A DNA stretch of 37,148 nucleotides from Parcubacteria group bacterium GW2011_GWA2_43_11 (GTDB lineage Bacteria > Patescibacteriota > Minisyncoccia > Phycocordibacterales > UBA12088), in the NCBI GenBank assembly GCA_000998805.1, contig LCFC01000008.1, positions 1-37,148 of the forward strand. Direction: 5' to 3'. This document shows, in pieces, positions 1-37,148 of this stretch (its first letter is position 1; every line of letters starts with the position of its first letter). The notes beneath the pieces were generated by a model. It did no database searches, was not told where the DNA came from, and worked only from the letters and a program-made list of their open reading frames with translations. The translations under genes and the position numbers were made by a program.

Positions 1-98
1 ACCTCCTTAACTCCAGACCTCGTAAGCGACTTGGTTGGAAGACCCCGTATGAAGTATTCTTTGAGTTAACAGGTGTTGCACTTCAACATTGAATCTAC
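1..98 (+). mobile_element. Right end of an IS30-family insertion sequence, cut by the window edge
   Basis: The transposase C-terminus is followed at once by a sequence at about 74-98 that reads, on the minus strand, GGTAGATTCAATGTTGAAGT. This resembles the TGTAGATTCAA-type terminal repeats of IS30-family elements and overlaps the end of the gene. The left end lies outside the window, so intactness cannot be judged. Confidence 0.75.
3..92 (+). CDS. IS30-family transposase, C-terminal fragment (5' part outside window)
   Basis: Reading from base 3 gives 29 residues ending LLNSRPRKRLGWKTPYEVFF, then nine more and a TGA stop. The RPRKxLGWKTPxEVF block is the hallmark C-terminus of IS30-family DDE transposases, which cut and paste the element. 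Only this tail is visible; the catalytic residues lie upstream of the window. Nothing here shows whether the copy is active. Confidence 0.85.
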   Translation, partial: LLNSRPRKRLGWKTPYEVFFELTGVALQH

Positions 99-109
99 CA
101 TTTGAGCAC

Positions 110-138
110 TTGACAAAATTGGTATAGTATTATACTAT
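110..138 (+). promoter_or_regulatory. Promoter downstream of the IS30 end
   Basis: A perfect -35 TTGACA at 110-115 is followed 17 bases later by TACTAT at 133-138 (TATACT at 131-136 is an alternative). It lies just outside the insertion sequence end and would drive the short ORF at 191 and perhaps the genes beyond. This is one of the few promoters here with a good -35 box. Confidence 0.6.
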
Positions 139-190
139 ATTCTTTAGATTTTTCATCAACATTCAATACAGTAAAGAAGGGGGCGACAAT

Positions 191-343
191 ATGGAAGGAA
201 GTGAATGTGAGGACTTGTTTACCAAGAAAGAACCAGAACAAAAGCAGGAACAAGACACTAGGGATGTTCTGTACGAACAAGAAGCGCAACAACACTGGTT
301 AGGGGGAACCACAGCGAGTGGTAAACTCTGGCCGAACCCCTGA
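191..343 (+). CDS. Small Glu/Gln-rich hypothetical ORF (50 aa)
   Basis: The ORF runs from an ATG at 191 to a TGA at 341-343 and lies between a promoter (110-138) and a hairpin terminator (375-410), so the region is very likely transcribed as its own unit. The peptide is rich in Glu and Gln (KKEPEQKQEQD near residue 12) and has no membrane segment or known motif. The purine-rich AAGAAGG about 10 bases before the ATG is only a fair ribosome binding site. The transcript could instead be a small RNA. Confidence 0.4.
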   Translation: MEGSECEDLFTKKEPEQKQEQDTRDVLYEQEAQQHWLGGTTASGKLWPNP

Positions 344-374
344 CCCCAAAAGATTTTTTTAGGGAAAGATACAC

Positions 375-410
375 CAACACCCAAAGGAAACTGCGGGTGT
401 TGTATTTATT
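375..410 (+). terminator. Hairpin terminator
   Basis: CAACACCC at 375-382 pairs with GGGTGTTG at 395-402 around a 12-base loop, followed by a T-rich run (TATTTATTATAATTTT). It closes the small transcription unit starting near 145. Confidence 0.6.
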
Positions 411-450
411 ATAATTTTAAACAACTCGAGAGGAATGGTATACTTATGTT

Positions 451-1014
451 ATGCGAGTAGCATGGGCGATACAGGGAATAGGATATTTACTACTTGGAAT
501 TGTCATATACATAGCAGTAAAAGACACCAACCCTTCATCACCAGAGGTCGCACAAACCACACCTATGAACAACCCTCTAGTACTACGTTCTCCAGCGTTT
601 GGTGACAGCCAACCGATTCCCAGCAAATACACCTGCGATGGTGAGGACATGTCTCCCCCTATTGCGATAGAACAAATCCCCAAAGGGGCAACATCTCTAG
701 TACTTATCGTTGAAGATCCCGATGCTCCGAATGGCACCTGGGATCACTGGGTGGTATTTAATATTCCTCCCGCAACTACCCGCATTGCCGAAGGGGAGCC
801 ACCCGCAGGAGTACAGGGAAGAAGCTCTTGGAACAAAACCACATACGGAGGACCCTGTCCTCCAGATGGTAAGCATCATTATGTTTTCAAAGTGTATGCA
901 CTGGATTCTTTGCTTAGACTTAGTGATCAAGCCACCAAAGCAGACGTGCTTGAGATGATGAAAGGTCATATACTTACCACAGGGGAGCTTACAGGGACCT
1001 ATACGAGATTATAA
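451..1014 (+). CDS. PEBP family (YbhB/YbcL-type) protein with N-terminal membrane anchor
   Basis: Phosphatidylethanolamine-binding proteins bind small anionic ligands; the bacterial YbhB/YbcL branch has no firmly assigned function. The 187 residues start with a hydrophobic segment (about 6-24) that should anchor the protein outside the membrane. The PEBP domain follows, with GDxxPxxYTCDG near 50-60, the ligand-site motif DPDAPNGTWDHWVVFNIP near 90-107, and GPCPPDGKHHYVFKVYALD near 130-148. The ATG at 451 is chosen because an extended -10 (TGG then TATACT at 439-444) ends six bases before it, suggesting a leaderless mRNA. The next gene starts five bases after the stop. Confidence 0.9.
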   Translation: MRVAWAIQGIGYLLLGIVIYIAVKDTNPSSPEVAQTTPMNNPLVLRSPAFGDSQPIPSKYTCDGEDMSPPIAIEQIPKGATSLVLIVEDPDAPNGTWDHWVVFNIPPATTRIAEGEPPAGVQGRSSWNKTTYGGPCPPDGKHHYVFKVYALDSLLRLSDQATKADVLEMMKGHILTTGELTGTYTRL

Positions 1015-1019
1015 CTACT

Positions 1020-1268
1020 ATGAAGGAGACTACGTATATTCACGTTCGAGTATCTACCAAGGGGCGCTCTGAAAACATAGAGAAGAAAAAGAATACGTAC
1101 TACATAACTGTAAAAGAGAAGCCAGAACGAGGAGCAGCAAACAAACGCGTGCGAGAAATTCTGGCACAAACGTTGCATGGTAACCCAAAAGAGTTTCGCT
1201 TAGTTAAGGGTGGTACGTCACCATCAAAAACATATTTATTCACTAACCATACTCACCATGAAAACTAA
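1020..1268 (+). CDS. DUF167 / YggU family protein
   Basis: An 82-residue member of the UPF0235/DUF167 family, a small alpha/beta fold of unknown function. Visible family features are the N-terminal strand (HVRVSTKGRSE), the KEKPERGAANKRVREILAQ helix region and the later GNPKEFRLVKGGTSPSKTYLF block. It starts five bases after the PEBP gene and its stop overlaps the next ATG (ATGAAAACTAA, 1258-1268), so the three genes should be co-transcribed and the third is probably translated by coupling. Confidence 0.85.
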   Translation: MKETTYIHVRVSTKGRSENIEKKKNTYYITVKEKPERGAANKRVREILAQTLHGNPKEFRLVKGGTSPSKTYLFTNHTHHEN

Positions 1269-1617
1269 CTACAAATTTACTGACACAGAATCAAATGATA
1301 CGCTTCGCGCCTATGCGCAAACAAAAGTAGACGCTTTTGAAAAATTATTGAGTCCACAAGAAGCGGATGCGGCTATTTGCGCTGTGGAGTTTAAACGTTC
1401 TACCAAACATCTAACAGGAAAAATATGTACTGCGGAAGTAAATCTTGAAACGGACGGCAAACTGTACCGCGTAACCAAAGATGAGCCGACTTTTGAAAAA
1501 GCTATAGATAAAGTAAAAGATGACATTCTTCGCTCACTGAGAGCTGATAAAGAAAAAAGTATCAAGGCGGTACGCAAAGGTGCAAGTGAGGTTAAAAAAA
1601 TGATTCAGGAAAATTAA
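1258..1617 (+). CDS. hpf: Ribosome hibernation promoting factor (HPF/RaiA/YfiA family, short form)
   Basis: HPF/RaiA proteins bind the 30S decoding region and park ribosomes when growth stops. This 119-residue protein has the family layout: the first strand NYKFTDTESNDTLRAYAQTKVDAFEKLL, a basic strand (VEFKRSTKHLTGK), and a helix with many Lys/Arg residues (KAIDKVKDDILRSLRADKEKSIKAVRKG). It lacks the extra C-terminal dimerisation domain of long HPF. The ATG at 1258 overlaps the end of the DUF167 gene by 11 bases. An upstream in-frame start at 1210 would add 16 residues that read like frame noise. Confidence 0.8.
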   Translation: MKTNYKFTDTESNDTLRAYAQTKVDAFEKLLSPQEADAAICAVEFKRSTKHLTGKICTAEVNLETDGKLYRVTKDEPTFEKAIDKVKDDILRSLRADKEKSIKAVRKGASEVKKMIQEN

Positions 1618-1707
1618 GGTCCTCTCAACTCTTTGCAACCTCTTGAGTTTTATTTAACTTAGATTCACTAAGACACCTTTCGATTAAAAAGTATCAGGAT
1701 TTTTAGA

Positions 1708-1874
1708 TAATAAAAAAACCGCCTCGGGAAGGAAGCGGTCACTTGTGGCATGGACGGACCACAAGCCAAAACAAAAATGAACATAGCAGCAGGGAGGGGG
1801 GCGACCCTGCTGATTCATGTTTGTTTCAAAGTACAGGCATGCACTCAATATTTCTTCCCGAAGCGGTGGAACTG
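1708..1874 (-). ncRNA. Candidate structured small RNA (about 165 nt, 6S-like shape)
   Basis: No gene explains 1618-1985. On the minus strand a promoter is readable: TTGCAT (1908-1903), 16 bases, TATAGT (1886-1881). Downstream come three hairpins: CAGCAGGG/CCCTGCTG (1812-1787), CTTGTGG/CCACAAG (1765-1742) and a terminator ACCGC..GCGGT (1739-1718) followed by seven T. The start of the RNA (minus strand of 1866-1854, CCGCTTCGGGAAG) is also complementary along all 13 positions, one of them G-U, to CTTCCCGAGGCGG near the 3' end (1731-1719). This gives a closing stem, an open centre with a side hairpin and a terminal hairpin, as in 6S RNA. The hairpin loops are C-rich. The assignment as 6S is inference. 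Confidence 0.5.
1711..1739 (-). terminator. Rho-independent terminator on the minus strand
   Basis: Read on the minus strand, ACCGC (1739-1735) and GCGGT (1722-1718) form the stem, extended by partial pairing inside, and TTTTTTTA follows directly. There is no T-run on the plus side, so the direction is minus. It ends the candidate small RNA. Confidence 0.65.
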
Positions 1875-1908
1875 GGTGGTACTATATAGTATCCATTTCA
1901 AAATGCAA

Positions 1909-1951
1909 GCATACTTCATTCAAAATTAATACAAGTATGCCAAAATATAAT
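1909..1951 (+). promoter_or_regulatory. Promoter with inverted repeat for the 1986 gene
   Basis: A perfect TATAAT lies at 1946-1951 with no good -35. In the -35 region is an inverted repeat, GCATACTT (1909-1916) and AAGTATGC (1933-1940), spaced like the operator of a dimeric regulator. The proposed minus-strand small RNA promoter starts within the same stretch, so the two could be co-regulated or mutually exclusive. Confidence 0.45.
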
Positions 1952-1985
1952 GTAATAACCACAAGGGTTATTAAGGAGGGTAGAA

Positions 1986-2816
1986 ATGCTTCAAAGGCAA
2001 AAGGAGTACTTAATACAGTTGATTAGGCAAGTCCTTACTGCAGGCGGTACCATTACCGTCTATGGTTGGCGGGACTCGAACCATAATCCTCAAACAAGAG
2101 AGTGTGCTGAAACAGAAAGAATAAGTTTTATTGAAAGAAAGAGTAAAATTGTCGGCGTACAAGGTGATCTTGTGATTTTTACCAAGTATGTTAAGCATGC
2201 AGATAGGTACAAAATGCAGGGAAAATTTAACATCTACCCGCGCGCATGCGAAATCAGCATAATCAAAAGCGTTCTTTTAGAATGCAAAAGTTTGATTGTG
2301 AGGAAAAAAATTCAAGCAGATATTCAGCATTCTGACTTTAATGGAGTAAATCCAGGAATTATTACACAGGATATAAATGAGCTTGAAAAATTTCTACTTT
2401 TAACGGAGGTCATTGTGGACGGTTACGACAAATTTGCATGCGGGTTTAAATCCCACGCTGAAAAAAATCCTCAAAAACTTGTCGGCGCACATGCGGTTGG
2501 GAAGTTACTAAAGGAAACCGGTCTTAAAGTACATGTTCGAAACCTAATCAAAGGCAATTGGTTGGAGCCTATAGTGCAACCAGGGAAATCGAAAGTCGGA
2601 TGGTACAAGGCAGGAGAAAAACTCCAAGTTAGGATGGATGCAGATAGAACAGAAGAGCCTTCGGATCCGATAGAGAAGGCTATCTTTCTTCGTGAAAGAA
2701 AACCTTTCATAGAAGAAAAAATTGCATCAATTGAGAAAGAGCTCCAGTTTTGGCAAAATCAGTTGAATCGTGTCGGGAAGGCCGAAGACCTGTTACGACA
2801 ATTCGAGGAACTCTGA
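1986..2816 (+). CDS. Hypothetical protein (276 aa), function not recognised
   Basis: I do not recognise a family. The N-terminal half is mixed alpha/beta without signal peptide or membrane segment. A middle block (ITQDINELEKFLLLTEVI, about 118-135) is helical. The C-terminal 45 residues are charged and likely coiled coil (ERKPFIEEKIASIEKELQFW then QNQLNRVGKAEDLLRQFEEL). The start is well supported: AAGGAGGG at 1973-1980 is one of the strongest Shine-Dalgarno sequences in the window, five bases before the ATG. A small hairpin AATAACC/GGTTATT (1954-1972) sits directly against it and could gate ribosome access. The gene is monocistronic, closed by the terminator at 2834-2860. Confidence 0.65.
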   Translation: MLQRQKEYLIQLIRQVLTAGGTITVYGWRDSNHNPQTRECAETERISFIERKSKIVGVQGDLVIFTKYVKHADRYKMQGKFNIYPRACEISIIKSVLLECKSLIVRKKIQADIQHSDFNGVNPGIITQDINELEKFLLLTEVIVDGYDKFACGFKSHAEKNPQKLVGAHAVGKLLKETGLKVHVRNLIKGNWLEPIVQPGKSKVGWYKAGEKLQVRMDADRTEEPSDPIEKAIFLRERKPFIEEKIASIEKELQFWQNQLNRVGKAEDLLRQFEEL

Positions 2817-2833
2817 ACGTTCTTTATCTACTC

Positions 2834-2860
2834 AAATAGCCACCCATCGGGTGGCTATTT
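2834..2860. terminator. Bidirectional hairpin terminator
   Basis: A perfect 12-bp stem, AAATAGCCACCC (2834-2845) and GGGTGGCTATTT (2849-2860), has a three-base loop. It lies between the converging 1986 gene and fmt and can serve both. Confidence 0.8.
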
Positions 2861-2872
2861 CAATTATTAGAA

Positions 2873-3748
2873 TCAAAACATGCAGCTTTTTTGCCACACT
2901 TCGTATTCCATTTCTTTTTTCCCTTCAGGAATTACTTTGAGGATATTGAAAGTGTCCATGTCCTCGCTATATTCGGCATCCGTAACCTTTACCCGTACTT
3001 GTTTTCCATGACAGTTTGCAAAGAAAAAAGTCCCTGGCCATCCATCGTGAGCACAAAATTTGAGATAATTGGTATACCCATCATCCTCAAGTAAAATTTC
3101 TCCATCTTTTTTTGAAAACTTTTCAGTATAGGTTGCTTCTGTGTGATTTTGTTCTTCAGGGGTTATTTCTCCATGTATCCATGCAGGGATGACCTCAGTA
3201 AGTAAGCGTCCTCCTTCACGAAATAGTATTTCATCGAGCACCGTACCCCGCTCGGGCCACTGAGGAAGCTCAACAGTCGCTTGTGCAACAAGTGGCCCAT
3301 GATCCATCTTTTCATCAAGTGAGATAATACTTACACCCACACATGCTTCGACGTCATTTCGTATTGCACTTCGCACAGGTGAAGGACCACGAAGTTTTGG
3401 CAGCAGAGAAGGGTGTACGTTCAACACACCGAAATGCGGGAGATCAAGAAGCGCTTGAGGCAACATAGCATTGTAAGCCGCCACAACAAACAAATCCCAT
3501 TCAGTATTGGCTAACAGCTCTATCTCATCTTCAGATTTGAGTGAGGTTGGCTGGAGTACCTCAATGTCGTGTTCCAATGCCCATACCTTCACGGGCGGAG
3601 GCGTGAGTGCAAGCTTCCGTCCAGCAGGCTTGTCTTCCATAGTCACCACGAGGGTAGGGACAATACCGGCTTCCTTAAGTTCCTCAAGAACATACACCGC
3701 GAGTTCGGGTGTACCAAAAAAGGCTATGTTTATATCTGATACTTTCAT
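2873..3748 (-). CDS. fmt: Methionyl-tRNA formyltransferase
   Basis: Fmt transfers a formyl group from 10-formyl-THF to Met-tRNA, making the initiator for bacterial translation. The N-terminal domain starts IAFFGTPELAVYVLEEL, the usual FGTPxFA motif. The catalytic core is visible as NVHPSLLPKLRGPSPVRSAI (Asn and His of the NxH motif near 110-112) with the Asp in SLDEKMDHGPLV near 148. A C-terminal domain follows from about residue 200. At 291 residues it is a little shorter than the usual 310-315. It lies 13 bases after def in the same direction, the classic fmt/def pairing, with priA and murA upstream. No clear ribosome binding site precedes the ATG. Confidence 0.93.
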   Translation of the reverse strand: MKVSDINIAFFGTPELAVYVLEELKEAGIVPTLVVTMEDKPAGRKLALTPPPVKVWALEHDIEVLQPTSLKSEDEIELLANTEWDLFVVAAYNAMLPQALLDLPHFGVLNVHPSLLPKLRGPSPVRSAIRNDVEACVGVSIISLDEKMDHGPLVAQATVELPQWPERGTVLDEILFREGGRLLTEVIPAWIHGEITPEEQNHTEATYTEKFSKKDGEILLEDDGYTNYLKFCAHDGWPGTFFFANCHGKQVRVKVTDAEYSEDMDTFNILKVIPEGKKEMEYEVWQKSCMF

Positions 3749-3761
3749 AATTGCATGCTAA

Positions 3762-4286
3762 TTAGTCGTCCGTTTGGTCTGATTGTTTTACATGCCACAT
3801 GTCGAGCGCTCTGTCTATAAAAAGCTTGCCCTCAAGATGATCACACTCGTGCTGGAACGCTTGTGCAAGCAACCCTCCAGAACCTCTCCTAAATTTAACC
3901 CCTCGCTCATCGTACGCTTCTATAGTTGCGTGCGTTGATCGTTTAATGTTCCCATACTTTCCACGAACAGAAAGACACCCTTCGTCCATAAGTGTCTTCT
4001 TCCCCGACTTCTTAACAATCACCGGATTTATGAATACATAATGGGAGTCTCTACCAACTATAGCGTGTGCACTCTCCGGACCAAACACCTTCGTCGAGAG
4101 AATGAAAATTCTGAGTGGAAGACCAATTTGAGGTGCAGCAAGTGCCGCACCATCAGGTTCAGCATCTAGCGTATCTTTCATATCTTTAAGTATGCGTTGA
4201 ATTTTTGTACCAGTGATATCGGAAACAGGTATTTCTTCCGCTACTTGCCGTAACACCGTATCTCCTATTTGAACAATCTTACTCAT
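3762..4286 (-). CDS. def: Peptide deformylase
   Basis: Removes the formyl group from new proteins; a metal-dependent enzyme and functional partner of the adjacent fmt. All three PDF motifs are present: GAALAAPQIG near 46-55 (the second Gly of the usual GxGxAAPQ is Ala), DEGCLS near 101-106 carrying the metal Cys, and QHECDHLEG near 145-153 with both metal His and the catalytic Glu. I chose the ATG at 4286 (174 aa, MSKIVQIGDTVLR) because it matches normal deformylase N-termini and a -10 box TATAGT (4298-4293) ends six bases before it. An in-frame ATG at 4313 would add nine residues and lies nine bases from the priA stop. Confidence 0.93.
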   Translation of the reverse strand: MSKIVQIGDTVLRQVAEEIPVSDITGTKIQRILKDMKDTLDAEPDGAALAAPQIGLPLRIFILSTKVFGPESAHAIVGRDSHYVFINPVIVKKSGKKTLMDEGCLSVRGKYGNIKRSTHATIEAYDERGVKFRRGSGGLLAQAFQHECDHLEGKLFIDRALDMWHVKQSDQTDD

Positions 4287-4322
4287 AGTAGGACTATACA
4301 CAAAGTAGTGCATTTTGAAAAC

Positions 4323-6089
4323 CTATAGAATGCTATCTGGATCTACGGTCACGGTGACCAACTCGTAAGGTTTGAGTAGGATGACCGCCTCTTCCATCTT
4401 TTCCTTTATATCTTCCTCTCTCCCAGTAAGAGAGACTTTTATAAGTACGGTGTACGGTGGATAACCAAGTTCTTTCCTTGCCTTAAGCTCACTTCTATAA
4501 AAACGAGAAAAATTACCAGAAATGACTGTTTGAAGAATTTCCGCTTCTGGCTTTCTTGTTTGAACCAGTAATTCCTCTCCAGCTATTTCTCGAAGACGTG
4601 TAAGTGTCGAGGCGATACGTTCATATATGTTCCAACTTGCAAGTGAGAGCAAAGAGTCAAGGGACACGACACCAACCAAAGGCACGTGTTTTTTAAGATA
4701 AGGAAGTGCCATTTCTGTACCAACAAGAATCGCTTGGGGGGTCGCATAAAAATCTTGAACAATTTTTTCCGCATTTGCATGAGTTTTTGACGTATCACTC
4801 GAAAGTACAAATAAGGGTTTTTCAGGCACTATTTCCTTTAACTCTTTTTCAACCAACTCGGTACCTATACCAAACGCCTCAAGTCGCCAACTCGCACAGT
4901 GACTACAGCGTTCCCGTGCATGGCGTAATGCACCGCAAGAGTGGCATAGAAAGTAATTTTCCTCATTACCTTTATGAAGCACCACTGATACACCACACTC
5001 ATTGCACACTACGACCGTACCACAATCTCGACAGAGCGTTACTGGTGAAAGTCCACGTCTCGCAACATACAAAAATGAACGACTACCTTGTGCACTTGTT
5101 TCTTTAATCCGAGTCAGCAAATCATGATGTATCACCCGAAACTGTTTTTTTGGTGAGGTTGTTGACCCTTGTAAGTTTATAATTTCTGCACGTGTTCCAA
5201 AATGCATCCTGTGGTGCCCTGTGACTATTTCTTCGTATTCTCCCAACTCCCTGCGATGAATACTCTCGATGCGCAAAGGTAAATCAGCAAGAAATAGTTG
5301 TCCTCCAAGCTCCGTGGCCAGTTCATGGGCAAGTATGCGAGCATCAAGAAATGGTCTGGTACGAGAACGATACAGAGAGGACCCCTCACGCTCAACAATA
5401 ATTGTCGTAAGATCATGTCGAGGTAAAGAAAGAAAGGAGGGAGGAGCAACAATCAATACAGGATGCTCACTGTTGAGTATCTTTGAAATAGTTTCTTTTT
5501 GTGCTGTTTTTTTTAACGTACTATGCAGTAAAAAAGAATATTGTTCTATTCCTCCCACAAGCTCTTGGTACACTCGTTCCGCATCTGCAACCGTAGGAAC
5601 GGTAATAAAGACCGACCCGCCAGCCGCAAACGCTTCACGAATGGCAGTACGGAAAAACTCAATTCGATTTTGCGCTAATCCTTGATACATTCGAGGAACA
5701 ATAAAACCCCGCAGTCGCGGTTTAGGAATCTCCAACTGCTCTTTGGCTATACCAGGTTGTTCAAGGAGTGCTTTAGGGAGTGTCGCAAAAAGAACTGCGC
5801 CAACGGTCGCTGCATGGTACCGCGCTGCTTTCTGTATTGCACGTATATATTCGGGAGTAACAAGCTGTCTGCTTTTTTGTCTCGGTATTTTACGGAGTAC
5901 ATACCCATTGGTGCGTAAGGCGGCTTTCACGTTATGAACTTTTTCTGACGATAGCACCAATGCAGTTCGTTCTTTCCCACGTATGGGCACCGACACAAAC
6001 GATCCTGCAGGATACTCAAGTGCACTAAAATAGGAAAGCTCGTCGATACTACTCCCTCTGGAAATTGGAATTACAGCCACAATATACAT
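4323..6089 (-). CDS. priA: PriA-like primosomal protein N', ATPase motifs lost
   Basis: PriA reloads the replicative helicase at broken forks. The layout is normal: an N-terminal 3'-DNA-binding domain (MYIVAVIPISRGSSIDEL), a helicase core, a zinc module with eight Cys in CxxC pairs (LCRDCG, VCNECG, LCHSCG, RCSHCA; about 360-405), and a C-terminal domain with ARKELGYPPY. The helicase motifs are not intact: where GVTGSGKT should be it reads GLAQNRIE, the Walker B DEEH position reads EREG, and the QVxGRxGR motif is gone. Actinobacterial PriA is also known to lack helicase motifs. The start at 6089 (588 aa) is chosen over 6152 because TGC-TACTAT (6101-6096) ends six bases before it and the N-terminus then matches the family. 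Confidence 0.85.
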   Translation of the reverse strand: MYIVAVIPISRGSSIDELSYFSALEYPAGSFVSVPIRGKERTALVLSSEKVHNVKAALRTNGYVLRKIPRQKSRQLVTPEYIRAIQKAARYHAATVGAVLFATLPKALLEQPGIAKEQLEIPKPRLRGFIVPRMYQGLAQNRIEFFRTAIREAFAAGGSVFITVPTVADAERVYQELVGGIEQYSFLLHSTLKKTAQKETISKILNSEHPVLIVAPPSFLSLPRHDLTTIIVEREGSSLYRSRTRPFLDARILAHELATELGGQLFLADLPLRIESIHRRELGEYEEIVTGHHRMHFGTRAEIINLQGSTTSPKKQFRVIHHDLLTRIKETSAQGSRSFLYVARRGLSPVTLCRDCGTVVVCNECGVSVVLHKGNEENYFLCHSCGALRHARERCSHCASWRLEAFGIGTELVEKELKEIVPEKPLFVLSSDTSKTHANAEKIVQDFYATPQAILVGTEMALPYLKKHVPLVGVVSLDSLLSLASWNIYERIASTLTRLREIAGEELLVQTRKPEAEILQTVISGNFSRFYRSELKARKELGYPPYTVLIKVSLTGREEDIKEKMEEAVILLKPYELVTVTVDPDSIL

Positions 6090-6189
6090 GCGGATATAGT
6101 AGCATGTTTTTAATAGGACCGACGCAGACGGTACCTGCATCAGCCTATCCAAGTCATAGCAAGTTACCCTAGAAAAGACTTTTCCAGGT

Positions 6190-7503
6190 TTAGAGCACGG
6201 AAATTTCTACTCCAAGTCCACGCAAGTGACCAATGATATCATCATACCCACGATTTATTGGGTAAACGTTACGCAATACTGAACGTCCGTTTGCTGCAAG
6301 CATCGCAACAAGGAGAACTACTGCGGGGCGAAGTGCAGGAGGTGCAACAATTTCTGCAGGACGAAGCACTGTTGGTCCTTCAACATATATGCGGTGAGGA
6401 TCTGCAAGAATTGTTTCTCCACCAAGCTTATCGAGTTCAGTCAGATACAATGCCCGCTTTTCGTACATCCAATCATGAATAAGAGTCGTACCACGCGCTT
6501 GTGTTGCAATAACTGCAAAGAAAGGCAGATTGTCCATATTTAAACCAGGGTAGGGACATGCATGAATTTTATCCTCCGGGGCCTTGAGTACCGACGGGCG
6601 AGTTTTAATATCAACCAACTTCGTGCGCTTGTTTTTTGAAACATACCGTTTCAACACTTCATATTTAAATCCCATATTTTCCAAAGTGAGTAGCTCTTTC
6701 TCTAGGAACTCAATAGGTGCACGCGTAATCGTAATACTTGAACGAGTAACAATCGCAACAGAGAGATACAACATTGCAACGATAGGGTCCTCTGAAAGGG
6801 AATACGTAACAGCCATATTGATACTCTTTTTTCCATGAACCACTAGTGTCGTTGTGCCAATACCGTCAATTTTTACACCACACTGCTCAAGGAAAAAACA
6901 AAGTTCCTGTACCTGATAGTTTGCAGAGGCATACTTAATCGTCGTCGCCCCTGGTATACGTGAAGCAGCCATGATGACATTTTCTGTAGCCGTATCACTT
7001 GATTCATACATGATGATTTCAGCAGGAGAAAGCTTTCCCTTTGAAATAACCCACGATGAATCCTTAGTTTGAATTTTGACACCAAGTTTTTCAAGAGCAA
7101 AGAAGTGTGGACGTACTGTGCGACTTCCCAGTTTACAACCTCCAGAATGTGGAAGCGAAAAACTCTCCAATGAATGCAACAGTGGACCAATAAACATGAG
7201 TATAGAACGCGTTCGTTTTGCAGACTCAATGTTGAGAGCTTTGAGGTCGTATGCAACTGGAGGAATAAGTGTCAGACTATTTTTTTCCCACACGGCCTCC
7301 ATGCCTATGGATTCAAGTACTTCAAGTAAGCGGTACACTTCTTCTATCTTTGGAACATTATGGAGTGTCGTTGGAGCAGAGTTCAGCATCGCCGCTGAAA
7401 GCAAAACGACAGCACCATTTTTTGAACCACCCACCTCCACTTCTCCATGCAGTTTCTTACCTCCATGGATTTCAAAGTGAATCTGTTCTGAATCTGTAAT
7501 CAT
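6190..7503 (-). CDS. murA: UDP-N-acetylglucosamine 1-carboxyvinyltransferase
   Basis: First committed step of peptidoglycan synthesis: adds enolpyruvyl from PEP to UDP-GlcNAc. The 437 residues show the GGSKNGAV substrate motif near 25-32 (Lys and Asn of the active site), the mobile loop with the catalytic, fosfomycin-target Cys (LPHSGGCKLGSRTVRPH, near 117-133), and the late block APPALRPAVVLLVAMLAANG, then NRGYDDIIGHLRGLG. Its presence shows that the cell makes its own wall precursors. A -10 box TACAAT (7515-7510, preceded by TGA) ends six bases before the ATG, so the mRNA is probably leaderless. Confidence 0.95.
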   Translation of the reverse strand: MITDSEQIHFEIHGGKKLHGEVEVGGSKNGAVVLLSAAMLNSAPTTLHNVPKIEEVYRLLEVLESIGMEAVWEKNSLTLIPPVAYDLKALNIESAKRTRSILMFIGPLLHSLESFSLPHSGGCKLGSRTVRPHFFALEKLGVKIQTKDSSWVISKGKLSPAEIIMYESSDTATENVIMAASRIPGATTIKYASANYQVQELCFFLEQCGVKIDGIGTTTLVVHGKKSINMAVTYSLSEDPIVAMLYLSVAIVTRSSITITRAPIEFLEKELLTLENMGFKYEVLKRYVSKNKRTKLVDIKTRPSVLKAPEDKIHACPYPGLNMDNLPFFAVIATQARGTTLIHDWMYEKRALYLTELDKLGGETILADPHRIYVEGPTVLRPAEIVAPPALRPAVVLLVAMLAANGRSVLRNVYPINRGYDDIIGHLRGLGVEISVL

Positions 7504-7628
7504 ATATTTATTGTATCACTTGAAGTAGCCTTTGTGTGTATTTTTGCTCAAAAATTTGTGCTAGCACACCGAGCTATACACATGTCAAGATATTGTTGTA
7601 AAACTTCACTCACGGTACACTGGTAGAT

Positions 7629-7727
7629 ATGAATGATCCTATCATAAAAAAACGAGCCATTTTTGCCTTTATACTTGCATTTCTATCAATAGCCCTCGTG
7701 GTGTATCTTATTAAAGTTACTTTCTAA
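7629..7727 (+). CDS. Small single-span membrane peptide (32 aa)
   Basis: The ORF encodes MNDPIIKKRAIFAFILAFLS, then 12 more residues ending KVTF: a basic N-terminus and one hydrophobic helix (about 11-27). The call rests on its promoter: TTGTTG, 17 bases, TACACT (7616-7621), with the ATG seven bases later, the leaderless spacing seen across the window. The peptide should sit in the membrane with its N-terminus inside. It lies between murA and mreB; a role in the cell envelope is only a guess. Confidence 0.55.
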   Translation: MNDPIIKKRAIFAFILAFLSIALVVYLIKVTF

Positions 7728-7751
7728 GGATGGGTATACTCGCGGAAAGTC

Positions 7752-7781
7752 AGCCCCTGCACCTTACCTGATGTAGGGGCT
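7752..7781 (+). repeat. Hairpin adjoining the family B element
   Basis: AGCCCCT (7752-7758) pairs with AGGGGCT (7775-7781), and the right arm runs straight into the family B element. There is no T-run, so it is not an obvious terminator. A TATACT preceded by TGGG lies just upstream and could start a transcript here. Confidence 0.4.
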
Positions 7782-7892
7782 AGCCCCGTAGTGAAAATTG
7801 ACGAAGTCGAACCCTATTGCATAATGCCGTGCAAGATCCCGTACTGCTCTAGTATAAGGCAAAACGCACCGTCAATTTCTACTACAGGGCTA
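7781..7892 (+). repeat. Family B palindromic element, copy 1
   Basis: The left arm TAGCCCCGTAGTGAAAATTG is followed by ACG, and the right arm reads CGTCAATTT then CTACTACAGGGCTA: imperfect terminal inverted repeats of about 23 bases around an 85-base centre. The same arms recur at 17267-17349 with a different centre, so this is a dispersed MITE-like repeat. It sits just upstream of mreB. Confidence 0.75.
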
Positions 7893-7926
7893 GATTAAAC
7901 TGTAATTTGCTATATGCTTAACTAAC

Positions 7927-8943
7927 ATGTCTTTCTTTTCACCAAAACTTGGCATCGACCTTGGTACCACAACAACACTAGTGTACGTACCCGAAAAAGG
8001 CGTAGTCCTTAACGAACCTTCTGTGGTGGCAGTGTCACTTCAAGACCGTAAAATACTCGCTGTTGGGGCAGAAGCAAAAGTAATGATCGGAAAAACCCCA
8101 GACACTATTGTAGCGTACCGACCGATGAAAGACGGTGTTATCGCCAATTACCGTGTTACGGAGATTATGCTTTCGTACTACATAAAAAAAGCACTTGGTC
8201 GTTTTAATTTTTTCAAACCCGATGTCATTATTTCTGTACCAGCAGGGGTTACCTCCACAGAACGAAGAGCAGTCGTTGAAGCTGCCGTAAAAGCAGGGGC
8301 AAAAAACGCCTATGTGGTTAAGGAACCAGTCCTTGCTGCAATAGGTGCAGGTATACCTATTCAAGAACCTCGAGGACACATTGTTGCTGATATTGGAGGG
8401 GGCACTATTGATGTCGCGGTTATTTCGCTTGGTGGCATTGTCGCTTCAACCTCTGTTAAGTGTGCAGGCAACAGGCTTGACGCTGCTATTCAAGATTATG
8501 TAAAGAAGCAACACAATATAGCAATAGGTGAGAAGACTGCTGAAGATATTAAAATAATTATCGGTTCAGCACTTCCTGTTGAAGAAGAACTTACTATGCA
8601 AGTAAAAGGTCGCGACATCATTTCAGGACTGCCTCAGGTTACTGAACTTAGAACCAACGAAGTGGTGAAAGCGATACGCAAAGAACTTAATGAAATGGTG
8701 GGGGCTATAAAAGTGGTTCTTCAGGAAACACCACCTGAACTTGCAGCAGACATCCTTGATCGAGGAATTATTATGACTGGTGGAACTAGTCAACTTCGCA
8801 ATCTTCCCGAGCTTATCTTCCGTCGAGCAGGCGTAAAGGCGGTGCTCGCAGACCACGCACCACTTTGCGTAGCTCGTGGTACAGGTATCGCACTTTCTCA
8901 TCTCGATACCTATAAACGCAGTATGATGTCAAAGAAGCAATAG
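7927..8943 (+). CDS. mreB: Rod shape-determining actin homologue MreB
   Basis: MreB forms membrane-bound filaments that guide lateral wall synthesis. The 338 residues show the actin-fold ATP motifs: phosphate 1 LGIDLGTTTTLVY (about 8-20), connect 1 and PVLAAIGAGIPI near 135-146, phosphate 2 IVADIGGGTIDVAVI near 153-167, and the adenosine motif GIIMTGGTSQLRNL near 281-294. The N-terminal MSFF may form the short amphipathic membrane contact. With murA upstream it points to a walled cell with controlled shape. A weak -10 (TGC-TATATG) lies about ten bases before the ATG. No mreC or mreD is adjacent. Confidence 0.95.
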   Translation: MSFFSPKLGIDLGTTTTLVYVPEKGVVLNEPSVVAVSLQDRKILAVGAEAKVMIGKTPDTIVAYRPMKDGVIANYRVTEIMLSYYIKKALGRFNFFKPDVIISVPAGVTSTERRAVVEAAVKAGAKNAYVVKEPVLAAIGAGIPIQEPRGHIVADIGGGTIDVAVISLGGIVASTSVKCAGNRLDAAIQDYVKKQHNIAIGEKTAEDIKIIIGSALPVEEELTMQVKGRDIISGLPQVTELRTNEVVKAIRKELNEMVGAIKVVLQETPPELAADILDRGIIMTGGTSQLRNLPELIFRRAGVKAVLADHAPLCVARGTGIALSHLDTYKRSMMSKKQ

Positions 8944-9024
8944 CTGTCTTTCTCCCCTCACACTATCCACCATATTGAGTAAAAATGTTCATCTGCCAAG
9001 AGAATACTTGGTATACTACCCTGT

Positions 9025-11814
9025 ATGGCAGAACCTTTTGAAGTATCCAGAGGACATGGTGACACGCGTTTTAGCTCACCAAGTGAGGAACTCCAATATT
9101 TACGAGCCCAAGTCGCTGAAAAAGAACGTCAGCTTCGTGAGCGCGGTTTCGAACCTGAAAAACACTCAATCGTATACGAAGAAATCCAAAAAATAAAAGA
9201 GACACCCGTACATGAAATACTTCACGAGTCACATCAACTTTCAGAAAGTGAGATAAGCTCCGTCGTAGAATCACTCAACCTTCCTCATGATAAGGATGAC
9301 GACGCCATGGAAGAACTTTTTGGTATTCTCCAAGAAAAAGGACTGCGCAATTCACTTCTTGTTGCGGAACGGCTTATGAGTCCACACATTGAAGACGATT
9401 TCCATCGTCTGCTTGTACAGTACGTCGCGCGGGGAAATCAAATTTTTGATCTCAAAGAAAATGCCCCTATGTGGAACGTCCTTCATATGACACTTTTTGA
9501 GATCACTTTGCCTGACCCAACAAAAGAAGAGTCTACCAAACCCCTTAAAGACGTGGTGTCTAAAATGGAACAATTTTATCTCGGCATGTTTTCCATTGAT
9601 AGCGAGCTCAAGAATAGAGGTGACCGATACTTTACCTTAGAGATAGCAGTTTCAGGAGAAAGAGAAGACATTGCTTTCTATATGGCAGTACCGAGTGACA
9701 AAGAAGATCTTTTTGAAAAACAACTACTTTCTATTTTTCCAAAAGCACGAGCACACCACGTTCCTGCTGACTACAATGTTTTTCTTTACGGGGGTGCATC
9801 AGAAATTTCTTATGCCACGTATGCCAATGACGCAATTTTACCCCTTAAGGACTACCGTGATTTTGAACACGACCCTCTCTCGGTTCTCATAAACGCACTT
9901 ACTAAAATCGAGGCAGTTGGTGAAGGCGCGGCTATACAGTTCATCATCAATCCAATTGGAAGGATGTATGAGAAGAGGTATCACAAAGTACTTAGTAAAC
10001 TTGAGAAGGGAAGCACACTTTCTAAAGCACTTCTTGATACTCCACTTGGTATTAAGGGTGAAGTATTCAAAACGATGTGCAACCTCTTGTATACAGAAAA
10101 GAAACCAAATCCTGACATCCCTCAGAAAGAATTTATTGATGAAAAATCTATTGAACAAGTCCAACGTAAACTTGAAACACCCATCCCTTCAATAAACATT
10201 CGTCTCGTAGCAAGTGCTAAAACTCCTGAACGGGCTCATACCATTCTCACAGACATTGAGAGCTCTTTTAACCAACTCTACAACACAAACGGCAACCGCC
10301 TGCGCTTTGAGCGGGTCACCAAGAAAGCATTATTTGGTCTTGCAAAACAGTTTACTTTTCGCGAATACTCCTCAAAACAAGTTTTGCCTATGTCAGTTCG
10401 TGAACTTACTACCATCATGCATTTCCCGACACATGCAGTAAGCTCTTCGACTCCACAATTGCACCGTGCACGAGCAGCAGAAGCTCCTGCACCTATTGGA
10501 CTGCCCCGGGAAGGAACACTGCTTGGTATAAACGATTTTCGTGGAATAGAAACAAAAGCATACCTTGGAGCAGAAGATCGTCTCCGCCACTTATATATCA
10601 TTGGACAAACCGGAACAGGCAAAACGGCTTTTATGAAAAATATGATCCAGCAAGATATCGAAAACGGTTCTGGTATTTGCTATATTGATCCGCACGGCTC
10701 AGACATTGAAGATATACTATCAAATATACCTGACGAACGAATTAAAGATGTAATTTACTTTGACCCTTCAAACACCGAGCGCGTCATGGGACTCAACATG
10801 CTTGAGTATGACAGTCGCTTCCCAGAACAAAAGACCTTTGTAATCAACGAACTCTTTTCGATATTCCATAAATTATACTCAGAGACCCCTGAAAGTATGG
10901 GACCGGCCTTTGAGCAATACTTTAGAAACGCTACTGCACTCGTACTTGAAGACCCGAGTACTGGAAGCACTCTACTCGACATTTCTCGTGTACTTGTGGA
11001 TCCAACCTATCGAGAAGTAAAGCTATCTCGAAGCAGAAACCCGGTTGTAAATCAATTTTGGAATGAAATTGCTACCAAGGCGCAAGGGGAAGCATCATTG
11101 CAAAATATTGTCCCGTACATCACGAACAAATTTGACATCTTTACCGCAAACGACATCATGCGACCCATCATTGCTCAACAGCAAAGTAGCTTTAGGCTAC
11201 GGGAAGTGATGGACTCAAAAAAAATCCTTTTAGTAAACCTCAGTAAAGGAAGACTCGGCGATATTAACGCCAACTTACTCGGAATGGTTTTGGTTGGAAA
11301 AATACTTATGGCAGCACTCTCGCGAGTGGATGCACTCGCAAGTGATTTACCCCCGTTTTACTTATATATTGACGAGTTCCAAAACATCACCACAAACTCA
11401 ATCTCAGCAATTCTTTCTGAGGCACGCAAGTATAAACTCTCACTAACCATAGCACACCAGTACATAGCACAGCTCGACGAGTCAATACGCAACTCTGTGT
11501 TTGGTAATGTGGGCTCTATGGCAATTTTCCGCACTGGAACCGACGATGCGGAATTTCTAGAGTCACAAATGCGTCCAGTTTTTGAGGCGCAGGATATTAT
11601 GAATATTGAAAACCGTCACGCATATCTCCGATTACTAGCTCATGGAACACCACAGAAACCGTTCTCTATCAGGACTTTAGCACCCAAAAAAGGCAGCGCT
11701 GAAAAAGGCCAAACTATTAAACAACTCTCTTCTCTCACCTATGGAAAACCATTGGCGGAAGTAGAGCAGAGCATCCGTGTACGCTACGGCGCAAAGTTTT
11801 CTGTACAAAAGTAA
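9025..11814 (+). CDS. TraG/VirD4-VirB4-like ATPase (type IV secretion or pilus DNA-pump class)
   Basis: A large FtsK/HerA-type P-loop ATPase related to conjugative coupling proteins, of a kind very common in Patescibacteria. The N-terminal half (1-500) is an accessory region with charged helices at 25-60 (EKERQLRERGFEPEKH). The motor starts near 520: Walker A GQTGTGKTAF at 527, IDPHGSD near 550, Walker B FYLYIDEFQN near 780, then sensor-like SLTIAHQYIAQL. No signal peptide or membrane segment is seen. The start is set by TATACT (9012-9017) seven bases before the ATG. Neighbours give no full secretion system, so transport of DNA, pilin or protein cannot be told apart. Confidence 0.85.
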   Translation: MAEPFEVSRGHGDTRFSSPSEELQYLRAQVAEKERQLRERGFEPEKHSIVYEEIQKIKETPVHEILHESHQLSESEISSVVESLNLPHDKDDDAMEELFGILQEKGLRNSLLVAERLMSPHIEDDFHRLLVQYVARGNQIFDLKENAPMWNVLHMTLFEITLPDPTKEESTKPLKDVVSKMEQFYLGMFSIDSELKNRGDRYFTLEIAVSGEREDIAFYMAVPSDKEDLFEKQLLSIFPKARAHHVPADYNVFLYGGASEISYATYANDAILPLKDYRDFEHDPLSVLINALTKIEAVGEGAAIQFIINPIGRMYEKRYHKVLSKLEKGSTLSKALLDTPLGIKGEVFKTMCNLLYTEKKPNPDIPQKEFIDEKSIEQVQRKLETPIPSINIRLVASAKTPERAHTILTDIESSFNQLYNTNGNRLRFERVTKKALFGLAKQFTFREYSSKQVLPMSVRELTTIMHFPTHAVSSSTPQLHRARAAEAPAPIGLPREGTLLGINDFRGIETKAYLGAEDRLRHLYIIGQTGTGKTAFMKNMIQQDIENGSGICYIDPHGSDIEDILSNIPDERIKDVIYFDPSNTERVMGLNMLEYDSRFPEQKTFVINELFSIFHKLYSETPESMGPAFEQYFRNATALVLEDPSTGSTLLDISRVLVDPTYREVKLSRSRNPVVNQFWNEIATKAQGEASLQNIVPYITNKFDIFTANDIMRPIIAQQQSSFRLREVMDSKKILLVNLSKGRLGDINANLLGMVLVGKILMAALSRVDALASDLPPFYLYIDEFQNITTNSISAILSEARKYKLSLTIAHQYIAQLDESIRNSVFGNVGSMAIFRTGTDDAEFLESQMRPVFEAQDIMNIENRHAYLRLLAHGTPQKPFSIRTLAPKKGSAEKGQTIKQLSSLTYGKPLAEVEQSIRVRYGAKFSVQK

Positions 11815-11853
11815 AAATATTTTACCTATTATTAGTAAATAAATACATTAAGC

Positions 11854-13197
11854 ATGACATCACGTACAGTATTTCGCCCTTATCTTATTTTTCTAGGTAT
11901 AGCGTTTGGCACCTCTTTGCTCTTACAGATGATTCCCTCAATAGGGACCACTTTTTCATCAAGTGCAAGTGGCTTCTTTCTTTCGCTGACCTTGCTCGTA
12001 TGTGCAGGGTATGGCATACACCGTATTGCACCAAAAACAGATATTCCTCTATATGTGTGGGCCTTACTTTTAGGCATAGCACTCCAAGTGCCTCTCGTCG
12101 CACTTACGTATGATAGGAGCGCATTCCTTGTCGTCATCGAACTCCTCGCAACATTTGTGTTGTTTGCTGGGGGGATACATATGCCCGTCAAACATTTTAA
12201 AAAATACTTTGCACCCATAGCTGCACTCTCGCTCATAGGAACAATTTTGACCGTTCTCTTTTTTGCACTCATTCTCTCAACCCTGACCGCCCTTTACGGA
12301 TTTACGGTTCCTGCAATTTCGCTTTTGGTACTTGCCGCGGTACTGTCTTCGATTGACCCAACTACCATCATCCCTGTGCTTGACCATCTTCACTTTAGAA
12401 AACCGTTTCTCCGTGATATTGCCGTAGGTGAAAGCGCGATTAATGATGTTGTTGGAATAATCCTGACCCGTTTCTTTTTAATTGCAGCACTTGGTACAGG
12501 AACCGTGTCTGTACTTTCGGTTAGTGATGCCTTCTCTCCACTTCTTTCAAGAGCCACTTTGAATAGCATAGGACTTGAAATTATATGGGGGATACTTGTT
12601 GGTTTCCTTGGAGCATGGATACTCAAAACCTGGGGGGAGTCTGTTGGGAAAAAACACTGGTCTGACCATGCACTTTTCTTTGTGGTTCCCTTGTTCTGTT
12701 TTGCATTAGGATCACTCTTTGGTGGAGCAGGGTTTGTAGCAGCCTTTGTGGCAGGACTTCTGTTTGAATCAAATCCAAACACAAAAGAAGTGCATACGTA
12801 TTTTGAGTACACGATTGACACATATATAAAACCGGTCGTTTTTATTCTTCTTGGAGTACTTACACCACTACCCATACTTATGAGTACAATTGTTGTAGGG
12901 GCACTCGCCGCACTTATTTTTATGTTCATTGTCCGACCTCTTGTGGTGTACATTTCTCTCTCACCTTGGATGATTTCAAAAAAATCACTACTCCACTGGC
13001 GTGAAGCATTGTCTCTTTCTTTTATGCGAGAAACGGGAACTATACCCGCCATACTACTCTTGTACGTTGTTGCGTCTGGCTTTACAGACACTGAGCTTAT
13101 TTACGCACTCGGTGTTTGGGTAATACTCTACACACTCGTTATTGAACCACCACTTACTGCGCTTATTGCAAAGCGCTTAGATATCGCCCACACATAG
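11854..13197 (+). CDS. Cation/proton antiporter (CPA family, NhaP/KefB-like)
   Basis: A 447-residue membrane protein with about 12-13 hydrophobic spans. It carries the Na+/H+ exchanger core: VLSSIDPTTIIPVLDHL near 167-183 (Asp-Pro motif of the ion site) and DIAVGESAINDVVGIILTRF near 188-207 (GES..ND motif), both typical of CPA1-type exchangers. It should trade Na+ or K+ for H+ at the cytoplasmic membrane and help control pH or salt. Ion choice cannot be read from sequence. No C-terminal TrkA domain is present, unlike KefB/C. It starts 39 bases after the ATPase and may share its transcript. Confidence 0.88.
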   Translation: MTSRTVFRPYLIFLGIAFGTSLLLQMIPSIGTTFSSSASGFFLSLTLLVCAGYGIHRIAPKTDIPLYVWALLLGIALQVPLVALTYDRSAFLVVIELLATFVLFAGGIHMPVKHFKKYFAPIAALSLIGTILTVLFFALILSTLTALYGFTVPAISLLVLAAVLSSIDPTTIIPVLDHLHFRKPFLRDIAVGESAINDVVGIILTRFFLIAALGTGTVSVLSVSDAFSPLLSRATLNSIGLEIIWGILVGFLGAWILKTWGESVGKKHWSDHALFFVVPLFCFALGSLFGGAGFVAAFVAGLLFESNPNTKEVHTYFEYTIDTYIKPVVFILLGVLTPLPILMSTIVVGALAALIFMFIVRPLVVYISLSPWMISKKSLLHWREALSLSFMRETGTIPAILLLYVVASGFTDTELIYALGVWVILYTLVIEPPLTALIAKRLDIAHT

Positions 13198-13209
13198 ATA
13201 TATAAATTG

Positions 13210-13331
13210 AGGACCTACGCAAACGGATGCAGTTCTAGGAAAACGAGCAAAATAGAGTGAGCTGTACACGCCGTACAGTGAATGATGTTTTGTGAAGTTT
13301 GACAACGAAATGCGCCGTTTCCGTAGGTCCT
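13210..13331 (+). repeat. Family A palindromic element, copy 1
   Basis: Ends AGGACCTACGCAAACGG and CCGTTTCCGTAGGTCCT are imperfect inverted repeats; inside is ATTTTGTGAAGTTTGACAAC-like sequence shared with the copy at 36143 in the same orientation. On the minus strand the element begins directly after the cysS TGA stop. It fills the gap between the antiporter and cysS. Confidence 0.8.
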
Positions 13332-13332
13332 A

Positions 13333-14811
13333 TCAGTGCGGAGTCACTATAGGTCCCTCAGAGGAATCTTCAATCGCATACCCCCTCGATGCTATTTTTT
13401 CGCGTAACTCGTCTGCAAGTGACCAGTCTTTTTCTTCACGTGCCTTTTCCCGCTCCTCAATAATTTCTTGTATATCTTCAGGGAGCGAGTCGACCGATAC
13501 AGTCTTGACACTGAGCTGTACGGACACCTTCTCATTCTTTGCTAATGTAATAAGTCCTAAACCGAGAGCTTTATCAAAATGTAAAAGTGTTACTCGCTTG
13601 TCTTTCAAATTCAACGTAGTATCTTTCACAATTTTCCATATCAAGGAAAGAGCTTTTGGGGTGTCTAGGTCATCGTTCAAAGCTTCAAGCAACTGAAGTC
13701 CATACTGTGCATCAACAACACCACCCTTAGCTCCACGGAGTTTCTCAACAAAGAATCGGTGCAAACGAGTGAGTGCAGTAGCAGAACCATCAAGTGCGGT
13801 AAAACTGAAATTCATTTTTGTTCGGTAGTGTCCTGTCAAAAGCCAATACCTATAGGCTAGCGGGTTGTATCCATGTTCTATGAGCTGCTTAAGGCTGATG
13901 GTGTTTTTCAGCGACTTACTTATTTTGGTCCCTTCGATATTGATAAACTCGTTATGCATCCAATACCGTGCAAAACGCTTGCCTGTGGCGCATTCACTCT
14001 GCGCTATTTCATTGTTGTGGTGTGTCCCAATGAGGTCTATACCTCCCGTATGCACATCAATTTCTTTCCCTAAGTATTCAAGTGCCATGGCGGAGCATTC
14101 AAGATGCCAGCCAGGGAAGCCTCGTCCCCATGGACTTTCCCAACCAAGGTTTTCATCTCTTTTCCAGAGCGCAAAGTCAATCGGGTTACGTTTTTCATGA
14201 TTGACTTCCACTCGCGCTCCCGACCTCTGTCCCCCCGTATCAATACCTCCTAGTTTACCGTACTCAGAAAACCGAGCGGTATCAAAATACACCCCATCAC
14301 TTGTCCTGTACGCATACTGTTTTTCTATCAATGTTTCAACCATGGCAATATCCCCCGCGATATGTTCACTCGCACGGGGTAACACTGTAGGACGTTTAAT
14401 GTTAAGTGCATCAAGGTCTTCAATAAAACTATCTTTGTAAAACGTAGCAAGTTCATACATTGACTCAAGTGTCAGAGCTTTTCCCTCCCGTTTCAAAGCG
14501 AGTGTCATTTTATCATCTCCATCGTCCCCGTCCGATACAAGGTGTCCAACATCGGTAATATTCATAACCTGCATCACTTTGTACGAATTGAGCAAGAAAG
14601 TTCTGCGAAGAATATCAGCAAACACAAATGCGCGGAGATTACCAATATGGATGTAACTGTAGACCGTAGGTCCGCAATTGTACATGCGGACATAGTCATC
14701 GCGCACAGGTGAAAAACGCTCTTTCTTTCGTGTGAGTGTATTAAAAAGCATGAGTGGTGGTTTCGCACCTTCTGCTGGGTCAGTGGAGCCTGAGAAAAAT
14801 ATTGGGAACAT
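13333..14811 (-). CDS. cysS: Cysteinyl-tRNA synthetase
   Basis: Class I aminoacyl-tRNA synthetase charging tRNA-Cys. The signature YIHIGNLRAFVFAD (HIGH motif) lies near 50, the zinc/cysteine-binding residues in YNCGPTVYSY, LECSAMALEYLG and THHNNEIAQSECATGK, and KMSKS as GTKISKSLKN near 290. The C-terminal helical anticodon domain ends with EDIQEIIEEREKAREEKDWS, as in the family. The start at 14811 (492 aa) is preferred because TATACT (14824-14819) ends seven bases before it; the longer frame from 14856 reads through this promoter. Most CysS align from a later Met (MLFNTLTRKKERF, residue 21 here), so the first 20 residues may be an extension. Confidence 0.95.
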   Translation of the reverse strand: MFPIFFSGSTDPAEGAKPPLMLFNTLTRKKERFSPVRDDYVRMYNCGPTVYSYIHIGNLRAFVFADILRRTFLLNSYKVMQVMNITDVGHLVSDGDDGDDKMTLALKREGKALTLESMYELATFYKDSFIEDLDALNIKRPTVLPRASEHIAGDIAMVETLIEKQYAYRTSDGVYFDTARFSEYGKLGGIDTGGQRSGARVEVNHEKRNPIDFALWKRDENLGWESPWGRGFPGWHLECSAMALEYLGKEIDVHTGGIDLIGTHHNNEIAQSECATGKRFARYWMHNEFINIEGTKISKSLKNTISLKQLIEHGYNPLAYRYWLLTGHYRTKMNFSFTALDGSATALTRLHRFFVEKLRGAKGGVVDAQYGLQLLEALNDDLDTPKALSLIWKIVKDTTLNLKDKRVTLLHFDKALGLGLITLAKNEKVSVQLSVKTVSVDSLPEDIQEIIEEREKAREEKDWSLADELREKIASRGYAIEDSSEGPIVTPH

Positions 14812-14840
14812 GCAAGATAGTATAGAAGAGTTACTTAAAA

Positions 14841-14890
14841 AAGAAAGCCCGCACACTTTAAATTTTAGCTAAAATTTAAAGTGTGCGGGC
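14841..14890 (-). terminator. Perfect 44-bp palindrome, terminator of corA
   Basis: Bases 14847-14890 are a perfect palindrome (GCCCGCACACTTTAAATTTT, AGCT, then its complement) with no loop. On the minus strand it is followed by TTTCTTTTTT, so it ends the corA transcript between corA and the cysS promoter. Confidence 0.85.
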
Positions 14891-14898
14891 TAGCACCA

Positions 14899-15816
14899 TT
14901 AAATCCATTTTTTATACTTAAAGTAGGAAAAGAATGTAAACGCACCTGCAACCATGATTCCGATAATAATCCAGAAGTCCCATTTATGCCCTATGATAGG
15001 AGTAACAGTTGTATTCATTCCAAAAATTGCAGCAAATAGTGAGAGGGGGAATGTGACAAAAGCCATAATCGTAAAAATCTTCATGATTTCATTCTGTTTT
15101 GTGCCTAGTAGAGAATTATTTGTTTCTCTAAGTTCTGCCAAAGACTCTCGATTACTCTTGATAGCACTTGCGAGTCGAGCGTATTCACCCGTGATACTTC
15201 GAATATTTCGCGCGTACTCATACCCAAACAAAGCTACTCCTGGAGTTTCCAAGGACTGCAGCATGGTGTCGTGATTATCAAGTGCTTGTGAGTAATTTAG
15301 GAGGTCACGGCTAATGTTAGAAAGTTCTAGAACCATTTCTTTTTCATACCCCTCAAATATTCTATCTTCTGCAGCATCAAGCCTCATACCTATATTCGTC
15401 AATTCATCAAAAAGCATTTTATACAATTCACTCAGCATGTAGTAAAACACGTACCCAGTATGCTTACCCATATTCCTCCGATCAAGCATAGTTTCCATTT
15501 CAAAAATTCTTGAAAACTGATGGAGCGGATCTATTTCAACATACCGTGTGGTGATAATCCAATTTTTTCCAACAATAAAATCAAGCTCAAGGGATGTCGA
15601 AGAAACCATGTGGAGATGTTTAAAGGTGGGGAAGTGCAACACCACATAGAAATAGTCATCACGCGCATCAACTCTGTTTCGAAGAGACGGAGTCAGAAGC
15701 TCATCAGCTAGTAACGGGTCCAAGGAAAACTCTTCCATCAAAACACGAATTTCATCATGTGTCGGAGATACCAAGTCTATCCACGTAATTTCATCATGTG
15801 TTTGTCTCGTGAGCAT
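14899..15816 (-). CDS. corA: CorA-family Mg2+/Co2+ transporter
   Basis: A pentameric divalent-cation channel. The 305 residues show a soluble N-terminal domain (WIDLVSPTHDEIRVLMEEF), long helices in the middle, and two C-terminal spans (about 243-265 and 279-298). The diagnostic pore motif is present as IFGMNTT. The tail KYKKWI is the basic cytoplasmic end seen in the family. A -10 box TATACT (15828-15823, preceded by TTGC) ends six bases before the ATG, indicating a leaderless single-gene transcript closed by the palindrome at 14847-14890. Confidence 0.94.
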   Translation of the reverse strand: MLTRQTHDEITWIDLVSPTHDEIRVLMEEFSLDPLLADELLTPSLRNRVDARDDYFYVVLHFPTFKHLHMVSSTSLELDFIVGKNWIITTRYVEIDPLHQFSRIFEMETMLDRRNMGKHTGYVFYYMLSELYKMLFDELTNIGMRLDAAEDRIFEGYEKEMVLELSNISRDLLNYSQALDNHDTMLQSLETPGVALFGYEYARNIRSITGEYARLASAIKSNRESLAELRETNNSLLGTKQNEIMKIFTIMAFVTFPLSLFAAIFGMNTTVTPIIGHKWDFWIIIGIMVAGAFTFFSYFKYKKWI

Positions 15817-15925
15817 GCCTACAGTATAGCAAATCTAACATTTTCTTTGCTTCATTTTGTAGTGTAGTAGGGGATAGCCAATTTGTACACTTCTCAGATA
15901 TGCATTCTATTGGTACGATATACCG

Positions 15926-17170
15926 ATGAATACTCTACAAAAAAATATACTTGTCGTAACTGCCCTCATACTCTCGTTTGGAATAGGGTTTCTTTTCGGT
16001 GGTCGAGGTGCTGACAACACAGTTTTATCGTTCACAAATCTTGAAGGAGCGCCAGATACAATAGATCTTGCTTCGGTCTGGAAAGCATGGAGTATCCTCG
16101 AAGAAAGGTTTGTTCCTGCAACGACTACTAAAACAACTACTTCACAGGACCATGTTTGGGGAATTATAGAAGGTCTTGCTCGTTCGTACGACGACCCTTA
16201 TACCGTTTTTCTCCCCCCACTTCAATCACAAAGTTTTGAGGAAGATATCCGAGGTGCGTTTGGCGGTGTTGGTATCGAAATCGGTTTTCGTAATGACATT
16301 CTTACCGTCATAGCTCCTCTTAAAGGAACCCCTGGGGACACAGCAGGTATACTCTCTGGGGACTTCATTATCGAGATCGATGGACAGGGAACGCAAGCAA
16401 TGACAACGGATGAGGCTATCAATCTTATCAGAGGCGACGTCGGTACTGAGGTAGTACTCACTATTGCTCGCGAAGGTGAACAAGAATTTCTCACAATACC
16501 CATTATTCGAGACATTATTGAGGTCCCAACACTTGATTATGAACTGCGTGACGATGGGGTCTATGTTATTTCACTTTACAACTTTGGTGGCACTGCGGTA
16601 GATGAAATGCGTAAAGCACTCCGTGCATTTGTCGAATCCGAATCAGACAAATTAATTCTTGATCTTCGTGGCAACCCTGGAGGGTACCTTGAGGCTGCAG
16701 TAGAAATCGCAAGCTGGTTTCTTCCTATCGGTGAGACCGTGGTAATAGAGGACTTTGGCAGTGACAAGGAAAAAATGGTTCATCGCTCCAAAGGATACGA
16801 CATTATTGAAGACGATTGGAAGATAGCCATACTCGTAGACGGTGGTTCTGCAAGCGCCTCGGAAATACTTGCTGGTGCACTCCGAGAACATAACGTTGGG
16901 GTGCTTATCGGAAAAAAAACTTTTGGAAAGGGTTCAGTACAAGAGCTCGTGGATGTAACAGAGGATACCTCACTTAAAATCACTATTGCACGTTGGCTCA
17001 CCCCAAACGGTATCTCCATCTCAAACAACGGACTTATACCAGACTACGAAGTGGAGATTACTGCAGACGATTTAGAAGCAGAGCGAGACCCACAACTTGA
17101 CGCTGCACTGGAGTTCCTCAATACCGGAGCGATTCCAGAGCAAGTTGTTGAGGAGGAATCGACAGAGTAA
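15926..17170 (+). CDS. S41 family C-terminal processing peptidase (CtpA/Prc-like)
   Basis: An envelope serine protease that trims or degrades exported proteins from the C-terminus. Residues 7-25 are a signal anchor (ILVVTALILSFGIGFLFGG). A helical region with YDDPYTVFLPP near 92-102 leads to the PDZ domain (about 108-195; FGGVGIEIGFRNDILTVIAP). The S41 core follows with DLRGNPGGYLEAAVEIASWF near 250. The catalytic Ser is in DGGSASASEILAGAL near 313 and the Lys in KKTFGKGSVQ near 337. At 414 residues it is full length. TACGAT (15914-15919) ends six bases before the ATG. The next 460 bases hold only repeats. Confidence 0.93.
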   Translation: MNTLQKNILVVTALILSFGIGFLFGGRGADNTVLSFTNLEGAPDTIDLASVWKAWSILEERFVPATTTKTTTSQDHVWGIIEGLARSYDDPYTVFLPPLQSQSFEEDIRGAFGGVGIEIGFRNDILTVIAPLKGTPGDTAGILSGDFIIEIDGQGTQAMTTDEAINLIRGDVGTEVVLTIAREGEQEFLTIPIIRDIIEVPTLDYELRDDGVYVISLYNFGGTAVDEMRKALRAFVESESDKLILDLRGNPGGYLEAAVEIASWFLPIGETVVIEDFGSDKEKMVHRSKGYDIIEDDWKIAILVDGGSASASEILAGALREHNVGVLIGKKTFGKGSVQELVDVTEDTSLKITIARWLTPNGISISNNGLIPDYEVEITADDLEAERDPQLDAALEFLNTGAIPEQVVEEESTE

Positions 17171-17194
17171 CGCCTCCATTCCATTTGAGACTGA

Positions 17195-17264
17195 GTACTA
17201 AACAGGGGGCCGAGCTTTCGATCCCTTACAGGAACCAAAAGCTCTAGTAAATACTAAACAGGGG
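17195..17264 (+). repeat. Short direct repeat with nested inverted repeat
   Basis: TACTAAACAGGGG occurs at 17196-17208 and 17252-17264. Between the copies, GAGCTTT (17212-17218) and AAAGCTC (17238-17244) form a hairpin. It abuts the family B element, so the whole stretch looks like stacked insertions of small repeats. Confidence 0.55.
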
Positions 17265-17266
17265 CC

Positions 17267-17349
17267 TGCCCCGTAGTGAAAATTGACGAAGTCGAGCCCT
17301 ACGCTTAGGGCTCGACGCGCTAAGCGCATCGTCAATTTTCACTACAGGG
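17267..17349 (+). repeat. Family B palindromic element, copy 2
   Basis: TGCCCCGTAGTGAAAATTGA then CG on the left matches the complement of CGTCAATTTTCACTACAGGG on the right. The centre holds a second strong hairpin, GTCGAGCCCTA and TTAGGGCTCGAC (17291-17316). The arms match copy 1 at 7781-7892 but most of the centre differs. Confidence 0.8.
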
Positions 17350-17378
17350 TTGATGAATAAGAAGAAATAGGGTACTAT

Positions 17379-17420
17379 GCCCCGTAGTAGAATTTCATTT
17401 CAGAATGATTTTTACTACAA
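17379..17420 (+). repeat. Degenerate family B fragment
   Basis: GCCCCGTAGTAGAATTT and ATTTTTACTACAA retain the outer arm bases of family B (CCCCGTAGT...ACTAC) but lack the GACG arm end and the usual centre. Probably a decayed or shortened copy. Confidence 0.4.
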
Positions 17421-17432
17421 TACAGAATAGAA

Positions 17433-17612
17433 TAGGACTTACAAAAACGGGAACAGTTCAAGGCGCCCGAACAAAATTGAACGAGTTGTATGAACAATAC
17501 TACGAGAGAAATTTTGTGACGGGCAACGATGAAATGCGACCAATTTTTCTTATGAGCTTTGCGAATTAGAAAAATGAAGTACTCTTGTGGTGTGCCGTTT
17601 GTGTAAGTCCTA
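17433..17612 (+). repeat. Family A palindromic element, long divergent copy
   Basis: The ends TAGGACTTACAAAAACGG and CCGTTTGTGTAAGTCCTA are near-perfect inverted repeats. At 180 bases it is longer than the other copies (121-124). The centre shares ACAAAAT..ATTTTGTGA with them, plus an extra block on the right. CAGAATA occurs shortly before the left end and right after the right end, possibly a target duplication. This copy is not next to a stop codon; it lies upstream of rplI. Confidence 0.7.
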
Positions 17613-17630
17613 CAGAATAATAAATCACAT

Positions 17631-18074
17631 ATGCAAGTAATACTTACAAAAGATGTAGCACGAGTTGGACGACGATATGAAGTTGTAGATGTTTCCAGTG
17701 GATACGCTAATAATTTCCTGTATCCACAAAAACTAGCTGAACCAGCAACTCCTGCAAAAATTCTTCTCCTTGAAAAAAAGCGTGAAAAAAATCAAGAGGA
17801 AGAGAGGATTCGGAATGAAGAGCTTGCACTTAAATTCAAAAACCTTGAAGGAACTACATTGACTATTACTGTCAAATCTGATGAGCAGGGTAATCTATAC
17901 AAAAAAATAAATAGCGGTGATATTGCGAGTGCGCTACTAAGCGATCATGCTATCACCCTCCCAGAAACTGCAATATTTCTAGAATCCCCAATAGACAAGA
18001 CGGGAGACCATGAGGTTACTGTTGAGCACGGGGATAATAAGGCTACTATCACCATCCAAGTTGTAAGAGAGTAG
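17631..18074 (+). CDS. rplI: 50S ribosomal protein bL9
   Basis: bL9 binds 23S rRNA near the L1 stalk and helps keep reading frame. The N-terminal domain is clear: MQVILTKDVARVGRRYEVVD, then SSGYANNFLYPQKLAEPATP (about 23-42). The connecting helix is charged (EKKREKNQEEERIRNEELA) and the C-terminal domain is full (GNLYKKINSGDIASAL). At 147 residues it is standard length. The start lies 18 bases after a family A repeat. It is a lone ribosomal gene, converging with rpmA at a shared terminator. bL9 is reported missing from several CPR groups, so its presence is informative about placement. Confidence 0.95.
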   Translation: MQVILTKDVARVGRRYEVVDVSSGYANNFLYPQKLAEPATPAKILLLEKKREKNQEEERIRNEELALKFKNLEGTTLTITVKSDEQGNLYKKINSGDIASALLSDHAITLPETAIFLESPIDKTGDHEVTVEHGDNKATITIQVVRE

Positions 18075-18094
18075 TGCAATCAAAAGTTAGAAAT

Positions 18095-18120
18095 AAAAAA
18101 AACGCCTTAGGCGTTTTTTT
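18095..18120. terminator. Bidirectional terminator between rplI and rpmA
   Basis: AACGCC (18101-18106) and GGCGTT (18110-18115) form the stem with loop TTA, flanked by A8 on the left and T6-7 on the right, so it works in both directions. Confidence 0.9.
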
Positions 18121-18138
18121 GTTTACTGCGTTTATATA

Positions 18139-18411
18139 TTAGAGGACATCAACAACCTTTTTTCGATGTGTCGTTCCGTCAAATTTGGTTTTGCGAATAT
18201 CGCGGAAAGCTACTGTCCCTTCTTTAAGTGCAAACAGTGTGTAATCTTTACCCGTACCTGTATTTTTCCCTGCAAGTATCTTGCTACCACGTTGACGAAC
18301 AATAACAGAGCCGGGTTTCGCTTTTTCTCCAGCGTATAGCTTGGTGCCCAAGTATTTTGGATTTGAGTCTCGTAGGTTTTTTGCTGTTCCTCCAGCTTTT
18401 CTATGTGCCAT
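18139..18411 (-). CDS. rpmA: 50S ribosomal protein bL27
   Basis: bL27 reaches toward the peptidyl-transferase centre with its N-terminal arm. The 90 residues begin MAHRKAGGTAKNLRDSNPKY, then LGTKLYAGEKAKPGSVIVRQRG, the standard bL27 sequence. The arm starts directly at AHRKAGG, without the Firmicute-type cleavable leader. The usual partner rplU (bL21) is not adjacent. No strong ribosome binding site is seen in front of the ATG. Confidence 0.96.
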   Translation of the reverse strand: MAHRKAGGTAKNLRDSNPKYLGTKLYAGEKAKPGSVIVRQRGSKILAGKNTGTGKDYTLFALKEGTVAFRDIRKTKFDGTTHRKKVVDVL

Positions 18412-18492
18412 ATGTTTTTATTTTCTTTTACCTTGTTATAGAGGAGAAAGGGTATCAAGTATTTCGTACTACTTTGCTATACTACCTCTACC

Positions 18493-18864
18493 GTGGTGAA
18501 TAACATACCAGAGTTACAGATGTCGCGCAAGACCAGAGAATATTCTATTATACTCGTTCTCCTGCTTCTGGGGGGTATCTCTTTTGGGTTAGGTAGGCTT
18601 TCAGCCACAAAACCTGTATCCGTACCCGTAACACTTTGTGCATCAGAAACAGTTTCCACCATAGAAGCATCGGCTATTTCAGCACCTCTCACCTCCTCAC
18701 ACAAGACAAGCCAATATGTCGGAAGTAAAAATGGTACAGTGTATCATCTACCGTGGTGCGGAGGTGCACGGAGAATACGGGAAGAAAACAAAGTTTGGTT
18801 CGCTACGAAAGAGGAGGCGGAACAAGCAGGGTACCGACCGGCAACAAATTGCAAAGGGCTTTAA
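18493..18864 (+). CDS. Membrane-anchored protein with Ada-type metal-binding-like domain
   Basis: After a short N-terminus, residues 18-38 form one membrane span, followed by a Ser/Thr-rich linker. The C-terminal 48 residues (YVGSKNGTVYHLPWCGGARR, then RIREENKVWFATKEEAEQAG) resemble the small domain found behind nucleases and related to the Ada Cys-metal fold; the Cys in HLPWCGGA and the final NCKGL would be the metal ligands. It is a frequent outer-surface domain in Patescibacteria; the target is unknown. A TATACT (18478-18483, preceded by TTGC) lies nine bases before the GTG at 18493. A second GTG follows directly and is equally possible. Confidence 0.7.
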   Translation: MVNNIPELQMSRKTREYSIILVLLLLGGISFGLGRLSATKPVSVPVTLCASETVSTIEASAISAPLTSSHKTSQYVGSKNGTVYHLPWCGGARRIREENKVWFATKEEAEQAGYRPATNCKGL

Positions 18865-18873
18865 AAAACATTC

Positions 18874-19941
18874 ATGCATCCACTCTATAGAAAAACGAGA
18901 CAGAAGACATTGATTATTGGGTCATTTGCTATTCTCATAGGTTTTTTTGGTACGTTCATTCCAGTCCTTCCCGGGACCCTCTTTGTCGTGCTTGGATTAT
19001 CCGTACTCTCCCTCCAGTCAAAGATAGCGCTACGTACGCTTATCAGTGTACGAACACGATACCCTAAACTAGCTTCACCGGTTAAACACGCGGAAACGTG
19101 GCTTGTGGATTTTTTCAACCTTACGACACATAGGCGTGAGTATGTTTCTGTGCCACGTGATACTGAAGGTACAACACTCTCTGTTCTTGCTGAGCCGACA
19201 GAATTTGTCGCAGGTACGGCAATCCTCCTCCACAGCGCAAGCGGGACCGCGGAGACAGATGTCATGAATACGCTAGCTGAAGCATTCAAGATTCGCGGTT
19301 TTTGTGTTGTGCGTTTTGATGCATACAACAGTCTGGGAGACAGTAGCGGAGACTTTTCAAAGTTTACGACCACCTCATACCGAAAAGACCTTGAGTGTGT
19401 CATAGAGTGGGCGGGGTCAGAACCATGGTGGCAAGAACCTTTGGTGCTTGTCGGACATTCCCTCGGTGGACTTGTCGCGGGAATGTATGCGCGTGAACAC
19501 CAGGCTGAAGTGGATGAGCTAGTACTGCTCGCGCCCACACTCTCGGGTCAAAGTTACGTAGAGACGTACCTACGTAACAACAAAGAAGACTTTGATACCT
19601 GGAAAAGTACCAGTGAACGACTCATTGAACACCCTATATCCCACGCAGAATTCTCACTTCCTTTTAGTTTCGTTGAGGATATGGAGCAGTACAGCTTGTT
19701 GCCCACAGACAAAAACTTACCCATACCAACGACGGTGTTTGCGGGAGAAAACGATATAACTTCAGACTATTCTGAGCTCAAAACGTTTTGCGAAAAGGTA
19801 GGTAACCATGCAACACTTAAAAAACTTAAGGGTGTAGGCCATACCCCTCGCACACGACACGATATTGAAGTACTCGCCCAAGCACTTTCAAAACTACGCC
19901 TCAAGGCTACGTCCAGCGTATGTAACACCATCACCAGCTAA
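18874..19941 (+). CDS. PGPGW-like membrane segment fused to alpha/beta hydrolase
   Basis: The first 60 residues (GSFAILIGFFGTFIPVLPGT, then LFVVLGLSVLS) form two spans around a Pro-Gly turn like PGPGW-type small membrane proteins. From about residue 90 a complete alpha/beta hydrolase follows: oxyanion region AILLHSASGTAE, nucleophile GHSLGG (Ser near 195), acid GEND (Asp near 293) and base GVGHTPR (His near 322). The substrate is unknown; the best guess is an esterase or lipase acting on the inner face of the membrane. The gene starts nine bases after the previous stop and ends in a hairpin overlapping its own stop codon. Confidence 0.8.
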   Translation: MHPLYRKTRQKTLIIGSFAILIGFFGTFIPVLPGTLFVVLGLSVLSLQSKIALRTLISVRTRYPKLASPVKHAETWLVDFFNLTTHRREYVSVPRDTEGTTLSVLAEPTEFVAGTAILLHSASGTAETDVMNTLAEAFKIRGFCVVRFDAYNSLGDSSGDFSKFTTTSYRKDLECVIEWAGSEPWWQEPLVLVGHSLGGLVAGMYAREHQAEVDELVLLAPTLSGQSYVETYLRNNKEDFDTWKSTSERLIEHPISHAEFSLPFSFVEDMEQYSLLPTDKNLPIPTTVFAGENDITSDYSELKTFCEKVGNHATLKKLKGVGHTPRTRHDIEVLAQALSKLRLKATSSVCNTITS

Positions 19942-19958
19942 CTTGTTGGTGTTCTTTT
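19924..19958 (+). terminator. Hairpin terminator overlapping the hydrolase stop codon
   Basis: AACACCA (19924-19930) pairs with TGGTGTT (19947-19953), followed by CTTTTCT. The TAA stop at 19939-19941 lies in the loop. Moderate T-run. Confidence 0.5.
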
Positions 19959-20041
19959 CTACATTTCACTAAAACACATTGGCTTCATGTCCCGTTGTAT
20001 TGTTTCAACTGATTAATTGGAGATAGTACAAAAATTTGTTT

Positions 20042-20554
20042 TTACAGTAAGGATTTATATTTTTTTAAAAAAGCACTATCCCCGTTAGGTCCAAACATTT
20101 CTCGTTTTGCAGCACTATATTCTTCGAGAGTTTTTCCTTCAAATGATCTTTTTAAAGAGTTGTATTCTTCAAGCAATTCTCTATTATTACGTAACAAATC
20201 TCTTTGTTGTACGTGCTCATCAAACCGAGAACCTTTCACACTCACAATAATACTGATGGGTATTAGAGGGTGGTCTTTCTTGTGAAAAAGCGCAAACTCA
20301 TCAGTCCACATTTCAGGATGATTCTGATGGTAAAGCTTTTGCAACGCCTGCACAGTCAACGGAAACTCTTTCTGCGAAACATTGATTGAAATGTCCAAAT
20401 CTCCGGACGTAAGCGAACCGGGTATGGATGTTGCTCCGACATGTGATACTTCTGCAGTAGGGACCAGTTTGGCAATACGGAGCACTTCCTCACCAAACAC
20501 CCTTGTTACAAGCGGGCGTAACTCTTCTGACGTAATAAATGTCACCTTTTTCAT
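20042..20554 (-). CDS. GrpB/UPF0157 family nucleotidyltransferase-fold protein
   Basis: GrpB-like proteins have a minimal nucleotidyltransferase fold and unknown substrates; some are fused to dephospho-CoA kinase. Visible: SHVGATSIPGSLTSGDLDIS near 41-60, with the hG(G/S) and DxD-type active site (GDLDI), and a C-terminal helical tail AAKREMFGPNGDSAFLKKYK. I start at 20554 (MKKVTFITSEELR, 170 aa). The frame is open back to 20641, but those 29 residues overlap the opposing gene's promoter and look like frame noise. It diverges from the exonuclease-like gene. Confidence 0.75.
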   Translation of the reverse strand: MKKVTFITSEELRPLVTRVFGEEVLRIAKLVPTAEVSHVGATSIPGSLTSGDLDISINVSQKEFPLTVQALQKLYHQNHPEMWTDEFALFHKKDHPLIPISIIVSVKGSRFDEHVQQRDLLRNNRELLEEYNSLKRSFEGKTLEEYSAAKREMFGPNGDSAFLKKYKSLL

Positions 20555-20593
20555 TTTGCATATTTGATGGTACACTACTTTTGAAAAAAACAT

Positions 20594-21184
20594 ATGATAG
20601 TACTCGACATAGAAGCAACAGGTGTCAACCACCAAAAACACTCAATACTCTCACTTGGCGCGCTTGATTATAACAACCCAAGCAACCGACTCTATCTCGA
20701 ATGTAGAGCTTGGGAAGGAGCACATATGGAAGATGAGGCCCTCGCGGTATGTGGTTTTACGAGAGAGGAAGCAACAGACCCAACGAAACAAACGGAGGCT
20801 CAACTCATAGCACAGTTTCTGACTTGGGCAGACGACATAGAGGACCAAACCTTCCTTGGGCAAAATGTCTCATTCGATCGTGACTACGTACAAGCAGCTT
20901 GCGAAAGAGCGGGGTACAACTACCCTTTTGCTCACCGCACAGTAGACACGCACACGATTGCGTATATGCACTACATACTCCATAGGAAAGAAGTTCCCAT
21001 TGCAAAGAGGCACAGTGCGCTCAACATAGAAGCTGTCTGCGCGTACATCGGTATCCCAGGTGAGCCTGAACCGCACAACGCGCTCACGGGAGCGTTGACC
21101 CATGCGGAGATGTTTTCACGATTGGTCTACGGAAAGAAATTATTGCCCGAATTTGATCAGTACGAAGTACCAACATTTTGTTAA
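20594..21184 (+). CDS. DEDDh-type 3'-5' exonuclease-like protein, final Asp replaced
   Basis: Resembles the DnaQ/oligoribonuclease fold that removes nucleotides from 3' ends. Exo I is MIVLDIEATG (Asp5, Glu7). Exo II is GQNVSFDRD (Asp95). Exo III is PHNALTGALTHAE with His161, but the position five after the His, normally the fourth metal-binding Asp, is Gly166. The enzyme may therefore be weak, use another acidic residue, or only bind nucleic acid. Its 196 residues are one domain. A -10 box TACACT (20571-20576) lies 17 bases before the ATG. The downstream rhodanese starts six bases after the stop. Confidence 0.8.
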   Translation: MIVLDIEATGVNHQKHSILSLGALDYNNPSNRLYLECRAWEGAHMEDEALAVCGFTREEATDPTKQTEAQLIAQFLTWADDIEDQTFLGQNVSFDRDYVQAACERAGYNYPFAHRTVDTHTIAYMHYILHRKEVPIAKRHSALNIEAVCAYIGIPGEPEPHNALTGALTHAEMFSRLVYGKKLLPEFDQYEVPTFC

Positions 21185-21190
21185 ATCACC

Positions 21191-21610
21191 ATGTACAAGA
21201 AAATTGGAATTCTCTTAGTTGGCATAGTTGTCCTCGGAGGAGAGGGAATATATTATGCACATACTTCACAAGAATCATTACCAACTAATACTGCACGTAT
21301 GCTTGAATCAGTAAACGCTACGGTTTTTGACACCAGAAACGCCGAACAACAAAGAATAATCATAGACGTTCGCACCCCTCAGGAGTTTTCTTCTGGACAT
21401 TTAGAAGGCGCTCACAACATTGATTTTTATAGCACAGAATTTACTGACACCATTTCTACACTGGACACCTCCGCAGCATACTCAGTCTACTGCCGTTCAG
21501 GAAACCGAAGCGGACAAACCCTTGAGCTTATGGAATCACTTGGTTTTACTGATGTTTTAGACCTTGAAGGGGGGATTGCTGCCTGGGTAGAGAGTGGCAA
21601 GCCACTTTAG
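21191..21610 (+). CDS. Membrane-anchored rhodanese-domain protein
   Basis: Rhodanese domains carry sulfur as a persulfide. Residues 4-24 form an N-terminal anchor (KIGILLVGIVVLGGEGIYYA), so the domain lies outside the membrane. It has the family blocks IIIDVRTPQEFSSGHLEGAH near 57-76 and the active loop YCRSGNRSG with Cys101, followed by LEGGIAAWVESGKP. Both catalytic and flanking residues are intact. It follows the exonuclease-like gene by six bases. The TAG stop is the first three bases of a family A repeat, so the original C-terminus may have been a few residues different. Confidence 0.85.
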   Translation: MYKKIGILLVGIVVLGGEGIYYAHTSQESLPTNTARMLESVNATVFDTRNAEQQRIIIDVRTPQEFSSGHLEGAHNIDFYSTEFTDTISTLDTSAAYSVYCRSGNRSGQTLELMESLGFTDVLDLEGGIAAWVESGKPL

Positions 21611-21728
21611 GACTTACACAAACGGCGTATTTCGTTGTCAAACTTCACAAAATGTCGATCATCCCGCCGTGGCGGGACTCTCCCTTTTGTTCGTTTTCCT
21701 AGAACTCCATCCGTTTGTGTAAGTCCTA
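21608..21728 (+). repeat. Family A palindromic element, copy starting in the rhodanese stop codon
   Basis: Ends TAGGACTTACACAAACGG and CCGTTTGTGTAAGTCCTA are perfect 18-base inverted repeats. The interior TTCGTTGTCAAACTTCACAA is the reverse complement of the interior of copies 13210 and 36143, so this copy is inverted relative to them. A GC-rich hairpin (CCCGCC.GGCGGG) sits in the centre. The first TAG is the gene's stop. Confidence 0.85.
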
Positions 21729-21735
21729 ACCTAGT

Positions 21736-21779
21736 AAAAAATACTAGAATTCCCACTAGTGGGAATTCTAGTATTTTTT
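21736..21779. terminator. Perfect 44-bp palindrome, bidirectional terminator
   Basis: AAAAAATACTAGAATTCCC, ACTAGT, then the exact complement ending TTTTTT. The arms contain both the stem and T-runs, so it can end transcription in either direction. It separates the rhodanese operon from the LOG gene. Confidence 0.85.
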
Positions 21780-21845
21780 GTGCAGGTACATGTTACTCAC
21801 AGAAAAGTAGGGTAGGGTATAAAACTCGTGCTATACTCAACAAAT

Positions 21846-22511
21846 ATGAACGAAGATATCTCACTAACCTCATGGAGAATTTTTCGAATTATGGCAGAGT
21901 TTGTATCTGGTTTTGAGGTATTGAGAAAGTATCGTCTCGCGGCTACTTTTTTTGGTTCAGCCCGTTCACTCCCTGATGACAAGTGGTATCAAGAATCACA
22001 GAAGCTTGGATACCTGCTCGCAAAAGATGGTTTTGCAATTATAACCGGAGGTGGTGGTGGTATTATGGGTGCTGCCAACAAGGGTGCGTACGAGGCAGGA
22101 GGAAATTCAGTCGGTCTTAACATAAGCCTCCCACACGAACAAAGACTCAACAGTTATGTTTCTGATTCTGAAACATTTAAATTCTTTTTTATACGCAAAG
22201 TAATGTTGTCGTTTGCAAGTGAAGTGTACATTTACTTTCCAGGAGGATTTGGGACTCTTGATGAGTTTTTTGAAATAGTTACTCTCATTCAAACCGGAAA
22301 GATAGTGCGCCTGCCAATCGTACTCGTGGGTAAAGAATATTGGACGCCCCTCATATCGTGGATTAGGTCTACTCTTTTTGAAACACACCGAACCATCGGA
22401 CAAGATGATTTGAATTTGTTCCATGTGGTTGATTCTGCGGAAGAAGCCCACGAGTTTATTAAAACGTACAAAACCCACACTACTTCTCGTGAAAAAATGG
22501 AGGTTGAATAA
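21846..22511 (+). CDS. LOG family protein (TIGR00730-type nucleoside monophosphate phosphoribohydrolase)
   Basis: LOG proteins release free bases from nucleoside 5'-monophosphates; in bacteria the physiological substrate is often unclear. The Rossmann-like fold carries both signature motifs: GGGGGIMGAANKGAYEAGG (about 65-83) and PGGFGTLDEFFEIVTLIQTG (about 134-153), with the catalytic Arg and Glu region in RKVMLSFASEV. At 221 residues it has extra N-terminal residues (MNEDISLTSWRIF) compared with the short type. A TATACT (21832-21837, preceded by TGC) ends eight bases before the ATG. Confidence 0.88.
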   Translation: MNEDISLTSWRIFRIMAEFVSGFEVLRKYRLAATFFGSARSLPDDKWYQESQKLGYLLAKDGFAIITGGGGGIMGAANKGAYEAGGNSVGLNISLPHEQRLNSYVSDSETFKFFFIRKVMLSFASEVYIYFPGGFGTLDEFFEIVTLIQTGKIVRLPIVLVGKEYWTPLISWIRSTLFETHRTIGQDDLNLFHVVDSAEEAHEFIKTYKTHTTSREKMEVE

Positions 22512-22522
22512 TACAAGTAGGT

Positions 22523-23818
22523 ATGCAGATTCAAACACACAGTACACCAAGTATTTCTGAAGGAATGGTTATTTCGCACATGCGAATGCTTGCTCCGTAT
22601 ACAGAGAAGCTTCAAGAAGCACTTGATGATAGGGAGTACACACTTCCCGAAGCACTGCTTCGAACACCGTTTGATACCGAGGTACTTGAAAAGATTATCA
22701 AGAACACTGAACGTTTTGCAGGCAAGACAAAAACAGTACTTCTTGTTGGTATCGGCGGAAGCTACATGGGCACCTGTGCACTGTATGATGCACTTCGAGG
22801 ACATATGGAACATGTTCAGGGAACTTCGGCTCCAAAACTTGTAGCATTTGCAACCGTGGAGCCTCATGTTCTCAAGTCTATTACTGAACTGCTTGCAAAG
22901 TGTTCATCAGCGGAAGAGATAGTTTTGATAGTCATTAGTAAATCTGGCACAACCACAGAACCACTAGCAAACGCAAACATTCTTTTCTCACAGTTCAGAG
23001 AACGGTTTGGAAAAGAATCCGCAAGCAATCAAACGATAGTTATTAGTGGTACTGATTCACCCCTTATAAAAAGCGCAAAAGAACAGGGGATGCTTACATT
23101 TGACATGCCTACACACGTGGGTGGACGGTATTCTGTCTTTACTGCTGTGGGACTGGTCCCGCTCCGCATACTTGGATTAGACATACATGCTTTTCTCAAA
23201 GGAGCACAAGAAGCGTTTACCGCATCAACAAACACAAAAAAGGCATCTGGTGCGGCAGTACTTGCTTCTTTTTTATTTGAGGCATACTTACAGGGAGCAC
23301 GCGTCCATGAGCTCTTTATGTGGAATCCTGAACTGGAGACTCTGGGTAAGTGGTACAGCCAACTCCTCGCAGAATCCATAGGGAAGGAGCGGAACGATGG
23401 AACCGCGGTTGGTTTTACACCAACGATTGCACTAGGATCTACCGACCTCCACTCCATAGGCCAGCTTATTTTTGGGGGAAGAAACGACCGATACACCACA
23501 TTTGTAAGTGCACCTACTGCTTGGGAATCTGGAAATCGTTTCTCATCAGATTCACCTTTTGTCCTACCTGTCTTTGAGGGCAAAGAAGACGGGATGGTGA
23601 CACGGGCAATGTATGAGGGTGTACGAAACGCATATACCACACATGATTTGCCGTTTGTGTCTATAGAACTTGAAAGTATCTCAGAGAGAGAGCTGGGTGC
23701 GTTTATGGCACTCCAAATGACTACTATACTTTTCCTTGCGCAACTCTTTGATGTGAACGCTTTTGATCAACCAAGTGTTGAGAAGTACAAGAGTGAAGTT
23801 CGTCGTTTACTAACATAG
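22523..23818 (+). CDS. pgi: Glucose-6-phosphate isomerase
   Basis: Interconverts glucose-6-P and fructose-6-P. The 431 residues are typical of the short bacterial form. Visible are the sugar-phosphate SIS domains: GIGGSYMGTCALYDALRG (about 77-94), VISKSGTTTEPLANA near 138-152, and VGGRYSVFTAVGLVPLRILG near 195-214, followed by the signature LGSTDLHSIGQLIFGGRNDR near 301-320. It starts 11 bases after the LOG gene. Its stop TAG is the first codon-length of a family A repeat. It is followed by a sugar kinase gene, so the two may feed glucose into glycolysis or wall precursors. Confidence 0.94.
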   Translation: MQIQTHSTPSISEGMVISHMRMLAPYTEKLQEALDDREYTLPEALLRTPFDTEVLEKIIKNTERFAGKTKTVLLVGIGGSYMGTCALYDALRGHMEHVQGTSAPKLVAFATVEPHVLKSITELLAKCSSAEEIVLIVISKSGTTTEPLANANILFSQFRERFGKESASNQTIVISGTDSPLIKSAKEQGMLTFDMPTHVGGRYSVFTAVGLVPLRILGLDIHAFLKGAQEAFTASTNTKKASGAAVLASFLFEAYLQGARVHELFMWNPELETLGKWYSQLLAESIGKERNDGTAVGFTPTIALGSTDLHSIGQLIFGGRNDRYTTFVSAPTAWESGNRFSSDSPFVLPVFEGKEDGMVTRAMYEGVRNAYTTHDLPFVSIELESISERELGAFMALQMTTILFLAQLFDVNAFDQPSVEKYKSEVRRLLT

Positions 23819-23939
23819 GACTTACACAAACGGCGCATTACTTTGTTGCCCTGCGCAAAATATCTCTCGTAGTATTACTCATACAACTCGTTCTATTTTG
23901 CTTGGTCGCCTCGTACTCCATCCGTTTGCGTAAGTCCTA
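23816..23939 (+). repeat. Family A palindromic element at the end of pgi, with 5-bp target duplication
   Basis: Ends TAGGACTTACACAAACGG and CCGTTTGCGTAAGTCCTA. The five bases before it and after it are both TAACA, the pattern left by insertion of a mobile element. The TAG at its left edge is the pgi stop. Orientation relative to the gene is the same as at 21608. Confidence 0.85.
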
Positions 23940-23961
23940 TAACAAATTAATTACAAGAAAC

Positions 23962-24801
23962 ATGTTTGCATATTTTGATATAGGTGGCACTAAGACACGC
24001 ATAGCAGTTTCAATAGATGGACACAGCTTTGGTGACCATGTGAAATTCGACACGCCGAAGGAGTACACGGAAGGTCTCCATGCCATACGTGATGCATTGA
24101 AATCTCTCTCAGATGATACGCCTTTTGAGGCAGCAGGAGGAGGTATCGCTGGTCCTGTCGACAGGGAACACACCATGCTTATCAATTCACCCAACTTACC
24201 TGAATGGGTCGGCAAACCTTTTGTACAGGACATGGGGTCACTACTTGGATGTCCTGTGTACATAGAAAACGATAGTGCTATCGTCGCACTAGGAGAAGCA
24301 CATTATGGTGCGGGAAAAGGCGACCCTATTGTCGCATACATAACAGTTTCAACTGGGGTCGGTGGTTCTCGAATTGTAAACGGCTGTATTGATCAGGGAG
24401 CATATAATTATGAGCCGGGGCAGCAGATTATTGATTTTGATAAATCCGCTTGTCCGGAATGTGTAAGTGCACAAGCTGAAAACTACCTCTCAGGAACCGC
24501 AACTGCACACCGATTCAATATGAAAGCCTACGAGGTCAAAGATCCTCAAGTTTGGGAAGATTTATCGCTTTGGCTTGCTATTTTTCTCAACAACACGATA
24601 GTGCATTGGGCTCCTCATTCAGTAGTTTTGGGCGGAGCAATGATAGTAGGTGACCCAGCAATACCCATCGATCGTGTGGAGGAGCATTTGAATGAAATTT
24701 GTTGGATTTATCCTGAAAAACCAAAAATAAAAAAAGCACAGCTTGAAGATTTGGGTGGACTATTTGGTGCACTTGTTTTTGTCAAACAGCAACAAAAGTA
24801 G
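23962..24801 (+). CDS. ROK family sugar kinase (glucokinase-like)
   Basis: ROK kinases phosphorylate glucose or related sugars with ATP. The phosphate motif FDIGGTKTRIAV lies at 4-15, the catalytic Asp in YIENDSAIVALGEAHYGAGK near 93-112, and the glycine-rich TVSTGVGGSRIVNG near 122-135. The zinc motif is degraded: CxCGxxGCxE appears as ACPECVSAQAE, and the partner His of GHxxI is Gln. I start at 23962 (279 aa); the longer frame from 23902 would be translated from inside the family A repeat. With pgi upstream it suggests glucose entry into glycolysis. Confidence 0.82.
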   Translation: MFAYFDIGGTKTRIAVSIDGHSFGDHVKFDTPKEYTEGLHAIRDALKSLSDDTPFEAAGGGIAGPVDREHTMLINSPNLPEWVGKPFVQDMGSLLGCPVYIENDSAIVALGEAHYGAGKGDPIVAYITVSTGVGGSRIVNGCIDQGAYNYEPGQQIIDFDKSACPECVSAQAENYLSGTATAHRFNMKAYEVKDPQVWEDLSLWLAIFLNNTIVHWAPHSVVLGGAMIVGDPAIPIDRVEEHLNEICWIYPEKPKIKKAQLEDLGGLFGALVFVKQQQK

Positions 24802-24872
24802 TCTAGAATGTGTTGCAAAATATAACTATTTTAGCTAACCTTTCCGTAATTATTACAACACATAAATTGCTT

Positions 24873-24948
24873 GACTGTCAATAGGTTTATGCTATACTTT
24901 TTCTTGCCCCCTGCAGTGTAGCTGCAGTTTTTTTATTGCACTGTAGCT
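24873..24948 (+). promoter_or_regulatory. Strong promoter with terminator/antiterminator leader
   Basis: TTGACT, 16 bases and an extended -10 (TGC-TATACT) start a short leader. CTGCAG (24911-24916) pairs with CTGCAG (24922-24927) and is followed by seven T: an intrinsic terminator only about 30 bases from the start site. AGCTGCAGT (24920-24928) can instead pair over nine positions (one G-U) with ACTGTAGCT (24940-24948), which would break the terminator. The layout is that of an attenuator controlling the gene at 24953. The ligand or factor is unknown. Confidence 0.6.
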
Positions 24949-24952
24949 ACGC

Positions 24953-25486
24953 GTGGGTTTGGGTGGTCCCATAATATATGGGGTCCTTACCATTAAGAGA
25001 CGGCTTATTTTAGGCACACTAATAGCATATGGAGTAGCAACTGTGGCAACGGCGATTACGTTTCCAACTGTTGCAATAGAGTTAAGTACTGACGTGCGTA
25101 TTCACACCGTTGAAGCGTACGAACAGGTAGAAGAGGTTGAGGGAGCCCCTATTGTGCTCGCCCTAGGTTCTAGGGAAGATGAAGTTCGTGCGTATTTCAA
25201 AGACATACCTGTTATGGCTGAAATCGCTCGATGTGAATCACAGTTTACCCACGTTGACCCAAAAACAGGTAAGATAAACCGAGGACGCATAAACCCAGAA
25301 GATGTTGGTGTCATGCAGATAAATGAGTACTATCACAGAGCTTCTGCACAAAAAATGGGTCTGGAAATCTTTACATTCGAGGACAATATGGCTTACGCAC
25401 GACACCTGTACGAGCAAGAGGGGACAAACCCGTGGAAAGCATCACAATCGTGTTGGCAAAACAACAACTTGCTTGCAATACGGTAA
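24953..25486 (+). CDS. Membrane-anchored lysozyme-fold protein (lytic transglycosylase-like)
   Basis: The N-terminus holds one hydrophobic span (about 18-38, LILGTLIAYGVATVATAITF). A linker leads to a lysozyme-like domain: MAEIARCESQFTHVDPKTGK (about 93-112) with the probable catalytic Glu in CESQF, then EDVGVMQINEYYH near 122-134 (the GVMQI motif of SLT domains) and NPWKASQSCW at the end. Such enzymes cut peptidoglycan. The start is uncertain: the GTG at 24953 follows the leader directly and no later ATG precedes the domain except deep inside. Two Cys could form a disulfide outside the cell. Confidence 0.8.
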   Translation: MGLGGPIIYGVLTIKRRLILGTLIAYGVATVATAITFPTVAIELSTDVRIHTVEAYEQVEEVEGAPIVLALGSREDEVRAYFKDIPVMAEIARCESQFTHVDPKTGKINRGRINPEDVGVMQINEYYHRASAQKMGLEIFTFEDNMAYARHLYEQEGTNPWKASQSCWQNNNLLAIR

Positions 25487-25527
25487 AATAACCCTCCTCA
25501 AGGACACGTATTTGGTGTTTTAGTGGA

Positions 25528-25582
25528 AACAACAAGCCTGAAAAAACACTTGTAGTACAAGTGTTTTTTCAGGCTTGTTGTT
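25528..25582. terminator. 55-base perfect inverted repeat, bidirectional terminator
   Basis: 27 bases on each side of a single G (25555) are exactly complementary. The inner part CACTTGTA..TACAAGTG is followed by T6 and preceded by A6, which makes a terminator in both directions, and the outer part (AACAACAAGCCTG) extends the stem. The -10 box of the next gene begins two bases downstream. Confidence 0.85.
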
Positions 25583-25597
25583 GTATAATGACACCAT

Positions 25598-25783
25598 ATG
25601 AACTGGAACATAGTACTCAAGGTTGCGACCGGAATTGTGATTGTCCCTATTTCCATCATCGGCCACATACTTTGGCCTTGGTGGACTAAGTCATCACTTC
25701 CTCTACAAATTATATCTTCCATCATTGTGCTACCTGTAGTAGCCGTTGCAGCCCTACTAACGCCTTGGTGGGAAGGTATGTAG
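25598..25783 (+). CDS. Small membrane protein with two spans (61 aa)
   Basis: MNWNIVLKVATGIVIVPISI begins the first hydrophobic helix (about 6-27), WPWWTKSS forms a short turn, and LQIISSIIVLPVVAVAALL is the second helix, ending TPWWEGM. A perfect TATAAT (25584-25589) ends eight bases before the ATG, supporting expression and a leaderless start. It is followed 12 bases later by the Nudix gene in the same direction. Function unknown. Confidence 0.65.
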   Translation: MNWNIVLKVATGIVIVPISIIGHILWPWWTKSSLPLQIISSIIVLPVVAVAALLTPWWEGM

Positions 25784-25794
25784 ATTGCACACCT

Positions 25795-26250
25795 ATGAAA
25801 CAAACAACTACTCTATGTATTATTCACCAAAATAACCAAGTACTTCTCGGGATGAAAAAGAGGGGGTTTGGGGCAGGAAGATGGAACGGGTTTGGAGGAA
25901 AGATTGCGGAAGGGGAGAGTATAGAAGAAGCAGCAATACGTGAGGTTGAGGAAGAGGCTTGTGTATCTCCTACCACCATTACCCAAAAGGGAGTTATAGA
26001 ATTTCACACTGAAGGTACAGAAGAAATTTTAGAGGTGCATATATTTTACTGTCAAAAATTTACCGGAAATCCAAAAGAAACAGAAGAAATGCGACCTCAG
26101 TGGTTTTCTATTGATACTATTCCGTACACAGATATGTGGCCGGACGATCGGTACTGGCTACCTCAACTCTTGGCAGGGAAGTATGTGACAGGATCATTTT
26201 TGTTTGGAGTGCAAGATACTATACTGAAACTCTCCCTTTCATTTACATAA
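25795..26250 (+). CDS. Nudix hydrolase of the MTH1/NUDT1 type (8-oxo-dGTPase-like)
   Basis: MTH1-type enzymes remove oxidised purine triphosphates from the nucleotide pool. The Nudix box is complete, GGKIAEGESIEEAAIREVEE then EA (about 35-56). Preceding it, KKRGFGAGRWNGFGG matches the MTH1 substrate pocket including the Asn of WNGFGG. The late block EMRPQWFSIDTIPYTDMWPD then D (about 101-121) carries the Trp and double Asp that read the 8-oxo base in human MTH1. At 151 residues it is the same size. The ATG at 25795 is preferred over a TTG at 25765. The match is closer to MTH1 than to classic E. coli MutT. Confidence 0.9.
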   Translation: MKQTTTLCIIHQNNQVLLGMKKRGFGAGRWNGFGGKIAEGESIEEAAIREVEEEACVSPTTITQKGVIEFHTEGTEEILEVHIFYCQKFTGNPKETEEMRPQWFSIDTIPYTDMWPDDRYWLPQLLAGKYVTGSFLFGVQDTILKLSLSFT

Positions 26251-26365
26251 TTTAGTGATTCTGTTCGAGTGTGGTATTGTGCGTACTATAAGCATCAGTA
26301 AGTAGGTATACCACTCCTGCTGTAAGAGGTTCTTTGATAAAGAATGTTTTCTGTTTAGATTGCGG

Positions 26366-26404
26366 ACAGCGCAGTGATTACTCGACAAGTAGTTACTGCG
26401 CTGT
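26366..26404 (+). promoter_or_regulatory. Long hairpin in the leader of the 26451 gene
   Basis: A 17-bp stem, starting ACAGCGCAGT and closing ACTGCGCTGT with two G-U pairs inside, caps a CGACA loop. It stands about 35 bases upstream of a strong Shine-Dalgarno sequence in a leader of roughly 150 bases, if TACTAT near 26284-26289 is the -10. There is no T-run, so it is not a terminator. It may stabilise the mRNA or bind a regulator. Confidence 0.5.
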
Positions 26405-26450
26405 TCGAATCGAAATCAACCTAAACGAAAGCACAGATAAGGAGACCACC

Positions 26451-26909
26451 ATGGCTACCGTACAAGAGGATAAGACAACAAGTATCAGAATACTTTCTTC
26501 TGAAGAGCAGGCACTCTTCTTTATACAAGCGGAGCGGAATATTGCTCACGTCATGAGGATGCTCAACCAGTATTTTTGGAAGCACAAACCAAAGATGTTG
26601 AACCCACGCTCGGTGTCTGCGGCCGATAGGTATATATCCTATCGACGACCGAGAATCAAGCAACAAGTATCTCGTCCAGAAATCGGCGTCTCTGCCTTCG
26701 TGACCGTGGAACAAATCAATCACTGGAGAGGTGAACCACAGTTACAATATTATCTCTATGTCCTGACTGCAAGAAGTGGAGTACCTGAACGCAAAGTTGT
26801 AGATCAGGGGTACGAACTTGAAGGTGATGCAACCATTTCGATACTTGAGGTCGAACAAGAATATATTGTTATCAACACCAAGTCTGGCAAGATGACAATT
26901 TTGCTCTAG
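26451..26909 (+). CDS. Hypothetical protein (152 aa), function not recognised
   Basis: I do not recognise a family. There is no signal peptide or membrane span. The first half is helical and rich in Arg/Lys (RNIAHVMRMLNQYFWKHKPK); the second half looks like beta strands (LQYYLYVLTARSG, EGDATISILEVEQEYIVINT). The start is set by AAGGAG at 26439-26444, six bases before the ATG; the frame is open further upstream but would include the leader hairpin. It stands alone between a Nudix gene and a terminator. Confidence 0.65.
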   Translation: MATVQEDKTTSIRILSSEEQALFFIQAERNIAHVMRMLNQYFWKHKPKMLNPRSVSAADRYISYRRPRIKQQVSRPEIGVSAFVTVEQINHWRGEPQLQYYLYVLTARSGVPERKVVDQGYELEGDATISILEVEQEYIVINTKSGKMTILL

Positions 26910-26975
26910 CCATCCTCTATCAGTAGTTCCTTCTCAAGCCCCCATGACGGGTTACCAATTCTGAGCACAAAACAC

Positions 26976-26998
26976 GGCCCCATCTTTTAGATGGGGCC
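26976..26998. terminator. Hairpin terminator between converging genes
   Basis: GGCCCCATCT (26976-26985) and AGATGGGGCC (26989-26998) form a perfect 10-bp stem with a TTT loop. The T-runs on either side are modest. It separates the 26451 gene from the converging minus-strand membrane protein. Confidence 0.7.
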
Positions 26999-27066
26999 GG
27001 TGTACGTTTTATACTTACTATTTAATCCAGGCACCAAGCTTCTTAAAATACGTTAGCCCGATCCCG

Positions 27067-27315
27067 TCAGCTTTTTCTTTCCTTGAGTGCCTTTATGACT
27101 TTTCTCAAAAGGAAACCTGCGGTGATAAAGCAATAGATAATGGCAAAGAAAATCAGTGGTGTATACTTTCCCGACTGATTGTACTCTTCACTATATTTCA
27201 CCCAAATACTAATGCCTCCGAGAATACTTAGCATAAAAACAAAACATATCTGCGTTTTTGTTGCTCCTTTTTTCTCTTGAGTAACTATTTCTTCACCTTT
27301 TTTACTAGTCAACAT
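27067..27315 (-). CDS. Small membrane protein with two spans (82 aa)
   Basis: A charged N-terminus (TSKKGEEIVTQEKKGATKTQ) is followed by two hydrophobic helices, about 23-38 (ICFVFMLSILGGISIW) and 53-69 (PLIFFAIIYCFITAGFL), then a basic tail RKVIKALKERKS. The start is clear: AAGGAGA (27327-27321) lies five bases before the ATG, one of the few strong Shine-Dalgarno sequences here. No family recognised. Confidence 0.65.
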   Translation of the reverse strand: MLTSKKGEEIVTQEKKGATKTQICFVFMLSILGGISIWVKYSEEYNQSGKYTPLIFFAIIYCFITAGFLLRKVIKALKERKS

Positions 27316-27420
27316 ACTGTTCTCCTTGTAGCTGTACTATTTTTTTGCGTATTTGTGAAAGTTATGATCTAAATACACAATATCACAAAATTTAGAAATT
27401 TTTAGCGGTGGCATTCAGTA

Positions 27421-27448
27421 AACAGCCGGCCTTTGGGGCTCGGCTGTT
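27421..27448 (-). terminator. Hairpin downstream of the 27462 membrane protein gene
   Basis: AACAGCCG (27421-27428) pairs with CGGCTGTT (27441-27448). It begins 13 bases after the stop of the minus-strand gene. The T-run is short (TGTTTACTG), so the strength is uncertain. Confidence 0.5.
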
Positions 27449-27461
27449 GAGATACACTGTG

Positions 27462-27980
27462 CTACAAAATCAACACCAGTGTCATACCAAAACTGAAAAT
27501 AAAACCAGTGACTGGAAAGAGTCTATCTTCAATTGTCCATGCACTTGCTCCGTAAGAGGACAGTAGGCAACCAAATGAAATTCCTCCCCAGTACCACCAT
27601 CCGGCTTGACCGTTTTGACACCACGCATCACACAGGGCTGGAACACTGGAAATAACCATAGCAACAACTAATGCTACAATGGCAGGCTTGGGTCCGAGTT
27701 TCCACCTAGAAATGAGCGCTACCAGAACACCAATTGCAGAAATGGTTTCAACGGTATTCCACTTCCACTCCCATCCACTTTTTGAAAGGAGGATACAGGC
27801 AACAAGGGAGGCGCCTAGAGCACACCCAAGAGGGAGCCATGGTCTTTTGTTGCCCGCAACAAAACAGGTAACGAGAAGAAAAATATCTAAAAGTGCCCAC
27901 ATCGTCCAACATGCAATACTTTGCGGTACATTATTGTGCAACAAATACAATGCAAATGTCACCGTAAAACCTATCAACAT
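27462..27980 (-). CDS. Multi-span membrane protein (about 172 aa), function not recognised
   Basis: Six hydrophobic stretches can be counted: IGFTVTFALYLL, CWTMWALLDIFLLVTCFVAG, PLGCALGASLVACILL, ISAIGVLVALI, AIVALVVAMVISSVPAL and GFIFSFGMTLVLIL. Trp is frequent (SGWEWKWNTV, GQAGWWYWGG). No ligand or catalytic motif is visible. I use the ATG at 27980; a TTG one codon upstream is possible. Monocistronic. Confidence 0.6.
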   Translation of the reverse strand: MLIGFTVTFALYLLHNNVPQSIACWTMWALLDIFLLVTCFVAGNKRPWLPLGCALGASLVACILLSKSGWEWKWNTVETISAIGVLVALISRWKLGPKPAIVALVVAMVISSVPALCDAWCQNGQAGWWYWGGISFGCLLSSYGASAWTIEDRLFPVTGFIFSFGMTLVLIL

Positions 27981-27983
27981 CAA

Positions 27984-28194
27984 TTCACATTCCGAAATGT
28001 ATTAAAATACGAGATGAAGATATAGTCAACTGATGAATGGCGCAGTAAGCACCTTATGCTTCTCTATGACCATTGGATACGTATAGAATTTTTATTATTT
28101 AAAAAAATTATCAAGTTACTTGGTAATGTGGAAGTGGGGGAGTTCGCAATCAACACTTGATTGGTATCTCGAAACACTAGAAAGAATTATGTGA
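27984..28194. other. Intergenic stretch without a supported gene
   Basis: About 210 bases between divergent genes. No ORF with a start signal, no terminator and no match to the two repeat families is visible. Its right end runs into the promoter of the glycosyltransferase gene. Confidence 0.5.
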
Positions 28195-28206
28195 TACACT
28201 TCAAGT

Positions 28207-30015
28207 ATGAGTACGAAACATGCCAATGAGGGACCTCTCGCAGTATACGCAGGAATACTTGTCGACGGAAATGACCTCCACATCGCAATCAAAAACGGTG
28301 AGGTTGTTTCTTACAAAACAACCTCACCAGAGGAGACCAATACAGAGAAAAATGTCTTGAGGTATCTTGAGGCATACGAAATACGCACAAACAACAAAAT
28401 TGTTGCTGCTGGAATCGTCAAAAACAATGATGAAATTAATTTTAAAGACCTTTCTTCAAATTTATGGCTCCAGCTCGATATTGTTCCATATACATTCAGT
28501 ATCACGGAAGGGAGTTACCAAGAAAAAACCGAACGAGTAGCGAACTTGATTGCAGACCGTTTTGATCCTCAACAGAATATCGATATCTTGTATGGAGAAA
28601 ACCGTGTCATACACCCACATCGTCTTACCGGGAGACGACCATTGCGTGACATTGTTCCCAAGGAGCAGTATGAACACTTGAAGTCTCTTGCAAAGGAATT
28701 TAATACACTTGGAGGACGTATTGCTTTCATAAGTGCGACACCACAAGGAGGAGGGGTGGCACTTATGAGACATGCCTTGATACGGCTACTGCATCAGTTT
28801 AATGTAGACGCGAATTGGTACGTGCTTATTCCTGATACACGAGTATTTAGTATAACAAAAAAGAAGTTCCATAATGTCCTCCAAGGTGTAACGAAACCAC
28901 CACCACCACTTACCGATCACGACAAAGAGCTCTACGAAAAATGGACTGCTAAAAATGCCAGAAAATTTACGGACGCCTTCACAAAGGCTTCGGTTGTTGT
29001 TATTGATGACCCGCAACCATCTGGACTCATACCGTACATCAAAGAAGTAAATCCCAAGGCAAAAATCATATACCGTTCTCATATCCAAGTTGATGCCTCT
29101 CTTATCGCCGACCCGTCAACTGTGCAGGCGGAAACATGGAATTATCTATGGAACAATATCTCACTTGCTGATATTTTTGTAAGTCACCCTGTACGTGCAT
29201 TTGTCCCTAAAAACGTGCCGAAAGAAAAAGTGGTGTATGCACCTGCAACCACTGACCCACTTGACGGCCTCAATAAGCCATTACAGAAGAGGCACAAGGA
29301 CTACTACATGACTCTTTTTAACCAGTTATTGTTACAAGTAGGACAGGAACCAATTGATTCAAAACGACCATACATTATCCAGATAGCTCGATTCGACCCA
29401 GCCAAAGGTATTCCGGATGTAATTGAAGCATACCGTATATTGTGTGAGAAACTTGACCAAAAAAAGAAACCGCACCCTCAACTAGTACTGCTCGGACATG
29501 GTTCTATTGATGATCCTGAAGGCAAACCGCTATACCAAGAAACAATTCAACTCATACACACTGAGCCGTACAAACACCTTACGAAGGATATAAAAGTTGC
29601 TCGGATACATGCAAGCGATCAGATACTCAATACACTTCTCCGTAATGCGCGTGTAGCTTTACAACTTTCACACAAAGAAGGCTTTGAGATAAAGGTGACA
29701 GAAGCTATTCATAAAGGCGTCCCTATCATCGCATATAAGTCTGGAGGAATACCATTACAAATCGAAGATGGCGTTACTGGGTACCTGGTCAAGACTAAAG
29801 ACGTGTATGCTGTAGCAGATCGTCTGTACGACCTATGCACCGACAACAAACTTCATGCCACCATGAGTGCGCAAGCAAAGAAGGGCTACTGCCGTGATTT
29901 CTTCACCATAGGTAATTCGATAACCTGGCTCTACTTTGCACTACAACTCATAAAAGGGAAGAAGATTACGCAAGCACAAATACGCTCTTGCACCAACCTT
30001 CCAAAAATGCTGTAG
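28207..30015 (+). CDS. GT4-family glycosyltransferase, trehalose synthase/phosphorylase-like
   Basis: A 602-residue protein. Residues 1-140 form an extra N-terminal domain unlike ordinary GT4 enzymes. From about 165 a GT-B fold follows: FISATPQGGGVALMRHALIR near 178-197 (glycine loop), YRSHIQVDASLIADPSTVQA near 291-310, IIQIARFDPAKGIPDVIEAY near 394-413, and the donor-site HKEGFEIKVTEAIHKGVPII, with the EX7E motif, near 495-514. The acceptor-domain pattern and long N-terminus resemble TreT and the fungal trehalose phosphorylase/ccg-9 group, so it may make or split trehalose from NDP-glucose; this is inference. TACACT (28195-28200, preceded by TGA) ends six bases before the ATG. Confidence 0.8.
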   Translation: MSTKHANEGPLAVYAGILVDGNDLHIAIKNGEVVSYKTTSPEETNTEKNVLRYLEAYEIRTNNKIVAAGIVKNNDEINFKDLSSNLWLQLDIVPYTFSITEGSYQEKTERVANLIADRFDPQQNIDILYGENRVIHPHRLTGRRPLRDIVPKEQYEHLKSLAKEFNTLGGRIAFISATPQGGGVALMRHALIRLLHQFNVDANWYVLIPDTRVFSITKKKFHNVLQGVTKPPPPLTDHDKELYEKWTAKNARKFTDAFTKASVVVIDDPQPSGLIPYIKEVNPKAKIIYRSHIQVDASLIADPSTVQAETWNYLWNNISLADIFVSHPVRAFVPKNVPKEKVVYAPATTDPLDGLNKPLQKRHKDYYMTLFNQLLLQVGQEPIDSKRPYIIQIARFDPAKGIPDVIEAYRILCEKLDQKKKPHPQLVLLGHGSIDDPEGKPLYQETIQLIHTEPYKHLTKDIKVARIHASDQILNTLLRNARVALQLSHKEGFEIKVTEAIHKGVPIIAYKSGGIPLQIEDGVTGYLVKTKDVYAVADRLYDLCTDNKLHATMSAQAKKGYCRDFFTIGNSITWLYFALQLIKGKKITQAQIRSCTNLPKML

Positions 30016-30048
30016 GAAGGTTTTACTCCCGTTTTTCAGGACACACAC

Positions 30049-30077
30049 TTGACTGGGTTATTTATCTATGCTATAGT
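30049..30077 (+). promoter_or_regulatory. Strong promoter for a small membrane peptide
   Basis: TTGACT (30049-30054), 17 bases, TATAGT (30072-30077) with an upstream TGC. Its near-consensus form contrasts with the -10-only promoters of the housekeeping genes nearby. Confidence 0.75.
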
Positions 30078-30124
30078 TTTAAACGGAATATTATTGGTGA
30101 TAAATAAAAAAAAGGAGAAATCGC

Positions 30125-30259
30125 GTGAAAGTACTTAATTTTGTTTTACGTACAATAAGAAAGAAGTACCTTTGGATATTTGTTTTCTTGGTACTGAGTT
30201 GTGAATTCGTCGCTGCTCTCACCCTGTACGGAGACAGGGCAAAGTACGGCTTTTTTTAA
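30125..30259 (+). CDS. Small single-span membrane peptide (44 aa)
   Basis: The GTG start follows AGGAG (30113-30117) by seven bases. The sequence begins MKVLNFVLRTIRKKYLWIFV, then a hydrophobic run to about residue 37, and ends YGDRAKYGFF. A basic amphipathic head and a single helix suggest an inner-membrane peptide. A near-consensus promoter upstream and a terminator downstream frame it as its own transcription unit, so it is probably highly expressed. No family recognised; toxin or regulatory roles are possible but unproven. Confidence 0.65.
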   Translation: MKVLNFVLRTIRKKYLWIFVFLVLSCEFVAALTLYGDRAKYGFF

Positions 30260-30293
30260 AGTGCACTTTCATACAGTACAAGGAGATAATAAA

Positions 30294-30331
30294 AAACCCT
30301 CGGGATTCGATTGATCCGAGGGTTTAATATA
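30294..30331 (+). terminator. Terminator of the small peptide unit
   Basis: AAACCCTCGG (30294-30303) and CCGAGGGTTT (30316-30325) form a perfect 10-bp stem, with A6 before it and TTTAATAT at its end. Confidence 0.85.
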
Positions 30332-30371
30332 TTTTGTATGGACATTACTTACTTGCTACACTAAATATACA

Positions 30372-30677
30372 ATGAAATACTTTCAAAAACTAAAGAAATA
30401 TTACCAACATAATCCTGAAGGTTATTGGTTTAAACGAAAACTTTACGGCTGGGGTTGGACACCGGTCACATGGCAAGGATGGATGGTAACCGTGGCATAT
30501 GTTGGGCTCGTGCTGTTTTTCACACTCACTGTCGATACAAGTTCAAGCATAAAAGAGATTGTACTTACATTCTTATTGCCACTTACTTTTCTAACAATTA
30601 TTTTTTTTCGTATCGCATACCGTAAGGGAGAGAAACCTCGATGGCAGTGGGGTATACCTGATACCTTGGGTAATTAA
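30372..30677 (+). CDS. Small membrane protein with two spans (101 aa)
   Basis: A basic, aromatic N-terminus (KYYQHNPEGYWFKRKLYGWG) is followed by two hydrophobic helices (about 35-53 and 64-81) and a tail with Trp residues (GEKPRWQWGIPDT). The layout is common among unnamed Patescibacteria membrane proteins; function unknown. TACACT (30357-30362, preceded by TGC) lies nine bases before the ATG, without a Shine-Dalgarno sequence. Confidence 0.7.
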   Translation: MKYFQKLKKYYQHNPEGYWFKRKLYGWGWTPVTWQGWMVTVAYVGLVLFFTLTVDTSSSIKEIVLTFLLPLTFLTIIFFRIAYRKGEKPRWQWGIPDTLGN

Positions 30678-30761
30678 ATTACGCGACAGAGTATGAGGGT
30701 GGAGAGGTAGGGAATCGGGAGTGAAAAAAGGTACTAAGTACCTATTTGTGATAAATACATT

Positions 30762-31178
30762 ATGAAAAAAAATATTGTTGGAATCGGTGTACTTTTAGAA
30801 ACACCTACTGAAACTTTTTTATTTCAAGAACGTGACAAGAACTTAAAAAGAAACCCAGGACGCATAGCACCATTTGGTGGAGGAATGGACTTAAACGAGG
30901 GCCCTCTACAATGCGCTATTCGTGAACTTTCTGAAGAACTTGAACTTGAAATACAAAAAGAAGATTTACTTGAAATAGGGGTGTTTGAAAGTCATTATAC
31001 TAAACAGACGTTTATTCAAATATATTTACTTAAAAATATTGTGTCTGACAACCTCACACTTCACGAAGGAGAAAGTATTGTTGAACTTAGTCTAGAAGAC
31101 GCTCTTCAAAACGAGCTTGTAACTGATTTTACCAAAGAGGTACTTAAGTCGCTAGCATCTAGAGAAAAAAGGAACTAA
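30762..31178 (+). CDS. Nudix hydrolase
   Basis: Hydrolyses a nucleoside-diphosphate-linked substrate. The Nudix box is complete: GGGMDLNEGPLQCAIRELSE then ELEL (about 46-69), with all metal-binding Glu and the catalytic REL-EE core. The front strand GIGVLLETPTETFLFQERDK is typical. The pocket residues of MTH1 found in the gene at 25795 are partly kept (PGRIAPFGGG instead of AGRWNGFGG), so the substrate probably differs. 138 residues, monocistronic, no clear ribosome binding site. Confidence 0.85.
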   Translation: MKKNIVGIGVLLETPTETFLFQERDKNLKRNPGRIAPFGGGMDLNEGPLQCAIRELSEELELEIQKEDLLEIGVFESHYTKQTFIQIYLLKNIVSDNLTLHEGESIVELSLEDALQNELVTDFTKEVLKSLASREKRN

Positions 31179-31225
31179 GTACTTTTTTTATTAATCCTTT
31201 TTGGCCGACCGTCCCGCAAGGATTC

Positions 31226-31351
31226 ATGGGGTGGGGAAGAGGGGTAAATGTTGAAATAAAAGATACCTATTTCCGCGGTCGCGAGAATGGGTATCTATTT
31301 GAAAATATGTACTTACTATTAGGTTTAACTGGTAAAAATTCATATTCTTAG
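31226..31351 (+). CDS. Possible small ORF (41 aa)
   Basis: From ATG 31226 to TAG 31351, with AAGGA five to nine bases upstream. The peptide (MGWGRGVNVEIKDTYFRGRE, then 21 more residues) has no motif. It overlaps an imperfect hairpin (AGATACC 31261-31267 with GGTATCT 31290-31296), so the stretch may be a structured 3' region of the Nudix mRNA instead. Confidence 0.25.
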   Translation: MGWGRGVNVEIKDTYFRGRENGYLFENMYLLLGLTGKNSYS

Positions 31352-31364
31352 CCATTTTTTAGTG

Positions 31365-31393
31365 TTGACAAGAGTCTGTAATGGTGCTAACAT
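31365..31393 (+). promoter_or_regulatory. Consensus-like promoter of the candidate RNA
   Basis: Perfect TTGACA (31365-31370), 17 bases, TAACAT (31388-31393) with an extended TGC. A start near 31400 is predicted. Confidence 0.75.
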
Positions 31394-31399
31394 ATAGGC

Positions 31400-31562
31400 A
31401 GATGAGCTACACGCCAACGGTGCATCTAAAACAGTTGGTTTTCTCTCAATAACGACCCACGGTTAGAGGGAAGAATAACAGTGGTAAGTACAGTTAGCTT
31501 GTACCAGCTAACTGTACAATCAAACATATCACCTGAGTGCTTCGGCCTCAGGTGGTTTTTTT
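31400..31562 (+). ncRNA. Candidate structured non-coding RNA (about 160 nt)
   Basis: Between a strong promoter and a clear terminator there is no ORF longer than 16 codons starting with ATG. The RNA folds into four consecutive hairpins: AGATG/CATCT (31400-31427), TTCTCTC/GAGGGAA (31441-31472), a perfect 12-bp stem GTACAGTTAGCT/AGCTAACTGTAC (31488-31517), and the terminator CACCTGAG/CTCAGGTG (31530-31554) with T7. I cannot match it to tmRNA, RNase P, SRP RNA or a known riboswitch. It precedes the accessory block 31652-34158 and could be a free small RNA. Confidence 0.65.
31530..31562 (+). terminator. Intrinsic terminator of the candidate RNA
   Basis: CACCTGAG (31530-31537) pairs with CTCAGGTG (31547-31554), loop TGCTTCGGC, then GTTTTTTT. 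Confidence 0.9.
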
Positions 31563-31651
31563 GTGCTAACTAAAATTATTGGTGACGGCGGGGTGTAATT
31601 ATGTAACAATATGAGCAGGGGGGTGGAATTTTATTTATTAATTATTTACGT

Positions 31652-31936
31652 ATGCCTGAAACTATTCCTTTTAACATCGCCAATTTGCTACTTTTTACCA
31701 TGCCTGGATTTTTTCTTTTATGGTCCGTGGGGTACAGGGCAAAAAGTGATTTTGTGTTTTTTATGTTTAGTATGTTCTGGGGAATTGTACTCATGATGGT
31801 TTTCATTTACAAAATCTCCTTTTTGAAATGGATGACTCCGCTCCTCAACAACCCATACGCAGGAGCAGTTGTATTTTCAATTTTTGCATATGCGCTAGGC
31901 TTAATGATTAAGTGGATTAAACCGAAGTTTAAGTAG
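31652..31936 (+). CDS. Small membrane protein (94 aa), possibly DUF6338-like
   Basis: Three hydrophobic segments: NIANLLLFTMPGFFLLWSVG (about 8-27), FVFFMFSMFWGIVLMMVFIY (34-53) and AGAVVFSIFAYALGLMIKWI (70-89). The PGF turn in the first helix resembles the start of DUF6338 membrane proteins, but the rest of that family is missing. It lies 98 bases upstream of the ATPase gene and may be its co-transcribed partner. No clear ribosome binding site. Confidence 0.55.
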   Translation: MPETIPFNIANLLLFTMPGFFLLWSVGYRAKSDFVFFMFSMFWGIVLMMVFIYKISFLKWMTPLLNNPYAGAVVFSIFAYALGLMIKWIKPKFK

Positions 31937-32033
31937 AAGTCACGCAATATTGTGCGACAATTAAAATCTCGCAATTATCAAAAGAGGAATTGGAGTAAGT
32001 GACATCGAAGATATTATAAGTGACAATGGAAAT

Positions 32034-33494
32034 ATGGATATACAAGCAGAGGGTTACCAAATACAAGGATTAGGTAAAATCAATATTATTCTTGGTAAAA
32101 ATGGTGCCGGTAAGAGTACTCTTTTACGGAACATTCAAGGAGCGTACCAACATGCTGACCCAAAACAATTACTTACTACATCATACATTACGCCTGAAAG
32201 AGGGGGGATTCTATCATACGAGGCAGGGACTGAACACAACATCAGAAATAACCCAAGATGGATGCCTCAAGAAAGGAAGAAAAACTTAACATCCAATTTT
32301 AGACAACAAACTGTTGCACAGTTTAGAAATTTGCAAACTATAATTTCTGAAGAAATTGAATCCTTGGTAGAAAATGACATAAAGCCTTCAAAGGATATTT
32401 TGTTTAAGCGCTATGTTGAAAAAATCAACACTCTTCTTGACCAAATTGAAATTCGACCAGATAAAAAAATATTTTCCATGTATAAAAAAGGTACTGAGAA
32501 TATTATAGATGCTTCAAATATAAGCAGTGGCGAATCTGAACTTATTGCGCTTTCAATTGAATCTCTAGTTTTTTCAAAAGAAGATGATTTCGACCGTCCA
32601 AAAGTTTTACTCCTTGACGAACCAGATGTTCATTTACATCCTGATTTACAAGTTAGGTTTATGCGATTTTTGCATGAATTAGCAACTGAAGAAAATTTTA
32701 CTGTTATTCTAGCAACACACAGTACAGCAATACTCGGCGCACTTGAAAAGTACAGTGATGTAAATATAGCTTTTTTGGTTAATGGTCAAAATATCATTAA
32801 TTTTGAAAGCATAAACAAAATTTATAGAAAGATATTACCAATGTTTGGAGCTCATCCCCTTTCAAATATTTTTAACGAGGCACCAGTTCTTTTGGTAGAA
32901 GGAGAAGATGATGAACGTATTTGGCAAACTGCCGTTCGTTCTTCAAACGGTCATATAATCATTTATCCTTGTTCAGTTGACGGAACTCCAGAAATGCCAA
33001 AATTTGAGAAAGATATAATAAAAATTATGAAAGCTGTGTATGAAAACGCCAAAGGTTACTCATTGAGAGACAAGGATGAGTCTGGGTATGATGAATTGAA
33101 CGACGAAGGTCCTCTTATTAGATTCCGACTCAAATGCAGAGAAATTGAAAACCTTTTACTTACAGATGAAGTAATAAAAGAAACAAGAATAAAAACTTGG
33201 GAATCATTGCGCGACAAACTTGTGATCTGGATAAAGAATAACAGTGAACATTGCTATATTCAAACAATGAAAGATTTTCAAAACTCTAATTTTGATAGAC
33301 GCAACTTTGATATAAAAAATATTCGAAACATCTTAGTAAATGAAATGGGTGAGACAAGAACATGGGAAGTGTTAGTTGGAAAAACAATAGGTAACAGTAT
33401 GTGGAACGATTCTACTAATTTCAATACAGAGAATAGTATATTTACATTTCTAGGTGAAAAATTATCAAAATCATTATTACCTAAAAGCATTTAA
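32034..33494 (+). CDS. AAA/ABC-type ATPase with C-terminal TOPRIM/DUF4435-like domain (OLD-like)
   Basis: A 486-residue protein in two parts. The ATPase (1-270) has Walker A GKNGAGKST near 20-28, an ABC-like signature SSGESELIAL near 168-177, Walker B VLLLDEPDVHLHP near 190-202 and an H-loop ATHST near 228. The C-terminal part starts LLVEGEDDERIW near 284-295 (first TOPRIM Glu), followed by RDKDESGYDE near 345 and REIENLLL near 369, the pattern of DUF4435/OLD-type TOPRIM domains that cut nucleic acid. Such proteins (OLD, GajA, PARIS AriA relatives) act in phage defence. Codons appear more AT-rich than in neighbours. The PD-(D/E)XK gene follows after 67 bases. Confidence 0.8.
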   Translation: MDIQAEGYQIQGLGKINIILGKNGAGKSTLLRNIQGAYQHADPKQLLTTSYITPERGGILSYEAGTEHNIRNNPRWMPQERKKNLTSNFRQQTVAQFRNLQTIISEEIESLVENDIKPSKDILFKRYVEKINTLLDQIEIRPDKKIFSMYKKGTENIIDASNISSGESELIALSIESLVFSKEDDFDRPKVLLLDEPDVHLHPDLQVRFMRFLHELATEENFTVILATHSTAILGALEKYSDVNIAFLVNGQNIINFESINKIYRKILPMFGAHPLSNIFNEAPVLLVEGEDDERIWQTAVRSSNGHIIIYPCSVDGTPEMPKFEKDIIKIMKAVYENAKGYSLRDKDESGYDELNDEGPLIRFRLKCREIENLLLTDEVIKETRIKTWESLRDKLVIWIKNNSEHCYIQTMKDFQNSNFDRRNFDIKNIRNILVNEMGETRTWEVLVGKTIGNSMWNDSTNFNTENSIFTFLGEKLSKSLLPKSI

Positions 33495-33561
33495 TTAAAA
33501 GTAAAAGTTAAGAGTTCCTAAAAATATAATTTTTTTAATTATTAACTTCAATAATCAATCC

Positions 33562-34158
33562 ATGTCACCAGCAATACACACCGATGATACAAATAAAGAT
33601 TTAATTGAAACTGAAATAGGATTGGTACCAAAAACTTGGGAAAACAGGGAATTATTTGTAAAAATCTTATTAGATTTTTTAAATAAAGAAAAGTTTCTTT
33701 TAGAGAATAACTTAAACGAGCGTACTATCACACACAAATTAGCAGAACTTCTGGATATAGAATTTTCAAAATTAGAATATGATGTTGATTGTGAATACAA
33801 CAGAATGGAAAATAGAAACATGAGTTATGAAGAATCTGCAAAGAGATTAAATTTATTAGATGAAGTTAGTACTGAAGAGGATGAACTAGGACAAGGAATT
33901 ACAGTTTTCCCTGATATTATCATTCACAAACGTAAAGATAATTCAAAAAACTTACTTGTAATTGAAGTGAAAAAAACTGAATATGCTAATAAAACAAGAG
34001 GGCAATTAGAAGAAACTTACAGAGATTTTGATAAAAGAAAACTTTGCGCTTACACAAAAGAACTTAAGTATGTTTATGGAGTATATTTGGAGTTCAATAA
34101 AAAAGAGTTATGCGCAGATAAGACACTATTCTTCTCAAAAGGTGAGCAGGTGAAATAG
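33562..34158 (+). CDS. PD-(D/E)XK superfamily nuclease-like protein
   Basis: 198 residues. The nuclease core is readable as FPDIIIHKRKDNSKNLLVIE followed by VKK: Asp118 from the PD strand, and Glu135 and Lys137 from the E-x-K strand. These are the metal-binding residues of restriction-type nucleases. A helical N-terminal region (ELFVKILLDFLNKEKFLLEN) comes before it and a conserved-looking helix (RGQLEETYRDFDKRKLCAYT) after. It probably works with the ATPase gene just upstream. No methyltransferase is nearby, so it is not a plain restriction-modification pair. Base composition is AT-rich like the ATPase. Confidence 0.75.
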   Translation: MSPAIHTDDTNKDLIETEIGLVPKTWENRELFVKILLDFLNKEKFLLENNLNERTITHKLAELLDIEFSKLEYDVDCEYNRMENRNMSYEESAKRLNLLDEVSTEEDELGQGITVFPDIIIHKRKDNSKNLLVIEVKKTEYANKTRGQLEETYRDFDKRKLCAYTKELKYVYGVYLEFNKKELCADKTLFFSKGEQVK

Positions 34159-34265
34159 CTTATTCCAACTTTTAACCTTAATAACAGCCTCTCAGTTCTT
34201 TATACCCACGTACCAGATTATGTTGAGCCAGCTCAGGGCTAAATACTAATTACTCTCGGCTCCAC

Positions 34266-35243
34266 TTAATCCTTCAATGGATGATATTTATGGTGTGACT
34301 CCTCAGCATATTTGTCAGAGGCGTGAACATAGCGCGTCGTGGTCTCAAGTGACTCGTGACCTAGTAGTATCTGTATAGCGGCAGGGTTGGCTCCTTGCTC
34401 AGCTAGGTAGGTAGCATACCCGTGCCGGAGTGAGTGGGCACTCGTGGGTATGTTGATACCAAGAAGTTCTCTGTACCACTTAATCTTACCCTGGAGGTAG
34501 TTTGGAGAAATGTGTTTGACCTTATTGCCAGCATTTGCTCCTCGCATTGAAACAAAGAGGTAGGGGAAATCATCGGTACGCTCGGCTAAATAACTCTTGA
34601 TATGTTTCTGTGCTCGGTCTGTCAAATAAATGAAGCGCTGTTTTTTTCCTTTACCTTGAATAAAAACGCGACCAGAGACATCTATCTGCACACGACGTAA
34701 ATTGATAAGCTCTGAGATACGCATACCACTAGCAAACAAAGTTTCGAGCATGGCTCGGTTACGAAGTGCGACTATTTTGTTTTTCTCATACTTCGATGGA
34801 GACTCTATAAGCTCCTGCAACTGCTCGAGCTCAGAAACTTGCGGATGCTTTTTCTCTCGTCGCAATAACTTTATTGAAACAGGATCGATAGGTACTTGAT
34901 AATCCATATCAATGAGGTACGTAAGGTATCGACGTAACGATGTCAGATGGCGATTGATAGTACCACTTGAAAGTTTCTTAACCGTAACTTGATCTTTAGC
35001 AGTCAATCTGTCGCGTGAGTTAAGATACGCCTTATATTGCTCAATAGACTTTTTTGAAAGGTTCTCAAACAGCGGGGAAGAGAGCTCCCGAATTAAAAAA
35101 TGTTCAAAGGTTTCTATGTCACGTTCGTAGTTGTACAACGTTTCTTCAGAATAATTATTTGCTTGGATATGTAAAAGAAAATCATCCACAGCTGGAAGAA
35201 GGGCTTCGGAGTTTTTGATTGGTTCTTTTTTAATCATATACAT
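34266..35243 (-). CDS. Tyrosine recombinase of the XerC/XerD family
   Basis: Cuts and joins DNA at specific sites through a Tyr intermediate. The N-terminal SAM-like core-binding domain spans about 15-125. The catalytic set is complete: Arg in ASGMRISELINLRR near 172-185, Lys in GKGKKQRFIYL near 197, HSLRHGYATYLAEQGAN near 269-285 (His and Arg), LGHES near 291 and the nucleophile in TTTRYVHAS. At 325 residues it is slightly longer than XerD (298). It may be the chromosomal dimer-resolution enzyme or the integrase of the accessory block beside it. The upstream region holds -10 TACAAT and a small AAGGG/CCCTT hairpin directly before the ATG. Confidence 0.9.
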   Translation of the reverse strand: MYMIKKEPIKNSEALLPAVDDFLLHIQANNYSEETLYNYERDIETFEHFLIRELSSPLFENLSKKSIEQYKAYLNSRDRLTAKDQVTVKKLSSGTINRHLTSLRRYLTYLIDMDYQVPIDPVSIKLLRREKKHPQVSELEQLQELIESPSKYEKNKIVALRNRAMLETLFASGMRISELINLRRVQIDVSGRVFIQGKGKKQRFIYLTDRAQKHIKSYLAERTDDFPYLFVSMRGANAGNKVKHISPNYLQGKIKWYRELLGINIPTSAHSLRHGYATYLAEQGANPAAIQILLGHESLETTTRYVHASDKYAEESHHKYHPLKD

Positions 35244-35299
35244 ACAAGGGAAGTACCCTTAAATTGTACCGCAGTACTTGAATATTGCTCATATTTCTA

Positions 35300-35388
35300 T
35301 GTGGATAACTGAGTATAATTACTCTAATACTCAGTTACTACGTATATAGAAGCTCGTTTAGAAGCGAATCCTATATAAGTTATCCACA
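35300..35388. promoter_or_regulatory. Two perfect DnaA boxes flanking an inverted repeat
   Basis: TTATCCACA occurs on the minus strand at 35308-35300 and on the plus strand at 35380-35388, both exact matches to the strongest E. coli DnaA box. Between them AACTGAGTAT (35307-35316) and ATACTCAGTT (35327-35336) form a perfect inverted repeat. AT-rich sequence follows (35400-35460). It may be a replication origin, part of one, or a DnaA-controlled promoter of the recombinase. No dnaA or dnaN gene is in the window. Confidence 0.5.
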
Positions 35389-35481
35389 GGTCAAGTAGTC
35401 TAAATAAACCAAAAAATTTCAAGATTTCTATTCTTGGATTTCTCATTAGATTATTTTTCAGTAATCAGAACATAAAGTTAC

Positions 35482-35730
35482 CTACGTACTCATCCCTAAG
35501 TATCTATCCAGCCACTCGCCAGTCAGAGTATGCTGGTGCCTACGTGAGTCCAAAGATAAGAGTAAGCACTCCACCCACTGCTCTACCCTATCCGCCTCCC
35601 CTACTTTTAATGTCGCACAATATTTTAAAGTACTGAGTAATGAGAAGTGAGCCGAGAGCACTGAGTTTAGAATACGTTTACCCCGCCTTGGCGGGGTAAA
35701 CTTTTTACCTACCTGCGCAGGCAGGCTCAC
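35482..35730 (-). CDS. Doubtful ORF (82 aa)
   Basis: An open frame with no recognisable domain, overlapping a strong palindrome and a terminator-like hairpin (35676-35706). Its first 20 residues are read from that hairpin. The middle (KVGEADRVEQWVECLLLSLD) could be a helix but no family is recognised. Probably not a gene, or the remains of one. Confidence 0.2.
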   Translation of the reverse strand: MSLPAQVGKKFTPPRRGKRILNSVLSAHFSLLSTLKYCATLKVGEADRVEQWVECLLLSLDSRRHQHTLTGEWLDRYLGMST

Positions 35731-35758
35731 GGCTCATTACTAATTACTCATTACCTAT
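35620..35758 (+). repeat. Composite inverted repeat around a terminator-like hairpin
   Basis: Outer arms: GTAATGAGAAGTGAGCCGAG on the left (from about 35636) and GCTCACGGCTCATTAC then TAATTACTCATTAC on the right (to about 35755). Inside, GTTTACCCCGCC (35676-35687) and GGCGGGGTAAAC (35690-35701) form a 12-bp stem followed by TTTTT, and CCTGCGCAGG is a further palindrome. A related stretch lies near 34246-34262. Confidence 0.5.
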
Positions 35759-35821
35759 ATAAGCACAGTTACGTAATCATCAAACGAGGAAAGTTGTATG
35801 AGAGAAAATATGAAAACATTT

Positions 35822-36079
35822 TTACTCCTGAGGTAGATGCCTCGTAAAATGCTTCTTCAACGTCTCATCAAGTGCCTTCTGGAAACGCATCGCATGTTTG
35901 GGCGAGAGTACTATATCTCCGACTATGATACCCGTACCTTGATCTGGACGGAGGTACGCAAACTGAAGCATAACCTCTTCATCAGACACGTTTATTTTGA
36001 CACTGTTGGCGTAGGTTGGCTTGGTGTCATTGGGAATCTGTACTTTGATTTCTTTTGGTGCTTGTTTTTCTTCGTTCAT
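35822..36079 (-). CDS. DUF3467 family protein
   Basis: An 85-residue protein with the DUF3467 pattern: KVQIPNDTKPTYANSVKINV (YAN block near 27), EEVMLQFAYLRPDQG near 39-53 and the final VLSPKHAMRFQKALDETLKK. The function of the family is unknown. I start at 36079 (MNEEKQAPKE); the frame extends to 36112, but TAAAAT seven bases before 36079 fits the leaderless pattern. It stands alone, with the M23 peptidase upstream on the same strand beyond a family A repeat. Confidence 0.8.
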   Translation of the reverse strand: MNEEKQAPKEIKVQIPNDTKPTYANSVKINVSDEEVMLQFAYLRPDQGTGIIVGDIVLSPKHAMRFQKALDETLKKHFTRHLPQE

Positions 36080-36142
36080 ATTTTTTATTTTATGTATAAA
36101 TAAGTGACTCACTTTTTTTCTACAACTATGTATATGTCTTTT

Positions 36143-36265
36143 TAGGACTTACGAAAATGGATGCGATTCTAGGAAAACGAACAAAATGTTGCGAGCTGTA
36201 CATGTCGTACTGTGAGCGACATTTTGTGAAGTTTGACAACGAAGCGCGCCATTTGCGTAAGTCCT
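36143..36265 (+). repeat. Family A palindromic element, copy after the M23 gene
   Basis: Ends TAGGACTTACGAAAATGG and CCATTTGCGTAAGTCCT. The interior has a long hairpin ACAAAATGTTGC..GCGACATTTTGT and GAAGTTTGACAACGAA, as in copy 13210 in the same orientation. Read on the minus strand it starts three bases after the TAA of the M23 gene. Confidence 0.85.
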
Positions 36266-36268
36266 CTG

Positions 36269-37148
36269 TTATAGGTAATCCATCGGATTGAGATACGCAT
36301 TATACGCTGCAATAGGTACAGTAACCGTTGGACCACTTCTACAGGTGTACTGCTTAAACTGTACCGCATCAGACGCGTACACGGTGAAATGTAAATGAGG
36401 TCCCGTAGCGTAGCCTGTGTTTCCACTGTGTCCTAGGAGCTGTCCCGTGAGCACGGCCTGGCCCTTTGACACGCTTATGGATGAAAGGTGCGCATACAGT
36501 GTGGTTAATCCATTGCCATGTCGCACAAGCACCCACATACCGTACTGACAGTTCGCGGCTACGGAATAGTTCACATCCACAACCGTCCCAGCAAGCGCGG
36601 CAGTAATCGGTGTCCCGATAGAAACACCGAAATCCATTCCATTATGTCCATACCCATTGTACGCTCCTGAACGAGAAAATTCTGTATCACCAAAGAGTTG
36701 AGTAATGGGTGGTTTATATCCCGCCTTAAATGGCCACGTAAGCACACCTGATCCTGCGGCAGGTATGGTCTTGGGATCAAGAATGAATTGTAACTTTGAC
36801 TCGTACTCTCGCATTTGTTTTTCAAACGCCTCACGAGCCGCCTTCTTTTCCTCAAGAATTTTTTGATAATTTGATTCTTTGTTTTTAGTCTGGCTGAGCA
36901 ATGAATCTTTTTGATCTATCGTACTGACAAGTACGTTTTCTTCACCTGAGAGCTCTTTCCTTAGATTACCCAGCTCTCCTCGTTTTTCAAGTGAATTGAA
37001 CTTTGCTTTTTCATACTCGTCCTTAAGAGCTCCCATGATTTTTGTAGACTCGCGAAGTGAGTCTTGCAGAAGTGACTGCTCCTCAAGTGCATCCCAAACT
37101 TCGGCTATAGAATCGTACCCAAGCATGATTTCTACCACGGTCTGATTC
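36269..37148 (-). CDS. M23 peptidase with N-terminal coiled coil (EnvC-like), 5' end outside window
   Basis: LytM/M23 enzymes cut peptidoglycan cross-bridges; coiled-coil versions act or activate amidases at division. The frame is open to the window edge (NQTVVEIMLGYDSIAE at its start), so the signal peptide and earlier coiled coil are missing. About 20-120 is charged coiled coil (ESNYQKILEEKKAAREAFEK). The M23 domain follows: QLFGDTEFSRSGAYNGYGHN then GMDFG (metal His and Asp), and the second metal motif TGPHLHFTVY. Two Cys (ANCQYG, YTCRSG) may pair. The gene ends PMDYL, with a family A repeat three bases later. Confidence 0.88.
   Translation of the reverse strand, partial: NQTVVEIMLGYDSIAEVWDALEEQSLLQDSLRESTKIMGALKDEYEKAKFNSLEKRGELGNLRKELSGEENVLVSTIDQKDSLLSQTKNKESNYQKILEEKKAAREAFEKQMREYESKLQFILDPKTIPAAGSGVLTWPFKAGYKPPITQLFGDTEFSRSGAYNGYGHNGMDFGVSIGTPITAALAGTVVDVNYSVAANCQYGMWVLVRHGNGLTTLYAHLSSISVSKGQAVLTGQLLGHSGNTGYATGPHLHFTVYASDAVQFKQYTCRSGPTVTVPIAAYNAYLNPMDYL

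Follow-up and report, generated by a model that had tools for sequence, protein, structure and literature searches.

The DNA analysed here, referred to as the window, is a stretch of 37,148 nucleotides of contig LCFC01000008.1 from Parcubacteria group bacterium GW2011_GWA2_43_11, in which two open reading frames (genes 1 and 2) are located between a small membrane protein gene and a gene for a tyrosine recombinase (Table 1). According to the ORF list of the window, gene 1 encodes 486 amino acids, and gene 2, which begins 67 bases past it on the same strand, encodes 198 amino acids. The positions and the spacing given in a preliminary description of this DNA, which proposed the two genes as a new anti-phage module, were exact. 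Since both ORFs have relatives elsewhere, they are real genes.

Table 1. Features of the locus, in positions of the window
Feature	Position	Strand	Remarks
Gene for a small membrane protein, resident on the left	31652..31936	+	87% identical in G381
Variable cargo interval	31937..34264	.	Equivalent in same-genus G381 (L150 6619-8425) occupied by unrelated genes
Gene 1, predicted ABC-type ATPase (~residues 1-270) and DUF4435-like TOPRIM (~280-486)	32034..33494	+	Fused AriAB-like single-gene family
Gene 2, small protein resembling PD-(D/E)XK nucleases and PADLOC PD-Lambda-3_A	33562..34158	+	Probably independent cargo; no conserved partner of gene 1
Xer-type tyrosine recombinase, resident on the right	34266..35243	-	71% identical in G381, 69% in G385

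Gene 1 had been described as an ATPase of OLD/PARIS type joined to a DUF4435-like TOPRIM domain, a reading borne out by profiles, invariant residues and fold match. All the motifs quoted for it (GKNGAGKST, LLLDEPDVHLHP, VEGEDDE, RDKDESGYD and REIENLLL) were found in the protein, and the Pfam and PADLOC profile matches indicate that the motifs of genes 1 and 2 did not arise by chance. Against Pfam, gene 1 matched AAA_21 (E=1.9e-19, 71.3 bits), AAA_15 (53.2 bits) and, at E=7e-4 and 19.8 bits, which is under the family cut-off of 27, DUF4435. Its top PADLOC match was AriAB, the fused form of PARIS (E=2.9e-23, 80.4 bits), to which gene 1 is closest by profile. An alignment of the gene 1 family comprised 46 members with 31-54% identity to gene 1; the AriAB profile matched all of them (best 8.6e-30), DUF4435 matched 13 (E<=0.01), and an OLD-type TOPRIM family was absent among the 25 Pfam families listed. 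The Walker A motif, the SSGE signature, DEPDxHxHxD and THS were invariant in the 46 sequences, as were E289, D346, D348, E372 and N373 on the TOPRIM side.

The AlphaFold2 model of gene 1 (pLDDT 91.1, pTM 0.86) was compared with known structures by using Foldseek, whose leading matches included GajA, retron-Eco8, PtuA, OLD and AriA with E-values from 6e-9 to about 1e-6. Whole-chain TM scores against these structures were low (about 0.3), as a different domain arrangement would lead one to expect; the model thus supports membership of the GajA/Eco8/OLD/PtuA/AriA fold family and no particular assembly.

The relatives considered in the preliminary description (Gabija, PARIS and Septu) omit the closest kind, the single-gene ATPase-TOPRIM proteins already described as fused AriAB (PMC9122126), class 1 OLD (PMC10568477) and IbfA/HEC-04 (PMC12111858). 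Judged by its sequence, gene 1 is a member of the broad known OLD/PARIS kind and resembles a fused PARIS or a class 1 OLD enzyme. As in fused AriAB (PADLOC PDLC02981; Rousset et al., 2022, PMC9122126), a single chain carries an AAA_21/AAA_15 ATPase and, after it, a DUF4435-like TOPRIM, but the AriAB model has 694 positions compared with 486 amino acids, only positions 230-529 were aligned, and the DUF4435 match of gene 1 is below the Pfam cut-off. Class 1 OLD enzymes (P2 Old; T. scotoductus OLD, 6p74), which are stand-alone ATPase-TOPRIM nucleases (PMC10568477), are also found in variable neighbourhoods, and gene 1 likewise joins an ABC ATPase to a C-terminal TOPRIM in one stand-alone gene with no conserved partner. 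It matched 6p74 along the chain at E 3.5e-7 and 14% identity (Foldseek) and differs from class 1 OLD in that its TOPRIM-side Pfam match is DUF4435, as in AriB. The best Foldseek match along the chain was GajA of Gabija, a class 2 OLD protein (8u7i_A, E 6e-9); unlike in Gabija, however, no UvrD/Rep-like helicase GajB lies beside gene 1 or recurs in its family. Septu, in which PtuA is adjacent to the HNH nuclease PtuB, differs in that gene 1 has its own TOPRIM and gene 2 matches PD-Lambda-3_A only. Regarding retron type I-B (class 3 OLD), no reverse-transcriptase-like ORF was recognised by reading the flanks of gene 1, and no retron RNA family matched in 30000-35800. Finally, IbfA of plasmid R64 (HEC-04) is a defence protein that joins ATPase and TOPRIM in one gene and, with 518 amino acids, is about as long as gene 1 (PMC12111858), but only 81 columns in the ATPase domain showed hhalign similarity to gene 1, and a close kinship was discarded as unsupported past that domain.

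Two scans, the first covering 84,980 species genomes and the second viral contigs, yielded about 50 long relatives of gene 1 from Patescibacteria, Alpha-, Beta- and Gammaproteobacteria, Bacteroidota, Cyanobacteria, Actinomycetota and Verrucomicrobia. Within the phylum, two of 192 genomes (that of the window and G143) contained an intact long match, and a third, G013, a broken remnant. Of 5,426 complete E. coli genomes, 26 carried the member of that species, WP_000868467.1, which sits after yfgI in both regions inspected, with guaA or a prophage beyond. Phage records contained partial matches to gene 1 only, and no relatives of gene 2. The patchy distribution of the family would fit acquisition of gene 1 by horizontal transfer. 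In E. coli (L029 10942-11712; also L026 9942-10712), an integrase-core pseudogene comes after the homologue, together with a protein that has a response-regulator domain and predicted membrane segments and is possibly a partner in this lineage.

Restriction-modification genes immediately precede three of the four top-scoring relatives of gene 1: a type II REase and Vsr at L031, a type II methylase at L032, and hsdM with hsdS at L034. Many other relatives lie among genes without an evident defence role, and no restriction genes adjoin gene 1 in the window. PADLOC models matched at E<=1e-15 in the gene-1-family loci numbered 180 from 94 genes less than 1.5 kb away and 25 from 89 genes more than 3 kb away; since these models overlap heavily, one methylase or specificity gene being able to match dozens of them, both values give a direction and represent neither a gene count nor a measured enrichment. 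At L034 (3145-7428), from a gammaproteobacterial MAG, hsdM, hsdS and a gene 1 relative are consecutive on one strand, an order that would suit a restriction-guarding role.

Gene 2 carries a PD...ExK core (P117-D118, E135 and K137) whose residues were invariant in eight relatives. Its sole PADLOC match was PD-Lambda-3_A (E=2.5e-19, residues 30-179 of 198), which profile match and family alignments place in the same protein family. PD-Lambda-3 is reported to act by abortive infection (PMC13190303). Its PADLOC name implies a second component, for which no match was obtained among the four proteins scanned, although a divergent one could be missed. Matches to Pfam were all sub-threshold, e.g., TnsA-like N at 0.037. 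The AlphaFold model, built from a three-sequence alignment, reached a pLDDT of 62 and had no significant match in the PDB; several of the weak matches were PD-(D/E)XK nucleases, which points weakly to a PD-(D/E)XK core fold. The PD-(D/E)XK-like character proposed for gene 2 is borne out by motif and PADLOC profile, with weak backing at the level of fold. In viral-contig scans, gene 2 found one close and one distant relative. Relatives are positioned directly upstream of hsdS within type I restriction operons at L115 and L116 (genes named by reading the sequence) and adjoin unrelated genes at L114, L118, L119 and on plasmids L027 and L028. Gene 2 is probably a small endonuclease of the restriction type that would act independently of gene 1. 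At L117, a protein of the gene 2 family (4591-5277) is convergent with a 666-amino-acid OLD-type protein (5270-7270) from outside the family of gene 1. In G098 (L003 711-1547, 1486-2037), a gene 2 relative overlaps a same-strand gene of 278 amino acids without a known Pfam family, an overlap that suggests co-expression of both.

The neighbours of the pair are conserved in the same-genus genome G381 (L150), where, in addition to the two flanking genes of Table 1, a glycosyltransferase (95% identical), a Nudix protein (83%) and an M23 peptidase (93%) were found. Nucleotide similarity between the window and L150 ends at the stop codon of the membrane gene (31936) and restarts at the 3' end of the recombinase (34265), and between those points L150 carries a 253-amino-acid membrane protein and a Fic-like protein with a GC content of 32%. 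The same flanks around a different cargo indicate that the flanking genes belong to the locus and that the pair is its variable content. The recombinase and the membrane gene to which the preliminary description had drawn attention are both present, as residents common to a genome with other cargo; on the same grounds the small membrane gene was ruled out as a third component. Signs of transfer, also proposed earlier, were upheld, and the AT-rich composition was confirmed by comparison with the housekeeping genes of the window, with GC contents of 33% for gene 1 and 29% for gene 2 compared to 43-46%, and GC3 values of 25% and 23%, respectively. No attachment site was identified at the slot. 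Short inverted repeats around the cargo (31903-31916 / 34261-34274, 93%) were set aside, since the same region contains five further 14-nt pairs that are equally good. In L150, a 23-nt direct repeat (7438-7460 / 8403-8425, 96%) bounds the Fic-like cargo gene; its 17-nt core had four inexact matches in the genome of the window, compared with one for the control, and no match in the window itself.

A profile of the gene 2 family was compared with six-frame translations of 55 gene-1-family loci (638 kb), that is, the window and 54 others from several bacterial phyla and viral contigs, with up to 5-9 kb on each side; three of them were near-identical E. coli copies and some were cut by contig ends. 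It matched in the window only, and the family of gene 1 was absent from the nine gene-2-family loci examined. Genes 1 and 2 were thus found together nowhere else in the loci examined, a search that the preliminary description had suggested as a check, and its claim of a two-gene module was not supported. The surroundings of gene 1 and its relatives lack any recurrent family; the most frequent cluster, a tyrosine recombinase, occurred at differing distances in 5 of the 54 loci. A conserved gene 1-gene 2 pair was rejected for lack of co-occurrence in either direction at the examined loci. Together with the different cargo in the same-genus slot, this makes it probable that both genes are low-GC cargo of a slot whose contents are exchanged, and that they adjoin each other there without forming a new immune system of two parts.

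We consider it likely that the interval contains two separate cargo genes, with gene 1 as a compact single-gene effector of the OLD/PARIS superfamily and gene 2 as an independent PD-(D/E)XK endonuclease. That both would constitute one new anti-phage module, the PD-(D/E)XK protein being a second effector controlled by the ATPase-TOPRIM protein, is improbable: although both genes have low GC and lie 67 bases apart on one strand inside the variable interval, and each family is separately linked with restriction-modification operons, neither family carries the partner at its other examined loci, the gap shows no overlap or tight coupling, and recurrent neighbours are mostly missing around gene 1 relatives. 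Even less probable is that the family of gene 1 represents a distinct widespread single-gene OLD/PARIS-type class guarding restriction systems, with a PD-(D/E)XK nuclease recruited as second effector in this lineage.

Gene 1 might instead be an enzyme of the OLD type with a housekeeping function in DNA repair or replication, acquired by transfer and not devoted to defence. This seems unlikely, if somewhat less so than a module, since Cran1, an archaeal enzyme of the OLD family, has a cell-cycle function and was reported not to be antiviral (PMC12796447), and defence neighbours are missing for many gene 1 relatives; the very patchy spread within the phylum and in E. coli, the position in a low-GC exchangeable slot and the best profile match to a defence family argue against it. 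Decayed or inactive transferred DNA would agree with the low GC and variable content of the interval and with the remnant in G013, but both ORFs are intact and retain every conserved catalytic residue, which makes this explanation very unlikely.

If gene 1 is a defence effector, as favoured here, it would probably act by abortive infection, by analogy with described systems. In PARIS, the sensing of phage proteins by AriA, e.g., of the anti-restriction protein Ocr, leads to release of the TOPRIM tRNase AriB (PMC12409363). The components needed for such a course of events are united in the single chain of gene 1. The ABC domain of gene 1 may similarly dimerise or oligomerise with ATP and restrain the TOPRIM nuclease until a phage signal frees it; this could be an anti-restriction protein, as for PARIS, a possibility raised by the three of four top-scoring relatives that follow restriction-modification genes. 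The putative TOPRIM site (E289, D346 and D348) would then cut nucleic acid, either tRNA, like AriB, or DNA, like OLD and GajA, and this cleavage would stop the infected cell.

With the proposed two-gene system set aside, the remaining object is a compact (~480 amino acids) ATPase-TOPRIM family with 46 aligned members. A 2023 review asks if any chromosomal single-gene OLD-type protein alone gives broad phage defence (PMC10568477), and the E. coli member WP_000868467.1 makes this question testable in a laboratory strain. The locus is also an example of exchangeable cargo in a patescibacterial genome of small size.

Non-coding signals around the pair were inspected as well. Searches for regulatory and retron RNAs gave nothing at gathering score, with two sub-threshold matches that are likely due to chance, and promoter and terminator scans were level with shuffled sequence. 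Positions 31365-31565 of the window, for which no Rfam family fitted, contain a promoter-like TTGACA-17-TAACAT and, about 95 bases on, a 15-bp inverted repeat (31488-31517) followed by a hairpin-like stretch with a T run; this element is possibly a small RNA.
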